From the NCBI RefSeq assembly GCF_030160075.1, contig NZ_BSNQ01000003.1, positions 1 to 64,000 on the forward strand: a stretch of DNA of 64,000 bases, written 5' to 3'. Positions 1 through 64,000 of this stretch are shown here, piece by piece. Position numbers and translations under genes: made by a program. Position 1 is the stretch's first letter, and every line of letters starts with the position of its first letter. The notes under the pieces are model-generated. The model saw nothing but the letters and a program-made list of their open reading frames with translations. It was not told where the DNA came from and searched no databases. The DNA comes from Dyella lipolytica. GTDB taxonomy: Bacteria; Pseudomonadota; Gammaproteobacteria; Xanthomonadales; Rhodanobacteraceae.

Positions 1-56
1 CGCTTATGGTCATTGGCTTAGCGGCCCTCGGCATCAAGGCGATGCTGGCGCATTAA
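1..56 (+). CDS. 3' end of an unidentified CDS (partial)
   Basis: The reading frame entering from the left edge ends at the TAA at 54-56. The visible C-terminus is hydrophobic (LMVIGLAALGIKAML) and ends in AH, as expected for the last membrane segment of a small membrane protein. Too little is present to assign a family. The next gene starts 51 bases downstream on the same strand. Confidence 0.45.
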   Translation, partial: LMVIGLAALGIKAMLAH

Positions 57-107
57 GAAAAGGGGCTGGCGCTACGTGGGTCAGCCTTTTCAATTGGGGT
101 ATTCGAG

Positions 108-452
108 ATGTCGGTTATCGAAATTTTGATGTCTGGGGCAACGGCGGACGTCGATGTTCTTCGTTCGTTGGACAAGCATGGCGATGACTTTTCCATAGCT
201 CGCGACGTGGACTTTGTGTTGCGTACACCCATCAAGGAAAAGGCCGAAACCGTTATTGGATTCATCAATGACTATCAGTACGGTCTCGCGCGTCTTGAAC
301 AGCCTGAGAATGAGTATCGAGTGCTGGTGACGATCACTATGCCAATACAGCAACACGTCATCCTCTCGGTCTCGGGCTTTATGTCCTGCCTGGGTGCGTT
401 ATTTGGGGTTGAATACGATGGGTGGGGTTGCCCAGTAAAGCGACGTGATTGA
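108..452 (+). CDS. RraB-family ribonuclease E regulator-like protein
   Basis: This 114-residue protein matches the RraB / DUF695 fold. The N-terminus has the D-x-L-x-x-L-x-x-x-GDDFS-x-x-R-x-VDF pattern (residues 17-36), and the C-terminus ends in LFGVEYDGWGC, matching the conserved EYDGWG motif of E. coli RraB. RraB binds RNase E and modulates mRNA decay in the cytoplasm; that role here is an inference from family membership. The protein is shorter than E. coli RraB and lacks its long acidic tail. The stop codon is followed within 3 bases by the first of two palindromic repeats. Confidence 0.75.
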   Translation: MSVIEILMSGATADVDVLRSLDKHGDDFSIARDVDFVLRTPIKEKAETVIGFINDYQYGLARLEQPENEYRVLVTITMPIQQHVILSVSGFMSCLGALFGVEYDGWGCPVKRRD

Positions 453-480
453 GGAAAAGGGGGGCAGAGCTCTTTTCTAG
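453..480. repeat. Palindromic REP-like element, copy 1
   Basis: AAAAGG at 455-460 and CTCTTTTCT at 470-478 form imperfect inverted arms around GGGGCAGAG. It is a diverged relative of the cleaner copy at 560-583, and both end in CTTTTCTA. It abuts the stop codon of the RraB-like gene. Confidence 0.55.
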
Positions 481-559
481 GCCGACCTTGCGATCGAATC
501 TTCGCAATGCGCCCAAGCTCCGCTTCGATGGCCTTCTGGAAGCGGAGAGTTTCGAAGGG

Positions 560-583
560 AAAAAGGGGTCAGAGCCCTTTTCT
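560..583. repeat. Palindromic REP-like element, copy 2
   Basis: AAAAGGG (561-567) and CCCTTTT (575-581) are exact inverted arms of 7 bp around the centre GTCAGAG. Short palindromes of this form recur in xanthomonad intergenic regions and are often linked to REP-associated tyrosine transposases; no such transposase gene lies in the window. The two copies are about 105 bp apart. Confidence 0.6.
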
Positions 584-610
584 ATAAGTGCCGACAGGGG
601 AAATCAAAAC

Positions 611-2203
611 ATGACGTCACGTGTGCGTTGGCTATTATTGGCCGGGGTAGTCATAGTTGGCATTGCAAGCACTTTGTGCTTTGGGCTACCGCTCTGGACT
701 CAGGCGCCTGTCGCCGCAGTTCAACATCCACCCGTCGTGCGATTGACGCATGCGCAACCGTTCATGCCGCCGCCATTTACCGAGGCTCAGTTCAATCAGT
801 TCCTGGTTGCTGCCCGGAAGGCGGAGACTGTCGCGGATCTACTTCAAAGATGTCTCGCTTACCCAAATCCACCGGGTCTTGATTGGTCGGAGGCGGTAAC
901 AACCGCCTATTGTCACTATCAATTTGATCCGATGGTGAAGCCGGATGAAGCGCGCCGACTCATCCTGACCGGACATGCGGCGAAACTGGATGCGCGTCTT
1001 GCCGACGTCATGCGTGCTCAGTTGTCAAAGCCCGACGCGCAAGGTGCGCTCGATCGCACCTATATGATCGATTTCAAAGATGGATCGGAAGCAACCCGTG
1101 CGCTTATGGACGCGTGGAAGCGCCAGTCTCCCACAAGCGCGTTTGCGTGGGCTGCCAGTGGTACGGCTTATGTGCAAATGGCGCAGCAAGTCCGCGGCTC
1201 CGATTACGCGAAGAAAACGCCGCAGAGTTCCTTCGAGTCGATGGGGCGATTGTTAGAGCGGGCACGCGCCGATCTCGACAAGGCGGTCGAGCTCGATCCG
1301 CAAGTCACTCCTGCTTACGGTGCGATGATCTACGCCGCGGCTCTGGAAAGCGATGGTGCGTACGCAGTGAACGCTGCCAAACGTGGACTGGCGGTTGATC
1401 CGGCCAACTACACCATTTATGCGCGCCTCGTCTGGATGGCGCAGCCCAAGTGGGGCGGAACGGTTCAAGAGATGCAAGGCATTATTGCCGGTGCTCAGCG
1501 TCATGCCAAAGAAAACCCCTTGCTAAGGCTGCTGCTATCGGAAAATAGCGGGGGCGAGTCTTACGTCGAAAACTGCGATTGCAATCCCATCACCGAGATG
1601 GATCTTTACAGGAATGTTTACGCCGAGGCGGCACCTGTCAGTATGTTGATGAGTGGCGGATGGGCCGCGAAAAATCGTAGCTCTACCGCGCTATCCGTGA
1701 TCTATCGCTCGGAAGTGATTCGATTTGATCCAAGTAAGATCGATCACCGCGAGGGCCGCGCATTCGATTTACCGCCTTTGGGTCAATCGGATTGGGCGCT
1801 CGCAGAGGGAAACGCGCTTGTGGCGCTAGTTCCCCAGGATGAAAACGCGTTCGATGTGCGCGGCCTTGCCTATGAGGCGAGGGGTGACGTGGATCACGCA
1901 GAGCAAGACTACGCGGAAGCACTGCGCCTGAACCCCGATGACACGTGGACATTGGTTGAGCTCGGCAATCTCTACGTGCATTCAACTCGCAATTGGGATG
2001 GTGGCTGGGCCATTGCTAATCGGCTCATTCAAATGAGCCCGGATAACCCACAAGGCTGGTTACTTCGGGCCAGCATCCAAAAAGACGAGCCACGTGATGG
2101 CCTTAACCAAACCATTTCAGATTTTGTTGCGCGATTTGGCAACGACCCTAGTCAGCAGGCGTTAGTTGCGCAAATGCAGGCGATAGGCAAGCCGAGTCGA
2201 TAA
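611..2203 (+). CDS. TPR-repeat protein with N-terminal membrane anchor
   Basis: A 530-residue protein. I chose the ATG at 611 because it follows an AGGGGA ribosome-binding site (597-602) and opens with a basic residue and a hydrophobic segment (residues 7-30) that looks like a signal anchor; the frame is open back to 449, but that would translate the palindromic repeat. The C-terminal third carries TPR-like helices (A-x-D-Y-x-E-A-L-R-L-N-P-D-D around residues 430-480), with more degenerate repeats around residues 220-320. TPR arrays mediate protein-protein contacts, so a periplasmic or membrane-linked scaffold is likely. The partner and pathway are unknown. It is the last plus-strand gene before the convergent darP. 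Confidence 0.75.
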   Translation: MTSRVRWLLLAGVVIVGIASTLCFGLPLWTQAPVAAVQHPPVVRLTHAQPFMPPPFTEAQFNQFLVAARKAETVADLLQRCLAYPNPPGLDWSEAVTTAYCHYQFDPMVKPDEARRLILTGHAAKLDARLADVMRAQLSKPDAQGALDRTYMIDFKDGSEATRALMDAWKRQSPTSAFAWAASGTAYVQMAQQVRGSDYAKKTPQSSFESMGRLLERARADLDKAVELDPQVTPAYGAMIYAAALESDGAYAVNAAKRGLAVDPANYTIYARLVWMAQPKWGGTVQEMQGIIAGAQRHAKENPLLRLLLSENSGGESYVENCDCNPITEMDLYRNVYAEAAPVSMLMSGGWAAKNRSSTALSVIYRSEVIRFDPSKIDHREGRAFDLPPLGQSDWALAEGNALVALVPQDENAFDVRGLAYEARGDVDHAEQDYAEALRLNPDDTWTLVELGNLYVHSTRNWDGGWAIANRLIQMSPDNPQGWLLRASIQKDEPRDGLNQTISDFVARFGNDPSQQALVAQMQAIGKPSR

Positions 2204-2294
2204 GGCTGCGGGTGTTCAAGGCTTTCATTCGCTCGCGTAAAAGTAGTCTGGCCCAACCCTGGACTGCTGACACGCGACCACTACGTGCGCGTGT

Positions 2295-2828
2295 TTACGC
2301 GTCCTCGTCGGTCGCAGTAGTGAGCTGCTTCAGTAACTGGAACACTTCACGATAAGCACGCGGCGGTTTGCTCGAGTCACGCTCGATGCGCGCCTGGCGA
2401 ACCAGTGAACGCAAATGCTGACGATCGATATCCGGATATTGATCGATCAACTCCTGCAACGCGTTGTCATCGTCCAGCAACCGATCGCGCAGCGCTTCCA
2501 GCCGATGCATCGCGGCGGTTTCCTTGCGCAGCTGCTCGCGGTTTTCACCCAGCAGGGTACGTACGCCATCGAAGGCGTCGTCTTCGTGGCGGCGCATCAC
2601 TTTGGCGAGAAAACCCAGCTGGCGCTTGCGGGCGATGTGGGCGGTGATGCGGCGGGTATTTTCGACTTCGCGCAGTACGTCTTCCGGCAGGTTTGCGCGG
2701 GCGAGTTTGCTGGGCGGCAGCTCTACCAATTGCGTGGCGAGCGCCAGCACGGCCAGCGCATCGCGCCGCTGTTGCGTGCGGGTGGGGCCGTAGTCGTGTT
2801 CGGGGTCGTCGGTGTAAGTGCGGTTCAC
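2295..2828 (-). CDS. darP: Ribosome-associated protein DarP/YjgA (DUF615)
   Basis: A 177-residue, highly charged, all-helical protein with the YjgA/DUF615 hallmarks: the N-terminal PTRTQQRRDALAVLALATQL segment, LPPSKLARANLP (residues 37-48), RRITAHIARKRQLGFLAKVMR (residues 59-79) and the C-terminal RQHLRSLVRQARIE. In E. coli the family associates with late 50S assembly intermediates. The start is a GTG at 2826-2828 preceded by GGAAAA; no in-frame ATG fits. It lies 12 bases downstream of the DUF1653 gene, suggesting a two-gene unit. In many Gammaproteobacteria yjgA sits divergent to pmbA, as here. Confidence 0.93.
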   Translation of the reverse strand: MNRTYTDDPEHDYGPTRTQQRRDALAVLALATQLVELPPSKLARANLPEDVLREVENTRRITAHIARKRQLGFLAKVMRRHEDDAFDGVRTLLGENREQLRKETAAMHRLEALRDRLLDDDNALQELIDQYPDIDRQHLRSLVRQARIERDSSKPPRAYREVFQLLKQLTTATDEDA

Positions 2829-2840
2829 GTCATTTTCCGG

Positions 2841-3080
2841 TCAGGGGCCCGGGTTGGTTTGGCCGGGGATGGCATCGATCAGGGCGAAGCGCGGGATGGG
2901 TTCGCCATCCAGTTCGACGGATTCGGCGAACATCGCGGCTGGCCGCACCCATAGGCCGTGGTCGCCGTACAAGGCCTGGTACACGACCAGCTCTTCCATC
3001 GTCTCGCTGTGCCGGGCGGTGCCCAGTACGCGGTAGCTCTGGCCTTTGTAGTGACGATAGATGCCGGTGGCTATGGACAT
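2841..3080 (-). CDS. DUF1653 domain protein
   Basis: A 79-residue protein that is almost entirely a DUF1653 domain: it starts with G-x-Y-R-H-Y-K-G-x-x-Y-x-V-L-G-x-A-R-H-S-E-T (residues 6-27), then VVYQALYGDHGLWVRP (residues 32-47), which is the diagnostic core. The biochemical function of the family is not established. It starts at the ATG at 3078-3080, divergent from pmbA with about 100 bp between them, and runs straight into darP. Confidence 0.88.
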   Translation of the reverse strand: MSIATGIYRHYKGQSYRVLGTARHSETMEELVVYQALYGDHGLWVRPAAMFAESVELDGEPIPRFALIDAIPGQTNPGP

Positions 3081-3180
3081 GGCCGCTCCTGTGGCAACCT
3101 TGATGGGCTAAGTATTGGCAATGAGTCTAGGCGGCCCCATGTCTGCCTATTGTACCCGTGAGCCCCTCAGGAAACCTTAC

Positions 3181-4551
3181 GTGAGCGAAGTTGCGATCAA
3201 TCAGGACGCCAGCCGGCGCGAACTCGACCGATTGGCCGAACTGGCCGGGGATGTGATCCGCCGCGCCCGCGCCGCGGGTGCCAGCCAGGCCGAGGTGTCG
3301 GCCAGTATCGAGACCGGCCTTAGCGTCAACGTGCGTTTGGGCGAGGTGGAGACGGTAGAGCACACGCGCGACCGCGGCTTCGGCCTCACTGTGTATTTCG
3401 GGCAGCGCAAGGGCTCGGCGAGCACGGCCGATCTGAACGCGGATTCGATCCAGGCCACGCTGGACCAGGCCTGCGCCATCGCCCGTTTTACCGAAGAGGA
3501 TCCCGCTGCCGGGCTGGCCGATGCCTCGCGCATGGCGACGCAATTCCCGGAACTGGATCTGTGGCATCCCTGGATGATCGACACCGCGGACGCGATTGCG
3601 CTGGGTCAAGACATTGAAGCGGCCGGGCGCGCGCATGCCGGTATCACCAACTCCGAAGGTGCCAGCGTGCAGATGGGCGAAAGTCTGTCGGTCTATGCCA
3701 ACTCGCACGGCTTTGTGGGCAGCGAGCGCGGCACGCGGCATTCGCTGTCGCTGTCGCTGATCGCCGGCGACGAAGCGGGCATGCAACGCGACTACTGGTA
3801 CGACAGCGTGCGCAGTGCGAGCGATTTCATGAGCGCGCAAGCGCTCGGCAACAAGGCCGCGGAGCGCACGCTATCGCGCGTCGGTGCGCGGCGTTTATCG
3901 ACGCGGCAATGCCCGGTGCTGTTTGCGCCGGAAATCGCGCGCGGTTTGATCGGTCACTTGATCGGTGCGGTGAGCGGTGGCTCGTTGTACCGCCAGGCCA
4001 GCTTCCTGCTCGATCATGCGGGCAAGCAGGTCATGCCGGCGTGGCTGAATATTGTTGAGCGTCCCTTTTTGCTGCGTGGGCAAGGCTCCGGCGCGTTCGA
4101 TGCCGAAGGTGTGGCGACACGCGATAGCGCCTTGATCGAAAACGGCGTGCTTGCGCGTTATGTCTTAGGCAGTTATTCCGCACGCAAACTCGGGCTTGAA
4201 TCGACGGGCAATGCCGGCGGCATTCATAACCTGATCGTCGAACCGGGTCACGGCGACGGCGGTGCGGCAGACGATTTCCGCGGCATGCTGAAGCGTTTGG
4301 GCACCGGCCTGCTGGTGACCGAGGTGATGGGGCAGGGCGTGAACATCATTACCGGCGACTACTCGCGCGGTGCGGCCGGATTCTGGGTGGAAAACGGCGA
4401 GATCGCCTATCCGGTGGAAGAAATCACCATCGCCGCCAATCTGCGCGACATGCTCGCCGGTATCACGGCGGTGGGCAGCGACGTGGACAAGCGTTCGCAT
4501 CTGCTGACCGGTTCGATTCTGCTGAAACCTATGACAGTCGCTGGCGAATAA
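3181..4551 (+). CDS. pmbA: Metalloprotease PmbA (TldE)
   Basis: A 456-residue peptidase U62-family protein, partner of TldD in the TldD/TldE heterodimer that degrades unfolded peptides and matures some modified peptides. The frame is open to 3115, but the GTG at 3181 has an AGGAAA site 6 bases upstream and gives the usual PmbA length, so it is preferred. Family signatures include VETVEHTRDRGFGLTVYFG, FPELDLWHPW, the E-G-A segment (NSEGASVQMG), and near the end VTEVMGQGVNIITGDYSRGA with GFWVENGEI. The zinc ligands of this complex lie in TldD, which is not in this window. Confidence 0.96.
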   Translation: MSEVAINQDASRRELDRLAELAGDVIRRARAAGASQAEVSASIETGLSVNVRLGEVETVEHTRDRGFGLTVYFGQRKGSASTADLNADSIQATLDQACAIARFTEEDPAAGLADASRMATQFPELDLWHPWMIDTADAIALGQDIEAAGRAHAGITNSEGASVQMGESLSVYANSHGFVGSERGTRHSLSLSLIAGDEAGMQRDYWYDSVRSASDFMSAQALGNKAAERTLSRVGARRLSTRQCPVLFAPEIARGLIGHLIGAVSGGSLYRQASFLLDHAGKQVMPAWLNIVERPFLLRGQGSGAFDAEGVATRDSALIENGVLARYVLGSYSARKLGLESTGNAGGIHNLIVEPGHGDGGAADDFRGMLKRLGTGLLVTEVMGQGVNIITGDYSRGAAGFWVENGEIAYPVEEITIAANLRDMLAGITAVGSDVDKRSHLLTGSILLKPMTVAGE

Positions 4552-4644
4552 GCGGTATTAGGCTTCGGCAAGATCCTGCGGGCTTTGATAGGATGCCCCA
4601 CACCGGGAAGGGGCCGGTGTTTGCACGACTTGAAGGAGATACGC

Positions 4645-5079
4645 ATGAGCGTTCCGCCTGAGTCTGCTGTACCGCCGCCGAGTGAGTCGTCGACCACCAG
4701 CGACGTTCCTGCCCAGGAGCGCACGTGGGCCATGATCGCCCACCTGTCGGCGCTGCTCGGCGCGTTAGTCACTTCTTCGCATGGCGGGGGCTTCGCCTGC
4801 TTTGTTGGCCCGCTGATTGTTTGGCTGATCAAGAAGGACAGCATGCCCTTCGTCAACGATCAGGCCAAAGAGGCGCTGAACTTCAATATCAGTGTGGCTA
4901 TCGCGACATTGGCGCTGGTGTTGTTATCGGCCCTCACGTTCGGCATCGGCTTGATCATTGCCATCCCCATGTGGGTGGTTATCGGTATCGGCTGGTTGGT
5001 GCTCACCATCATCGCCGCGGTGAAAGCCAATGAAGGCGTGCGGTATCGCTATCCGTTCGCGCTGCGATTGATCAAGTAA
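4645..5079 (+). CDS. DUF4870 membrane protein, copy 1
   Basis: A 144-residue protein starting at the ATG at 4645 behind a strong AAGGAG site. A Pro/Ser-rich N-terminus (about 25 residues) is followed by the DUF4870 (Tic20-like) pattern: RTWAMIAHLSALLGAL, a hydrophobic segment with GPLIVWLIKKD, NDQAKEALNFNISV, then two more membrane segments and the ending VRYRYPFALRLIK. Likely four membrane helices in the inner membrane. Function of the family is unknown. It is a clear paralogue of the next gene, with 107 bp between them. Confidence 0.9.
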   Translation: MSVPPESAVPPPSESSTTSDVPAQERTWAMIAHLSALLGALVTSSHGGGFACFVGPLIVWLIKKDSMPFVNDQAKEALNFNISVAIATLALVLLSALTFGIGLIIAIPMWVVIGIGWLVLTIIAAVKANEGVRYRYPFALRLIK

Positions 5080-5186
5080 CTGGTTGAGCAACGCTTGGCG
5101 CTGGCGCTGCCAGACGGCACTTGACACGCAAGCGTGCGCAAACCAACAGTGATGGGAAAGGTATAGCCACCTAAGGAGGGAGCTTT

Positions 5187-5561
5187 ATGAGCACGCCGTC
5201 CGACCAGGTCACACCGCCGTCCGAACCGGTTTCATCGTCCAGCAATGACCGCAATCTGGCGATGATTACGCATCTTTCCGGTTTTGTTCTCTACATTATC
5301 GTGCCGTTGATCGTGTGGTTGATTCACAAGGACCGTTCCGACAAGGCGTATCTGGCGGGCGAGGCCAAGGAAGCGTTGAACTTCCAGATCACCATGCTGA
5401 TTGCGTGGGTGATTGCCTGGATACTGCAAATCATCCTGATCGGTTTCATCCTGATGGGGGTGTTGTGGTTGGTGAATCTAATTTTCTGCATCGTGGCCGC
5501 GGTCAAGGTCAGTTCCGATGGGCACTATCGCTATCCGTGGACGTTGCGACTGGTGACTTGA
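5187..5561 (+). CDS. DUF4870 membrane protein, copy 2
   Basis: A 124-residue paralogue of the preceding gene with the same architecture: a short Ser/Pro-rich N-terminus, NLAMITHLSGFVLYIIVPL, VPLIVWLIHKD, GEAKEALNFQITMLIAW, two further hydrophobic segments and the ending YRYPWTLRLVT. The ATG at 5187 follows a near-perfect AAGGAGG. Tandem duplication is the simplest explanation. It is closed by the hairpin terminator at 5593-5619, shared with the convergent ispA. Confidence 0.9.
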   Translation: MSTPSDQVTPPSEPVSSSSNDRNLAMITHLSGFVLYIIVPLIVWLIHKDRSDKAYLAGEAKEALNFQITMLIAWVIAWILQIILIGFILMGVLWLVNLIFCIVAAVKVSSDGHYRYPWTLRLVT

Positions 5562-5592
5562 GCGAACGCTGTTTCGTCCCACTGCCAAAACG

Positions 5593-5619
5593 AAAAACCC
5601 GCGACATCGCGGGTTTTTT
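5593..5619. terminator. Bidirectional rho-independent terminator
   Basis: AAAAACCCGCGA (5593-5604) and TCGCGGGTTTTTT (5607-5619) form a perfect 12-bp inverted repeat with T-runs on both strands. It lies between the convergent DUF4870 gene (stop 5561) and ispA (stop 5642). Confidence 0.9.
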
Positions 5620-5641
5620 ATGTGTGCTGTGGTCTTCGCCG

Positions 5642-6550
5642 TCAGTGAACGCGGTTGGCGGCGTAATGCGCGAGTTCGCGCAGCAGTACGCCGCGTTCGC
5701 CGAACGGCGCAATCGCACCGAGCGCGGTGTCGATGAGTTCGGCAAGGCGCGCACGCGATGCGTCAAGGCCGATGATTGAGGGGAAGGTGGGTTTGCCCGC
5801 GGCAGCATCCTTGCCGGCGGTCTTGCCGATCACTGCCGATTCGCCTTCGACGTCGAGAATGTCATCGCGCACCTGAAAGGCCAGCCCGACTGCCGTGGCA
5901 TAGCGATTCAGCCCCTCGATGGCCTGTGCATCGGCACCCGCCGTCAATGCGCCGAGTTGCACGGACGCGCGAATCAACGCGCCGGTCTTGCAGGCGTGCA
6001 TGTGTTCCAGTTCGGTCACGGTCAGCGAGCGGCCGACGGCCGTCAGATCGAGCGCTTGCCCGCCGGCCATGCCTTCGGCACCGCAGGCGTGGCCTAGCGT
6101 GCTCAGCATGTCCATGCCGCGAGCACGGTTACCGCGGGCGAGGATTTCAAAGGCCAGCGCCTGCAGGGCGTCGCCGGCAAGAATCGCCATCGCTTCGCCG
6201 AAGACGATATGGCAGGTGGGGCGGCCGCGGCGCATGGCGTCGTCGTCCATGGCGGGTAGATCGTCGTGCACCAAGGAGTAGGCGTGGATTAGTTCTACCG
6301 CGCAGGCGGGTGCGTCCAATTCGGGGCCGTCGTTACCGAGTGCGTGGCCGGTGGCATAGGTGAGCAAAGGGCGCAGACGCTTGCCGCCGCCGAGCACGGC
6401 GTAACGCATGGCGCGGTGCAGTTCGATGGGGGGCAGGTCTTCCGACGGCAGTGCTTCGCCGAGCGCGTGTTCGGCGCGGGCTATCAACGCCCGCAGAGCC
6501 GGACTTAATTCAGGCTTCGGGTTCAAACGGTTCGGCGGTGTCGGGTGCAT
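5642..6550 (-). CDS. ispA: (2E,6E)-farnesyl diphosphate synthase
   Basis: A 302-residue polyprenyl synthetase that condenses IPP with DMAPP and geranyl diphosphate to farnesyl diphosphate, the precursor of undecaprenyl carrier and quinones. Visible motifs: GGGKRLRP, the first Asp-rich motif DDLPAMDDD, the paired RRGRPT, and the second Asp-rich motif DDILDVEG followed by [16 protein letters not shown]. The ATG at 6550 overlaps xseB by 41 bases; a TTG at 6526 would reduce this to 17, and neither has a clear ribosome-binding site. Order xseB-ispA is standard, but the usual third gene, dxs, is not here. Confidence 0.96.
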
Positions 6551-6779
6551 CGGGGTCGAGCAGCAGGCGCACGCGCAGCTCGGCCTGGTCCAGGGCTTGC
6601 TGGCAGTGGCGGTAGAGGCCGATGCCGCGCTCGAAGGCGCTGAGCGATTCGTCGAGGCTCATATCGCCGCCTTCCATGCGCGCTACCAGTTGTTCGAGCT
6701 CGTCGAGCGAATGCTCGAAATCGGCGACCGGTGGTGCGGTTTCGGCGGGTGCAGAAGTGGGCTTGACCATGGCCGGCAA
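6510..6779 (-). CDS. xseB: Exodeoxyribonuclease VII small subunit
   Basis: An 89-residue subunit of the XseA/XseB nuclease, which degrades single-stranded DNA to oligonucleotides. The conserved core [25 protein letters not shown] (from residue 21), followed by [20 protein letters not shown], is intact. An alternative start is the ATG at 6770 (MVKPTS). It overlaps ispA by 41 bases, so the two are probably translationally coupled. The large subunit gene xseA is not in the window. Confidence 0.95.
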
Positions 6780-6979
6780 CGCTAGCGCAGCGCTAGGGCG
6801 GAATCAATCGCTGCGGCGAGTCAAGGTGACGCAGCTGGGACATGTTTGCGAGGTAAGGTTCGCTGGCGCAGCCCCTCCAGTTCATGGGTGGGCGCTTGAT
6901 TTCGATATATCTAAACACTATCTTGCGATACTGTCCCCAGCCGCTCGACACTCGGCAGCGATTCGCCCTAGGAGTTTTT

Positions 6980-8263
6980 GTGACCCATACGTCGTTGGAT
7001 GCCGCCGAACCGGGCGGCACGGGTTTTTCCGGCTATCAGAAATTCGTCGTGGCGGTGCTGGCTTTTCTGCAGTTCACCATCGTGCTGGATTTCATGCTGC
7101 TAGCGCCGTTGGGCGCGCTGGTGGTGCCCGCCTTGCACGTCACGCCCGCGCAATTCGGTCGTGTCGTATCGGCCTATGCGTTCGCCGCAGGCGTGTCGGG
7201 CATTCTCGCGGCGGGCTATGCCGATCGTTTCGACCGGAAGAAGCTGCTGGTGATCTTCTACAGCGGTTTCATGCTCGGTACGTTGTTCTGCGCGCTTGCT
7301 CACACCTACACGTTGCTGCTGCTGGCGCGCATGGTGACCGGCATGTTCGCCGGCGTGGTGGGTGCGGCATCGATGGCCATCGTCACCGATCTGTTTCCGC
7401 TGTCGATGCGCGGACGCGTGATGGGCTTCATCCAGTCCGCGTTCGCGGCCAGCACGGTGTTGGGCTTGCCGTTGAGCCTGTACTTGTCCAGCCATTGGGG
7501 CTGGAATGCGCCGTTTTTCCTGATCGTGGTGGTTTGCACCGTGGTGGGTGGCGCGATCATCGGACGTCTGCGTCCGGTCAACGCGCACTTGGCACTGCGT
7601 CCGGACAAGAATCCACTGCATCACTTGCTGCATACCTTGACCACGCGCGCCTATTTGATCGGGTTCATCACCACGGCGTTGCTGACGATGGGCGGCTTCA
7701 TGCTGATGCCGTACTCCACTTTGTTTGTGGTGCACAACGTCGGTATTTCGATTGAGATGCTGTCGGTGGTGTATCTGATTACGGGCCTGGTGTCGGCAGT
7801 GATGGGGCCGTTGCTCGGTAGGGCCAGCGACACCTTCGGCAAGTTCCGTGTATTCGCCTTCGGCTGCGCGGTGACGATCGTGATGGTGCTGATCTACACG
7901 CGGCTTTCTAACGTGTCGCTGTGGACGCTGATCACGGTGAGCGCGCTGCTGCAGGTCGGCATTTTCTCGCGCATCATTTCCTCGTCCGCTTTGATGTCCG
8001 GTTTGCCGAAGCCTTCCGATCGCGGCGCATACATGTCGATCAGCTCTTCCTTACAGCAGATGTCCGGCGGCCTTGCTGCGATGCTGGGTGGCATGGTTGT
8101 GGTTCAGACCGGCGACGGTCGGTTGGTGCACTTCGACGTGCTGGGCGATGTGTTGGTGTTCACCACGCTGGCATCGTTCGTACTGATGTATTTTGTCAAT
8201 CGCAGGGTGATGGGGGCAGCGGTAGCGCCTGTGCCGCAGCGATTGGAGGGTGAAAAACCGTAA
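6980..8263 (+). CDS. MFS transporter
   Basis: A 427-residue major facilitator superfamily permease with about 12 membrane segments. The GTG at 6980 is chosen because TAGGAG lies 5 bases upstream; upstream sequence in frame is not conserved-looking. Motif A is seen as GYADRFDRKKLLV in the loop after helix 2, and a second A-like loop GRASDTFGKFRVF appears after helix 8, the usual two-halves arrangement. Substrate cannot be told from sequence; it is a DHA1-like drug/sugar efflux type. It converges with tilS, leaving only 3 bases between stop codons. Confidence 0.9.
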   Translation: MTHTSLDAAEPGGTGFSGYQKFVVAVLAFLQFTIVLDFMLLAPLGALVVPALHVTPAQFGRVVSAYAFAAGVSGILAAGYADRFDRKKLLVIFYSGFMLGTLFCALAHTYTLLLLARMVTGMFAGVVGAASMAIVTDLFPLSMRGRVMGFIQSAFAASTVLGLPLSLYLSSHWGWNAPFFLIVVVCTVVGGAIIGRLRPVNAHLALRPDKNPLHHLLHTLTTRAYLIGFITTALLTMGGFMLMPYSTLFVVHNVGISIEMLSVVYLITGLVSAVMGPLLGRASDTFGKFRVFAFGCAVTIVMVLIYTRLSNVSLWTLITVSALLQVGIFSRIISSSALMSGLPKPSDRGAYMSISSSLQQMSGGLAAMLGGMVVVQTGDGRLVHFDVLGDVLVFTTLASFVLMYFVNRRVMGAAVAPVPQRLEGEKP

Positions 8264-8266
8264 GCT

Positions 8267-9571
8267 CTAGCGCCCGGGCATCCAGCACGGTTGCGCCTCT
8301 GCTTCGCTGAAAATGGCTTCGGCACGGGCGCTCAACCAACGATCAGCCACCGCAATCAGCTCGTCGCCCTCATAGAGCAGCGGACATGCATCGCGCTGCC
8401 ACGGTGGGATAGCGCCGGTCTGGAACAGTGAACGAAGGTCGCGTGTGTAGCGATCACCCGTAGGCTTGATCCTTTCGCCGCCACCGCGCCATCGTACGTT
8501 CAACATGACCGGAAGTTGCGCGGTGGGTTCCAGAGTCAGCAGACCGCCATCAGGCAGTTGCAACGCCTCGCCTTGCCACTGCAGCTCCGCATGCGTTTGC
8601 GCAGCACGGCGTGGCGCCATCGCCCACAGGCGATGCTTCCATACATGTACTTCGGCGCCGGGCCATTGAATGCAGGGCAACTGGCCGTCTTGCGCCGTGC
8701 ACTGACGTTCGATCTGTTGGCGCTGCGCTGTGGTCGGTGCCGGCAAACCTTGAGCATGCAGCCAGTGCGCCAGCAGCGGATCACGCAAGGCGGATGGCAA
8801 GGCGAGCCATCCGCATGCGTCGAGACTGTTGGTAGTGTCATCACGCAAGACTTCAAGCGCGACGAGCCAATCCTGCTGCAAGGTGTCTGCAGCTGCACGG
8901 CATAGCAATGCGCTGTGCGTTATAGACACCACCGCTTGCGGCCAGTGCGCTTTCAGCCGGGGCAGGATGTCATGGCGCAAGTGATTGCGTGCGAGCCGCG
9001 TGTCGTCGTTGGAAGGATCGTGAATACAGGGCAGTTGGTGCACATCGACATAGTCGCAGAGCACCTGTCGCGGCAGGGTCAGCAGCGGCCGCCATAGCAT
9101 GCCGCGACCTAGCGGACGCTGCGCGCGCATACCGCCGAGTCCTTCCGGTCCGGCGCCGCGCAGCAATTTCAGCAGCACTGTTTCTACTTGGTCATCCTGG
9201 TGATGGCCCAGCAACAAACATTCGTTGGCATGCAGGTGTTCGGCGAAGATCGCGTAACGTGCATGACGGGCCGCGGCTTCCAGTCCGATGCCGGCGAGGC
9301 GATCCACTTTGGCGAGGCGTACATCGCAGGCAACGCCAAGCGTTGCGCAGAATGCGCGGCAATGTGCTGCCCAGCGAGCGCTTTCCGTGTGCAGTCCATG
9401 ATCCACATGCAGAGCACGCAGGCCACGCGCATGGGCCTCCGGCAAGCTGGCGAGCGCATGCAGCAGCGCGGTGGAATCCGGCCCGCCGCTGTAGGCCACG
9501 CACAGTGCGCCCGGTTGTTGGGTGCGCAGCGCCAGCTGCAAGGTTTCCAGCAGTGGAACGTTGTTATTCAC
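8267..9571 (-). CDS. tilS: tRNA(Ile)-lysidine synthetase
   Basis: A roughly 434-residue N-type ATP pyrophosphatase that converts C34 of the AUA-reading tRNA-Ile to lysidine. The PP-loop SGGPDSTALLHAL is intact, followed by LHVDHGLH, LLGHHQDDQVETVLLKLLRGAG and RPLL, all typical of TilS. The C-terminal domain (about residues 350-434) is the usual substrate-binding region. The frame is open to 9601, but the GTG at 9569-9571 gives a normal N-terminus and overlaps the upstream NYN gene by 8 bases, suggesting coupling. Neither start has a strong ribosome-binding site. Confidence 0.95.
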   Translation of the reverse strand: MNNNVPLLETLQLALRTQQPGALCVAYSGGPDSTALLHALASLPEAHARGLRALHVDHGLHTESARWAAHCRAFCATLGVACDVRLAKVDRLAGIGLEAAARHARYAIFAEHLHANECLLLGHHQDDQVETVLLKLLRGAGPEGLGGMRAQRPLGRGMLWRPLLTLPRQVLCDYVDVHQLPCIHDPSNDDTRLARNHLRHDILPRLKAHWPQAVVSITHSALLCRAAADTLQQDWLVALEVLRDDTTNSLDACGWLALPSALRDPLLAHWLHAQGLPAPTTAQRQQIERQCTAQDGQLPCIQWPGAEVHVWKHRLWAMAPRRAAQTHAELQWQGEALQLPDGGLLTLEPTAQLPVMLNVRWRGGGERIKPTGDRYTRDLRSLFQTGAIPPWQRDACPLLYEGDELIAVADRWLSARAEAIFSEAEAQPCWMPGR

Positions 9572-10316
9572 GCGTCGCCGGCTTTTGCCTGTTGCGCACA
9601 TAGATCACTTTGGGGCGACCCTCGCCAGGGCTGCGCCGATCCAGTTCGAACAGGTCGATGGCGTCGATCAATTCGCTTAGCTTGCCGTAGCCCCAACTGC
9701 GCGAGTCGAAGTTCGGGCGCTGCTTGGTGATGATCGAACCGACGCCGCCGAGCCCAGCCCAGCCCTCATCGTCGGACGCGGCATCGATAGCGTTGCGCAG
9801 CAGATTGATCAGATTGCTGTCCTGTTTCAGCTGCGCACGTGTGCGTGGTTTGAGCGGTTGCTCCTCATCCGCTTTTGCCGCAAGGATTTCGGTGTAGATG
9901 AATTTGTCGCACGCGGCGAGGAAGGGTTCCGGTGTCTTGCGCTCGCCGAAGCCGTAGACAATCAATCCCGATTCGCGGATGCGCGCCGCCAGCCGAGTGA
10001 AATCGCTGTCGCTGGATACGATGCAGAAACCATCGAAGCGACCCGAATAAAGCAGATCCATCGCATCGATGATCATCGCCGAATCGGTGGCGTTCTTGCC
10101 GCTGGTGTAGCCGAATTGCTGGATCGGTTGGATCGACTGCGTGAGTAGCTGATCTTTCCAACCCTTCAGATGATTGCTGGTCCAGTCGCCATACGCGCGC
10201 TTTACGTGCGCGGTGCCGTATTTGGCCACCTCGGCCAATAGCCCTTCGGCGATCGCCGGCTGGGCATTGTCGGCGTCGATCAGCACGGCGAGTTTGGTTG
10301 CTTGATCGTTGGCCAT
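9564..10316 (-). CDS. NYN domain / OST-HTH (LOTUS) domain protein
   Basis: A 250-residue protein starting at the ATG at 10316 behind AAGGAA. The N-terminal half is a NYN (PIN-like, DUF88) nuclease-type domain: KLAVLIDADNAQPA (residues 8-21), GKNATDSAMIIDAMDLLY, and FCIVSSDSDFTRLAARI; the acidic residues D15, D17 and those in DSD and TDSAMIIDA are candidate metal ligands. The C-terminal part has the OST-HTH/LOTUS signature (LINLLRNAIDAA, GWAGLGGVGSII, NFDSRSWGYGKLSELI), a predicted RNA-binding module. Together these suggest an RNA-acting protein; substrate unknown. It is upstream of and overlaps tilS. Confidence 0.92.
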   Translation of the reverse strand: MANDQATKLAVLIDADNAQPAIAEGLLAEVAKYGTAHVKRAYGDWTSNHLKGWKDQLLTQSIQPIQQFGYTSGKNATDSAMIIDAMDLLYSGRFDGFCIVSSDSDFTRLAARIRESGLIVYGFGERKTPEPFLAACDKFIYTEILAAKADEEQPLKPRTRAQLKQDSNLINLLRNAIDAASDDEGWAGLGGVGSIITKQRPNFDSRSWGYGKLSELIDAIDLFELDRRSPGEGRPKVIYVRNRQKPATRE

Positions 10317-10352
10317 GGGGGGATTCCTTGGATGTCGCGCGCAGGCTACATC

Positions 10353-10424
10353 TTCCTCTCCTCGCTCCCCAAAGCCGAGCACATCCATGTGCTCTCTCCG
10401 CGTACCCCGGAGGGGAGAGGGAGC
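10353..10424. repeat. Intergenic 51-bp-core repeat, copy A
   Basis: The 51-base core at 10358-10408 matches 15259-15309 at 48 of 51 positions. It contains the exact dyad GCACAT-CC-ATGTGC (10379-10392), and its outer parts (CCTCTCC near 10355 and GGGGAGAGG near 10413) are also inverted, so it is a nested palindrome. It lies between accA and the NYN gene. Confidence 0.85.
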
Positions 10425-10435
10425 GGTGCGTGGCG

Positions 10436-11392
10436 TTATTCCTGATACGCGCCGTAGCCGCGCAAACGGTGATAACGCTGTTCCAGAAGCTCAGGTATCG
10501 GCAGGGCTTCCAGCTCATCCAGCTGATTGAGCAACACGGCTTTCAGGCGCACCGCCATCGAATGCGGATTGCGATGCGCGCCGCCCAATGGTTCGCGCAC
10601 GATCTTGTCGATCAGGCCAAGCTCGAACAGACGTGGCGCGGTCATGCCCAGCGCTTCGGCGGCGTCCTTGGTTTTTTCGCCGCTCTTCCAAAGGATGGAG
10701 GCGCAGCCTTCGGGGGTAATGACGGAATAGGTGGAGTACTGCAGCATCAGGGTGCGGTCGCCGACGCCGATGGCCAGCGCGCCACCGGAACCACCTTCGC
10801 CGATGACGGTGCAGACGATCGGCGTTTTCAGCTCCGCCATTTCAAGCAAGTTACGGGCGATGGCTTCGCTCTGGCCGCGCTCTTCGGCGCCGATGCCGGG
10901 GTAGGCACCCATGGTGTCGATGAAGGTGAGCAGCGGCAGTTTGAAACGCTCGGCCATCTTCATCAGGCGCAACGCCTTGCGGTAGCCCTCAGGGCGGGGC
11001 ATGCCGAAGTTGCGCTTGAGCTTGCCCTTCGTATCGCGCGCTTTCTGGTGGCCGATGATCACGACCGAGCGGCCATTGATGCGGCCCAGGCCGCCGACGA
11101 TGGCGCCGTCGTCGGCATAGGCGCGATCGCCGGCCAATTCATGAAACTCCTCGCACATCACGCTGATGTAATCGAGCGTATAGGGGCGTGCGGGATGGCG
11201 CGAAAGCTGAGTGGTCTGCCACGAATCCAGATTGCGGAAGATGTCCGCCGTCTTGATCTTCATTTTCTCGCGCAGGCGGCGAATTTCGTCGTCGATGTTG
11301 ACGGCCTGGCCACTGCTGGCGTGGCGCAGTTCCTCGATCTTGGCTTCGAGATCGGCAATCGGTTGTTCGAAATCGAGGAAGTTGGGATTCAT
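10436..11392 (-). CDS. accA: Acetyl-CoA carboxylase carboxyltransferase subunit alpha
   Basis: A 318-residue subunit that, with AccD, transfers CO2 from carboxybiotin to acetyl-CoA to form malonyl-CoA, the first committed step of fatty-acid synthesis. The start ATG at 11392 ([12 protein letters not shown]) matches the family N-terminus; the frame runs open to 11599 without conserved sequence. Diagnostic segments are [67 protein letters not shown] and [11 protein letters not shown]. It follows dnaE by 115 bp, the classical order, and seems to have its own promoter in that gap. Confidence 0.98.
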
Positions 11393-11421
11393 TCGGGCAC
11401 GGGGTGGCACGGAAGCGGGGC

Positions 11422-11451
11422 AGTATACCGGGGCGGCCAAAAAGGCGGGAA
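11422..11451 (-). promoter_or_regulatory. Candidate accA promoter
   Basis: On the minus strand TATACT (11427-11422) is a 5/6 match to a sigma-70 -10 box, about 30 bases before the accA start. The -35 is weak (TTCCCG at 11451-11446, spacer 18). The stretch from TTCCCGCC to TATACT resembles the region upstream of frr. Confidence 0.45.
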
Positions 11452-11507
11452 CGGGGGCGTATGGGATAGGTGGGGTGGCAACGGCATGGTGGCCCCTTTT
11501 GTGACCC

Positions 11508-15056
<3,549 letters not shown>

Positions 15057-15145
15057 GGCTCGCACGCGAAGCAATGTCTCAGCCTAGCGGTGTGGTCGGG
15101 TGCGGGCAAGAATTGACAAGCAGGCGCTTGCCAGATGCTCAGCCT

Positions 15146-15167
15146 CCTCTCCCCTTTTGGGGAGAGG
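15146..15167. repeat. GC-rich hairpin CCTCTCCCC/GGGGAGAGG
   Basis: A perfect 9-bp inverted repeat with a TTTT loop, followed by ATTGAGGTGAGGGG. The same arm type recurs at 27065-27084 and 53225-53247 and at the edges of the 51-bp repeats. It may act as a weak terminator or be part of a dispersed repeat. Confidence 0.6.
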
Positions 15168-15174
15168 ATTGAGG

Positions 15175-15248
15175 TGAGGGGCCAATCTTGCGATGAACCT
15201 TCATCAGAGCATGCTCTGAATCATCCGTTAGGCAAGATTGGCCCCTCA
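15175..15248. repeat. 17-bp perfect inverted repeat around a 16-bp palindrome
   Basis: TGAGGGGCCAATCTTGC (15175-15191) is exactly inverted at 15232-15248. Between the arms lies TCAGAGCATGCTCTGA (15204-15219), itself a perfect palindrome. Together with the hairpin at 15146 and the 51-bp repeat at 15259, it fills most of the 291-base gap between dnaE and the small gene at 15348. Confidence 0.8.
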
Positions 15249-15253
15249 TCCCA

Positions 15254-15325
15254 ACCTTCTCCTCGCTCCTCAAAGCCGAGCATATCCATGTGCTCTCCCC
15301 GCGTACCCCAAAGGGGGGAAGGGGC
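15254..15325. repeat. Intergenic 51-bp-core repeat, copy B
   Basis: The core at 15259-15309 matches copy A (10358-10408) in 48 of 51 bases; the central dyad has one mismatch here (GCATAT-CC-ATGTGC). Both copies lie in the same orientation and flank the dnaE-accA unit. Confidence 0.85.
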
Positions 15326-15347
15326 TAACGCAGAGAGCGGCGCACCT

Positions 15348-15545
15348 TTAGTGCACGCGGAACCGTTCATCGACAACCGGTTGGGTGTAGTGCGAAAGAC
15401 CTTCCACACTTAGCGGCCGATGGTCGTAGTCCAGGTGGTGCGGGCTGACATCGGCATGATTCGGTGGCGCGTCCGGGGCTTCGGCGGGTGCGTCGTTGGC
15501 TGACTGTTTTTCCGATGTAGGGCGGCGGCGGAAAGCAAGCATCAT
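15348..15545 (-). CDS. Small hypothetical protein
   Basis: A 65-residue frame starting with MMLAFRRRP at 15545 behind a reasonable GGAGAG site, on the same strand as its neighbours rnhB and dnaE. The N-terminus is basic, the middle Ala/Pro/Asp-rich, and the C-terminus His/Tyr-containing (HHLDYDHRPL). No domain is recognised. The ribosome-binding site and orientation support it, but the frame is short and could be chance. Confidence 0.4.
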   Translation of the reverse strand: MMLAFRRRPTSEKQSANDAPAEAPDAPPNHADVSPHHLDYDHRPLSVEGLSHYTQPVVDERFRVH

Positions 15546-15777
15546 GACACTCTCCAGAAAATCCGTTGCGCGTGACGCACGGTGGTTCTTCCACGAGCAT
15601 CGCGGCATCGGGCGGCTGACGGTAGCGTCCGTGCGGAGTGGTCGCCGGGTCAGTGCATGCGGTCTGTCGCAGCGGCCTTGCGGTTCTATTCCTATGCCTG
15701 CTTGGATGTGCGCGCAATAGGAAAGGTGGCATGGTTGGATGAACGCAAGCGACGATGAAAGCGGACCGGCGTTCGAT

Positions 15778-16419
15778 TCAGAACAACTGCCCCTGGTCCA
15801 ACAAGCGCTTCACGGGCGCAAAGCTGCGGCGGTGCTGACTGCACGGGCCTAGGCGCTCCAGTGCGGCCAAGTGAGCAGGTGTGGGATAACCCTTGTGAAC
15901 AGCGAAACCGTAACCTGGATGTTGCGTTTCCATCGCGACCATCAATCGGTCGCGGCTTACTTTGGCCAGGATGGATGCCGCGCTGATGGCTGGTTCAAGC
16001 GCATCGCCTCCAACGATGGCGCGCCCTGGGCAAGGCAGATCCTTGGGCAGGCGGTTGCCGTCGATAAGCGCCTCGGTGGCAGTGAGAGTCAAACCGGCGA
16101 CGGCGCGGCTCATGCCGGTCATGGTGGCTTGGAAAATATTGAGGCGATCGATTTCTTCCGGCTCGATTACCACCACGCAATAAGCTAGCGCGTGTTCCAT
16201 GATCAGCGGATAGAGGCGTTCGCGGCGGACTTCGCTGAGCTTCTTGGAATCGTCCAGTCCGTCGATGGGTTCGAGCGGATTGAGTACGACTGCTGCAACG
16301 ACCACGGGTCCCGCCAAAGGGCCGCGTCCCGCTTCGTCGACACCGGCGACGAATACGCGCGTTGTGTCGTTCTCTCCAGCGGATCGAGGCGTGGGGACCG
16401 GGCTAGCCATCAACGTCAT
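15778..16419 (-). CDS. rnhB: Ribonuclease HII
   Basis: A 213-residue type 2 RNase H that removes ribonucleotides from DNA and RNA primers. The start of the catalytic fold [21 protein letters not shown] (residues 23-43) carries the first Asp-Glu pair; [11 protein letters not shown] and the later [22 protein letters not shown] with its Asp and KGYPTPAH are present. The ATG at 16419 or 16410 may be used. It follows lpxB by 12 bases, so it is in the same operon. Confidence 0.97.
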
Positions 16420-16431
16420 GGAGCATGTGTA

Positions 16432-17646
16432 TCACCGGCTTGCGGTGGCAGGTTTGTCGAGCAGTTCCACAATCGCCGCCGCCGCATGATCACCGGCGCG
16501 GCCATGCAGATTGCCGCGCAAGCTCTCGTGCAGCTGTTCGAATGCGGCGACGATCGCGCCGCGCCTTTCGCTGTCATGGAAGAGTTCGAGCGTGGCGTCG
16601 GCCAGCTTCGCTGCCGTGCAGTTGTCCTGCATCAGTTCGGGTACCAGCATCGCATCGGCGCCCATGCCGCAGGCGCGAGCGAGGATATTGGGTAGCGCGT
16701 AGACATCGGTCTTGAGCATGTTGAGCATGCGCGCAATGCGATAACTCACAGGCGAAACACGATAGCCCACGACCATCGGACGTTTGGCGAGCATCGCTTC
16801 CAGCGTGGCCGTGCCGGAGGCGAGCAACACGACATCGGCGGCGAGCATCGCGTCGTGCGCTTGGCCGTCGAGCAGCATGGGCATCATCTCGTCGTGGGGG
16901 CCACGTGCAAGCATGGTCTTGAGCGTTGCGAGTGCGCGCGGATTGGCGGCGGGGATGACGACGCGCAAACCAGGCAATGCGGCGGCGACGCGTCGCGCTG
17001 CATCCAGGAAAGGTGCGCCCAACCGTTCCAGCTCGGAATGACGGCTGCCAGGCAGCACGGCGAGAACAGGTACATCCAGCGGCAGCTGCAAGGCGCGGCG
17101 CGCGGGAATACGGTCGGAGACGAGCGGGAAGCGGTCGGCCAACGGATGACCGACGAAGCGAGCGTCGATGCCGTGCTTGCCGTAGATCGGTGGTTCCATC
17201 GGGAACAGGCACAGTACCCGGTTCGCGCTTTGGCCGATTTTTTCCGCGCGGTTTTCGCGCCAGGCCCAGATCGACGGGCTGACGTAATGCACGGTGCGCA
17301 AGCCGGCTTGTTTCAAGCGACGCTCGACGCCGAGATTGAAATCGGGCGCATCGATGCCGATCACGACGATGGGTTTTTCGGCCATGAGTCGTGCGACCAG
17401 TTCTTTGCGCAACGCGAACAGACGCGGCAGGTGGCTGACCACTTCGGCGAAACCGAATAACGACAGCTCGCGCATGTCGTGCCACGACTCGAAGCCCTGC
17501 TGTTGCATGCGGGGGCCGCCGATGCCGGCGAAGCGGGCGTGCGGATAGTGGCGGCGTAGCGCGACGATGAGGTCTGCGCCGAGTTGGTCGCCGGAGTCTT
17601 CTCCGGCGATGATGGCTATCAAGGGGCTGTTGGAGTCGTTAGACAT
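16432..17646 (-). CDS. lpxB: Lipid-A-disaccharide synthase
   Basis: A 404-residue GT19-family glycosyltransferase that joins UDP-2,3-diacylglucosamine and lipid X into the lipid A disaccharide at the inner membrane. Start at the ATG at 17646 (MSNDSNSP); motifs include AGEDSGDQLGADLI, FAGIGGPRMQQQGFES, DAPDFNLGVERRLKQ, HYVSPSIWAWRENRAEKI, VGHPLAD, LPGSRHSE and ASGTATLEAML. It follows lpxA by 45 bases. Confidence 0.98.
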   Translation of the reverse strand: MSNDSNSPLIAIIAGEDSGDQLGADLIVALRRHYPHARFAGIGGPRMQQQGFESWHDMRELSLFGFAEVVSHLPRLFALRKELVARLMAEKPIVVIGIDAPDFNLGVERRLKQAGLRTVHYVSPSIWAWRENRAEKIGQSANRVLCLFPMEPPIYGKHGIDARFVGHPLADRFPLVSDRIPARRALQLPLDVPVLAVLPGSRHSELERLGAPFLDAARRVAAALPGLRVVIPAANPRALATLKTMLARGPHDEMMPMLLDGQAHDAMLAADVVLLASGTATLEAMLAKRPMVVGYRVSPVSYRIARMLNMLKTDVYALPNILARACGMGADAMLVPELMQDNCTAAKLADATLELFHDSERRGAIVAAFEQLHESLRGNLHGRAGDHAAAAIVELLDKPATASR

Positions 17647-17691
17647 GTCAAGCAAAGCCCGTGTTTGATTTGTTGATATGCGGGGCGCATA

Positions 17692-18465
17692 TCAACGCGC
17701 CAACCCCCGTTCACTGCGGTCGAGGAATTCGAGCATGGCGCGCACGTCCTCGCTTTCCTTCGCTTGTTCCACCAATTGCTCGCGTGCCTCAGCCAGCGGC
17801 AGGCCCGAGGTGTAGAGCGTGCGGTAGGCGCGCTTGATGGCCGTGATGCGTTCCGGCTCGAAGCCGCGGCGCTTGAGGCCGGTGGTGTTCAAGCCGCGCG
17901 GACGTCCGCTCTGGTCGTTGGCCATCATCAGGAACGGAGGCACGTCCGCCCCGAGCAGGCAACCCATCGCGATGAATGCGTGCTCGCCGATCTTGCAGAA
18001 CTGATGAGCGCCGGAGTAACCGGAGAATACCGTCCAGTCGCCGACTTCCACGTGGCCGGCCAGGGCCGAATAATTGGAGAAGATGGTGTGATTGCCGATC
18101 TTGCAGTCGTGCGCGACGTGCACATAGGCCAGCAGCCAGTTGTCGTTGCCGATGCTCGTTACACCGCCGCCGTCGCCCGTGCCGCGATTGACGGTAACGA
18201 ATTCGCGAATCAGGTTGCGATCGCCGATGACCAACTCGGTACGTTCGCCGTCGAACTTCATGTCTTGCGGGTCGCCGCCCAGCGAGGCGAATTGCGCGAT
18301 GCGATTGTCGCGTCCGATCCGCGCCGGCCCTTCGATGACGACGTGGGGTCCGATGATGGTGCCATCGCCGATATGCACGTCGGCACCGATCACAGTGAAG
18401 GCGCCAATGCGGACATTGGCACCGATGACGGCAGATGGATCGATCTGCGCAGTCGGATGAATCAT
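17692..18465 (-). CDS. lpxA: UDP-N-acetylglucosamine acyltransferase
   Basis: A 257-residue left-handed beta-helix acyltransferase, first enzyme of lipid A synthesis. The start ATG (18463-18465) overlaps the fabZ stop as ATGA. Hexapeptide repeats run from residue 2 ([20 protein letters not shown]) to about 190, with the catalytic-His segment [17 protein letters not shown] and the tail [20 protein letters not shown]. Confidence 0.98.
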
Positions 18466-18935
18466 TTCTCGGACCTCGCGGCGCACATCAACTCGCAGCT
18501 CGCCACTTCCTTGCCGTCGACCAGGGTGCGTGCCTCAAACAGGCCCATGCTGCGGAACAGGCGCTTTAGGCGCACTTCCATGCGCAACTGGTCGCCCGGC
18601 ACGACGGGTGCATTGAAACGCGCGTTATCGACCTTGGCCAGATAGAACAGCGCGCTGGCTGAGTTGCCCTTCATGCGTGCGCTGATTTGCGTCAACAAGC
18701 CGGCCGACTGCGCCATGGCTTCGACGATCAGTACGCCCGGCATGACCGGATGGCCCGGAAAATGTCCGTTGAAGAACGGTTCGTTGATGGTCACGTTCTT
18801 CAGCGTCACCACGCTCTGTTCCGGCACGATCTCGATCACGCGGTCGACCAGCAGGAACGGAAAGCGATGCGGCAGCAGCTGCTGAATCTGCTCCACGTTC
18901 ACCGGCAGCGTGATCGAAGCGGTGTTGTCAGTCAT
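18462..18935 (-). CDS. fabZ: 3-hydroxyacyl-ACP dehydratase FabZ
   Basis: A 157-residue hot-dog-fold dehydratase of fatty-acid elongation. [40 protein letters not shown] (catalytic His and Glu in this stretch) and the later [19 protein letters not shown] are conserved. The ATG at 18935 sits behind AAGGATAA and overlaps the lpxD end by 8 bases; the stop overlaps lpxA by 4. Tight coupling with lpxD and lpxA places acyl-ACP partition between phospholipid and lipid A under one transcript. Confidence 0.98.
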
Positions 18936-19956
18936 CGTTATTATCCTTTTCCAGCGCCGACAATCGGCGCGCGTACTCGTCCAGGTGCTTGAAGCGCGCA
19001 GCATTGCGGCGCCACTGACGGTTTTCCTGCAGCGGCACGCCGGAGGAATACTCACCGGCCTCCCGAATCGAATGTGTCACCAGACTCTTGGCCGTAATGG
19101 TAACGCGGTCGGCCACTTCCAGATGCCCCAGCACGCCGGCGTTGCCGCCGATCATGCAGTAGCGGCCAATTTTCGCACTGCCGGCCACCGCTGCACAGCC
19201 TGCCATGGCGGTATGCGCGCCGATATAGACGTTATGGGCGATCTGAATCTGGTTGTCCAGCCGCACGTCTTCTTCCAACACGGTGTCGTCCAGTGCACCG
19301 CGGTCGATGGTGGTATTGGCACCGACTTCACAATCGTCGCCGATGCGCACGCCACCGAGTTGCGGCAGTTTTACCCAATGGTCGCGGTCAAAAGCCAGGC
19401 CGAAGCCGTCTGAGCCGATCACCGCGCCGGGATGCACGAGCACGCGTTTGCCCAAGGTCACGCGCGTGACCAGGGTGACGCGGGCGACCAGTCGCGACTG
19501 TGCGCCGACGATGCATTCGGAGCCGATGATGCAATGTGGACCGAGTACGGCACCGTCTTCGACGATGGCACCGTCTTCGATCACGCAACAAGGGCCTACG
19601 CTTGCAGTGGCGCTCACCCGTGCACCGGGAGCGATGACTGCGCTGGGATGCACGCCCTGTGCGGCGGCTGGCAGACGCTCGAACAGTGCAGCGATGCGCG
19701 CATAAGTCACGTACGGATCATGCGCGATCAGCGCGGAAGTAGGGCAGCTGGCCAGCGCATCGGCGCCCAGCACCACTACGCCGGCGTGCGTGCTCGCCAG
19801 TTGTGCGGCGTATTTGCTGTTGGCCAGAAAGCTCAGCTGGCTGGGGCCCGCACCGGCCAGTGTGCCGACACCGTCGATGAGGCGTGCGCCGTCACCCTTG
19901 AACTCAAGGGCGAAGCGTTCGGCGAGTTCGGCCACGCTGAATTGGATCGTGCTCAT
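18928..19956 (-). CDS. lpxD: UDP-3-O-(3-hydroxyacyl)glucosamine N-acyltransferase
   Basis: A 342-residue trimeric beta-helix acyltransferase, third step of lipid A synthesis. The uridine-binding N-terminal domain (residues 1-100, with LSFLANSKYAAQL) is followed by hexapeptide repeats, including IEDGAIVEDGAVLGPHCIIG, the IGSDGFGLAFD motif and HNVYIGAHTAMAGCAAVAGS with the catalytic His. A C-terminal helix ends in [11 protein letters not shown]. There is no skp gene between bamA and lpxD. Confidence 0.98.
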   Translation of the reverse strand: MSTIQFSVAELAERFALEFKGDGARLIDGVGTLAGAGPSQLSFLANSKYAAQLASTHAGVVVLGADALASCPTSALIAHDPYVTYARIAALFERLPAAAQGVHPSAVIAPGARVSATASVGPCCVIEDGAIVEDGAVLGPHCIIGSECIVGAQSRLVARVTLVTRVTLGKRVLVHPGAVIGSDGFGLAFDRDHWVKLPQLGGVRIGDDCEVGANTTIDRGALDDTVLEEDVRLDNQIQIAHNVYIGAHTAMAGCAAVAGSAKIGRYCMIGGNAGVLGHLEVADRVTITAKSLVTHSIREAGEYSSGVPLQENRQWRRNAARFKHLDEYARRLSALEKDNNDD

Positions 19957-20027
19957 GCAAGGTTCCCCGGCATGCGGCGCATTGTAGGGGGTGAATCCTG
20001 GCTGCGCGCACTATTTTGCGGATCTAA

Positions 20028-20056
20028 AAGAAAGCGCGGCATAGCCGCGCTTTCTT
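20028..20056 (-). terminator. Terminator-like hairpin after bamA
   Basis: AAGAAAGCGCGGC (20028-20040) and GCCGCGCTTTCTT (20044-20056) form a perfect 13-bp stem with a 3-base loop. On the minus strand the stem ends in CTTTCTTTT. It lies 38 bases past the bamA stop, so lpxD may rely on readthrough or on its own start signal (TACAAT at 19986-19981 is a possible -10). Confidence 0.8.
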
Positions 20057-20093
20057 GAAACGTGCCCTTGCGGACAGATCAGGGCTTACGGCC

Positions 20094-22538
20094 TTAGAAC
20101 TGGCTGCCGAAGGTGAACTGGATGCGTTCCAGGTATTGGCTGTCGCCCGGCTGGGTGCGGAACGGGAAGCCAAGGCTGATGATCAGCGGACCGATCGGCG
20201 CCTGCCAGTGCAGGGAGATACCGGCAGAAGCGTCGAGACCGCCGAACTTGAAGCTCTGCAGATTCGTGTATGCCTGACCGACGTCGACAAACAAGGAGAC
20301 GCGTGCTGTGTTGATGTCCTTCAGGAACGGCAGCGGCAGATAGAGCTCCGTGGTACCCAGCACCTTGAACGCACCGCCGACCGGCTGTGCGTAGGAGTAG
20401 GTGCTGTTCGGGCAGTAGCCGTTCGACTGCGCTTTGATGGGAGCGCCGTTCGTATCGACGCCTGCGCATACGCGCGGGCCGAGCGTGTTGTCCTGGAAGC
20501 CGCGCACGTCGGTCACGCCGCCGGCGTAGAAATTCATCCAGAATGGGAAGGCGACTGTCTGGCCTGCCTTGTAGCCGACCTGTGCGTTGCCACCACCGGC
20601 CGGTGTGTAGTCTGACGTGGTGTTGGCGTACTTCTGATTGCCGTACGTGTCGCCGTACGCAACCTTGCCGTCGACATACAACACGAAGCCTTTGCCGATC
20701 GGCCAATAGTGGTTGGCCTCGCCGTTGAAGATCCAGTACTGCACGGTTGAACCCGGCAGTGCGGTGCTAACCGTAGCCGTGAGCTGTCCACCGTGTGTCG
20801 GTGCCCAGTACGAGTTGCGGGTGTCGTGCACCCAGCTGAGCGAACCCGTCCAACTGTGGATGGTCTGGTGACCCAACGCATTGATGTAGTCGACCAGCGG
20901 CTGAGGGGTATAGCCCTCATACGTGTTGATCTTGGTGCTGCCGATGCCGAGGCTGCCGCTGATGCGGTCGAAGTCGGTAACCGGGATACCCAGCGTGGTG
21001 GAGAACGATTTGGTGCTGTTCGAATAGCTGGCGTACTGGCTGCCGAGGTTGCTGTAATCGGCGCGCGAGAACGTGGCGTTGTAACCGATGCCGACACCGT
21101 TTTCGGTGAGGAACGGGTTGTAGTAGCCGGCATTGATCTGCGTGAGGTAGTCGCTACGTTCGGCACTGACGCTGAAACGGTCGCCGGTGCCGAGGAAGTT
21201 GTTCTGCGACACCGAGCTCGACAGGATGATGCCGGAGTACTGCGAATAACCTACGCCGAAGGTCAGGCTGCCGGCGGATTGTTCTTCCACCTTCACCGTC
21301 AGGTCGACTTCGTCGTCGCTGCCCGGCACCACTTGCTTGTCGATGGTGACGGTCTTGAAGAAACCTAGCTGCTGCAGACGGATCTTCGAGCGGTCGATCG
21401 CCGCCTGCGAGTACCAGGAGCCTTCCAGCTGGCGCATTTCGCGGCGCAGCACGTCGTCTTCGGTGCGGGTGTTGCCCTGGAAGATCACGCGGCGCACATA
21501 AACGCGCGGACCCGGCTGGATGTACCACGTGACGTCGACGGTGTGCTTGTCCTTGTCCAGCTTGGGCACCGAGTTGACCTTGGCGAAGGCATAACCGATG
21601 TTGGCCAGCAGGGCCTTGATGGAGTCCGATGTGGCCTCGATCGCACGACGACTGAAGAGATCGCCGTTCTTCACGAACACCAGCTTGCGCAGCGTGTCTT
21701 CCGGCAGGATCAGCTGACCCAGCAGATGAGTATCGGAAATGTGGTAGATGTCGCCTTGAACAACGTCGGCCGTGATGTACATCGCGCGCTTGTCCGGCGC
21801 GATGGTGACCTGCGAGGAATCCAGGCCGAAGTCGGCGTAGCCGCGGTCCATGTAGTACGACTGCAGTTTCTTCAGGTCGCCCGAGAGCTTGTCCTGCGAA
21901 TACTGATCGTTCTTCGAATACCACGACAGCCAGTTGGTGGTGCCGGTTTCGAAATCTTTCTCGATTTCCTTGTCGGTGAACGCCGTGTTGCCGACGATGT
22001 TCACTTCCTTGACCTTGGCGACCTTGCCTTCGCGAATTTCGATATCGATGGAGACGCGGTTGCGATCGAGTTCGGTCACGTGCGGGATCACCGACACGTT
22101 GTATTTGCCGCGGTTGTAATACTGACGAATCAGCTCTTGCTGGACGCGATCGATCGCGAGGCGATCGAAGGTCTCGCCCTCGGTCAGTCCGATGTCCTTC
22201 AAGCCTTTCTTGAGGTCGTCGGTCTTGATGTCGTTGTTGCCGCGAATGGTGAGCTTGGCGATCGACGGCCGTTCGACCACCTTGACCACCAGGATGCTGC
22301 CGTCACGCTCGAGTTCGACATCGCTGAAGAACTTGGTGTTGTACAACGCGCGGATGGCCTGTTGGGCCTCCTCGTTGGTGAGGCGGTCGCCCTTGTTGAT
22401 CGACAGATAGTTGAACACCGTACCGGCCGAAATACGGCTCAGGCCCTCGATGCGGATATCGGAAACGACGAATGGCTCGAGTGCGAAGGCACTCGTAGAG
22501 AGAGAGGCAAGCAGGATCAGGGCGGCGATACGCTTCAT
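20094..22538 (-). CDS. bamA: Outer membrane protein assembly factor BamA
   Basis: An 814-residue Omp85 protein that folds beta-barrel proteins into the outer membrane. The ATG at 22538 gives a clear signal peptide (MKRIAALILLASLSTSAFA, cleavage after residue 19). Five POTRA domains occupy about residues 20-425 (first: FVVSDIRIEGLSRIS; fifth: RVIFQGNTRTEDDVLRREM), followed by the 16-strand barrel. The loop-6 motif VRGFQDNTLGPR and the C-terminal phenylalanine recognition signal (FTFGSQF) are present. It lies 221 bases downstream of rseP. Confidence 0.98.
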   Translation of the reverse strand: MKRIAALILLASLSTSAFALEPFVVSDIRIEGLSRISAGTVFNYLSINKGDRLTNEEAQQAIRALYNTKFFSDVELERDGSILVVKVVERPSIAKLTIRGNNDIKTDDLKKGLKDIGLTEGETFDRLAIDRVQQELIRQYYNRGKYNVSVIPHVTELDRNRVSIDIEIREGKVAKVKEVNIVGNTAFTDKEIEKDFETGTTNWLSWYSKNDQYSQDKLSGDLKKLQSYYMDRGYADFGLDSSQVTIAPDKRAMYITADVVQGDIYHISDTHLLGQLILPEDTLRKLVFVKNGDLFSRRAIEATSDSIKALLANIGYAFAKVNSVPKLDKDKHTVDVTWYIQPGPRVYVRRVIFQGNTRTEDDVLRREMRQLEGSWYSQAAIDRSKIRLQQLGFFKTVTIDKQVVPGSDDEVDLTVKVEEQSAGSLTFGVGYSQYSGIILSSSVSQNNFLGTGDRFSVSAERSDYLTQINAGYYNPFLTENGVGIGYNATFSRADYSNLGSQYASYSNSTKSFSTTLGIPVTDFDRISGSLGIGSTKINTYEGYTPQPLVDYINALGHQTIHSWTGSLSWVHDTRNSYWAPTHGGQLTATVSTALPGSTVQYWIFNGEANHYWPIGKGFVLYVDGKVAYGDTYGNQKYANTTSDYTPAGGGNAQVGYKAGQTVAFPFWMNFYAGGVTDVRGFQDNTLGPRVCAGVDTNGAPIKAQSNGYCPNSTYSYAQPVGGAFKVLGTTELYLPLPFLKDINTARVSLFVDVGQAYTNLQSFKFGGLDASAGISLHWQAPIGPLIISLGFPFRTQPGDSQYLERIQFTFGSQF

Positions 22539-22564
22539 CGTCGATTCCGTTGTGTTATTCGGAC

Positions 22565-22588
22565 GAGGCGGTCGATCCGACCGCCTCG
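22565..22588. other. Hairpin in the bamA leader
   Basis: GAGGCGGTCG (22565-22574) and CGACCGCCTC (22578-22587 region) are inverted around a 3-base centre, about 25 bases before the bamA start. On the minus strand no T-run follows it, so it is not an obvious terminator for rseP; on the plus strand a T-run appears a few bases later. It may shape the bamA leader RNA. Confidence 0.55.
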
Positions 22589-22759
22589 CTACATTTTTTC
22601 TGAAGCCGGAACGATCCCGACCCCGTTTTTTTATCCCCACTCACGCTGGGCATGACCGGCGAGAAAACTCCGGGTGCTGCGCGTTGCGGGTGGTTTGCCG
22701 CGTGATGAGGATGCCGCGGCCAGCAGGCAACACTGGGTTGTCGGCGGCGCGCATCCGTC

Positions 22760-24109
22760 TCACGAAGGCAGGATGATGTGGTGGATGTCGTTGTAGAACG
22801 CCAACCCCATCAGCGTGAACAGCAAGGCAATACCCACATATTGGCCCGCGATCATGGTCCGCTCGCTGACCGGGCTGCCCTTGATCAGCTCGATAAGGTA
22901 ATACAGCAGATGCCCGCCGTCCAAGATTGGAATGGGCAGCAGGTTGATGATCGCCAGACTGAGCGACACCAGACCGAGGAATTCAAGAAACCGGTCGAGG
23001 CCCATCTGGGCCGCCGCATTGGCCACCTGGGCGATGCCGATCACACCCGAAATATTGCGGGTGGAAGCTTCGCCCATGATCATCTTGCCGACCATCCCGA
23101 AAGTCTCGGTAGTGCGCTCCCACGTAAGATCGAGCGAAGCGACCAGTGCCTTGACCGGTCCGTAATGTTGAATGGCCGTTTCAGCGGCGGAATGACCGAT
23201 CCCGATCATCCAGTGGGGTGCTTCGCCATTGCGCGATTCCATGCGAGCCGTGACCGTAAAGTGCATCGGCTTGCCGTTGCGCTCCACTCCCAGCGATAGC
23301 GCAGGCGACTTGGCCGCAGCGGCCACGATCTGCTTGCTGAGATCATCGAAATTCGCTACCGCAACACCATTAACGCTGACGATACGGTCGCCGCCTTGCA
23401 ATCCCGCTAGCGCAGCGGGTTCGCTTGGCTCAACGATGGCGGCAACCGCCGGTGCCGGTGCAGGCATCAACCCCAGCTTGTCCATGTATTGGCCGACGTC
23501 CTCATCGGCGGGCAGCTGATTGAGCGGCAACACCAGCGAACGTTCCGCACCATCACTGCCGCGCACCGTGACTGGCAGGGGTGTGCGACCCAGCATGGCG
23601 TTGGCAATGACATCGAACGAACCGCTCCAGGTGGTGACGGGCGTGCCACCCACGCTAAGCAGTCGATCGCCGGGTCGTATACCCGCCTGGGCCGCCATGC
23701 TTTGCGGCGCGGCAGTCACTACCGGTGCGAAATCGGTACGCCCCATCACGAACATCAACCAGAACGCAACGATGGTGAAGATGATATTGAAGCCAGGGCC
23801 GGCGGCCACGATAGCGACGCGCTTCCAGATCGGCTGCGCGGTGAATTCCTGATGACGTAGCGCGGGGTCGACCTCACCTTCACGCGCATCGAGCATCTTG
23901 ACGTAACCGCCGAGCGGAATCGCAGCGATTTGATACTCAGTGCCGTCACGACCGATGCGCTTCCAAATGGCGTTGCCGAAGCCGATAGAGAAGCGCAACA
24001 CCTTCACGCCGCAACGGCGAGCGACCCAGTAGTGTCCAAATTCGTGAAAGGTCACCAGCACGCCGAGCGTGACTGCCAACCAGAACACGGAGCCGAAAAA
24101 GGGATTCAT
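22760..24109 (-). CDS. rseP: RIP metalloprotease RseP
   Basis: A 449-residue site-2 protease of the inner membrane that cleaves the anti-sigma factor RseA in the sigma-E response. The zinc motif HEFGH is at residues 22-26 in the first membrane helix, two PDZ domains occupy about residues 110-290 (AQAGIRPGDRLLSV; LAGLQGGDRIVSVNG), and the second active-site motif NLLPIPILDGG lies near residue 390. The ATG at 24109 puts the HEFGH at the same residue numbers as E. coli RseP. It follows dxr by 35 bases. Confidence 0.98.
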   Translation of the reverse strand: MNPFFGSVFWLAVTLGVLVTFHEFGHYWVARRCGVKVLRFSIGFGNAIWKRIGRDGTEYQIAAIPLGGYVKMLDAREGEVDPALRHQEFTAQPIWKRVAIVAAGPGFNIIFTIVAFWLMFVMGRTDFAPVVTAAPQSMAAQAGIRPGDRLLSVGGTPVTTWSGSFDVIANAMLGRTPLPVTVRGSDGAERSLVLPLNQLPADEDVGQYMDKLGLMPAPAPAVAAIVEPSEPAALAGLQGGDRIVSVNGVAVANFDDLSKQIVAAAAKSPALSLGVERNGKPMHFTVTARMESRNGEAPHWMIGIGHSAAETAIQHYGPVKALVASLDLTWERTTETFGMVGKMIMGEASTRNISGVIGIAQVANAAAQMGLDRFLEFLGLVSLSLAIINLLPIPILDGGHLLYYLIELIKGSPVSERTMIAGQYVGIALLFTLMGLAFYNDIHHIILPS

Positions 24110-24144
24110 CAATCAGGTACGTCTCAAGGGAAGCTCAAAGCTTA

Positions 24145-25323
24145 TCAGCAAGCGTTGCGAAGTACCCGTCGGGCGGCCTCTCGGGCTGTCCGGTCGCGTT
24201 CGCTCAGGGTCTGAATATCGACCACAGCTTGTGCCGGCAGTTCCGTCAGAACCTGCTCGATGAGGTCGGCGATGGACAGGAAGGGCAGGGAGCCGGCCAG
24301 AAACGCGCTCACCGCGACCTCGTTGGCCGCATTGAGGATGGCCGGCGCGTCGCCGCCTTCCTTCAGGGCCTGAAAAGCGAGGGCCAGGCAGCGGAAGGTA
24401 TTCAGGTCCGGCTTCTCGAAGGCCAGCGGCGCGCCGGTGGCTAGATCCAGCGCGCTTACGCCGGCTTCGATGCGCTCGGGCCAGGCCAGTGCGTAGGAAA
24501 TCGCGGTACGCATGTCCGGATTGCCGAGCTGAGCCAGCACCGCGCCGTCGACGTATTCCACCAGCGAATGGACCAGGTTCTGTGGGTGCACCAGCACGTC
24601 GATCTGGTCGGCGGAGGCTTGGAACAGGTGGTGGGCCTCGATCACTTCCAGACCTTTGTTCATCAGCGTGGCCGAATCGACGGAAGTCTTGCGGCCCATG
24701 ACCGAGTTCGGATGTTTGCAGACCTGTTCCGGGGTCACGGTCATCAGGTCGGGGCGACGGCGACCACGGAATGGGCCGCCCGAGGTCGTGAGGATCAACC
24801 GCTTCACGCCGCTGCTCTTGAGGTTCGGGCGACCTCCTTGCAGGCATTGAAAGATGGCGTTGTGCTCCGAATCCACCGGGATCAGCTCACTGCCGCCTTC
24901 GGCCAGTGCCCGCTGCAGGAGCGGGCCGGCCATCACGGTCGATTCCTTGTTGGCTAGCAGCAGCCGTTTGCCGGCGCGTGCCGTGGCCAGGGTGGAATCG
25001 ATCGCGGCGGTGCCGGCGATAGCTGCGACCACGGTATCGCAGCGCGTCGACGCAGCGGCCTGGGTGATCGCGTCATGACCGCTGGCGATATCGCATCGAA
25101 CCCCTGCGTTGGCCAGTCGGCGAGCGAGCTCGGCTTCAAGCGACGTCTCGGCGATGATCGCCAGGTCGGGCCGATGTCGAACGCACAATGCCGTCAGTGC
25201 TTCGACATTGCGGTGGGCGACCAGCACGCTGGCACGAAAGCGGTCCGGGTGACGGCTGATGACATCGAGCGTATTCGCGCCGACCGAACCAGTGGCTCCG
25301 AAGACGGCGACGTTGCGAGTCAT
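24145..25323 (-). CDS. dxr: 1-deoxy-D-xylulose-5-phosphate reductoisomerase
   Basis: A 392-residue NADPH-dependent enzyme of the MEP isoprenoid pathway. Motifs: [14 protein letters not shown] for NADPH binding at the N-terminus, [14 protein letters not shown], the metal-binding [21 protein letters not shown], and [30 protein letters not shown]. Here dxr lies after cdsA (uppS-cdsA-dxr), the Pseudomonas-type order rather than that of E. coli (frr-dxr-uppS). Confidence 0.98.
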
Positions 25324-25333
25324 GCCTACCCTT

Positions 25334-26164
25334 TCAAGGACTCAGCAGCTTCAGCAGCAACATGCCGAGCGCGAACACCGGCAGCGCGGCGAACACGCTG
25401 TCGAGGCGGTCCAGCAGGCCGCCATGGCCCGGGAACAGGACGCCTGAATCTTTGACGTTCGCGTGACGCTTCATCAGGCTTTCCAGCAAATCGCCCACGA
25501 TGGAGCTGGCGACGGTCAGGATCGTTACGGCAATCAGTCCGATCAGCCGCGCATCGCGCACGCCGAGCAGCCAGCCGCCTACGACGATCACCAGCGCACT
25601 GGTCGCGAAGGCGCCATACACGCCGGCCCAGGTCTTGCCCGGGCTGATCTGCGGTGCGAGTTTGCGCTTACCGAAGAAACGGCCGGAGAAGTAAGCGCCC
25701 GTATCGGCCGCCCACACCAGCAGCATCGCGAGAAACGTCCAGACGTGGCCATGCGGCTCGCTGCCATGGATGCTCACGCCTGCGACCCAGGCCGGAAACA
25801 CCACGAAAGCCCCGGCCAGCAATTTCAGGTTACGGTTTTCGGGCGTGGGCGCCGCGCCGAATGCGAAATGGCGAAGCCACACGCACACCAGCAGCCACCA
25901 CGCCACCCCAGCGACGATCAACGCCGGCCACAGCCAGCCCGACGCGCGCAGCGACCACAGCACCGCAAATAGGGCGGCGGCGAACGCAAGCAGCACGCCG
26001 CGAGTGGCATGGCTCTTCATGCCGGCCAACCGTGCCCATTCCCATGTCGCTGCGAGGAAGGCCAGGGCCAGCAACAAGGCGAAGACACCTGTCGGCAACA
26101 ACAGGATTAGCAGGATGACTAGCGGAGCGAGTAGCAGGGCGGTTAGGACGCGCTGGCGCAACAT
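25334..26164 (-). CDS. cdsA: Phosphatidate cytidylyltransferase
   Basis: A 276-residue inner-membrane enzyme making CDP-diacylglycerol from phosphatidate and CTP, the branch point of phospholipid synthesis. About 7-8 membrane helices are visible. The C-terminal CDS signature is intact: [20 protein letters not shown], followed by GLLDRLDS; upstream is the [12 protein letters not shown] segment. Spaced 17 bases from uppS and 10 from dxr. Confidence 0.97.
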
Positions 26165-26181
26165 GAGGCGTTCCTTAGCGA

Positions 26182-26919
26182 TCAGGCTTGGGCGACCTGA
26201 TCGCCGGTGCGGCCAAAACGGCGTTCGCGGCGGGCAAAGTCATCAATGGCATGCTGTAGCGAATCCTGGTTGAAATCCGGCCACAGCGTATCGGTGAAAT
26301 ACAGCTCCGCATAGGCCAGTTGCCACAGCAGAAAGTTACTGATGCGGCGGTCGCCGCCGGTGCGGATAAATAGATCCAACGGCGGTACGTCGGCCAGGCA
26401 GGTCCAGCGTTCGAATGCGGTTTCGTCGATGGCTTCCACCGGCAGATCGCCGCGGGCCACGGCCGTGGCAGCCTTGCGAGCGGCCTGCACGATGTCCCAG
26501 CGGCCGCCGTAGTTGACGGCCACGTTCATATGCAGCTTGTCATTGCCCGCGGTGCGCTGCATCGCGGCGAGCATGCGTTGCTGAAGCGGAGCTTCGAAAG
26601 CGGTCAAATCGCCGATAAAGCGCAGGCGAACACCGTTGCTGTGCAACTCATCGACTTCTTTGTCCAGGGCGCGCACGAACAAATCCATCAGCGCGCCGAC
26701 TTCATCTTGCGGTCGCTGCCAGTTTTCACTGGAAAACGCGAACAAGGTCAGCGCTTCTACACCCTGGCGCAGGCAGCCTTCCACCACTTCACGCACGGCC
26801 TTGCGGCCGGCGTTATGGCCGAAACTGCGCGGACGGTGGCGCGCTTTCGCCCAGCGTCCATTGCCATCCATCACGATGCCGATATGGCGGGGTACGTATT
26901 TTTGCAGGGTCGTGGTCAT
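26182..26919 (-). CDS. uppS: Undecaprenyl diphosphate synthase
   Basis: A 245-residue cis-prenyltransferase that builds C55 undecaprenyl diphosphate from farnesyl diphosphate and IPP. The catalytic Asp is in IVMDGNGRWA (residues 15-24), followed by RSFGHNAGRKAVREVV, FAFSSENWQRP, and the C-terminal LFIRTGGDRRISNFLLWQLAYAE split around RISNF. It uses the product of ispA made elsewhere in this window. Confidence 0.98.
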   Translation of the reverse strand: MTTTLQKYVPRHIGIVMDGNGRWAKARHRPRSFGHNAGRKAVREVVEGCLRQGVEALTLFAFSSENWQRPQDEVGALMDLFVRALDKEVDELHSNGVRLRFIGDLTAFEAPLQQRMLAAMQRTAGNDKLHMNVAVNYGGRWDIVQAARKAATAVARGDLPVEAIDETAFERWTCLADVPPLDLFIRTGGDRRISNFLLWQLAYAELYFTDTLWPDFNQDSLQHAIDDFARRERRFGRTGDQVAQA

Positions 26920-26971
26920 GGATGGAGAGTAGCGCTGACGCGATGGTTGCCTCGCTGGAGCGGATGCACGA

Positions 26972-27009
26972 GAAGCGATCGTCAGAAAATAGCCATGTGC
27001 GATCGCTTC
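26972..27009. repeat. 10-bp inverted repeat in uppS-frr gap
   Basis: GAAGCGATCG (26972-26981) and CGATCGCTTC (27000-27009) are exact inverted arms 18 bases apart. With the hairpin at 27065-27084 this is the only structure I see in the 203-base uppS-frr gap; no promoter or open frame stands out. Confidence 0.6.
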
Positions 27010-27064
27010 ATTGCCTCTTTGACGAGAGGATCGCGGCGAAGGATATGAGCCCGCGAATCTGTTG

Positions 27065-27084
27065 CCTCTCTCGATAGAGAGAGG
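27065..27084. repeat. Hairpin CCTCTCTC/GAGAGAGG
   Basis: A perfect 8-bp stem with loop GATA, about 40 bases beyond the frr stop. It belongs to the CCTCTC-type hairpins seen at 15146 and 53225. It may contribute to termination after frr but lacks a T-run. Confidence 0.5.
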
Positions 27085-27122
27085 ACGTTCCCCAACCCCG
27101 ATGGCGCAGCCGCCGATGGCCT

Positions 27123-27680
27123 TTACATGGCCATCAATTCCTCTTCCTTCGCCTTCGCTACGGTATCGACTTCCTTGACGAAGCGGTCGGTGAGCTTCTG
27201 GATCTCGTCGTCAGCCTTGCGTTCTTCGTCTTCGGTGATCTTCTTTTCTTTGAGCAGATCCTTGACGTGCTGCAGGGCGTCGCGGCGCACGTTGCGAATC
27301 GCGATCTTCGCGTTCTCGCCTTCGTGCGATACGTGCTTGGCCAGTTCCCTGCGGCGCTCTTCAGTGAGCGGCGGCATGTTGAGACGGATCACGGTGCCGG
27401 CGGTGGTAGGCGTGATACCCACATCGGAAGCCAGCAGAGCCTTCTCGATCGGGCCGACCATGTTCTTTTCGAACGGTGTAATGACGATCGAGCGGGCATC
27501 GGCCAAGGAGATCGACGCCACCTGATTCAGAGGCATGTCCGAGCCGTAATAGGGCACCTTGAGGTTGTCCACCAGCGTGGTACTCGCGCGACCGGTGCGC
27601 AGGCGGGACAAGTCGTGCTTGAGGGCATCGATACTCTTGCCCATGCGGGTCTGGGCATCGCGTTTGATGTCGTTGAGCAT
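27123..27680 (-). CDS. frr: Ribosome recycling factor
   Basis: A 185-residue RRF that, with EF-G, splits post-termination ribosomes. LRTGRAS, the core ITPFEKNMVGPIEKALLASD, GITPTTAGTVIRLNMPPLTEERRRELAK and AKIAIRNVRRDAL are characteristic. Length and ends match the family. It has its own candidate promoter in the 85-base gap after pyrH. Confidence 0.98.
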   Translation of the reverse strand: MLNDIKRDAQTRMGKSIDALKHDLSRLRTGRASTTLVDNLKVPYYGSDMPLNQVASISLADARSIVITPFEKNMVGPIEKALLASDVGITPTTAGTVIRLNMPPLTEERRRELAKHVSHEGENAKIAIRNVRRDALQHVKDLLKEKKITEDEERKADDEIQKLTDRFVKEVDTVAKAKEEELMAM

Positions 27681-27712
27681 GAGGAAATCACCCGTTGGCG
27701 TGCAAGCCGCTA

Positions 27713-27740
27713 AGTATAGCAGGGGGGCAAAAAGCGGGAA
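27713..27740 (-). promoter_or_regulatory. Candidate frr promoter
   Basis: On the minus strand TGCTATACT (27721-27713) gives an extended -10 (TGn plus TATACT), about 33 bases from the frr start. The -35 is weak (TTCCCG at 27740-27735). It overlaps the hairpin region that follows pyrH. Confidence 0.5.
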
Positions 27741-27763
27741 TGGGTGGCCCCGTCCCCGCTTTT
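27729..27763 (-). terminator. Terminator-like hairpin after pyrH
   Basis: AAAAAGCGGG (27729-27738) and CCCGCTTTT (27755-27763) are inverted around 16 bases, starting right at the pyrH stop. Read on the minus strand the stem ends in CCCGCTTTTT. The large loop makes it a moderate candidate, and its AAAAGCGGG arms also resemble the short palindromic repeats of this genome. Confidence 0.5.
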
Positions 27764-27765
27764 CT

Positions 27766-28488
27766 TCAGTTTGCGTCCACCAGCGTGCCGATGGCCTCGC
27801 CGCGCATGATGCGCATCAGGTTGCCTGGCCCGGTCATGTCATAGATGCGTAGTGGCATGCGATGGTCGCGGCACAGCGCGATGGCGGCAGTGTCCATCAC
27901 CGCCAGCTTGCGCTCGATCACCTGGTCGTAGCTCAGCTGCTCGAAGCGTTTGGCGTCGCTATGCTTGGCCGGATCGGCGCTGTAGACGCCATCGACCTTG
28001 GTGGCCTTGAGCAACAGGTCTGCGCCCATTTCCACCGCGCGTAGCGCAGCTGCCGAATCGGTGGTGAAGAACGGGTTGCCGGTGCCTGCCGCAAACAGCA
28101 CGATGCGGCCTTTTTCGATATGGCGGATGGCGCGTCGGCGGATGAAGTCCTCGGCCACGTCGTGGATCTGGATCGCGCTCATCACGCGTGCGAAACCGCC
28201 GCGCTTTTCGATGGCGTCCTGCATGGCTAGTGCATTCATCACGGTGGCCAGCATGCCCATGTGATCGCCAGTAACGCGGTCCATGCCTGCCGCGGCCAGC
28301 CCGGCGCCGCGGAAGATGTTGCCGCCGCCGATCACCACGCCGATCTGTACACCGGCCTTTTGTATTTCGATAATTTCGTCGGCCAGTCGGCCGATCATCT
28401 TCGGATCGATACCGTAGTCGGCATCGCCCATCAATGCTTCACCAGAGAGCTTGAGCAAGATGCGTCGGTACTTTAGCTGTTCGCTCAT
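27766..28488 (-). CDS. pyrH: UMP kinase
   Basis: A 240-residue hexameric amino-acid-kinase-fold enzyme phosphorylating UMP to UDP. The ATG at 28488 ([19 protein letters not shown]) follows GGAG. Motifs: [66 protein letters not shown] and the C-terminal [12 protein letters not shown]. It lies between tsf and frr behind a terminator, with its own promoter candidate. Confidence 0.98.
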
Positions 28489-28522
28489 GGAGGCTCCGGA
28501 TTGTGTGATGCAAAACGCGGGC

Positions 28523-28552
28523 ATTGTAGCGGAGGCCGGCGTGAAACGTCAG
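28523..28552 (-). promoter_or_regulatory. Candidate pyrH promoter
   Basis: Minus strand -10 TACAAT (28528-28523) and -35 CTGACG (28552-28547) with an 18-base spacer; predicted start about 28 bases before the pyrH ATG and downstream of the tsf terminator. Confidence 0.5.
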
Positions 28553-28604
28553 CGCATCAGCCCGAATCTGCGCGCTATGGTCCTCTCGTTCGTGTTTCGG
28601 GCAT

Positions 28605-28635
28605 AAAAAAAGCCGCGGCTTGCCGCGGCTTTTTT
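28605..28635 (-). terminator. Rho-independent terminator after tsf
   Basis: Seven A, GCCGCGGC (28612-28619), TT, GCCGCGGC (28622-28629), six T (28630-28635). The 8-bp GC stem flanked by A and T runs is a strong bidirectional-looking terminator 17 bases past the tsf stop. Confidence 0.92.
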
Positions 28636-28651
28636 GGTAAGTCGATCAGGC

Positions 28652-29533
28652 TTACGCCAGACCCGCTTGCTTCATCACTTCGGCAGCGAAATCGTCCTGC
28701 ACCTTTTCGATACCTTCGCCGACAGCCAGGCGGGCCACCGAGATCACATCGGCGCCTTCCTTCTTCAGCACGTCGCCGACCGTGGTGTTGGTATCCAACA
28801 CGTAGGGCTGGCCGAGCAGGGTGACTTCGGAAATGATCTTGTTGACCTTGCCGCCGACGATCTTTTCGAGGATCTCGGCCGGTTTGGCCTTTTCCTTGTC
28901 CGACATCTGGCTCAGCGCGATTTCCTTTTCTTTGGCCAGGAAGTCGGCCGGGACGTCCTCGGCACGCACGTAGGCCGGGTTCATCGCGGCCACATGCATG
29001 GCGATGCCCTTGGCGAGATCTTCGGAGCCGCCCTTGAGCGCGACCAGCACGCCAATGCGACCACCGTGGATGTAGCTGCCGATGGTGCCGCTATGAGAGA
29101 CGCGCGCCATACGACGCACCTGGATGTTCTCGCCGATGGTGGCGACCAGGGTCTTGGCGGCTTCTTCCACAGTGCTGCCGCCCGGGTAGGCGGCGGCCTT
29201 CAGCGCGTCGACATCGCTGGCGCCGGACTTCAGCGCCACGTCGGCGACGTTGTCGCTGAACTTCACGAAGCTGTCGTCCTTGGCGACGAAGTCGGTTTCG
29301 CTGTTCACTTCGACCAGCACGGCGCTGCCGGCGGCCTGAGCGGACACAACGCGGCCTTCGGCGGCCACGCGGCCGGCCTTCTTATCGGCCTTGGCCAGGC
29401 CGGACTTGCGCAGCCATTCCATGGCGACGTCGATGTCACCGTTGTTTTCGACCAGCGCCTTCTTGCATTCCATCATGCCGGCGCCGGAACGCTCACGCAG
29501 TTCCTTGACCAGTTGGGCGGAAATAGTGCTCAT
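28652..29533 (-). CDS. tsf: Elongation factor Ts
   Basis: A 293-residue guanine nucleotide exchange factor for EF-Tu. The N-terminal UBA-like domain has [20 protein letters not shown], and the [10 protein letters not shown] motif that contacts EF-Tu is present, followed by [16 protein letters not shown]. It lies 63 bases downstream of rpsB, the conserved rpsB-tsf operon, and ends at a strong terminator. Confidence 0.98.
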
Positions 29534-29596
29534 CAGGGTTCCTCGGGAATCTTGAATGTGCCGTGGCGGACACGCCGCCACGGCAGCGGGTAAGGC

Positions 29597-30490
<894 letters not shown>

Positions 30491-30629
30491 GGTGTTACTC
30501 CAGCAGTGGGCCTTTTCAGGTGGCCCGGGGGTTGGGACCTCCACGTATCCCCAGCTTCGACCGCAATGCCCATGGTTAGGAGGACATCGCAGCACCCCGA
30601 AGACGGTGCCGATACGTGTGTGGCATTGG

Positions 30630-30658
30630 TTGGGCTTGTACCGCAGGGCGGTTACAAT
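30630..30658 (+). promoter_or_regulatory. Candidate map promoter
   Basis: -35 TTGGGC (30630-30635), 17-base spacer, -10 TACAAT (30653-30658), about 135 bases before the map ATG. It lies inside the 304-base divergent gap between rpsB and map. Confidence 0.55.
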
Positions 30659-30720
30659 CCCGCTTCGCTTTGCGCCGTGCTGGCCATCGATTGGCCGGAA
30701 GCGGTCTGCAAAACCCGGAA

Positions 30721-30750
30721 AGTATAGCCGGGGCCGAGACTTCGCGGCAA
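30721..30750 (-). promoter_or_regulatory. Candidate rpsB-tsf promoter
   Basis: Minus strand -35 TTGCCG (30750-30745), 18-base spacer, -10 TATACT (30726-30721). Transcription would cross the divergent map promoter and yield a leader of about 225 bases before rpsB, long enough for a regulatory structure. Nothing else protein-coding is seen in the 304-base gap. Confidence 0.5.
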
Positions 30751-30794
30751 GTCACTGGTTTTTAGAGACTTTGCCGCCATATCACAGTGGAACT

Positions 30795-31559
30795 ATGGCC
30801 ATTACCCTGAAAACCGCCCAAGACCTCCAAGGCATGCGCGTCGCCGGCCAGCTGGCGGCCGAAGTGCTGGCCATGCTCAAGGAGCACGTCAAGCCCGGCG
30901 TCACCACCGAAGAGCTGGATCGGCTCGCCTACGAGCACATCGTGAACGTGCAGAAGGCGGTCCCTGCCAATGTGGGTTACCACGGCTTCCCCAAGACCCT
31001 GTGCACCTCGGTCAACCATGTGATCTGCCACGGCATTCCCAGCCCGGGCAAAGTGCTCAAGGACGGCGACATCATCAATCTCGATGTCACCGTCATCAAA
31101 GATGGCTGGCACGGCGATACGAGCCGCATGTATTACGTGGGCACGCCCGGCGTGCTCGCAAAACGCCTGGTAGAAACCACCCATGAAGCGATGATGCGTG
31201 GCATCGAGACGGTGCGTCCCGGCGCGACGCTGGGCGATGTCGGCCACGCCATCCAGAAGCATGCCGAAGCGGCGGGTTTCTCGGTAGTGCGCGAGTATTG
31301 CGGACATGGCATCGGCAAGGTGTATCACGACGAGCCGCAGGTTCTGCATTACGGCAAGCCGGGTACTGGCGTGGTGCTGCAGAAGGGCATGACGTTCACC
31401 GTCGAGCCGATGATCAATGCCGGCAAACCGCAAACCAAGCAGTTGCCGGATGGATGGACGGTGGTGACCAAGGATCACTCGCTATCGGCGCAGTGGGAGC
31501 ACACGATCGCCGTCACCGACGATGGCTACGAGATCCTCACGCCCTGGCCGGATGCGTAA
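30795..31559 (+). CDS. map: Methionine aminopeptidase type I
   Basis: A 254-residue metallopeptidase that removes initiator Met. The ATG at 30795 gives MAITLKTAQDLQGMRVAG. The dimetal-site segments are present: INLDVTVIKDGWHGDTSRMYYVG (two Asp), EYCGHGIGKVYHDEPQ (His), GMTFTVEPMIN (Glu) and SAQWEHTIAVTDDGYEILT (Glu). It is divergent from rpsB, as in many Gammaproteobacteria, and precedes glnD by 99 bases. Confidence 0.98.
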   Translation: MAITLKTAQDLQGMRVAGQLAAEVLAMLKEHVKPGVTTEELDRLAYEHIVNVQKAVPANVGYHGFPKTLCTSVNHVICHGIPSPGKVLKDGDIINLDVTVIKDGWHGDTSRMYYVGTPGVLAKRLVETTHEAMMRGIETVRPGATLGDVGHAIQKHAEAAGFSVVREYCGHGIGKVYHDEPQVLHYGKPGTGVVLQKGMTFTVEPMINAGKPQTKQLPDGWTVVTKDHSLSAQWEHTIAVTDDGYEILTPWPDA

Positions 31560-31658
31560 CCGCCAGTTCGGGTTCGCCTCAACGACACGCATCATGTTCC
31601 CTCGCTGCTTGAGCAGAGGGCTACGCTCGTTGCCTGATTCCTTGGATGCTGTGGATCC

Positions 31659-34304
31659 ATGACCGAGGTCGCTGCTCTCCATCTGCCGCCACTCCCGCGC
31701 TTGCCGGTCGCCGTGCCGCGCTCGGGTGTGTCCGGCGAAGCGCGCCGCGCATTGCGGCAGTTGCTCGGCGACCTGGACCGCGCCATCGCGTTGGCCTTCC
31801 GCGACGGTGCCGATGCGACCGCGCTGGCGCGCCGGCGCGGCGAATCCGTCACGCGCATCGTGGTGCACGTATGGACGGCCTGCCTCGGCGAAGTCAGCAA
31901 CGCAGCACTATTTGCCATCGGCGGTTTTGGGCGTGGGCTGCTGTTTCCTTATTCGGATATCGACCTGCTGGCGTTGGTTGAGCAACCCGACACGACACGC
32001 TTGCGCGCGCTCGAACAATGCTTCGCCACGCTGTGGGACATTGGGCTGAAAGTCGGGCATGCCGTGCGCGATCCAGCGCAATGCCAGACACTCGCAGCGG
32101 CGGATGCTAGCGTTTTCACCAGCCTGCTCGATGCGCGGCGTCTGGTCGGTGATCCGGCGCTCGACGCGAGCCTACGCGTGATCGTCGATGCACCGGGTTT
32201 GTGGCCGCCGCGCGAGTATCTGCGCGCGCGCCTCGCCGAGCGCGATGCGCGTCACGCGCGTTTCGACGACACCGCCTACAACCTTGAACCCAATCTCAAA
32301 GACGGTCCCGGTGGTTTGCGCACGCTTGATTCACTGCGTTGGCTGGGACAACGGTTGGCTCATGCGGGCGATTTTCCTCACATGGTCGCCGAAGGTCTGC
32401 TCGATCCTGCCGAATGCGACACCCTGCTGCAGGCCGAGGCAACTTTGCGCCGCTACCGCTTCGCCCTGCATCTGGAGGCGGGCAGACCGGAGGAGCGGTT
32501 GCTGTTCGATCATCAACGCGCACTCGCAGCGCGTCTCGGGTTCGAGGACGAACACGAAAAGAACCTTGGCGTCGAACAGTTCATGCAGGGCTACTACCGC
32601 GCAGCGAGCCAGGTGGAGCGTCTAGGCGTACAGATTTCCGACCGCTTCCAGGAAATGCTCGAGCCACCCAGCGCCCCCCAGTCGGTAGGTAGGGACTTCG
32701 TTCGCTACGGCGCGCGGCTGGCGGTGCGCGATCCCGATCTTTTCATGCATCGGCCGGCTGCGCTCGTCGATATCTTCATCGCACGACTCGACGAGCAGGG
32801 CTTGATCGGCTTCACTGCCGACACCATGCGTCGCATCCATCAAGCGACCGCTGGGCAAGGCATCGCACTTGCCGACGATCCGCAGGTGCTGGTGTCTTTC
32901 CTGCAACTGTTGCGCCGCGGTGCGCCCGCGGTCGATGCGCTGTGGCGCATGAACCGCCACGGTCTGCTGGCGGCGATCCTGCCTGCATTCGGCAAGGTGT
33001 TCGGCCGCATGCAGTACGACTTGTTCCACGTCTACACCGTGGACGAACACACCTTGCGTGTATTGCGCAACATGGCGCGTTTTGCCGAGCCCGCGACACA
33101 GGCCGAATTTCCGCTTGCATGCGAAGTGTGGCCGACGTTGCCTAAGCCGGAAGTGCTGTTGCTCGCGGCACTGTTTCATGACATCGCGAAGGGACGCGGT
33201 GGCGATCACTCTGTGTTGGGCGAAGAGGACGCGCGAGCGTTCTGTCACAAACTAGGTCTGCCGGAAGACGACACCGAGCGTGTAGCGTGGTTGGTGCGCT
33301 GGCATCTGTTGATGAGTACTACCGCGCAGCGGCAGGACATCACCGATCCGGATGTCGTGCATCGCTTTGCCGAAACCGTCGGTGGCCGGGAGCGGCTCGG
33401 CCAGCTTTATCTGCTGACCATTGCCGACATCATCGGTACCAGTCCGCGTTTATGGAATGCATGGAAAGATCGCCTGCTGGCCGACCTTTACACAGCGACA
33501 CGTTATGCCCTGCGACGCGATGCAAAGCCCTCGCCGAACGCAGCGGCGCGCATCGCCGCCTGCCGCGAGCAGTCCCTGGCACTGTTGAAAGCCGAAGGCT
33601 ACGATCCCGCTGCCGTCGAGCAGGTCTGGGCAGGGTTCCCCGCCCTGAGCTTTCTACGTCACCATCCGCAGCAGGTTGCCTGGCAGACCGCCGCGATTTT
33701 GCAGTCTGGCGGCAAGCTGCCGCTGATCGCCGTGCATCCGCTATCCGTGCGCGGTAGTACCGAACTCTTCGTCTGCGCGCCTGATCGCGATGGCTTGTTC
33801 GCCAACGTCACGGCGATGCTCGACCGTCTGCACTTTTCGGTGATGGAAGCACGTGTGCTTGTGTCGCCCGACGGCAAGGCGATGGACACGTTCCTGCTGC
33901 TGGAGGCGGAAAATCAAAAACCGGCCAGCGCAGATCGTGCCGAAGAGCTGCATCAGCGCCTGCAACGCGCGCTGGCGCAATCGGCGCCGATCATGCCGCC
34001 TCGGCGCAGCATGTCGCGGCATCTGAAGCATTTCCAGATGACCCCGCGCATCGACTTCAAACACTCCGGGGGGCGCACCCAGATGGCTCTGGTATGCAGC
34101 GACCGGCCAGGCCTGCTGGCGGCGGTGACGCAGGTCATGATGGCCTGCGAGGTACGCGTGCACGATGCACGCATTGCCACTTTCGGTGAGCGGGTGGAGG
34201 ACTTTTTCCAGCTCACCGACCGCCGCAATGCACCGTTGAGCGAGACACAGCAACAGCGTCTGTGGCAGGCTTTGGCGGAGCGGATCGGACCAGCCAAGGG
34301 ATGA
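31659..34304 (+). CDS. glnD: Bifunctional [protein-PII] uridylyltransferase / uridylyl-removing enzyme
   Basis: An 881-residue nitrogen sensor that uridylylates PII when glutamine is low and removes UMP when it is high. Domain order: nucleotidyltransferase with GGFGRGLLFPYSDIDLL (residues 88-104, metal Asp at 100 and 102), GlnD-type linker domain (EPNLKDGPGGLR), HD domain around residue 506 (LFHDIAKGRGGDHS), and two C-terminal ACT domains (ELFVCAPDRDGLFANVTAML; MALVCSDRPGLLAAVTQVM). Length is typical. The PII gene itself is not in the window. Confidence 0.98.
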   Translation: MTEVAALHLPPLPRLPVAVPRSGVSGEARRALRQLLGDLDRAIALAFRDGADATALARRRGESVTRIVVHVWTACLGEVSNAALFAIGGFGRGLLFPYSDIDLLALVEQPDTTRLRALEQCFATLWDIGLKVGHAVRDPAQCQTLAAADASVFTSLLDARRLVGDPALDASLRVIVDAPGLWPPREYLRARLAERDARHARFDDTAYNLEPNLKDGPGGLRTLDSLRWLGQRLAHAGDFPHMVAEGLLDPAECDTLLQAEATLRRYRFALHLEAGRPEERLLFDHQRALAARLGFEDEHEKNLGVEQFMQGYYRAASQVERLGVQISDRFQEMLEPPSAPQSVGRDFVRYGARLAVRDPDLFMHRPAALVDIFIARLDEQGLIGFTADTMRRIHQATAGQGIALADDPQVLVSFLQLLRRGAPAVDALWRMNRHGLLAAILPAFGKVFGRMQYDLFHVYTVDEHTLRVLRNMARFAEPATQAEFPLACEVWPTLPKPEVLLLAALFHDIAKGRGGDHSVLGEEDARAFCHKLGLPEDDTERVAWLVRWHLLMSTTAQRQDITDPDVVHRFAETVGGRERLGQLYLLTIADIIGTSPRLWNAWKDRLLADLYTATRYALRRDAKPSPNAAARIAACREQSLALLKAEGYDPAAVEQVWAGFPALSFLRHHPQQVAWQTAAILQSGGKLPLIAVHPLSVRGSTELFVCAPDRDGLFANVTAMLDRLHFSVMEARVLVSPDGKAMDTFLLLEAENQKPASADRAEELHQRLQRALAQSAPIMPPRRSMSRHLKHFQMTPRIDFKHSGGRTQMALVCSDRPGLLAAVTQVMMACEVRVHDARIATFGERVEDFFQLTDRRNAPLSETQQQRLWQALAERIGPAKG

Positions 34305-34386
34305 TTCCCGCGGGGCCGCGCATGCGGCCCGTCATCGTGAATCCCCTTTTCCCGTTTGGTTGACCAGCCAAGAAGGCCGTGTATCC

Positions 34387-34890
34387 ATGTCCGTATCCCA
34401 CGCATTTCTCAAACTCGTGCGGCAGATCCATCTTTACGTCGGCGTATTTATCGCGCCGACCTTGCTGTTTTTCGCGCTCAGCGGCGGCCTGCAGGTGTTT
34501 AGCCTGCACGAAACGACCCGTGGCAGCGATTACAAGCCGCCGTCCTGGCTGATGACACTAGCCCAGTTGCACAAGAAACAGACCATGACGGTTCCGGCGC
34601 GTAAGCCACACCCGGTCGACGCTGACGAACATCGCCTGGCTCCGGCGGCTTCCGCTTCCACGCCGGTCGTCAATCCTGTGGCGCCGGTACAGATCAAGCC
34701 CGATGCCCCGAAGGCTGAGGCGGGAAATCCGCTGCCTCTGAAAATATTCTTCGCCTTCGTCGCGCTGGGTTTGTTTGTGTCGACCCTCATTGGCGTGTAC
34801 ATGGCTTATCGCTATACACGTCAACCTGTTCTGATTAGCGTTGTACTGGTGGCGGGTATCGTATTGCCTGTCGTACTTGCACTGATCTGA
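34387..34890 (+). CDS. PepSY-type membrane protein
   Basis: A 167-residue protein from the ATG at 34387. The N-terminal segment LKLVRQIHLYVGVFIAPTLL followed by FFALSGGLQVF is the R-x-x-H-x-x-x-G-x-x-x-A-P signature of the PepSY-associated transmembrane family. A Pro/Ala/Ser-rich linker (about residues 65-115) leads to two more hydrophobic helices at the C-terminus. Likely an inner membrane protein; function unknown. Sits alone between glnD and dapD. Confidence 0.75.
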   Translation: MSVSHAFLKLVRQIHLYVGVFIAPTLLFFALSGGLQVFSLHETTRGSDYKPPSWLMTLAQLHKKQTMTVPARKPHPVDADEHRLAPAASASTPVVNPVAPVQIKPDAPKAEAGNPLPLKIFFAFVALGLFVSTLIGVYMAYRYTRQPVLISVVLVAGIVLPVVLALI

Positions 34891-34970
34891 GTAAAGGCTA
34901 CGCCGACGACACGTCGCCGCCTGGCGCGTGGATGTAATCTTCACCATCGATCCGAACACGAGTCACTCCC

Positions 34971-35798
34971 ATGCAGTCCATCGAAAGCCTAATCAACGAC
35001 GCCTTCGAACGTCGCAACGAACTCAGCCAGAGCGAAATCGAAACTCATCTGCGTCCTGCGCTGGGTCATGTGCTCGATTTGCTTGAGTCGGGCGAACAGC
35101 GCGTTGCTGCGCCGGATGGCAAAGGTGGCTGGACCGTTAACCAGTGGTTGAAGAAGGCGGTGCTGCTGTATTTCCGCATCAACAGCAATCGTGTGGTCGA
35201 CGGCGGTGCGGCGTTGGCATTCGACAAGGTGCCGCTGCGTTTCGCGCATGGCAACGATGCGGAGCTGCAAGGCCTTGGCGCGCGCGTCGTGCCTGGCGCG
35301 CTAGTGCGTCGCGGTGCGCATGTGGCGAAAGATGCGGTGTTGATGCCTAGCTACGTCAACATCGGCGCGCATGTCGGCGCCGGCACGATGGTGGATACGT
35401 GGGCCACCGTGGGTTCCTGTGCGCAGATCGGTGCCGGTGTGCACCTGTCGGGTGGTGTCGGCATCGGCGGCGTGCTGGAACCGCTGCAGGCCAATCCCAC
35501 CATCATCGAAGACAACTGCTTTATCGGCGCGCGCTCCGAAGTGGTCGAAGGCGTGGTGGTGGAGAAGGGCAGCGTCATCGGCATGGGTGTTTTCCTTGGC
35601 CAGTCCACCCGCATCTACAACCGTGCAACGGGCGAGATCAGCTACGGTCGTGTACCGGCTGGCAGTGTGGTCGTCGCCGGCAATCTGCCCGCGAAGGACG
35701 GCAGCCACAGTCTGTATGCGGCGATCATCGTCAAGCAGGTGGACGAGAAGACACGCAGCAAGACCGGCATCAACGAACTTCTGCGCAGCGGCGAGTGA
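34971..35798 (+). CDS. dapD: 2,3,4,5-tetrahydropyridine-2,6-dicarboxylate N-succinyltransferase
   Basis: A 275-residue left-handed beta-helix enzyme of the succinylase diaminopimelate/lysine route. N-terminal helices ([12 protein letters not shown]), then [96 protein letters not shown] and [19 protein letters not shown]. The stop overlaps the next gene's GTG start, so dapD begins a coupled run that ends with dapE. Confidence 0.98.
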
Positions 35799-36583
35799 GC
35801 GGAGTGCCCATCGCAGCCCCAGCTCAACGCGTGCGAGGCCGTGCTTGCGCATTGGCCATGTTGGGTGTGGTGCTGTTGATACTCGCGTTTGCGCTGCCGC
35901 CCTTCGCGCAGCCGCAGGGTTATCACGATTTTGCGGATCAACGTGCATGGCTGGGCATTCCCAACTATGGGAACATTGCGTCGAATGTGATGTTCCTCGT
36001 GGTCGGACTGGTTGGCCTGGCGGCGATGCGCACACCTTCGGTGCGTGCGATGGAATCCACGCCACGGCATGCCTACGCATGGATGTTCCTTGGTCTGGTG
36101 TTCACCGCCTTCGGCTCCGGCTACTACCACTGGGCACCCTCGGATGCGCGATTGGTGTGGGATCGGTTGCCGATGACCGTGGTGTTCATGCCGCTGCTCG
36201 CCGCGATCTATGCCGAACGGCTGCGCTGGCGTTCGGACTTGCCGTTGCTGGTGCTGACGCTGCTCGGTGTAGGCAGCGTGGTGTATTGGAAGCTCAGCGA
36301 TAACCTGATGCCTTATCTGATCGCGCAAGGCGGTGCGATTCTCCTGATCTTGCTTGCACTGGCCTTGTTGCCGACATCATGGACCGAACGCCGTATGCTG
36401 CTGCCAGCGCTGGCGTGTTATGCGGTGGCGTTTGTCTGTGAAAAGTTTGATTTGGCGATCTTCCGGCTGACGGCAGGCGTCATCAGCGGGCACACGATCA
36501 AGCATCTGGCTGCGGCGGCCACTTTTTACTTCATTCTGCGCATGCTGCAACGGCAACAACGCAAGACGGATCTCAATCCATGA
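35795..36583 (+). CDS. CREST-superfamily (ceramidase-like) membrane protein
   Basis: A 262-residue protein with about seven membrane segments. The three-part metal-hydrolase signature of the CREST superfamily (alkaline ceramidase, PAQR, Per1) is complete: S108-x3-H112 in SGYYH, D123 in WDRLP, and H233-x3-H237 in HTIKH. This predicts a zinc-dependent amide or lipid hydrolase in the inner membrane; the actual substrate is unknown. The GTG at 35795 overlaps the dapD stop by 4 bases; a second GTG at 35804 is possible. Its stop overlaps the next ATG (ATGA). Confidence 0.8.
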
Positions 36584-36939
36584 CTATCCCAACGCTCTAC
36601 GGTCTCCCGAACTGCGACACCTGCAAGAAGGCGCGCAACTGGCTGGCACGCTTCGAAGTGGCGCATGAATTCGTCGATTACCGCGCGAATCCAGTACCCG
36701 CGGCGACGTTGAAAAACTGGGCGCAGCAACTCGGCGGCTGGGAGAAGCTGATCAACAAGGCCGGTACCACCTGGCGCAATCTGTTGCCGCAGCGTAAGAA
36801 CCCCGGCAGCGATCCGGAATGGACGTTGCTGTTGAAGGAATACCCCGCACTAATTCGCCGCCCGGTCGTGGTGCAGCCTGATGGCGCAGTCAGCGTCGGG
36901 TTCACCGACAATGGCTTCAAGAAACTGTTCGGGCGTTGA
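36580..36939 (+). CDS. ArsC/Spx-family protein (YffB-like)
   Basis: A 119-residue thioredoxin-fold protein: [19 protein letters not shown] has the C-x-x-C pair (CDTC, residues 12-15), and [17 protein letters not shown] and [11 protein letters not shown] are typical of the YffB branch of the ArsC/Spx family. It sits immediately before dapE, as yffB does in E. coli. Arsenate reduction is unlikely on context; a glutathione-linked reductase role has been suggested for the family. Overlaps the CREST gene by 4 bases. Confidence 0.93.
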
Positions 36940-36944
36940 CCGTT

Positions 36945-38096
36945 ATGTCCGAGGTATGTGATCTCGCCACCGACCTGATCCGTCGCCGCTCGGTGACACC
37001 CGAAGACGCCGGCTGTTTGCCGCTGATCGGCGATCGCCTGCGCCGGCTAGGCTTTCATGTCAAACACTTGCGCTACGGCGAAGTGGACAACCTGTGGGCC
37101 ACGCACGGTGCGGATAACGCGCCGGGGCAACGGCCGCTACTCGTCTTTCTCGGCCACACTGATGTCGTGCCCAGCGGTCCGGAAGACGCGTGGCAAAGCC
37201 CGCCGTTCGAACCGACTGTGCGCGATGGACGTCTGTATGGCCGTGGTGCTGCCGACATGAAAGGCTCGGTGGCGGCGATGGTGGTGGCGCTTGAGCGTTT
37301 TGTTGCTGAGCATCCCGATCACGCGGGTCGCGTAGGTTTGCTGCTGACTAGCGACGAAGAAGGCCCAACCAATCTCGACGGTGTGCGGCGCGTCGCCGAA
37401 CACTTCCGCGCGACCGGCGAGCGCATCGATTGGTGCGTCGTAGGCGAACCCTCGGCGAAGCAGAAACTCGGCGACCTGATTCGCGTCGGCCGTCGCGGCT
37501 CGTTGTCTGCGACCTTGACCGTGCGCGGTGTGCAAGGGCATGTCGCTTATCCCGAGAAAGCACTCAATCCGATCCATGCGTTTGCGCCCGCACTCACCGC
37601 CCTGGCGACCGAACGCTGGGACAATGGCAACGCCGATTTTCCACCGACCTCGTTCCAGGTCTCCAATCTCAACGCCGGCACCGGTGCCAACAACGTGATA
37701 CCTGGCTCGCTCACGGCGTTGATCAACTTCCGCTACAGCACCGCAAGCACGGCTGCGGATCTACGTCAGCGCACCGAGGCGATCCTCGCCGCTCACGGAT
37801 TGGATTACACGCTCGAATGGAATCTTTCCGGTGAATCGTTCTTGACGCCGCCGGGCGGTCATCTGCGCGAAGTGGTCGTAGCGGTGTGCCGCGATCTTTG
37901 TGGGCTCGAGCCGGAACAAAGTACGGGAGGCGGCACGTCGGATGGGCGGTTCATTGCACCCTTGGGTGCGGAAGTCGTCGAGTTGGGTCCCGTCAACGCC
38001 ACCATCCACAAAGTGGATGAATGTGTCGATGTGGCTGAACTCGAACGTCTTCCGGACTTGTATCAGGCCATTTGCGAGCGGATGTTGCTGGCGTAG
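36945..38096 (+). CDS. dapE: Succinyl-diaminopimelate desuccinylase
   Basis: A 383-residue M20-family di-zinc peptidase, downstream of DapD in lysine synthesis. Metal and active-site motifs: [12 protein letters not shown] (His, Asp), [15 protein letters not shown] (Asp), [14 protein letters not shown] (Glu-Glu), [20 protein letters not shown], and [13 protein letters not shown] near the end, with the final zinc His in NATIHKVDE. The ATG at 36945 is preferred over the TTG at 36936, which overlaps the upstream stop. Confidence 0.98.
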
Positions 38097-38100
38097 TGCG

Positions 38101-40512
38101 TTATGAAGCGGGCTGCAGCGTCAGCGTGTGCTGGTCGCTTCCTGGCAGCAACGGTGTCGGCCGACCTTTGACCCAATCCTCGTGACCGGCGCCGTAGAAC
38201 GGCGATAGCGGGTTATCGCTTTGGCCGCCCGGCATTTCCAGAATGCCTTGGTCCTCATGACCTGGCGCCACGTCGAATCGCTCGGAAGCACCGAAGCCAG
38301 GGGCGGCAACACGCGGCATGTTGTGGTCACCCGGTAGTTCGTCGTCCGGCATGTTTAGCCAGCCTGCGATGAAGCGAGGCAGGGCGCGCGAAAGGGGATG
38401 ATTGACCTGCGCGTGATTGACCTCGCCCCAGGTGCGCGCGGCGAATCCTCCCGGTTGTTTGCTCAAGGTGTCGGCCACATTCTGTGCGGCCTGCAGCAGC
38501 AGCGCATGCCAATCGTGATAGGTCGGATCGAGCAGATTGGCCGGCTGTTGCTGGATCATCGCCCACACCGCGGCTTCCTGATCGCCGGGGCCTGGCCACT
38601 CGAAATCCGGGAAGCGTTGCTGGATCTGCGCGGCGAAAGGCGCCAGCACCAGTTTGTGCACTTCGTCGCGGAACGCATGCACCAGTCGGTAGTCCACGCT
38701 ATCGACCGCCGCTTCGTCGCGCCAACTAGCAGTGAGCTGGCGCATTTGATCGAGCGTCGGGTTTTGTGTGCTCGCCAGCGTCTGTTGCAGCAACTGCTGC
38801 CAGCGAGTGAGGAAGACGGCGTGATCGTCGAGCTGGATGTCGAGCAGGTTGCCAGCGCCAAAATCGGCGCGTGCATGCAGATCGTCGCGGATCTGCTGAG
38901 CGCGTGCGCCGAGGTCGTGTCCGCCATCGCCGAGCAAGCTCAGGTCATCGCCGCCGACCGTGCGATTGTTGGCGGTCCAAAGCCGTCCATCGGCGGGGTT
39001 CTCGATGCGCGGGTATTGCGATGGCGCGGCCCAGCCAGTCCAGCCGGTGTTCGCTTGCGACCAGTCGGCCGGACGCTGTGGGTCGAATCCTGTGCGCAGC
39101 GGAATGCTGTTGCCGGCGATGGTCCAACCGATATGGCCGGCGCTGTCGGCGACGACGAAGTTCTGAGGCGGCATGCCCAGCGTCGGTGCGAGATCCAGCG
39201 CGGCCGATGCGCTGGTGGTGCGTTCCAACTGCATCAAGGCAACGTTGTAGCCGCGGGGCAGGCCGCCAATCCACGCCAGTGCAAGCGGGGCACCGTCGGT
39301 GTCCTTTGCCAGAATCGGTCCCCAGCGCGTGTCTTCTACTTCCAGGATGTGGGGCGGAGCGCCTTTGATGCGAATCGCTTCCTCGTGTTTGTCGATCGTT
39401 GCCCAACCCTCCGGTACTTTGTAGCGGCTCGAGTCATGCGGATCGCGCTGCACGCGAACCCAATCCAGCCAGTCGCCGTAGCTGTTGGTGAAGCCCCAGG
39501 CGATTTGGCCGTTCGAACCGACCACCAGCGCCGGTGTGCCGGGAAGGGTGACGCCGACGGCATCGCGCTGTCCGTTGGGTGCGGTCGGATCGGGATAGCG
39601 CAAGCGTGCGCGGAACCAGATATCGGGTACGCGCAGGCTCAGATGCATGTCGTTGGCCACCATGGCCGAACCGGTGCGCGAGAGATTGCCGGCGATGGCG
39701 AAGCTGTTACTGCCAGGAAAGGCTTCGTCCACTTTCATGGCGGATACGTCGGCGAGTTTTGCGTTCCCGGTGCTGGCACCCAGGTGGTGCAGATCGTAGA
39801 CATCTGCGCCGGGAATCACGGGCGACTGTGCAGCCGCATCCTTCAAGGGTGCTTCCCAGTTCGGGTCGGCGGCAAGCAGGAAGCTGTCCAGTGTGTCCGG
39901 CAGTACCGCATGCATTTGTGCGATATGCAATTCGCGTTCGTCGCGACCGTCGCCGTTGAGGTCCAGATACATCGCGGCGATCACCAGCAGACTGTCTTCC
40001 GAGCGCCACGCTTGCGGCTTGGTGCCTAACAGCAGGTATTCCCACGGCTGCTTGCGCAAATTGGCCAGTCCCGCGTTGACGCCGTCGCGGTAAAGATCCA
40101 GCGTGTGCTTTTGATCCGGTGGCAACGCGGCATAAGCGGCTTCGGCCACAGCGCGCAGGCGATGGCGCCGATGGTTGATATCCGTATCCAGCGCTGCGGG
40201 GCCGACCAGTTCGGACAGTTCGCCGGCCGAAACGCGGCGCATCAGATCCATCCCGAAGAAGCGTTCCTGCGCATGCACGTAGCCAAGCGCGAAGTCGATG
40301 TCATCGCGTGACTGGGCGGTCAATGTCGCCGTACCGAGTGCATCGCGTTTGATCGTGACGGCGTGGCCCAGACCAGCCAATCGTCGCTCGCCGTCAAGCT
40401 GGGCGCGGCTGCATGCAAGCAGCCACCAGCCTGTAGCGAAGACACCGATCAGTACGATCACAAGCAACATCAGCAGCGCGCGAAGCCAGCGAAAGCGAGG
40501 TTTCGTAGTCAT
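38101..40512 (-). CDS. Penicillin acylase family protein (Ntn hydrolase, S45)
   Basis: An 803-residue precursor. An N-terminal hydrophobic helix (residues 9-33) acts as signal or anchor, placing the enzyme in the periplasm. The autocatalytic site is GSNSFAIAG, with Ser268 as the likely nucleophile and new N-terminus of the beta chain. DLNGDGRDE at 184-192 resembles an EF-hand calcium loop. Later segments YGDWLDWVRVQRDP, GPILAKDTDG and TANNRTVGGDDLSLLG are usual for this family. Members cleave amide bonds in beta-lactams or acyl-homoserine lactones; the substrate here is undetermined. Its ATG overlaps the stop of the upstream gene as ATGA. Confidence 0.92.
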   Translation of the reverse strand: MTTKPRFRWLRALLMLLVIVLIGVFATGWWLLACSRAQLDGERRLAGLGHAVTIKRDALGTATLTAQSRDDIDFALGYVHAQERFFGMDLMRRVSAGELSELVGPAALDTDINHRRHRLRAVAEAAYAALPPDQKHTLDLYRDGVNAGLANLRKQPWEYLLLGTKPQAWRSEDSLLVIAAMYLDLNGDGRDERELHIAQMHAVLPDTLDSFLLAADPNWEAPLKDAAAQSPVIPGADVYDLHHLGASTGNAKLADVSAMKVDEAFPGSNSFAIAGNLSRTGSAMVANDMHLSLRVPDIWFRARLRYPDPTAPNGQRDAVGVTLPGTPALVVGSNGQIAWGFTNSYGDWLDWVRVQRDPHDSSRYKVPEGWATIDKHEEAIRIKGAPPHILEVEDTRWGPILAKDTDGAPLALAWIGGLPRGYNVALMQLERTTSASAALDLAPTLGMPPQNFVVADSAGHIGWTIAGNSIPLRTGFDPQRPADWSQANTGWTGWAAPSQYPRIENPADGRLWTANNRTVGGDDLSLLGDGGHDLGARAQQIRDDLHARADFGAGNLLDIQLDDHAVFLTRWQQLLQQTLASTQNPTLDQMRQLTASWRDEAAVDSVDYRLVHAFRDEVHKLVLAPFAAQIQQRFPDFEWPGPGDQEAAVWAMIQQQPANLLDPTYHDWHALLLQAAQNVADTLSKQPGGFAARTWGEVNHAQVNHPLSRALPRFIAGWLNMPDDELPGDHNMPRVAAPGFGASERFDVAPGHEDQGILEMPGGQSDNPLSPFYGAGHEDWVKGRPTPLLPGSDQHTLTLQPAS

Positions 40513-41321
40513 TGATCGGCAAATACCGCGAAGATGCCCGCGTAGGGCTTGACCATAAAGGTGGGAGCACCCGTGTAGCCGGTGCCGTCGATATAAAACT
40601 GAGAGATGCTGCCGTCCAGATATAGCGCATCGCGACAGCCGAGTTTGTCGCGAAACAGCGAGGCGAAGGTGTGAAAGTTCACCGGCGATTCGCTTACTAC
40701 GAAGATGACTTGGTAAGGACTATGCACGCACACGCCGCTGCGCCATTTCGTGCTGCTGGAGTCATCGACGAATTGGTTATTGATTTCCCCATCGACCACC
40801 AGCATCGGCCCCGATTGTGTGGCCCAGTCGACGGGCTTGCTGTCGGTCTTGAAGTCCGTGCTGGTGCGCACTGCGGCATGGCCATCCGGATAGATCGCGA
40901 ACACGCCGTTGGGACGGATCGAAAAGTTGCCCGCAGCGGGATTGCCATGGAACAGATTCAACGGCACCAGGGTCTTGCCGTTTTCCACGTATAGCCCAAG
41001 CGGCGCAAACGATTGATCGTAGATGCCAGCGTTGGCTGCGAACATCAAGCGCTTGCCGTTCGAGGCGCCCCATTCGCGCAATGTTTGAATATCGCCGAAT
41101 GCCTGGCCAGTGTCCGGATTGCGCCAGTGCAGACGGAGCGATTCGCGATGCAGATCCAGTTTGACGACAGAGAAGTCCTGGTCCTGGAAAGCCATTTCGC
41201 GACTTTCCATCGGCTGGATCTGGTTGCAGCCGGCCAACGACACGAGCACCCCCGATAGAGCAAGCCCAAGCAGGGCGGGCGAACGAGGCATCAGGTCGCG
41301 TAGCAACCGTTTGGCGAGCAT
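40509..41321 (-). CDS. Phosphodiester glycosidase (DUF2233) lipoprotein
   Basis: About 270 residues with a lipoprotein signal ending in the lipobox LAGC, so probably anchored in a membrane. Possible starts are ATG 41333, 41321 and 41291; 41291 gives the tightest signal peptide (22 residues to the Cys). The body matches the phosphodiester glycosidase family (NAGPA/YigE-like): MFAANAGIYDQSFAPLGLYV, RPNGVFAIYPDG, ATQSGPMLVVDGEIN, FRDKLGCRDALYLDGSISQF. The family hydrolyses sugar-phosphodiester bonds; substrate unknown. It is translationally coupled to the downstream acylase and divergent from the NUDIX gene. Confidence 0.85.
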   Translation of the reverse strand: MLAKRLLRDLMPRSPALLGLALSGVLVSLAGCNQIQPMESREMAFQDQDFSVVKLDLHRESLRLHWRNPDTGQAFGDIQTLREWGASNGKRLMFAANAGIYDQSFAPLGLYVENGKTLVPLNLFHGNPAAGNFSIRPNGVFAIYPDGHAAVRTSTDFKTDSKPVDWATQSGPMLVVDGEINNQFVDDSSSTKWRSGVCVHSPYQVIFVVSESPVNFHTFASLFRDKLGCRDALYLDGSISQFYIDGTGYTGAPTFMVKPYAGIFAVFADQ

Positions 41322-41382
41322 GACGGGGTGCATGCAACGATGGTCGCCGCCCGATGGCCATGGATGCAAGACCATTTTTTGC

Positions 41383-41397
41383 GTTTAGCGCTTAAAC
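41383..41397. promoter_or_regulatory. Operator-like palindrome between divergent genes
   Basis: GTTTA-GCGCT-TAAAC: 5-bp arms around a GCGC centre, preceded by a T6 run, inside the roughly 105-base gap between the phosphodiester glycosidase and NUDIX genes. It could bind a dimeric regulator or overlap the promoters; nothing identifies the factor. Confidence 0.3.
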
Positions 41398-41426
41398 TCC
41401 GGTTTTGCTCACTTGTGCGCTGCCTC

Positions 41427-41915
41427 ATGCCTTACACGCCCATCGTTGCCACGCTTGGTTATGTACTCTCGCCGGATCGGCGCAAGGTCTTGATGATTCA
41501 CCGCAATGCGCGGCCGGACGATCAGCACCTGGGCAAATACAACGGGCTCGGCGGCAAAATGGAGCCGGGCGAAGATATTGCCGAATGCATGCGCCGCGAG
41601 ATTCGCGAAGAGGCGGGCATCGAATGTGAAACCATGCACCTGCGAGGCACGCTCAACTGGCCCGGCTTCGGCAAACAGGGTGAAGACTGGCTGGGCTTCA
41701 TCTTCATCATCGATACTTTCAACGGCGAGCCATACACGCAGAACCCCGAAGGTACTCTGGAATGGGTCGACGTCGACCGGATCATGGAACTGCCAATGTG
41801 GGAAGGCGATCGCCACTTCCTGCCGCTAGTCTTCGACCGCGATCCACGACCGTTTCACGGCGTGATGCCATACAAGGACGGCCGGATGCATTCGTGGTCG
41901 TTTACGCGGTTGTAA
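41427..41915 (+). CDS. NUDIX hydrolase (8-oxo-dGTP diphosphatase-like)
   Basis: A 162-residue NUDIX protein. The Nudix box is complete: GKMEPGEDIAECMRREIREE followed by AGI, matching G-x5-E-x7-R-E-U-x-E-E-x-G-U. The opening VATLGYVLSPDRRKVLMIHRN and the later YKDGRMHSWSF tail resemble MutT/MTH1-type 8-oxo-dGTP diphosphatases, suggesting nucleotide-pool cleaning. It converges with the ketosynthase gene, 11 bases apart. Confidence 0.92.
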   Translation: MPYTPIVATLGYVLSPDRRKVLMIHRNARPDDQHLGKYNGLGGKMEPGEDIAECMRREIREEAGIECETMHLRGTLNWPGFGKQGEDWLGFIFIIDTFNGEPYTQNPEGTLEWVDVDRIMELPMWEGDRHFLPLVFDRDPRPFHGVMPYKDGRMHSWSFTRL

Positions 41916-41926
41916 GAAGCCAGGCT

Positions 41927-43141
41927 CTAAGGTGCTTTGCGCACCGCCACCACGGCATTGAGCCCGCCGAACGCGAACGAATTGTTCAACGCCGCGCGTA
42001 CTGACATGTGGCGTGCTTCGTGCGGCACGTAATCGAGATCGCAGGCCGGATCGGGACCGAGATAATTCAGCGTCGCCGGTACAATGCCGTGGCGTAACGC
42101 ACCGATCACGGCGATCAACTCCAGTGCACCCGCCGCACCCAAGGCGTGACCATGCATCGGTTTGGTTGATGAAATCGCCAGCTGAGGTGCGCGCTCACCA
42201 AACACTTTGTGGATGGCGCGGGTTTCGGTGCTGTCGTTGGCGACGGTACCCGTGCCGTGTGCATTGATGTAGTCGATGTCGGAGGGTTGCATGCCAGCAT
42301 CCTGCAGCGCCGCATTCATCGCTGAGGCCGCGCCGACATCGGATGGTGCAGCGATATCGCCGGCATCGGCGCTCATGCCCACGCCGGCCAGTTCGGCAAG
42401 AATGGTGGCGCCGCGTGCTTGCGCACTTTCCAGCGTTTCCAATACGAACATCGCCGAACCTTCGCCCAGCACGAGGCCGCGCCGGTTGGCGCTGAAAGGG
42501 CGGCAGGTGTCGGGTGCCAGCACGCGCATCGCTTCCCATGCGCGCATCAAGCCGAGTGTGATGCAGGCTTCGGCACCGCCCACGACAGCGGCGTCGACGA
42601 GACCGGCGCGTATCATCAATGCTGCCTGAGCGAAGGCGTGGTTGGACGACGCACAGGCGCTGGCAATCGCGAAGGTCGGGCCGGTAATACCGTGCGCCAT
42701 GCTGATCTGGCTGGCCGGCGCGTTGGTCATGATGCGCACGATGCCCAGCGGATGGAAGCGACCGGCGTGTTCGCCGTAGAGCTTCTGGTAGAGACCCTCG
42801 CGGGTTTCCTCGCCGCCGACGCCCACACCGACCAGCACGGCGGTGCGCGTAGCGCGTTCGTTCCGGAAATTCAGGCCGGATTGGCGGATCGCCTCATTCG
42901 CCGCAACCAGGGCGTATTGGCTCAGCGGATCAAGAAACGGCAGGCGCGCTTCATCGATATAGGCGCGCGGTTCGAAATCGGTGACCTCGGCAGCAATAGG
43001 ATCGCTGCGGAGCGAGCTGGTATCGAAGTGACGAATAGGGCCTATACCGCTGCGGCCTTCGGTCATGGCTTGCCAGATGTCGCTGGCGTTGTGGCCGAGC
43101 GTGCAGATGCCGCCCATGCCGGTGATCACGATGCGACGCAT
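41927..43141 (-). CDS. FabF-like beta-ketoacyl-ACP synthase
   Basis: A 404-residue thiolase-fold ketosynthase. The Cys-His-His triad is intact: Cys163 in SACASSNHA, His295 in NAHGTGT and His332 in HGHALGAAG, with Lys327 in SSTKP, so it should catalyse decarboxylative condensation. Resembles FabF/NodE-type enzymes but stands outside a fab operon, directly after a dedicated ACP gene (4-base gap). Start at the ATG at 43141 (MRRIVITGMGG). Probably elongates or builds a special acyl chain; product unknown. Confidence 0.9.
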   Translation of the reverse strand: MRRIVITGMGGICTLGHNASDIWQAMTEGRSGIGPIRHFDTSSLRSDPIAAEVTDFEPRAYIDEARLPFLDPLSQYALVAANEAIRQSGLNFRNERATRTAVLVGVGVGGEETREGLYQKLYGEHAGRFHPLGIVRIMTNAPASQISMAHGITGPTFAIASACASSNHAFAQAALMIRAGLVDAAVVGGAEACITLGLMRAWEAMRVLAPDTCRPFSANRRGLVLGEGSAMFVLETLESAQARGATILAELAGVGMSADAGDIAAPSDVGAASAMNAALQDAGMQPSDIDYINAHGTGTVANDSTETRAIHKVFGERAPQLAISSTKPMHGHALGAAGALELIAVIGALRHGIVPATLNYLGPDPACDLDYVPHEARHMSVRAALNNSFAFGGLNAVVAVRKAP

Positions 43142-43145
43142 GAAT

Positions 43146-43400
43146 TCAGCCGTTGCCGGATTTCTGTGCAATCTGCCGCTCGACGGCCGCGACCAGATGA
43201 CCGACCGTACCGGCTTCGAAATCCGTGTCCTCGTTGGGCAAGTTGATATTGAAATGTTCTTCGATATCGAAGATCACTTCGATGGCATCCAGCGAAGCAA
43301 CGCCAAGATCCTTGAGCGTGGACTCGGTCTTGATCGTGGCCACGTCGATCTTGGCCTGCTTGGCGATGATCTCGAAGACTTCTTGTTGCACGTTGCTCAT
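43146..43400 (-). CDS. Stand-alone acyl carrier protein
   Basis: An 84-residue acidic helical ACP. The phosphopantetheine site is LGVASLDAIEVIF: Ser36 is kept, but the Asp of the usual DSL is Ala35. Helix II (DAIEVIFDIEEHF) has the acidic face used to dock partner enzymes. It is not the housekeeping acpP, which is normally next to fabG/fabF. Starts at the ATG at 43400, 114 bases after the last SMR gene. Confidence 0.92.
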   Translation of the reverse strand: MSNVQQEVFEIIAKQAKIDVATIKTESTLKDLGVASLDAIEVIFDIEEHFNINLPNEDTDFEAGTVGHLVAAVERQIAQKSGNG

Positions 43401-43514
43401 GTATCGCTCCCCGGTGGGTCCTCGCCACAAGCGTGACGAAGAGCCTGCGTATTGTCCAGAAGGATGTGGCCGTCATTTATTACCAAACTGATGAGTATGT
43501 CTGTTGTCGCGTAC

Positions 43515-43964
43515 TCAATCTCCGGCGACGACACCCAACGCACCCTTGGCTTCAGTAGGCGCATCGTGTTCCGGGTGTGCGCCGCTTTCGGCAAAGGCCA
43601 GGCACATGATGCCGAGCAGGATGACTGCAACTCCAAACAGTCGCGTGGTCGTCAGCGCTTCGTGAAACAGCCAGGCCGAAGCGAGCATCACGCTGACCAC
43701 GTCCAGATGCGTGGCGGCGAAAGCCGGTCCGATCGGCGCATGCTTGAGCAGGCTCATCCAGGTGAAGAAGTTGCCGACGTAGCCGATCAGCGCGATGTAG
43801 ATCCAAGGATGACCGAAGATACGCACCACCCAGGCCCAGTTTGCTTCGGGTGGAAACGCATGCTCGCCGGCGCATTTGAAGCTCAGCTGCACGATGGTGT
43901 CGAAGGCCAGCAGCAAGGCGAAGCCGGACAGATAGAAGCGCCAGGTGCGCGCACGCGTGTTCAT
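43515..43964 (-). CDS. EamA/SMR-type small transporter, subunit 2
   Basis: A 149-residue membrane protein with about four helices and DMT-superfamily features: LAFDTIVQLSFKCAGEH, GYVGNFFTWMSLLKHAPIGPA and HEALTTTRLFGVAVILLGIM. Size and pairing recall ArnE/ArnF, which flip an undecaprenyl-phosphate-linked sugar across the inner membrane. Its ATG overlaps the stop of the upstream paralogue by 4 bases, consistent with a heterodimer. A polar C-terminal tail of about 25 residues follows the last helix. Confidence 0.82.
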   Translation of the reverse strand: MNTRARTWRFYLSGFALLLAFDTIVQLSFKCAGEHAFPPEANWAWVVRIFGHPWIYIALIGYVGNFFTWMSLLKHAPIGPAFAATHLDVVSVMLASAWLFHEALTTTRLFGVAVILLGIMCLAFAESGAHPEHDAPTEAKGALGVVAGD

Positions 43965-44320
43965 CCGCCCATCCCCACGATGGCCACGCCGGCGCTAACC
44001 AGCAGGATGCCGGTAACGCGCAGCGGCGTCAGTTTTTCGCGAAACAACAGGCGGCCGGCGATCATGATCGCCACGATGTTGATCGAAGCCAGCAGCACGC
44101 CTTGCGACAGGTCCACCAAGGAAAGAAAGGCGATCCAGGACAGCAGATGCACGACATACGCGAGGATGCCCAGCCATATCCACGGCCGGCTTGCCATGTA
44201 GCGCCAGCGCGCTACACCGTCGCCTGCGCGCGGATCGCTGGCGGCGGCCTTGAAGGCAAGCTGGCCACCGGTGTCGAGCGTCACGTTGACCAGCCACAGC
44301 GTGGCGACGAGAGGAGACAC
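43961..44320 (-). CDS. EamA/SMR-type small transporter, subunit 1
   Basis: A 119-residue, four-helix DMT-superfamily protein starting with a GTG at 44318-44320. LVNVTLDTGGQLAFKAAA, WIWLGILAYVVHLLSWIAFL, VDLSQGVLLASINIVAIMI and FREKLTPLRVTGILLVSAG match the EamA/SMR pattern. It lies 3 bases after the alpha/beta hydrolase and overlaps the next subunit, so all three are one transcript. Substrate unknown. Confidence 0.82.
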   Translation of the reverse strand: MSPLVATLWLVNVTLDTGGQLAFKAAASDPRAGDGVARWRYMASRPWIWLGILAYVVHLLSWIAFLSLVDLSQGVLLASINIVAIMIAGRLLFREKLTPLRVTGILLVSAGVAIVGMGG

Positions 44321-44323
44321 GTT

Positions 44324-45163
44324 TTACGCCACGGCGCGCGCGCTGGGCGTGCAGCTCGAAGCAATCTTCGAGAAAAATTCGGCGGAGCGATGGATCAGGG
44401 TACGACGCTCGCGATCGATGGTGATCATGTGATAGCTATCTTCGAGCAGCAGCATGTCCACCGGGCCGGAGACCGAACGTGCGACGAGATAGGCATTCTC
44501 CACGCTGGCGACATCGTCTTCGGTGGCATGGGCGATCAGACAGGGCGCCGTCACCTTGGGCAACTCGCGCCGCACGGTCGCCGCCATGGCGCCCATTTCC
44601 GCCAGCGAAGGCCAGGGGTTGCCCGGCAGTCCGGCCGCGGTGCTGTCGCCGGACAACATCAGATTGCTGATCTGCGCGCGCAGACGCTCGTCGCGCAAGC
44701 CGTAGGGTTCGTTCTCATGGGTCATGCGGTTCCTGCAAAATCCCAACCGCAGAATCAAAGGAAGCAGGAACGAGAGCCTACTAACCCGCGGTATGGCCCA
44801 ACCGTCATAGCGGAACGTAGCGCCGTAGACACCTACGCCGCGCACCCACTCGGGGCGCTCCGCCGCGAGCTTGAGCGCGAGGATGGCGCCCATCGACAGG
44901 CCGGCCACGAACAGGTGATCGACTTCATGGCGAAACTTTTCCGCCGCGGCTTCCACGCTGGCGTACCAATCCTTCCAGCCGGTGGCAAGCAGATCCGGCA
45001 CATCGCCGCAGTGACCGGCCAGCTGCATGCCGTAGACGCTGAAGCCGGCGTTGTTCAGACCCTTGCCGACCAGGCGCATCTCGGTGGGAGTGCCAGTCAG
45101 TCCATGGATCAGCAGGACGCCACAACGGCCGCCTTCGAAGCGGAACTCAACATTTTGAATCAC
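44324..45163 (-). CDS. Alpha/beta hydrolase (carboxylesterase-like)
   Basis: A 279-residue serine hydrolase. The oxyanion region LLIHGLTGTPTEM (residues 17-29), the nucleophile elbow GLSMG, the late Asp segment AHATEDDVAS and the catalytic His in DSYHMITIDRER are all visible; the overall layout resembles Est30-type carboxylesterases/thioesterases. No signal peptide, so probably cytoplasmic. It starts with GTG (45161-45163) and heads the transporter/ACP/ketosynthase set; release of an acyl product is one plausible job. Confidence 0.9.
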   Translation of the reverse strand: MIQNVEFRFEGGRCGVLLIHGLTGTPTEMRLVGKGLNNAGFSVYGMQLAGHCGDVPDLLATGWKDWYASVEAAAEKFRHEVDHLFVAGLSMGAILALKLAAERPEWVRGVGVYGATFRYDGWAIPRVSRLSFLLPLILRLGFCRNRMTHENEPYGLRDERLRAQISNLMLSGDSTAAGLPGNPWPSLAEMGAMAATVRRELPKVTAPCLIAHATEDDVASVENAYLVARSVSGPVDMLLLEDSYHMITIDRERRTLIHRSAEFFSKIASSCTPSARAVA

Positions 45164-45247
45164 AGAAAGGATCTCTACCGCAGGCGGACATGCGTGGTTA
45201 TCCCGACAGTGTGTGGGGAGAGGCTTTCCAGGTGCTTTCGGGTCGGA

Positions 45248-45736
45248 TCAGTGCCCGTTAAAGCCGCCGAAGCGGCTAACCCCGATAGAAATGCCCAGGG
45301 TACCCGTGGGGTGATCGCAGCTGCCCGTGTTCTGGGTCACGCTGACCACGCCCGATTGGTAGCTGCCGGTGCCGATGTGGCTGCCGCTGACCACGCCCAC
45401 GCCGACATCGCCATGAACCTGTGCTTTGTTGTAGGTGGAGTCATCGCATGGCGGCAAGGCGGTTTGGTCGCCACCCCGGGCGCCGCTGGTATCACCGTAA
45501 TAGACGCCTGGAGCGGGGCTGGTGGATGGGCGAGCGCCGTTGATAGTCACGGCGCTAGGGTTGGGCTGGCTCGTGGACGCGTGGGCCGGCTGGGCCGCGG
45601 TGGAGCTTGGGGCCGGCGTACCGCTACCGCTGCTGGGAGGCAGCTTGAGGTTCAGCGGCTGCTGACTGGCCGTTTGCGCCCACGCAGCAGTAACCAGCAG
45701 GCTTGCAGCCAGGGCAGTGATGGCGCGTCTGTTCAT
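45248..45736 (-). CDS. Secreted Ser/Pro/Gly-rich hypothetical protein
   Basis: A 162-residue protein with a signal peptide (MNRRAITALAASLLVTAAWA, cleavage after AWA). The mature part has a disordered Ser/Pro/Ala stretch (about residues 30-85), then a Gly/Val/Ser-rich region VGVGVVSGSHIGTGSYQSG and two Cys (in PPCDD and GSCDH) that could pair. No known domain. Start at ATG 45736. It lies 100 bases after parC, same strand. Confidence 0.8.
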   Translation of the reverse strand: MNRRAITALAASLLVTAAWAQTASQQPLNLKLPPSSGSGTPAPSSTAAQPAHASTSQPNPSAVTINGARPSTSPAPGVYYGDTSGARGGDQTALPPCDDSTYNKAQVHGDVGVGVVSGSHIGTGSYQSGVVSVTQNTGSCDHPTGTLGISIGVSRFGGFNGH

Positions 45737-45836
45737 GGGTGCTCCGGGGTTCACAACGCACATAACGCACGGCAAGGGCCTGCCGTGCACATGTCCATTG
45801 GACGACTTGCGGTCCGGTGAAGTTCCTTTCAAGCCG

Positions 45837-48077
45837 TTAGGCGGTGGTTTCGATCCGCTCCACGCGACGCAGACCGCGAGGCAACAAACCACCACGCGTA
45901 GCACGGGTGCCGCCGTATTCGACCAGATCAGACCACTTCAGCGTCAGCTTGCGCTGCCCGGCGAACAGGGTGACTTCGCCCTTGCCCTCGGTGACGACGG
46001 CAACACCGGCCACACGTTCGTCGCCGCTGCTCAGCTTTGCCTTCGGAATTTCGATCAGCTTGTTGCCCTTGCCTTTGTCGAGCTCGGGCAATTCGGCCAC
46101 CGAGAACATCAGCAGATGGCCTTCGGTGGTGACGACCACGATGCGGTCGCGTGCCGGATCGGCGCTGACTTGCGGTGCCAGCACACGCGAGTCGTCGCTC
46201 AGGCTGATGATCTGCTTGCCGGCTTTGTTGCGTCCGGTGAGCGCCTCGAAGCGAGTGACGAAGCCGTAGCCGAAATCGGTGGCCAGCACCAGACGCGTGT
46301 CGTTGTCGCCCGCGGTAATGGCGTCGAAATGCGCACCGGCCGGCAGCGTGAAGCGACCGGTCAACGGCTCACCGTTGCCGCGCGCCGAGGGCAGGGTATG
46401 CGCCGGTGTGGAATAGCTGCGGCCCGTGGAGTCGATCACCGCAATTTGCTGTGTGGTGCGCGTTTTCACCACGGCAAGCAGACTGTCGCCTTCACGGTAT
46501 GAGAGACCTTCCGCGTCGATATCGTGCCCCTTGGCGGCGCGGATCCAACCTTTCTGGCTCAATACCGCGGTGACCGGCTCGCTAACGACCAGCGCGCTTT
46601 CGTCCAGCGCTTGCGCGGCTTCGCGCTGCACCAGCGGTGAGCGGCGGTCGTCGCCGTATTTGGCGGCGTCGGCGCGCAGCTCTTCCTTGATCAGGCCTTT
46701 GAGTTTGGTCGGCGATTTCAGCAGTACGTTGATCTTTGCGCGTTCTTCCTCGAGCTGGTCACGCTCGGCGTTGATCTTCATTTCCTCGAGGCGGGCCAGT
46801 TGGCGCAGCTTGGTTTCGAGGATGTAGTCGGTTTGTTCTTCGCTAAGCTTGAAGCGCGCCATCAGCACAGGCTTGGGCTCGTCCTCGGTGCGGACGATGC
46901 GGATCACCTCGTCGAGATTGAGGTAGGCGATACGCAAGCCTTCCAGCAAGTGCAGCCGGCGTTCTACCTTGGCGAGGCGGTGATTGAGTCGGCGCGTCAC
47001 CGTGTCGATGCGGAAGCCCAGCCACTCGGTGAGGATGCGCTTGAGATTCTTCACCTGCGGCCGGCCATCCAGGCCGATCATGTTGAGATTGACGCGGAAG
47101 CTCTTTTCCAGATCCGTGGTGGCGAACAAGTGCTGCATCATCTCGTCCGCATCGACGCGGTTCGAGCGCGGCACGATCACCAGGCGGATCGGGTTTTCGT
47201 GATCGGATTCGTCGCGCAGGTCTTCGATCATCGGCAATTTCTTCGCGCGCATTTGTGCGGCGATTTGCTCGAGGATCTTCGACGGGCTGACCTGGTGCGG
47301 CAGCGCGGTGATGACGATATTGCTGTCTTCGCGCTGGTAGATAGCGCGTGCGCGGATGGAACCGACGCCGTTCTCGTACATGGCGCGCAGTTCGCTACGC
47401 GGCGTGATGATTTCTGCCTCGGTCGGATAGTCCGGGCCGCGCACGTGTTCGCAAAGATCGGCGAGGGTGGCGTCCGGATCTTCCAGCAGCCGGATGCAGG
47501 CACTGACGATCTCGCGCAGGTTGTGCGGCGGGATATCGGTGGCCATGCCTACCGCGATGCCCATCGAGCCGTTGAGCAGCACGTGCGGCACGCGCGAAGG
47601 CAGCCAGCTGGGTTCTTCCAGCGTGCCGTCGAAGTTCGGCACCCAGTCCGCCGTGCCCTGGCCCAGCTCGCCCAGCAGCACATCGGCGATCGGGTTGAGC
47701 TTGGACTCGGTGTAGCGCATCGCCGCGAAGCTCTTCGGGTCGTCCGGCGAACCGAAGTTGCCCTGGCCGTCGATCAGCGGATAACGGTACGAGAACGGCT
47801 GCGCCATCAGCACCATCGCCTCGTAACAGGCGCTGTCGCCGTGAGGATGGAATTTACCGATCACGTCGCCGACGGTGCGGGCGGACTTTTTCGGCTTGGC
47901 GCTGGCGGCCAGGCCCAGCTCGCTCATCGCGTAGATGATGCGTCGCTGCACCGGCTTCAGGCCGTCACCCACGAAGGGCAGGGCGCGGTCCAGTACCACG
48001 TACATCGAATAGTCGAGATACGCCCGCTCGGCGTATTCCTTGAGCGGGATTTGTTCGTAGTTGGCTTGCAGATTCAT
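45837..48077 (-). CDS. parC: DNA topoisomerase IV subunit A
   Basis: A 746-residue type IIA topoisomerase subunit that decatenates daughter chromosomes. The active-site Tyr is Y122 in AAMRYTESK. The quinolone-determining stretch [15 protein letters not shown] has Ser82 and Glu86, the sensitive-type residues at the E. coli Ser80 and Glu84 positions. The C-terminal beta-pinwheel (about 500-740) is present. The partner gene parE is not in the window. Confidence 0.98.
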
Positions 48078-48192
48078 GGGGATGTCGTTCTTGGGGCGCG
48101 AGAGGGCGCCATAGCAGAGGGATGGTGCCAGATGCCGAGCGCCTTAGGCTAGAATGCCCGCGGCGCAAGCATTCTTAAGCGAGTGGGAACCC

Positions 48193-48654
48193 ATGCAATT
48201 TCAACGCAAAGTCGCAGTTGCGATGGCTTGCCTTCTGATTGGCGGGTGCGCGCTAGTCGCGGGCAGACATCCCATTCGCGGTTATTCGGATAAGAATCAC
48301 CCGTCATCGGATACCGCCATTGTCGCTTGCGCTGAACAAGCCGATTACATCTGCGGCATCACCGGTGTCGACGACACGAGCACCTGGACCCGATACGACG
48401 GTGGCAAGACCCCATGGGTGCGCGTGCTGCCTGGCAATCGGGTGGTCAAGCTCACGCTGTCGAACTCGCACATCATCAATCGCCCGTGGGTGAAAATCGA
48501 TGGTGTGCAGGCTGGGCATGTCTATCGCGTCGATGTCGCCTTCAATGGCACGGCGCTGACGGCCATGTATACGGATCTCGGCAAGATGGATTCGTATACG
48601 ATCCACATCAAGCGTTTGCCGCTGTCGCCCAAACCGGTTACCGCGCACTTCTGA
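48193..48654 (+). CDS. Small lipoprotein, unknown function
   Basis: A 153-residue protein with a lipoprotein signal: MQFQRKVAVAMACLLIGGC, lipobox IGGC with Cys19. The mature part contains two Cys (in VACAEQADYICG) and a beta-rich C-terminal half. No known domain. The ATG at 48193 follows GAGTGGGA. Converges with the TraB/GumN gene. Confidence 0.85.
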   Translation: MQFQRKVAVAMACLLIGGCALVAGRHPIRGYSDKNHPSSDTAIVACAEQADYICGITGVDDTSTWTRYDGGKTPWVRVLPGNRVVKLTLSNSHIINRPWVKIDGVQAGHVYRVDVAFNGTALTAMYTDLGKMDSYTIHIKRLPLSPKPVTAHF

Positions 48655-48664
48655 CGGTGGCGGA

Positions 48665-49540
48665 TCAATCCTGTTGCACGGTGATGCCTAGTTTGGCCAG
48701 CTGCGCCTGCACGCTGTCGGGGCCGGCGAGATGCGCCGCACCGACGGCAACGAACACCGTGACGCCGGGTTGTTTCAGCATGTCCTTGATCTTGCCGGCC
48801 CAGTTGGCGTTCCGCTGGACAATCAGCTCCTGGTAAAGCGCGGGCTCGCGTGTTTTCAGTTCATCGTTTTCGAGCTTGGCAATGGCCGCGACATTGCCCT
48901 GCTTCCAGGCATCGATCAGTGACAGCAATTCGGCGGTGTCCTTGTCTACATCGCGCAGCGTGTCGCGTAGGAAGGCAAGTTGAATAGGCGAAGGCAGATC
49001 GGCGAGAAATTGGATCTGCTGTTCCGCAGTTTCGAGCCCACGCACGGGCTTCCCCGCGTTGGTCATCTGCGTTTTCAGCTGTTTGTCTACACCTTCGGCA
49101 GGATCGAGGCCGGCTTTCAACAATGGCGCGACAGACAGCGTAAGGGCGGCCAGCCACGGCTTCATCGGTTGCAGTGTCGCAGCGCCGCCTGGTAATCCGG
49201 CCAGTTGTGCCGCCTTGGTCAAGGCTGCGTTATCGCCTTCGCTCAGTTGCGTGGAAAGCGGATGTTCTGTGTCGAGTCCGTAACGCAGCACTAGCGGAGT
49301 CACGCTGGCCTGGTCATCGTCCGTAAGCTCGATATAGAGCGCCTGGCTTTGCGCAAGCGCCTGCTTCAGCGCAGGGAAACGCCAGTCAGTGTCGTTCGGC
49401 AGCAGATGCACGGTGCCGAACAGATAGACCGTGCTGCTGTTGCTTTGTACCTGCCATAGAGCGGGATGTGCGAAGGCGTTGTCGCACAGCAGAAAAAGCA
49501 GCGATAACAGGAATACGGCAAAGCGTCGTTGTTTATGCAT
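48665..49540 (-). CDS. TraB/GumN family protein
   Basis: A 291-residue protein with a signal peptide (MHKQRRFAVFLLSLLFLLCDNAFA). The family hallmarks are VYLFGTVHLLPND near the N-terminus, containing the G-x-x-H motif, and FVAVGAAHLAGPDSV near the C-terminus; the family is proposed to be a metal-dependent peptidase/hydrolase, but the activity is poorly defined. It is the last gene of the crcB unit, 6 bases after cfa. Confidence 0.92.
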   Translation of the reverse strand: MHKQRRFAVFLLSLLFLLCDNAFAHPALWQVQSNSSTVYLFGTVHLLPNDTDWRFPALKQALAQSQALYIELTDDDQASVTPLVLRYGLDTEHPLSTQLSEGDNAALTKAAQLAGLPGGAATLQPMKPWLAALTLSVAPLLKAGLDPAEGVDKQLKTQMTNAGKPVRGLETAEQQIQFLADLPSPIQLAFLRDTLRDVDKDTAELLSLIDAWKQGNVAAIAKLENDELKTREPALYQELIVQRNANWAGKIKDMLKQPGVTVFVAVGAAHLAGPDSVQAQLAKLGITVQQD

Positions 49541-49546
49541 GATGGC

Positions 49547-50665
49547 TCAGCGAGGAACGCGATAGCCGCCGGCCACGCCGTGCGGACTGAGAGTGATTTG
49601 CCAGAGCTGATCGCGCCGGCTGCGGAAGACGGCGGCGGACACCGCCAGATAGAAACGCCACATGCGGTGGAAACGTTCGTCGTAGCGCTCGGAAAGCGTC
49701 GGCCACGCCGCTTCGAAATTCGCACGCCACGCGGTCAAGGTGCGATCGTAGTCGGCGCCGAAATTGTGCCAGTCCTCGACCACGAACAAGCCTTCCAGCG
49801 TCGCCGCCACTTGACTGGCTGCAGGAATCATCGAGTTCGGAAAGATGTACTTCTCGATCCACGGATCGGGACGCCCAGGCGCGTGATTGGTGCCAATACT
49901 GTGCTGCAGAAACAATCCATCGTCTTTCAGGCAGCGGCGTGCGACTTCAAAATATTCCCGGTAATTTTTTCCGCCGACATGCTCGAACATGCCGATCGAC
50001 ATGATGGCGTCGAACGGCTCGTCGAGTTCTCGGTAGTCCTGCAACCGGATCTCGATCGGCAAACCCTTGCACAGTTCGCGTGCCAGTGCGGCCTGTTCGT
50101 GCGAGACGGTGATGCCGACGCCGCTCGCGCCATAACGTTCCGCCGCGAACTTCAACGCTTCGCCCCAGCCGCAGCCGATGTCGAGCACGCGCATGCCGGG
50201 TTTCAGCTGCAACTTGCGGCAGATCAGGTCGAGCTTCGCCTCCTGTGCATCGTCAAGGTTGGTTGCCTGCGCCCAGTAGCCGCAGGAATACACCATGTAT
50301 TTGCCCAGCATGGCCTTGAACAGATCATTGCCCAGGTCGTAGTGCACCTTGCCGATCTCGAAAGCGTGCTCGCCGCGCTGCATGTTGAAGAAGCGCGCCT
50401 TGAGATGCGCGATCAGCGTGTCCAACGTCTTGAGGTGATCATCCAAATGGCTGCGAAGGACTCGTGTGAAGAAGCCGGCGAGATCATCGGCATCCCACCA
50501 GCCATCCATATACGCCTCGCCCAGTCCAAGCGAGCCGTGCGCGAAAACGCGCGAATAGAGTTGCTCGTCGTGAACACGAATATCCGTGGCATCCGAACCG
50601 TCGATATGCACGCCAGCAGTTTTCAGCAATTCGGCAGCGCGCTGCTGCAATGAATCCTGACTCAT
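49547..50665 (-). CDS. cfa: Cyclopropane-fatty-acyl-phospholipid synthase
   Basis: A 372-residue SAM-dependent enzyme that adds a methylene to unsaturated phospholipid acyl chains. The SAM motif is VLDIGCGWGEALKFAAERYG; other family segments are HYDLGNDLFKAML, YMVYSCGYW, SIGMFEHVGGKNY, and FLQHSIGTN. Start at the ATG at 50665 with AAGGATTGAG upstream. It follows the DUF190 gene by only 5 bases, placing it in the fluoride-riboswitch unit. Confidence 0.96.
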   Translation of the reverse strand: MSQDSLQQRAAELLKTAGVHIDGSDATDIRVHDEQLYSRVFAHGSLGLGEAYMDGWWDADDLAGFFTRVLRSHLDDHLKTLDTLIAHLKARFFNMQRGEHAFEIGKVHYDLGNDLFKAMLGKYMVYSCGYWAQATNLDDAQEAKLDLICRKLQLKPGMRVLDIGCGWGEALKFAAERYGASGVGITVSHEQAALARELCKGLPIEIRLQDYRELDEPFDAIMSIGMFEHVGGKNYREYFEVARRCLKDDGLFLQHSIGTNHAPGRPDPWIEKYIFPNSMIPAASQVAATLEGLFVVEDWHNFGADYDRTLTAWRANFEAAWPTLSERYDERFHRMWRFYLAVSAAVFRSRRDQLWQITLSPHGVAGGYRVPR

Positions 50666-50670
50666 CCGTC

Positions 50671-51024
50671 TCAATCCTTGCCCAATATGCCGAAGTGTAC
50701 CGGCGACCATGCGTAGACCAGTTCAACACCCGCTTCGCGTACCAATCGCAGCAGGCTCTGCGCGTTGGCGTTGCTCAGCAAAAACTCGATCTTCTGCGGA
50801 AGGTCGTCGGCAAGTTCGAAAAAAGCTTCGTGATGCAGCACACCGTGCCGGCCGAAGCCGGCCGTGGCGCGAAATACCGAGCCGCCGCCTAGCTTGTGCC
50901 GTTTGGCCAGTTCCAGCAGCCATTCCGAAACCAGCAGACCGTCGTGCCGGGCGTGCACATGCGTGTAGAAGCGCAGGAAGATGCCGTTGGTCGCGTTGTT
51001 GTCGAACGGGGTTTCGTTGCTCAT
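50671..51024 (-). CDS. DUF190 family protein
   Basis: A 117-residue PII-like fold protein: LRFYTHVHARHDGLLVSEWL, AKRHKLGGGSVFRATAGFGR and HGVLHH match DUF190. The family is frequently next to crcB and is inferred to act in the same response. Start at ATG 51024, 18 bases after crcB. Confidence 0.92.
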   Translation of the reverse strand: MSNETPFDNNATNGIFLRFYTHVHARHDGLLVSEWLLELAKRHKLGGGSVFRATAGFGRHGVLHHEAFFELADDLPQKIEFLLSNANAQSLLRLVREAGVELVYAWSPVHFGILGKD

Positions 51025-51042
51025 GACGATGCCGACTCCGGT

Positions 51043-51429
51043 TCAGTGGCGCAGCAGGCCGCGTGTCAGGAAGATACCGAGAATAGTCATGGCGAGACTG
51101 CCGAAAAGATGGACAGCCACATGTGTGCCGAACCACAGATATTGTCCGCGCAAAAGCAACGTATCAGCCTCGGCGGAGAAGGTCGAAAAGGTGGTCAGCC
51201 CCCCGAGAAAGCCGGTCATGATGAAAAGTCGCATCTCCGGCGGAAGCGCCTGGAAGTGTTCGAAGACACCCATCATGCAACCCATCACCAGGCCGCCGCT
51301 GAGATTCGCTGCAAGCGTGCCCATGGGCAGGGTTGGAAAGATCGGGTTGAGCATCACGCCGAGTATCCAGCGCAACCAGCACCCCAAGGCGCCACCCAGA
51401 CCGACTGCGAAGAATCCGCTCATGCTCAC
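51043..51429 (-). CDS. crcB: Fluoride ion channel CrcB/Fluc
   Basis: A 126-128-residue, four-helix fluoride channel. GGALGCWLRWIL (conserved Gly and Arg) in helix 1, PMGTLAANLSGGLVMGCMMG in helix 2 with the conserved Asn, and TGFLGGLTTFSTFSAEA in helix 3 (the Phe/Thr/Ser fluoride-track region) are intact. The GTG at 51429 is 10 bases after AGGAG; the ATG at 51423 is 16, so the GTG is slightly favoured. Preceded by a fluoride riboswitch. Confidence 0.96.
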   Translation of the reverse strand: MSMSGFFAVGLGGALGCWLRWILGVMLNPIFPTLPMGTLAANLSGGLVMGCMMGVFEHFQALPPEMRLFIMTGFLGGLTTFSTFSAEADTLLLRGQYLWFGTHVAVHLFGSLAMTILGIFLTRGLLRH

Positions 51430-51478
51430 GTTGTGTTGTCTCCTGATTGCCATGGACCTATTCCACGGCAACAGGCAC

Positions 51479-51509
51479 GCCTGCGCCGCCGGAATCCGGT
51501 GGTGCAGGC
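51479..51509 (-). promoter_or_regulatory. Candidate expression-platform hairpin of the fluoride riboswitch
   Basis: Minus-strand GCCTGC (51509-51504) can pair with GCAGGC (51484-51479), with CCGG-ATT-CCGG inside. The GCC at 51509-51507 is also needed for the aptamer pseudoknot, so the two structures are exclusive. No T-run follows, so termination is not obvious. Confidence 0.5.
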
Positions 51510-51565
51510 ATCATCAACCTTTCGGTGGTTCGTTCCCGTAAGGAACGGGAGGCATGCCATCTCCC
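51503..51565 (-). promoter_or_regulatory. Fluoride riboswitch (crcB motif)
   Basis: On the minus strand: P1 GGGAG (51565-51561) with CTCCC (51551-51547) enclosing AUGGCAUGC; an extra hairpin GUUCC-UUACG-GGAAC (51546-51532); ACC-GAAA-GGU; then UGAUGAUGCC. The loop GGCAU can pair with AUGCC (51511-51507) as the pseudoknot. The GAUGG, the GGU-UGAUGAUGCC tail and the position upstream of crcB match the known crcB RNA. Confidence 0.9.
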
Positions 51566-51603
51566 ACATGACCGGCATGCTAGCCGATGCTGGTAGGGTC
51601 AGG

Positions 51604-52707
51604 TCAAATGCTGGTGCCGGAGGTGAGTTCGGGCATGGCTGCGATGGCGCGTGCAACATCTTCAGGCGCGGTGCCATATGCTGCAATGACATGACGGCCG
51701 GGGCCGTAGGGTCCCCACTCGGCGGAGCTGGTGGCGGTGAAGATACCCATCGTCGGTACGTCGGATGCGCACGCCAAATGCATGATCCCGCAATCGGCGC
51801 TGATATAGACGGCCAAACTCGAGAGCACGCCAGCGAGTTTTCTTAAATCGCTGGAATAGTAGGCGGGATAGTTCGAGCTGAGCATCGATTCGCCGGATGC
51901 AGGAATGATCTCCACGATCCGATGTTCCGGATGCAGCGTCTCCAGCACCTGGATGAAGCGCGTCCACCACGCTTCGCCGAGCAGCTTGGGTCCGGTGGCA
52001 TTGGCAAAGATGCCAATGACGCCGCGACCTTGGGAGGTTATGCCTTGCGCAGCGAGCGAGCGGGTCAGCGCGGCGCGGCCTTGTTCGCGTTCACCGGCGT
52101 TGAGGCGGATATCAGGCACTGGATAATCGGCGCCGGTATCGCGCCCCATCGCGCTGCGCAGCAGGTAGACCGGGCGGCGCCCCTTGCTCTCCAGATTGTC
52201 CGGCAACGGCACCGCGTGGGTGATTTCGCCGTGCTTTTTCGGGCTGCTGAAACCCAGCGTGTAAGTCGAGTTCGACAGCAACATCAATAGGCGGCCGGTC
52301 TGGGACAACGGATCGGCATCGATCGCCAGGTCGTAGCGAATTTTGCGCATGCGCCGCAAGGTGCCGAAGAATTGCAGCGGATGTCCCACGCCATGCGCCG
52401 GCAGACGGAAGATGCGCTGCACGCTGAAGAATCGGCCGTACACATCGTTTGCGATCGGGCTGCGCGTGAGGATGTCGATTTCCGCAGCTGGATAGATCTT
52501 TTCCAGTTCTGACAGCAAGGGCGTCAGCAGCAGCGTGTTGCCGAGGCTGTGGCTGATATGGCAAACCAGGATGCGATAAATGCCCTTGGCCGGAAGCGGC
52601 TCCGAGCTCGGCTGACCGTGGCTACCGAAAACCATATGCATCAGCCGGCGCGCCACGCGGCGGCGCAGGTCGTTGATGGGATCGTAGTAACGCGTGTTCT
52701 TGAGCAC
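51604..52707 (-). CDS. Glycosyltransferase family 9 (heptosyltransferase-like)
   Basis: A protein of about 367 residues. The GT9/ADP-heptose:LPS heptosyltransferase pattern starts at GIYRILVCHISHSLGNTLLL and ends with the sugar-nucleotide site around YISADCGIMHLACASDVPTMGIF. A basic N-terminal stretch precedes the domain. No in-frame ATG fits well; the GTG at 52707 is chosen, which leaves a 31-base gap after the upstream gene (a TTG at 52779 is possible). Transfers a sugar, perhaps in LPS core; acceptor unknown. Confidence 0.88.
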   Translation of the reverse strand: MLKNTRYYDPINDLRRRVARRLMHMVFGSHGQPSSEPLPAKGIYRILVCHISHSLGNTLLLTPLLSELEKIYPAAEIDILTRSPIANDVYGRFFSVQRIFRLPAHGVGHPLQFFGTLRRMRKIRYDLAIDADPLSQTGRLLMLLSNSTYTLGFSSPKKHGEITHAVPLPDNLESKGRRPVYLLRSAMGRDTGADYPVPDIRLNAGEREQGRAALTRSLAAQGITSQGRGVIGIFANATGPKLLGEAWWTRFIQVLETLHPEHRIVEIIPASGESMLSSNYPAYYSSDLRKLAGVLSSLAVYISADCGIMHLACASDVPTMGIFTATSSAEWGPYGPGRHVIAAYGTAPEDVARAIAAMPELTSGTSI

Positions 52708-52738
52708 AGGTGGCTTCGCGACAAATGGGCGACGGCGA

Positions 52739-53218
52739 CTATACCGGTTCGTCGCCCGGCGTAAGCAAGCCGTGCGCAATCAGCCATGCCTGAGCGTTGC
52801 CCGCATCGTGCTCGAACCATGCGCGGGTCGAACCGAGCCGAAAGGAATAACCCCAGGCGTCCATGTCTGCCATCAGGCGTTCGCGACCCACGCCGACCAG
52901 CGTACCGGCGAGCACGATCTGCAGGTAGCAGACGGCGTCTTCTTCCTCGATCGAATCGGTGGCGTCGGTATGGACGTCCGCACGGCGTTCCGGTGGCAGC
53001 ACGATCAGGTGCCCGGCTTCATGCAATAGCGAGTGGACGGGCGTGTCGCCGCGGGCGTAAACCGTTTGGCCGATGATGCCGGCCTCTTCCTCTCCCCAGA
53101 AACTGCCGGGGATATCCGCGCCATCGGCCACCCGCACCAGGCTCAAACCGTAGTGAGCGAGCAGGGATTCGATAGCGGCGTGGTCACTATCCGCGAAGCG
53201 AAGGATGGCGGCGGTCAT
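52739..53218 (-). CDS. Putative zinc metallopeptidase with HEXXH motif
   Basis: A 159-residue protein with HEAGH at residues 66-70 in SLLHEAGHLIV, and a downstream acidic cluster EEED (91-94) that could supply the third ligand, as in ImmA-type gluzincins. No signal peptide. Family name unknown to me. The start codon at 53218 has its ribosome-binding site (AGGGAG) inside or beside the 3' arm of the hairpin at 53225-53247. Confidence 0.75.
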   Translation of the reverse strand: MTAAILRFADSDHAAIESLLAHYGLSLVRVADGADIPGSFWGEEEAGIIGQTVYARGDTPVHSLLHEAGHLIVLPPERRADVHTDATDSIEEEDAVCYLQIVLAGTLVGVGRERLMADMDAWGYSFRLGSTRAWFEHDAGNAQAWLIAHGLLTPGDEPV

Positions 53219-53224
53219 CAAGCT

Positions 53225-53247
53225 CCCTCTCCCCTCTTGGGAGAGGG
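53225..53247. repeat. Hairpin CCCTCTCCC/GGGAGAGGG overlapping a ribosome-binding site
   Basis: A 9-bp inverted repeat with a 5-base loop, between minE and the HEXXH gene. On the minus strand its 3' arm runs into the AGGGAG ribosome-binding site 4 bases before the ATG at 53218. Confidence 0.65.
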
Positions 53248-53263
53248 GCCAGGAACGACGGCG

Positions 53264-53539
53264 TCAGGTCGCGGCGCTGCCGGCCGGCTTGCCGTCGGGC
53301 AGGGCGACCGATAGCTCCAATATTTCGTGACCGCTGTCGCGTTCGACGTTGATGTTGATCGCTTCAAGATCGACATTCACGTATTTCTTGATCACTTCGA
53401 GCAATTCATTGCGCAGCAGCGGCAGGTAATCGGGTGCGCCCCGGGTGGAGCGCTCCTGCGCGACGATGATGCGTAGACGCTCTTTCGCGACGACGGCAGT
53501 CGGTTCCGGCTTGCGCTTGAGGAAATCGAGGATACCCAT
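53264..53539 (-). CDS. minE: Cell division topological specificity factor MinE
   Basis: A 91-residue protein that drives MinD oscillation. N-terminal amphipathic [11 protein letters not shown], the MinD-contact segment [14 protein letters not shown], and the dimerisation domain [14 protein letters not shown] are present. It follows minD by 5 bases, and the start is the ATG at 53539. Confidence 0.97.
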
Positions 53540-53544
53540 CGCGG

Positions 53545-54360
53545 TCAACCTCCGAATACGCGCTGGAAGAAGCCCTTCTTGGGTGCGTCGAGAAAGCGCA
53601 TCGGGCGGGTTTCGCCGAGGATACGGGCCACGGTGTCGCGATAGGCCTGCCCGGCGAGCGAGTTTTCGTCCAGGATCACCGGCACGCCCGAGTTGGAGGC
53701 GGCAAGTACGTTTTCCGACTCCGGAATCACGCCCACGACATTGATGCCGAGGATTTCTTCCACGTCTTTCACGCTGAGCATTTCGCCCTGCTCGACGCGC
53801 GCGGGGTTGTAGCGGGTCAGAAGCAAGTGCTGGGTGATGGCGCCGTCGCCGCGTTCGGCGCGTCGCGTCTTGCTGGCCAGCAGGCCCAGGATGCGGTCCG
53901 AATCACGCACCGAGGAAACTTCCGGATTCACTACGACCACCGCGTGATCGGCGAAGTACATTGCCAGGTGCGCGCCCTTTTCGATGCCGGCCGGCGAGTC
54001 GCAGATGACGTACTCGAACTCTTCCTTGGACAGATCGTCGAGCACTTTCTCCACGCCTTCCTGCGTCAGTGCGTCTTTGTCGCGCGTCTGGCTGGCGGCG
54101 AGTACATAGAGATTGTCGTAGCGCTTGTCCTTGATCAGCGACTGCTTGATCGTGGCCTCGCCGTTCACAACATTGACGAAGTCGTACACCACTCGCCGTT
54201 CGCAGCCCATGATCAGGTCGAGATTGCGCAGGCCGACGTCGAAGTCGATAACCGCCACCTTCTTGCCGGACATGGCCAGGCCGGTGGCGAGTGATGCGCT
54301 GGTGGTGGTCTTGCCGACTCCGCCCTTGCCGGACGTTACAACGATAATCTCAGCACTCAA
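53545..54360 (-). CDS. minD: Septum site-determining ATPase MinD
   Basis: A 271-residue deviant Walker ATPase. [14 protein letters not shown] (P-loop) at residues 11-24, [26 protein letters not shown], and the C-terminal membrane-targeting helix [17 protein letters not shown]. Cycles on the inner membrane with MinC and MinE to place the division septum. Confidence 0.98.
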
Positions 54361-54406
54361 GGCTTCATCTCCGCTAGTGTTCTTCTAGTCTTGGTCATTA
54401 TGTAAT

Positions 54407-55186
54407 TCAAAGCCGCGCGATCAGCAGCTTGTCGCCTTCGAGCCAGCATTGCACAGACTGGCCCTCCAGGTCTTTGGGAATCTGTTCGAACACCCGGTAA
54501 TGACCGGCGATGGCAACGAGTTCGGCACGGAAGTCCGAGACAAAGATACGTGCCTTCACATCGCCTTGCGCACCGGCCATGGCGCGGCCTTTCAGGCCAC
54601 CATAGATATGGATGCTGCCGTCGGCGATCACTTCCGCCGCGTTGGCGATGGTCCCTGTCACCACGAGATCCCGGTCGCGTGCATAAATCTGTTGGCCCGA
54701 GCGCACCGTGCCATCGTGATGCTGCGCACCGGTAATGCCTGTCGACGGAGCAAGCACGGGTTCGCGCACAGGTGCAGGCGCCGGCTTTGGCTCGGCTGCT
54801 GGCGTGGCGCTTGGCGTGAGCGGCGCGATGCTGCCGCCATCGGCGGGCTCGTAGGCCGCGCGGAACTTGGCGATCAACGGCAAGCCCATACGTTGCGCCA
54901 GCGCTTCGGTCGCGCTGGTGCCGTAAGCGAGGCCCACTGGCAGCATGCCAGCGCTGCGCACGGCCTCCAGCAGTGCGTCCACGATACCGTCATCAGGCAG
55001 ATTGATCAGATGGCTTAGATCAAGGACGACCGCCGCACGCGAGAACAGCTGCGGGGCAGCACGCACGCGGCGTTCCAGCTCCTCGCACAGAGCCGCCGCA
55101 TCGGGCCGTCGTACGCGCACGCAGGCAATACCAACCTGCCCGAAGCGCAGGTCACAAGCGTCGGAAGCATCCATTTTTGCATTCAT
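54407..55186 (-). CDS. minC: Septum site-determining protein MinC
   Basis: A 259-residue FtsZ inhibitor. The N-terminal domain (1-105) has LDLSHLINLPDD, a Pro/Ala-rich linker (about 125-155), and the C-terminal beta-helix has VRSGQQIYARDRDLVVTGTI, NAAEVIADGSIHIYGGLKGR and AMAGAQGDVKARIF. The ATG at 55186 overlaps the stop of the upstream GNAT gene by 4 bases. Confidence 0.97.
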   Translation of the reverse strand: MNAKMDASDACDLRFGQVGIACVRVRRPDAAALCEELERRVRAAPQLFSRAAVVLDLSHLINLPDDGIVDALLEAVRSAGMLPVGLAYGTSATEALAQRMGLPLIAKFRAAYEPADGGSIAPLTPSATPAAEPKPAPAPVREPVLAPSTGITGAQHHDGTVRSGQQIYARDRDLVVTGTIANAAEVIADGSIHIYGGLKGRAMAGAQGDVKARIFVSDFRAELVAIAGHYRVFEQIPKDLEGQSVQCWLEGDKLLIARL

Positions 55187-55806
55187 GAGCGCCGCTCTCC
55201 GGCGAGGCGGCGCGATGTGGAGTGATGATCGGCTAAGTGAGGTTTGCGGCCAGCCAGCCAAGGCAGGTCGGGCAGGCCGCCGTGTTCCAGATAGGTGTCG
55301 CGCACAAAGGCGTAGCTGGGCAGATCCTTGGCCAGCAGGCTCACCTGCGGACCGTGTTCGCCCATGCGCTGCTGACCGACTTCCTGAAAGCCGTAGGTGC
55401 CGTGGAACAGCACGACCACATCGTCGCAGGGCTCCAGAAACACTTCGCAGGTCAGTAGCGGCACACGCACTTCGGCGAAGCTGTTCACGTCGCAATAGAA
55501 GATGCGGCCCAGGCCATGCCGGCGATAGGCATTGGCGATGACGATACGGTCGATGTAGACGAAAGACGGGTAGTGCTCGCTGAACCACCGGTAGTTGGGG
55601 CTGGCGTAGTCGCTGCCATCGCGCAGGGCGATCAGGAAACCGGCAAGTTGGCCGTCGATCTCGGCTACCCGGAAGTAATCGGCGTGGTCGTAGAAGTAGC
55701 GCAACTGCACCGCATCCAGGACCAGAATGGAACGACCGGCGGTGTTGTTGAGTGCCAGTACGGCGTCCAGGTCGTGCTCGCGCACGTCGCGGATGGCAAG
55801 GGCCAT
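55183..55806 (-). CDS. GNAT-family N-acetyltransferase
   Basis: A 207-residue protein with the GNAT fold: IRDVREHDLDAVLALNN at the start, FVYIDRIVIANAYRRHGLGR as the acetyl-CoA-binding motif A (R-R-x-G-L-G-R), and YGFQEVGQQRM as motif B. Substrate unknown. It heads the minCDE run and is translationally coupled to minC by an ATGA overlap, so it may be co-expressed with division-site selection. Confidence 0.9.
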   Translation of the reverse strand: MALAIRDVREHDLDAVLALNNTAGRSILVLDAVQLRYFYDHADYFRVAEIDGQLAGFLIALRDGSDYASPNYRWFSEHYPSFVYIDRIVIANAYRRHGLGRIFYCDVNSFAEVRVPLLTCEVFLEPCDDVVVLFHGTYGFQEVGQQRMGEHGPQVSLLAKDLPSYAFVRDTYLEHGGLPDLPWLAGRKPHLADHHSTSRRLAGERRS

Positions 55807-55870
55807 TCGTTGCTCCGCAGTGAGTGGTGGCTAGATTGAGACCGACTGACGGCCCAGCTCGAGGCGCATT

Positions 55871-55884
55871 ATGGCATGTGCCAT
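55871..55884. promoter_or_regulatory. Operator-like dyad upstream of the two-component genes
   Basis: ATGGCA-TG-TGCCAT, 6-bp arms, in the 231-base divergent gap between the GNAT gene and the histidine kinase. No regulator is identified. Confidence 0.3.
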
Positions 55885-56037
55885 CAGGCGGTACATCCCG
55901 TATTGCGGCATGTAAAAGCTTTGTAAAGCCGGAGGTTGAGGGCCAGGATCAGGCGTAACGAACGGAGCGGCCGCTTCTGCAGATATTTGGAAAGGGATGA
56001 CTTCCCGCGCATTACACGGCATCGGCGCGGGCCTATC

Positions 56038-57270
56038 ATGCGTGGCATGGCGATGACCAATTTCAATCACATCCGGCTGTTGCGCATCACGGGGCTGATC
56101 GCCTACTTGTGCGACGGCACGCCGTTGTTCACCACCTGGGCGACCGAGCGGCTGGATTTGCTGCACCGGCCCAATTTTGCCCTGTTGCTGTTTACGCTTT
56201 TCTATCTGGTCTTTGGCGTGCTGTATCTGCTGGTGACCAACAACCTAGGGTCGCGCACCCACGTCGGCGCCCGCCTGTTCGGCCTGCTGCTGATGACTGC
56301 AGCAGCGCTGATCGTGGGCTGGTACAGCCATAGCGGGCTCTCGGCCATTCTGATGGTGGTGGTGTCGGTGGTGTTGCCGTGGCTGGTGCCGTTCTGGATC
56401 GGCGTGGCGTGGATGGTGCTGCAGACGTTATGCCTTGCCGTGGTGTTCGCTACGTTCCCAGAGCTGAAGTACAGCATTACGCTGGCGCTGTTGCAGGCGA
56501 TCATCTACACGGCTTACGCGCTGCTCGGCTTCGTGGCATCGACCGTCGCCAGCCAGCAAGCCGATGAGCGCGAGGTGCAGCGGCGACTGAATTCCGAGCT
56601 GCGAGCCACGCGCGCGTTGCTTGCCGAATCGACGCGCATTGCCGAACGCATGCGCATTGCGCGCGAACTGCACGATCTGATCGGTCACCATCTCACCGCG
56701 CTCAGCCTCAATCTTGAGGTGGCCAGCCATCTCAGCAACGAAGCGGCTTCCGTGCACGTGCGCAAGGCGCAGAGCACCGCGCGTCTGTTGCTGGCCGACG
56801 TGCGAGAAGCCGTCAGCGAGTTGCGACAGGACGACGCAATCGACCTCACCCAAGCCTTGCAGAGCCTGATTGACGGCGTGCCCAGCTTGCGGGTGCACTT
56901 GGCCATTCCACCCCGCTTCAGCGTGGAAGATCCGCGCCGGGCGCAGGTGCTGCTGCGCTGCGTGCAGGAGATCATCACCAATACGGCAAAACACGCCGGC
57001 GCGCGCAACCTATGGCTGAGCTTTACCTATAACGACGAAAACCTGCTGAGCCTGAATGCGCGCGACGACGGTCGCGGCACGACCGCTATCCTGCCTGGCA
57101 ACGGCCTGTCCGGTATGCGCGAGCGGCTGGCCGAGTTCGGCGGCGACGTGTCGATGAACAGCGGGGTGGGGCAGGGTTTCATCCTCGACGTATGTTTGCC
57201 TTTGGGCGAACCTTCCGTGTTGGCGCATACCCCGTCACGTTTCGAGCCACCCGCTTTGAGCCTCACATGA
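56038..57270 (+). CDS. NarL-type sensor histidine kinase (HisKA_3)
   Basis: A kinase of about 410 residues. The N-terminus has about six membrane helices with only short loops (residues 10-165), so sensing is probably in the membrane. A short coiled coil leads to HisKA_3 with phospho-acceptor His212 in ARELHDLIGHHLTALSLNLE, then HATPase_c with N-box QEIITNTAKHAGARN, DDGRG and GNGLSGMRERL. The layout is similar to DesK-type sensors. Alternative ATGs at 56047 and 56053 are possible. Paired with the next gene. Confidence 0.92.
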   Translation: MRGMAMTNFNHIRLLRITGLIAYLCDGTPLFTTWATERLDLLHRPNFALLLFTLFYLVFGVLYLLVTNNLGSRTHVGARLFGLLLMTAAALIVGWYSHSGLSAILMVVVSVVLPWLVPFWIGVAWMVLQTLCLAVVFATFPELKYSITLALLQAIIYTAYALLGFVASTVASQQADEREVQRRLNSELRATRALLAESTRIAERMRIARELHDLIGHHLTALSLNLEVASHLSNEAASVHVRKAQSTARLLLADVREAVSELRQDDAIDLTQALQSLIDGVPSLRVHLAIPPRFSVEDPRRAQVLLRCVQEIITNTAKHAGARNLWLSFTYNDENLLSLNARDDGRGTTAILPGNGLSGMRERLAEFGGDVSMNSGVGQGFILDVCLPLGEPSVLAHTPSRFEPPALSLT

Positions 57271-57343
57271 TGGCCTGCAAGAATGCTTTGTTCGTTGTAC
57301 GCATGTGGCCTGCGATGAGCCACTCACGCTGCGAGGATCCGCA

Positions 57344-57985
57344 ATGATTTCCGTTTGTCTCGTCGACGACCAGAACCTGGTTCGCCAGGGTGTGCGTTCC
57401 CTGCTTGATCTGGCCGAGGACATCCGTGTCGTGGCCGAATGTGCCGACGGCGTACAGGCTGTGCAGGATATTCCGCGGATCAAGCCGGACGTCGTATTGC
57501 TGGATCTACGCATGCCCAACATGAGCGGCCTCGAGGTGTTGCAGGCGCTCTCGGCGCGCAACGAACTGCCGCCGACCATCATCCTGACTACCTTCGATGA
57601 CGACCAGCTCGTGCTGCAGGGCCTGAAGGCCGGTGCGCGCGGTTATCTGCTCAAAGATGTGTCGCTGGAGCAGCTGGTGGAAGCCGTGCGCACCGTCTCA
57701 AGCGGCGGCTCGCTCGTGGCGCCGATGGTGACCCAGCGTCTATTGGCGGGCGTTGGACGCATCCATAACCAGTTCACCAGCCTGGAGCAGCCCGATCCGC
57801 TGACCGAGCGCGAGACCGAGATCCTACGCCTGCTGTCCGGCGGTTATAGCAATAAGGAAATTGCCAATTCGCTGAAGGTGGCGGAGGGCACCGTGAAAAA
57901 TCACGTGTCCAACATCCTCTCCAAGCTCGGTGTGCGCGATCGCACCCGGGCCGTTCTCAAGGCGCTGGAATTGGGCATCGTCTAG
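57344..57985 (+). CDS. NarL/FixJ-family response regulator
   Basis: A 213-residue regulator. Receiver: acidic pair D8-D9, phospho-acceptor D54 in VVLLDLRMP, the conserved Thr in ILTTFDDDQ and the Lys in YLLKD. C-terminal LuxR-type helix-turn-helix: LTERETEILRLLSGGYSNKE, IANSLKVAEGTVKNHVSNIL, SKLGVRDR. Start at the ATG at 57344. Transcription factor partner of the preceding kinase; targets unknown. Confidence 0.96.
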   Translation: MISVCLVDDQNLVRQGVRSLLDLAEDIRVVAECADGVQAVQDIPRIKPDVVLLDLRMPNMSGLEVLQALSARNELPPTIILTTFDDDQLVLQGLKAGARGYLLKDVSLEQLVEAVRTVSSGGSLVAPMVTQRLLAGVGRIHNQFTSLEQPDPLTERETEILRLLSGGYSNKEIANSLKVAEGTVKNHVSNILSKLGVRDRTRAVLKALELGIV

Positions 57986-58033
57986 CAACTATCCGTTTCG
58001 TGCAGCTGATTCGGGAATGCTGCGCAGCAGCGT

Positions 58034-58053
58034 GGCCGCGGGGTTCCGCGGCC
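58034..58053 (+). terminator. GC hairpin after the response regulator
   Basis: GGCCGCGG-GGTT-CCGCGGCC, a perfect 8-bp stem 48 bases past the stop. No T-run follows, so a weak or factor-assisted terminator. Confidence 0.45.
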
Positions 58054-58187
58054 CGTAGCGTTCCTGCCCGCGAGCAAGTACCATCGGCAGCTTAGGCGCC
58101 GGCCGAACCCCCGTCTGATGCGGTTTCCCCGAAGGGAAAGCCATCCCTGACGGTCTAGTTCTGACCTGCGCTTTCTACTGCATTAGA

Positions 58188-58197
58188 GAGACGTCTC
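58188..58197. promoter_or_regulatory. Palindrome GAGACGTCTC before the SRPBCC gene
   Basis: A perfect 10-base palindrome ending 13 bases before the start codon at 58211. The rest of the 225-base gap has the hairpin at 58034 and TTTCCC-CGAA-GGGAAA around 58125-58140; I see no clear promoter. Confidence 0.3.
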
Positions 58198-58210
58198 GGA
58201 GACCCCTGGA

Positions 58211-59584
58211 ATGACGCGTGTTCTGGAATTCATCGTTGCCCTGATCATCGTCGCCGTCGTTGGCGTCGTGGTGGGCGTCATCATGCCTGGCAGCGGCCAC
58301 GTTGAGCGCTCGTTGGTGGTTAGCAAAGATCTGCGCCAGGTCTATGACGTGGTGGCCAATTTCCGTACCTTCCCCGATTACGGCGTGCTGCGCGCGTACG
58401 ATCCGAAGACCCAGTACACCATCTCCGGCAACGCCTATGGCCCCGGTTCCGAGATCAGCTGGAGCAGTGACGATCTCAAAGTCGGCACCGGCAAGCTGAC
58501 CATCGCCAGCGCACAGCCGGAATTCGACAAGATCGATACCACGGTCAACAGCGCCCAGGTCATCTGGAACGTCGACAACGATTGGCGCGGTAGCGACAAA
58601 CACTTCACGCTGGACCTGCTTCGCCAGGGCAACACCGGCAAGCTGACCAAGATCACCTGGTCGTATGACGTGAGCTACGGTTTCAACATCCTCGACCGTT
58701 ACTCCAACATGTACATCCACGGCGCGCCGGATGCTTTCATCCAGTACAGCCTGAACAATCTGCAGAACGTGTTGGCGGGTGTACAGAACGTCGACTACAG
58801 CGCACTTGTTCCGTACATCGTGCAGACCAAGCCGACGCCTGTGTTGATCGTCTCCACCTCCATGAAGCGCAAGGATGGTCTGGATGGCCTGAACGAAGCG
58901 ACTGACGCTGCGATCAAGCAAATCCAGGACGCCGCCAAGAAGCTGGGTGTGCACACCACCGGTGAGCGCATCATCTTCACCACCAACTACGGCGACCAGA
59001 CCTACACCTTCGATGTGGCCGAGCCGATCGATTCTGGCAGCCTTACGGTGGCCGGCCAGAGCGTTCAGCTGACCGCTCCGACGCCGCCGGCGCTGGATAA
59101 CGGTGCTCCGGCTTCGAGCAGCACCGCCGCTGCGCCGGCGAATGCCGACAACAATCAGCCCGGCAGCAAGGATCGTTATGGCCGCCTGATCATCGACAAC
59201 AATGTGCGTGCGACTCTGGCGTTCGGTGGTCCGGCTCTGGAAGCACCGTGGAACGGTACCGCCGCCGGCGTGCCGCAGACCCGCGACATGCTCAAGGCAT
59301 ACGCTCAGACGCATGGTTACAAGTACGACGAAGTGACCAATCGCCTGTACGACATTCTGGCCCAGCCGGAAGTGAAGGACGCAAGCGGTGCGATCACCAC
59401 GTACGCCCAGTACGCCGTGTACTTGCCGGTCAGCGATTCCGCCGACGGCGGTACGTTGCCGCAGCAGACACCTGATCAGCAGGCCGGCATCAAGCAGCCG
59501 GGCGTGATCAATGCAAACGGTCAACCGGCTTCGAGCAGTACTGCTCCTGCACCGGCCAGCACCAGCGCCGCGCCGGCCCACTAA
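58211..59584 (+). CDS. Membrane-anchored SRPBCC / GyrI-like protein
   Basis: A 457-residue protein. An N-terminal hydrophobic anchor (residues 4-27) is followed by a SRPBCC (START-like) lipid- or ligand-binding fold (about 30-180, VERSLVVSKDLRQVYDVVAN). Residues 185-275 and 305-410 look like two halves of a GyrI/effector-binding-type module, separated and followed by disordered linkers containing the repeated GxPASSSTAxAPA. Likely a periplasmic or membrane-surface ligand-binding protein. Function unknown. Ends at a strong terminator. Confidence 0.75.
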   Translation: MTRVLEFIVALIIVAVVGVVVGVIMPGSGHVERSLVVSKDLRQVYDVVANFRTFPDYGVLRAYDPKTQYTISGNAYGPGSEISWSSDDLKVGTGKLTIASAQPEFDKIDTTVNSAQVIWNVDNDWRGSDKHFTLDLLRQGNTGKLTKITWSYDVSYGFNILDRYSNMYIHGAPDAFIQYSLNNLQNVLAGVQNVDYSALVPYIVQTKPTPVLIVSTSMKRKDGLDGLNEATDAAIKQIQDAAKKLGVHTTGERIIFTTNYGDQTYTFDVAEPIDSGSLTVAGQSVQLTAPTPPALDNGAPASSSTAAAPANADNNQPGSKDRYGRLIIDNNVRATLAFGGPALEAPWNGTAAGVPQTRDMLKAYAQTHGYKYDEVTNRLYDILAQPEVKDASGAITTYAQYAVYLPVSDSADGGTLPQQTPDQQAGIKQPGVINANGQPASSSTAPAPASTSAAPAH

Positions 59585-59607
59585 GCAGCAGGCTTGCATC
59601 GATATCC

Positions 59608-59637
59608 AAAGCCCTCCCTTCGGGGAGGGCTTTTTTT
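59608..59637 (+). terminator. Rho-independent terminator
   Basis: GCCCTCCC (59611-59618), loop TTCG, GGGAGGGC (59623-59630), then T7. It follows the SRPBCC gene stop by 26 bases. Confidence 0.95.
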
Positions 59638-59754
59638 ATGTCCGTATGTGATGCAGTCAGTTGCCGTGCTCGGCGAACTTTGCCCCGTGCTTGCGGTACA
59701 TTGCCATGCGAACCGCGCAGCATCGTGCGCGAGCAGGGCTTTACACCACCAGAC

Positions 59755-60693
59755 ATGATCGAAACCGACAAGCTCACCAAGCGCTATGGCTATCTGACTG
59801 CGGTGGATGCGCTTAGCATCTACGCCGAACCCGGCCAGGTACTCGGCCTGCTGGGTCCCAACGGTGCCGGCAAGACCACGGCGATGCGCATGATTGCCGG
59901 CTTCCTGGCTCCCACCGCTGGCACCGCGCGCGTCTGTGGTCACGATGTGCGCAAGGAGCCGCTCAAAGCCAAGCGCGCACTCGGCTACCTGCCCGAAGGC
60001 GCACCGAGCTATGGCGAAATGACGGTGCGCGAATTTCTAGTGTTCATCATGCGCATGCGCGGATTGCGCTCTGACGTCGGCCGGCGCCGCTTCGACGAAG
60101 TCGTTAGCCATTTGCAGCTGGAAGGTGCGCTGAATGTCAGCGTCGATACCTTGTCCAAGGGGTTACGCAGACGTGTCGGTCTGGCGCAAGCCATCCTGCA
60201 CGATCCGCCGGTGCTGATGCTCGACGAACCCACCGACGGCCTCGATCCCAACCAGAAACACACCGTACGCCAGCTGATCGACGCGATGGCGCGAGAGCGC
60301 ACCATTCTGATTTCCACGCATCTGCTTGAGGAGGTGCACGCGCTGTGCAATCGCGTGGTGATCATTGCAGGCGGACGATTGCGGGCGGATGCGACACCCG
60401 CAGAGCTGGAAGCACGCTCGCGCTATCACGGCGCGGTGTCGTTCAGCGCCGCCGGCAGCGGGATTTCGCAAGAAATGCTCGGGCGATTGCCGCAAGTCGC
60501 CGGGATCGAAGTGGATCCCCTGGATGGTCGCGTCACGGTTTTCCCCATGCCTGGCGAGCGGATCCTGGAGCCGGTGGAAACACTGCTGCGGCAGCAGGGT
60601 TTGGAAGTATCCGAGATCCAGCTGGAGCGCGGACGTCTGGATGAGGTGTTTCGTCAGATCACTTTGGGCGCGGAAGCGGAGGTGTCGTCATGA
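59755..60693 (+). CDS. ABC transporter ATP-binding protein (GldA-like)
   Basis: A 312-residue ATPase. Walker A GPNGAGKTT (residues 34-42), signature LSKGLRRRVGLAQA, Walker B VLMLDEPTDGLDP, and switch His in ISTHLLEEV. The C-terminal 80 residues form the regulatory region usual for ABC-2-type exporters. The ATG at 59755 is the first with conserved sequence. Its stop overlaps the permease start (ATGA). Forms one operon with the next two genes. Confidence 0.94.
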   Translation: MIETDKLTKRYGYLTAVDALSIYAEPGQVLGLLGPNGAGKTTAMRMIAGFLAPTAGTARVCGHDVRKEPLKAKRALGYLPEGAPSYGEMTVREFLVFIMRMRGLRSDVGRRRFDEVVSHLQLEGALNVSVDTLSKGLRRRVGLAQAILHDPPVLMLDEPTDGLDPNQKHTVRQLIDAMARERTILISTHLLEEVHALCNRVVIIAGGRLRADATPAELEARSRYHGAVSFSAAGSGISQEMLGRLPQVAGIEVDPLDGRVTVFPMPGERILEPVETLLRQQGLEVSEIQLERGRLDEVFRQITLGAEAEVSS

Positions 60694-61424
60694 GCACCAC
60701 GATGGCCGTGATGCGTCGCGAGCTGCGCAGCTACTTCGTGACGCCCGTTGCTTACGTATTTCTGGTGATCTTTCTGGTGCTGTCGAGCATCCTGACTTTC
60801 TATGTCGGCGATTTCTACGACCGCGGCATCGCCGATCTGCAGCCGTTTTTCGCGATGCATCCCTGGCTTTATCTGATCTTGGTGCCTGCAGTGTCGATGC
60901 GTATGTGGGCCGAAGAAGCCAAGTCGGGAACCCTGGAACTGTTGATGACATTGCCCGTGACCCTGTGGCAGGCCATGCTCGGCAAATTTCTGGCGGCATG
61001 GTTTTTCGTGGGGCTCGCGCTGCTACTGACCTTTCCGATCTGGATTACCGTCAACTATCTCGGCTCACCGGACAACGGCATCATCATCGCCGGCTACATC
61101 GGCAGCTGGCTGATGGCGGGTGCTTTCCTTGCCATTGGCGCCTGCCTGTCCACGCTCACCAGCAGTCAGGTCGTGGCATTCATTCTCACCGCCGTGGTGT
61201 GCGTGCTGCTGATACTGGCCGGTCAATCGCAAGTGCTGGATTTCTTCCAGGGCGCGTTGCCGCGCAAGTTGGTGAACGGCGTCGCTCACTTGTCTATGTT
61301 GCGACATTACGAGGCGATCGCACGCGGTGTGCTGGATGTACGCGACTTGTTGTATTTCGTGCTCACCATCGCCGCATGGCTGACCGCCGGTGTACTGGTG
61401 CTCGATCTGAAGCGGAGCCACTGA
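60690..61424 (+). CDS. ABC-2-type permease (GldF-like)
   Basis: A 244-residue inner-membrane protein with six helices. RRELRSYFVTPVAYVFLVIF at the N-terminus and MRMWAEEAKSGTLELLMTLP after helix 2 are diagnostic for the GldF/NosY-type permeases. Encoded between the ATPase and the GldG-like protein with 4-base overlap upstream and 3-base gap downstream. Confidence 0.92.
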   Translation: MSTTMAVMRRELRSYFVTPVAYVFLVIFLVLSSILTFYVGDFYDRGIADLQPFFAMHPWLYLILVPAVSMRMWAEEAKSGTLELLMTLPVTLWQAMLGKFLAAWFFVGLALLLTFPIWITVNYLGSPDNGIIIAGYIGSWLMAGAFLAIGACLSTLTSSQVVAFILTAVVCVLLILAGQSQVLDFFQGALPRKLVNGVAHLSMLRHYEAIARGVLDVRDLLYFVLTIAAWLTAGVLVLDLKRSH

Positions 61425-61427
61425 ATC

Positions 61428-63350
61428 ATGGCTCATTCGTTCTTGCGCCGCCGCACCCTTCTGCTCAGTGCGTTGATCGTGCTGATCGTGTCTTATGGCG
61501 CCATCACACTAGTTGCCAGCCGCTGGCTCGTGCCGGAGCGATTCGACCTCACCGCGGATGGTCTCTACACGCTCTCGCCGGGAACCCGGCAGATCATCGA
61601 CAGCGCACACCGTCCGCTTTGGCTCACGCTGTATTTCTCCCAGCATGCCACCCGCGATCTGCCGCAGCTGCGCAGTTACGAGCAACGCGTCAATGAAATG
61701 CTGCAGGAGATGGTCGCTCGTTCGCACGGGCGCATCCACCTGCAGGTCGTCGATCCGGTGCCTTATTCCGACGACGAAGCGAGCGCTGAGGGCAACGGCT
61801 TGACGCCGATAAACGGCGGCACCAATGGCGAGCGTATTTTTTTCGGCGTGGTCGGAACCACACGTCCGCCGTCGGGCGGGGACACGGCATTGGATCTGAT
61901 GGCCGACCTGCCGGACGATACCAATGGAAAGCCTGTCGATCGCACACTGCCCATTCCGTTCTTCGATCCGCTTCGGGAGACTTTCCTCGAATACGATATT
62001 GCCAAGCTGCTGTATCAGCTGAGCGAGCCGGAAAAGCCGCATATCGGCGTGATCAGCAGTCTTCCCGTCATGGGTGATCCCGTACAGGGCACGCAGCCGT
62101 GGACGGTGATGCGTCAGTTGCAGCAGCTGTTCGATGTGGAAATGCTTGATCAGGGCAAACTCAAGCGCATCGACAAGAGCATCGAGGTCTTGCTGCTGAT
62201 CCATCCCAAGAACATGCCGACCGATGCGCAATATGCGCTGGATCAGTACGTGCTTGGCGGAGGGCATCTTGCGGTTTTCGTCGACCCCTTCGCGGAGTCC
62301 GATCCGACGCCCCTGCTGGATGATGTAACGAGCGCCACGAATAACCATAGCTCCAATCTGCCGCGCCTATTTGCTGATTGGGGTGTTGCCTACAATCCCG
62401 ACCAGATTGTGCTGGACCGCGCACGTGCGCTGCAGATCGAACTCGCCGGCGCGAACCTTGCTCATCCGGCGATGCTCGGTTTGGGGGCGCAGGAACTCAA
62501 TCGCGACGATGTCGTGACTGCCAGTTTGCAGCGCATCAACGTTTCCTCGGCCGGTCATTTCGATCTTCTGCCCAATGCGGATACTCGATTGGTGCCGCTG
62601 TTACAGAGCAGTGCCGATGCCGAGGTCGTACCGACCCAGCGCGTCGTCGAGGCGAGCAACAATCCTTCCAGTTTGCTGCAGAACTATCAGCCACAAAATC
62701 AGAACTACGTGATTGCGGCGCGTTTGCGCGGTCCGTTCGTCAGCGCCTTTCCGGAACTGGCCAAGCGGCCGGGTCACCTGGCGGCATCGCCAAACAATGC
62801 CGAAGTGATTCTGGTTGCTGATACCGATCTGTTGACTGACCGTCTATGGGTGGAGACCCAGTCGTTCCTGGGTCAGCCCATGTTCACTGCATTCGCCGAC
62901 AACGGCGAGTTCATCACTAATCTGGTTGATAACCTCAGCGGTTCTTCAGCGTTACTTTCCATCCGCAGCCGCTCCAGCTCGCAGCGTCCGTTTACCCGCG
63001 TACTGGCGCTGCAGCGCGCCGCCGACCGAAAGTTTCTGCAGAAGAAGCAGGAGCTGGAAAGCGAACTAGCCGACACCAAACAACGACTCGGTGAACTGCA
63101 GCCGGCAAAGGGCGCGAGCGAGGCGTCGACCAGTACGGAACAGAAGCACGAGATCGAGCAGTTCTTGCAGCGCGAGCTGGAAATAAGCAAAGAATTGCGC
63201 AATGTGCAGCACCAGCTCAATGCCGAGATCGATGCCTTGGGAACGCGGCTCAAGGTAATCAATATCGTGCTGCTGCCGATGATGATCACCCTATTAGGTT
63301 TGTTGTATGGCTGGCGCCGCACGCGGCGCAACCGGCGCCAGCGCACGTGA
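61428..63350 (+). CDS. GldG-like ABC-associated protein
   Basis: A 640-residue protein with an N-terminal membrane helix (residues 10-32), the RFDLTADGLYTLSPGTRQII motif that marks the family, a large periplasmic domain (about 40-520), a coiled coil (about 525-605) rich in Gln, Glu and Lys, and a C-terminal helix (NIVLLPMMITLLGLLYGW). Works with the preceding ATPase and permease; in Bacteroidetes GldAFG is linked to gliding, but in Proteobacteria the substrate is unknown. The frequent fourth gene (DUF4340) is absent here. Confidence 0.9.
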   Translation: MAHSFLRRRTLLLSALIVLIVSYGAITLVASRWLVPERFDLTADGLYTLSPGTRQIIDSAHRPLWLTLYFSQHATRDLPQLRSYEQRVNEMLQEMVARSHGRIHLQVVDPVPYSDDEASAEGNGLTPINGGTNGERIFFGVVGTTRPPSGGDTALDLMADLPDDTNGKPVDRTLPIPFFDPLRETFLEYDIAKLLYQLSEPEKPHIGVISSLPVMGDPVQGTQPWTVMRQLQQLFDVEMLDQGKLKRIDKSIEVLLLIHPKNMPTDAQYALDQYVLGGGHLAVFVDPFAESDPTPLLDDVTSATNNHSSNLPRLFADWGVAYNPDQIVLDRARALQIELAGANLAHPAMLGLGAQELNRDDVVTASLQRINVSSAGHFDLLPNADTRLVPLLQSSADAEVVPTQRVVEASNNPSSLLQNYQPQNQNYVIAARLRGPFVSAFPELAKRPGHLAASPNNAEVILVADTDLLTDRLWVETQSFLGQPMFTAFADNGEFITNLVDNLSGSSALLSIRSRSSSQRPFTRVLALQRAADRKFLQKKQELESELADTKQRLGELQPAKGASEASTSTEQKHEIEQFLQRELEISKELRNVQHQLNAEIDALGTRLKVINIVLLPMMITLLGLLYGWRRTRRNRRQRT

Positions 63351-63444
63351 AGGTGGCAATATGTCGCAATACGCGGCCACCGGACGGAATATGCCGTGAT
63401 TTAAGCTGGACTATGGCCGTCGATGGGCGGTGTAGGTCGGGTCG

Positions 63445-64000
63445 ATGATAGCTGGCTTGCTGAAATGGATCGTTCCCTGGGAATTCTCGTGGGTGTTTCT
63501 CGCGACGTTCCTGGGCGCCTGCGTGCTGTACTGGCGCGGCAGTCGCACGTTGCACGTCAGTACTGGACGTCGCTTGGCGTTCTGGGTGGGCATGGCGATT
63601 GTCTATCTGAGCTTGCAAACGTATTTCGATTTCTACGCCGAGCATGAATTCTTCATGCATCGCATCCAGCAATTGCTGCTGCATCACATTGCGCCCTTGG
63701 TGATCATGGCGTCCTATCCCGGCTCGGTATTGCGAGCGGGGGTGCCGCTAAGCTGGCGCGTTCATCTCTTGCGTCCCGCATGGCGCTCATGGCCGTGGCG
63801 CGTGGTGAGAGCGGTGCTGCTCAATCCGGTGGTGGCGACCATCCTGTTCGTGGCGTTCGTCCTGATCTGGCTGGTGCCGTCGATGCAGACCATGGCGATG
63901 CTCGATTGGCGGATCTATCGCTTCATGAACTGGTCGATGATCGTTAGCGGGTTCGTCTACTGGTGGCTGGTGCTCGATCATCGACCACGCCCGCCAGGGC
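63445..64000 (+). CDS. CtaG-like (caa3-type) cytochrome c oxidase assembly protein (partial)
   Basis: The frame from the ATG at 63445 stays open to the right edge (185 codons). The protein is strongly hydrophobic with about 5 helices so far and contains EHEFFMHRIQQLLLHHIAPL, matching the conserved His-rich helix of the caa3_CtaG family, and LVPSMQTMAML later. Family members help copper insertion into cytochrome oxidases. The C-terminus is outside the window, 94 bases separate it from the GldG-like gene. Confidence 0.82.
   Translation, partial: MIAGLLKWIVPWEFSWVFLATFLGACVLYWRGSRTLHVSTGRRLAFWVGMAIVYLSLQTYFDFYAEHEFFMHRIQQLLLHHIAPLVIMASYPGSVLRAGVPLSWRVHLLRPAWRSWPWRVVRAVLLNPVVATILFVAFVLIWLVPSMQTMAMLDWRIYRFMNWSMIVSGFVYWWLVLDHRPRPPG

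What the first reader, a model, noticed from the sequence alone, without database searches (positions are those of the whole stretch)
48665..51565. A fluoride riboswitch appears to control a cyclopropane fatty-acid synthase as well as the fluoride channel
The aptamer at 51503-51565 heads crcB, DUF190, cfa and a TraB/GumN gene, all on the minus strand with gaps of 18, 5 and 6 bases and no terminator visible between them. crcB-DUF190 under a fluoride riboswitch is known; inclusion of cfa suggests membrane lipid remodelling as part of the fluoride or acid response (HF enters cells at low pH, and cyclopropane lipids protect against acid). The link is inference from spacing.
Basis: partly seen in the sequence, partly recalled or inferred. 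Interest (0 to 1): 0.8.

Follow-up and report, generated by a model that had tools for sequence, protein, structure and literature searches.

The report
Fluoride riboswitch operon with lipid enzyme
In this soil bacterium the RNA switch that senses toxic fluoride heads a gene row holding both the fluoride exporter and an enzyme that changes membrane lipids, and in some relatives the lipid enzyme has a fluoride switch of its own, which suggests that the membrane is part of the defence against fluoride.

Summary
A fluoride aptamer (RF01734, 37.9 bits, cut-off 34; window 51498-51573, minus strand) heads crcB, DUF190, cfa and a TraB/GumN gene with gaps of 18, 5 and 6 bases; a consensus scan found no terminator or promoter between them. 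The organism is a Dyella. Comparative evidence goes beyond spacing. (1) Of 80 named loci chosen by Cfa similarity, crcB lies upstream of cfa in 38 of 40 that I grouped (after seeing the table) as Rhodanobacteraceae-like and in 0 of 40 others; 32 of the first 40 carry the aptamer. (2) In five genomes a fluoride aptamer stands directly before a Cfa orthologue with no crcB between; in a sixth it heads a distant CMAS paralogue near crcB. So cfa very probably belongs to the fluoride regulon of this clade. That cyclopropane lipids lower HF entry is plausible but unshown. Against: 18 of 60 family crcB-cfa loci lack a detected aptamer yet keep the pair, outside the family 1 of 100 aptamer-bearing genomes shows the adjacency, and the window's platform looks translational, so its reach to cfa must be by coupling or polarity. 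TraB/GumN is an inconstant member. Searches of open-access text found no paper linking fluoride riboswitches to cfa.

The parts
51577..51582 (-). putative -10 element (TAGCAT) inside the block GCATCGGCTAGCATG, just upstream of the aptamer
   Evidence: the block or a near copy in 11 of 12 leader rows printed (window, L110, L124, L126, L134, L135, L138, L168, L169, L120, L132; not L167), while the bases around it vary (L168 and L169 repeat L124 and L134, so 9 of 10 different leaders); promoter function is inference
51498..51573 (-). fluoride riboswitch aptamer (RF01734)
   Evidence: 37.9 bits against gathering score 34; own model R1 66.6 bits, the window being one of its 40 training rows
51477..51511 (-). 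predicted platform hairpin AUGCCUGC / GCAGGCGU, which uses the 3' strand of the aptamer and so excludes the ligand-bound fold
   Evidence: platform fold z -4.9; 95.8% of cells paired in 33 chosen leaders against 38-48% when slid, but little covariation (11 operon loci with an aptamer were left out of this alignment)
51442..51475 (-). predicted hairpin CCUG...CAGG that hides the crcB Shine-Dalgarno AGGAG (51440-51444)
   Evidence: CCUG and CAGG visible in some but not all Dyella leaders, and the fold of L110's platform is no better than shuffles (z -0.2)
51043..51429 (-). crcB (Fluc fluoride channel), GTG start
   Evidence: PF02537 98.7 bits; NF010792 150 bits over cut-off 125
50671..51024 (-). 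DUF190 protein
   Evidence: PF02641 59.1 bits
49547..50665 (-). cfa, cyclopropane-fatty-acyl-phospholipid synthase
   Evidence: NF008686/PRK11705 592 bits; best solved relative 6bqc E 1.6e-130; the next CMAS-like protein of the genome is only 37% identical
48665..49540 (-). TraB/PrgY/GumN family gene, 6 nt after cfa; inconstant member
   Evidence: PF01963 248 bits; within 350 nt of cfa in 12 of 40 named loci, 38 of which hold at least 1 kb downstream
51604..52716 (-). upstream glycosyltransferase-9-like gene (start uncertain), same strand, ends 30 nt before the aptamer; not counted as part of the unit
   Evidence: PF01075; within 500 nt upstream of crcB in 4 of 40 named loci

Best explanation
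This is a fluoride-riboswitch operon, crcB-DUF190-cfa (plus TraB/GumN in most Dyella), in which the genome's only close Cfa is part of the fluoride response. Likely working: a promoter just upstream starts the transcript at the aptamer. Without fluoride the 3' strand of the aptamer (AUGCCUGC) pairs with GCAGGCGU and a second hairpin hides the crcB ribosome-binding site. Mg-fluoride binding keeps AUGCC in the aptamer pseudoknot and frees the site. CrcB is then translated, and DUF190 and cfa follow by translational coupling (DUF190 and cfa overlap as ATGA in 10 of 12 Dyella rows; 5 nt apart here) and by relief of polarity. CrcB lets fluoride out, while Cfa cyclopropanates unsaturated phospholipids; the changed membrane would slow re-entry of HF (and H+), the leak that limits a passive exporter. 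Shown here: aptamer, gene row, conserved linkage, and aptamers placed directly before cfa in relatives. Inferred: cotranscription, fluoride induction of cfa, the switch mechanism, and the benefit from cyclopropane lipids. Regulon membership is put at about 0.85, the HF-permeability role at about 0.5.
For: Aptamer over cut-off, gene identities, no site found by the scan between the genes. crcB upstream of cfa in 38 of 40 Rhodanobacteraceae-like and 0 of 40 other named loci, loci chosen by Cfa alone (grouping drawn after the table was seen); aptamer before crcB in 32 of those 40. Family survey: CMAS downstream of crcB on the same strand within 6 kb for 114 of 150 crcB genes, 109 of 140 crcB-bearing genomes of 147 searched; a lower bound, since only the best 150 CMAS rows were listed. 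The pair is kept better than its neighbours: TraB within 350 nt 12 of 40, GT9 before crcB 4 of 40. Aptamer directly before Cfa without crcB between: L060 (G194), L061 (G295), L063 (G286), L064 (G210), L160 (G146, another family); before a 37%-identical CMAS paralogue in L062 (G300), which has crcB-DUF190-Usp upstream and an enolase-like gene downstream. Tree: L060 and L160 pair at 100/98, and the g80 clade mixes crcB-operon and stand-alone copies, so on the simplest reading separation with an aptamer kept or gained happened at least twice. No rise in synonymous conservation at the 3' end of DUF190 in 12 Dyella rows, so no sign of a conserved inner promoter. Cyclo-17:0 is 'not detected or <1%' in 4 of 6 Dyella strains of one table, as expected if cfa is normally low (PMC12789092, passages). 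HF is the main route of fluoride entry, and genes for cell membrane structure are among those reported as raised by fluoride in other bacteria (PMC11139923, passages).
Against: No expression data. 18 of 60 family crcB-cfa loci gave no aptamer hit with R1 (a 13-bit hit in L088, E 0.09, not counted), among them two Dyella (L084, L139), so the pair does not need the switch; in genus g8 (L086, L089, L092) the pair has no aptamer although two of these three genomes (G074, G100) carry a fluoride aptamer elsewhere. In four loci of the stand-alone arrangement (L065, L066, L067, L197) no aptamer faces cfa; only the divergent strand has one. In G189 (L158) and G203 (L159) cfa lies apart from crcB with no R1 hit. 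36 of the 150 family crcB genes had no listed CMAS downstream, 14 of them with a listed aptamer. Outside the family 1 of 100 aptamer-bearing genomes (1 of 39 and 0 of 61) has an aptamer before a CMAS gene, read from the rows by eye. The platform is of translational type, so its reach to cfa is uncertain. Dyella fatty acids are mostly branched, which leaves little substrate for Cfa. No source seen here measures HF permeability of cyclopropane-rich membranes.
Confidence: 0.68

Rival explanations
1. Hitchhiking: the riboswitch serves crcB alone. cfa is a long-standing neighbour, placed between crcB and parC early in the family, with its own weak or growth-phase promoter; the short gaps reflect a compact genome.
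For: 18 of 60 family loci keep crcB-cfa without a detected aptamer; DUF190-cfa gaps outside Dyella are often 25-130 nt and in a few loci 1.2 kb or more, room for a promoter; the platform acts at the crcB start.
Against: Aptamers stand directly before cfa away from crcB in five genomes and before a CMAS paralogue in a sixth; other neighbours are kept far less well; no promoter-like site or synonymous conservation before cfa in Dyella.
Confidence: 0.2
2. Target replacement: Cfa is itself a fluoride-sensitive enzyme (its active site holds a bicarbonate ion, recalled) and is overproduced like enolase and pyrophosphatase in fluoride operons, to keep normal lipid modification going rather than to bring a new defence.
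For: Stand-alone cfa in L060 lies within about 7 kb of MFS, pyrophosphatase and enolase genes, and the CMAS paralogue in L062 near Usp and an enolase-like gene; fluoride-inhibited enzymes are made in such operons (PMC5533749, passages). The residues that I recall as holding bicarbonate (C128, E228, H255, I257, Y306 here) are invariant in the six aligned proteins.
Against: No report of Cfa inhibition by fluoride was met in the searches made; Cfa is not essential in known cases (recalled), so compensation would buy little.
Confidence: 0.12
3. General acid or envelope stress: cfa protects against the proton load that comes with HF, and the fluoride aptamer is a convenient sensor of acid plus fluoride; fluoride permeability as such does not matter.
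For: [quoted passage not shown] coli (stated and cited in PMC7083825, passages); fluoride stress and acidification are linked (PMC11139923, passages).
Against: It does not by itself explain why a fluoride aptamer rather than an acid-responsive promoter is found before cfa in several places.
Confidence: 0.3

Closest known systems
Fluoride riboswitch (crcB motif, RF01734) controlling crcB or CLC-F
   Same: Same aptamer, over the Rfam cut-off, in the leader of crcB
   Different: The gene row goes on into cfa; the window's leader lacks the terminator that overlaps the motif 'in many cases' (PMC2864571, passages)
Enterobacter cloacae FRM GI3 fluoride operon (ppaC, uspA, eno, gpmA, crcB, orf5249)
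   Same: Multi-gene riboswitch operon with a fluoride channel plus accessory genes; shown to be fluoride induced (PMC5533749, passages)
   Different: Accessory genes there are fluoride-inhibited enzymes and Usp; here a membrane-lipid enzyme. The L060 and L062 islands hold both kinds
Cfa of the PRK11705 family (solved structure 6bqc, which I recall as the E. coli enzyme)
   Same: Full-length homology, E 1.6e-130, conserved motifs
   Different: E. coli cfa is controlled by sigma factors and small RNA (recalled), not by a fluoride switch
crcB-DUF190 gene pairs
   Same: Gene order crcB-DUF190 under the aptamer
   Different: cfa follows as the next gene of the row in most family loci examined

Membership tests
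Fluoride riboswitch RF01734 | Covariance-model score over Rfam's gathering score | tested here: met
   37.9 bits against 34
Fluoride riboswitch RF01734 | Conserved aptamer core shared with other members | tested here: met
   Core columns invariant or nearly so in A3, 40 rows
Fluoride riboswitch RF01734 | Mutually exclusive platform that links aptamer folding to gene expression | tested here: inconclusive
   Hairpin with the aptamer's 3' strand predicted (z -4.9) and kept in 95.8% of cells of 33 chosen leaders (1 of 500 shuffles as high), but the covariation score is within shuffle range (59 of 500)
Fluoride riboswitch RF01734 | Binds fluoride and changes expression | not testable with these tools
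   Needs in-line probing or a reporter
Cfa (PRK11705 equivalog) | Score over the curated cut-off, full length | tested here: met
   592 bits against 400, residues 2-372
Cfa (PRK11705 equivalog) | Catalytic and bicarbonate-site residues (identity recalled) | tested here: met
   C128, E228, H255, I257, Y306 align with 6bqc and are invariant in A1, 6 rows
Operon under the fluoride riboswitch | Codirectional genes, short gaps, no terminator or promoter between | tested here: met
   Gaps 18/5/6; none found by the consensus scan
Operon under the fluoride riboswitch | One transcript, induced by fluoride | not testable with these tools
   No RNA data
Fluoride regulon (cfa as member) | Association kept across lineages, also when the gene moves | tested here: met
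   38 of 40 against 0 of 40; five stand-alone aptamer-cfa units; exceptions are listed under evidence against

The most novel reading that the evidence does not exclude
Membrane cyclopropanation is a dedicated fluoride defence: an inorganic-ion riboswitch controls lipid chemistry, on its own or with the exporter, to lower HF permeability. The trait arose in the Rhodanobacteraceae, reached another family with a riboswitch-cfa unit, and was recruited separately with a second CMAS paralogue in a fluoride-resistance island.
Probability: 0.45. Interest if true: 0.78.

Novelty: new variant of a known kind. Interest (0 to 1): 0.62.

Why it matters
The fluoride-riboswitch genes met in the passages read here export the ion, replace poisoned enzymes, or serve ion transport, DNA repair, formate hydrogen lyase and general stress. 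HF diffusion through the bilayer is the main way in, yet no lipid-modifying gene was met among the riboswitch targets in those passages. A riboswitch-controlled Cfa would make the bilayer a regulated part of fluoride resistance. The idea is directly testable and bears on strains built to degrade or make organofluorine compounds.

Tried and rejected
Considered and dropped: that the aptamer is a chance hit (over cut-off, in the leader of crcB, the only one at E <= 0.001 in 4.05 Mb). That cfa adjacency is common to fluoride aptamers in general (1 of 100 aptamer-bearing genomes outside the family; CMAS lists cut at the best 150 rows in each call; compared by eye, not by script). That TraB/GumN is a fixed member (12 of 40). 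That the platform is proven by covariation (it is not). A hidden conserved promoter in DUF190 (no rise in synonymous identity). First gene calls in high-GC loci picked antisense frames, so I re-called by GC at codon position 3; these calls are rough. A first aptamer search by regular expression missed some copies and gave some that R1 did not confirm (for example L205, L245), so counts rest on model R1.

Choices that bear on counts. R1 was trained on 40 rows: the window, 34 of the 53 oriented aptamers, and 5 from L061, L062, L064 and L066; several loci searched hold training rows and match by construction. R1 was run on 93 of the sources then held (L068, L069, L072-L079 were left out) and on the 80 named loci. 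In the counts I left out the weak R1 hits in L229 (19.1 bits, E 0.0017, about 4.3 kb upstream of cfa), L195 (17.9 bits, minus strand) and L221 (13.9 bits), and in the 60-locus count the 13.3-bit hit in L088. The platform alignment A4 holds the window, 31 of the 42 operon loci with an R1 hit, and L142; 11 were left out (L085, L100, L101, L103, L111, L113, L114, L117, L125, L131, L133), several of which have another kind of platform, so 95.8% is not a family-wide figure. The trees hold 39 of the 60 operon loci and 12 of the 40 other loci, and 20 and 8 of them.

Literature: searches 'fluoride riboswitch'+'cyclopropane', 'fluoride'+'crcB'+'cyclopropane', two of 'fluoride riboswitch'/'operon'/'DUF190', two of 'fluoride'/'cyclopropane fatty acid'/'riboswitch' (487 papers, 20 listed), 'Acidithiobacillus'+'fluoride'+'cyclopropane' and 'fluoride'+'bacteri'+'cyclopropane fatty acid synthase' showed no paper that links the two by title, start of abstract or the passages opened (PMC12421806; PMC10100675, main text has no 'cfa' or 'cyclopropane'; PMC2864571, no 'cyclopropane'; PMC7541441, no 'cyclopropane'). 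Most listed papers were not opened (for example PMC10402746 and PMC6486687). The library holds only open-licence papers, so the 2012 fluoride riboswitch paper and its supplement were not seen; cfa could be in such a supplement.
Full report
WHAT IS THERE. Rfam finds one fluoride aptamer in the window at the gathering threshold, at 51498-51573 on the minus strand, 37.9 bits against 34, and one in the 4.05 Mb genome at E <= 0.001. Behind it lie crcB (51043-51429), DUF190 (50671-51024), cfa (49547-50665) and a TraB/PrgY/GumN gene (48665-49540), identified by Pfam and, for crcB and cfa, NCBIfam; gaps are 18, 5 and 6 bases. The consensus scan gave no promoter-like site in 48000-52000 and, on the operon strand, a terminator-like site only beyond TraB, at 48313-48298. 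The Cfa matches NF008686/PRK11705 with 592 bits (cut-off 400) over residues 2-372, and the solved enzyme 6bqc at E 1.6e-130. The next CMAS-like proteins of the genome are 37% and 32% identical, so this is the only close Cfa of the genome. Dyella monticola, D. nitratireducens and D. acidisoli contigs in the Cfa search have the same lengths as contigs of same-genus genomes of the family survey, so the organism is a Dyella (inference).

IS THE LINKAGE MORE THAN CHANCE. Family survey, 147 genomes: 140 have crcB (150 genes, all listed). For 114 of the 150 genes (109 of the 140 genomes) a CMAS gene lies downstream on the same strand within 6 kb; 36 have none listed. This is a lower bound because only the best 150 CMAS rows were listed; G294, counted as lacking it, has Cfa downstream of crcB in L198, the same contig by length. 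A second set, the best 80 of 582 loci found by Cfa similarity alone, divides sharply. Of 40 loci that I grouped as Rhodanobacteraceae-like (L167-L205 and L208; Dyella, Rhodanobacter, Frateuria, Luteibacter, Fulvimonas, Oleiagrimonas, Dokdonella, Rudaea and MAGs) 38 have crcB upstream, 33 DUF190 and 32 the aptamer; the two misses are L197, and L199 where only 1.1 kb upstream is held. Of the other 40 (Stenotrophomonas, Pseudoxanthomonas, Lysobacter and others) none has crcB within 4 kb upstream; one, L229, has a weak R1 hit (19.1 bits) about 4.3 kb upstream, not counted. The flanking genes are kept much less well: TraB within 350 nt of cfa in 12 of 40, GT9 before crcB in 4 of 40. All 60 family loci fetched for having the pair (60 of the 114 pairs) are codirectional crcB-(DUF190)-cfa, in a few with 1.2-2.6 kb between (chosen for the pair, so no test of it).

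CFA WITH ITS OWN FLUORIDE SWITCH. In five genomes a fluoride aptamer precedes a Cfa orthologue with no crcB between: L060 (G194), L061 (G295), L063 (G286), L064 (G210) and L160 (G146, which belongs to another family of the order). In four of them the aptamer ends about 100-180 nt before the cfa start; the start in L063 is less sure. In G194 the unit lies within about 7 kb of MFS, pyrophosphatase and enolase genes and other fluoride aptamers, while a second cfa sits in a normal crcB operon, L097. In G300 (L062) an aptamer heads a CMAS paralogue 37% identical to the window's Cfa; upstream are crcB, DUF190, Usp and an unassigned ORF, downstream a gene that starts like enolase (read from its first residues, not scanned). 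The tree puts L060 and L160 together (100/98) and shows crcB-operon and stand-alone copies mixed in genus g80. On the simplest reading the bond between aptamer and cfa survived or arose anew at least twice, with a further separate recruitment of a paralogue. This is the strongest evidence that fluoride control of Cfa is selected for. Counter-cases: in L065, L066, L067 and L197 cfa sits at the same kind of place but only the divergent strand carries an aptamer; in G189 and G203 cfa lies apart from crcB without an R1 hit.

HOW OLD. In genus g2 of the family crcB is followed directly by parC in 2 of the 4 g2 crcB loci fetched (L152, L155; no parC was called in L151 and L154). The five g2 Cfas in the tree fall with Xanthomonadaceae-type Cfas, while the crcB-linked and stand-alone Cfas fall on the other side of a 100/99 split. 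cfa therefore most likely entered between crcB and parC after g2 split off (inference).

HOW IT MAY WORK. The window leader folds better than all of 200 shuffles (z -4.2; platform alone z -4.9). In the predicted fluoride-free state AUGCCUGC, the 3' strand of the aptamer, pairs with GCAGGCGU, and CCUG...CAGG hides the crcB Shine-Dalgarno. Leaders of L138 and L167 also fold well (z -3.5 and -4.0), the shorter platform stretch of L110 does not (z -0.2). The first hairpin is kept in 95.8% of cells over 33 chosen leaders (31 distinct) against 38-48% when slid, but its sequence hardly varies, so covariation gives little support; 11 of 42 operon loci with an aptamer were left out, several with another platform. 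Some show U-runs after the corresponding hairpin (L100, L107), so the platform type varies. If the window's switch acts on translation, cfa is reached by coupling or polarity: in 10 of 12 Dyella rows the DUF190 stop overlaps the cfa start as ATGA; in the window and in L132 there is a short gap. Synonymous identity at the end of DUF190 (0.46-0.59 per 15-codon window) is not above the gene mean of 0.57, so nothing hints at a conserved inner promoter. A GCATCGGCTAGCATG block lies just upstream of the aptamer in 11 of 12 rows printed (two of them repeats) and looks like the -10 of a dedicated promoter (inference).

PHYSIOLOGY. HF is the main route of fluoride entry and CrcB is a passive channel (PMC11139923, passages). 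If cyclopropanation lowers HF and proton permeability, Cfa would complement CrcB by slowing the leak. [quoted passage not shown] coli (PMC7083825, passages). One table of Dyella fatty acids lists cyclo-17:0 as not detected or under 1% in 4 of 6 strains, 0.7% and 3.3% in the others, with branched acids dominant (PMC12789092, passages). That fits a cfa that is off in ordinary medium, but also a cfa of little use.

AGAINST. 18 of 60 family crcB-cfa loci gave no aptamer hit, among them two Dyella (L084, L139). Outside the family 1 of 100 aptamer-bearing genomes shows aptamer-CMAS adjacency (1 of 39, 0 of 61; by eye, lists capped). No expression or lipid data exist here. R1 and Rfam can miss diverged aptamers, and gene calls in loci are by homology and codon-position GC.

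VERDICT. Observation confirmed. Regulon membership of cfa well supported by comparison (about 0.85). Membrane protection against HF plausible and untested (about 0.5). No paper linking the two was found in the searches named under Tried and rejected.

Noticed in passing
window 30531-30640 (-): Rfam t44 RNA (RF00127), 64.6 bits against a gathering score of 44.
   Followed up: no
G300 (L062, L072), G241 (L068, L074), G204 (L069, L163), G194 (L060, L073): Genomes with 8-14 fluoride aptamers, clustered; in L060 enolase, pyrophosphatase, MFS, NADH-dehydrogenase-like and SNF2 helicase genes were named by Pfam, and similar first residues recur in L069 and L072.
   Followed up: partly
L139, L084, L099: Two Dyella and one other family member in which crcB-DUF190-cfa remains but no aptamer is found; in L139 the promoter-like block runs almost straight into crcB, as if the aptamer had been deleted.
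   Followed up: partly
L152, L155 (genus g2): crcB directly followed by parC without cfa (2 of 4 g2 loci fetched); the Cfas of this genus group with Xanthomonadaceae-type Cfas.
   Followed up: partly
   Followed up: no
L121 (G243): Tandem crcB genes before DUF190 and cfa, with one R1 aptamer hit upstream.
   Followed up: no
L061, L064 (genus g80); L063: Divergent pair of fluoride aptamers, one towards NADH-dehydrogenase-like genes (Pfam in L064 only) and one towards cfa; in L063 a divergent pair and a third aptamer before cfa lie about 3.6 kb apart.
   Followed up: partly
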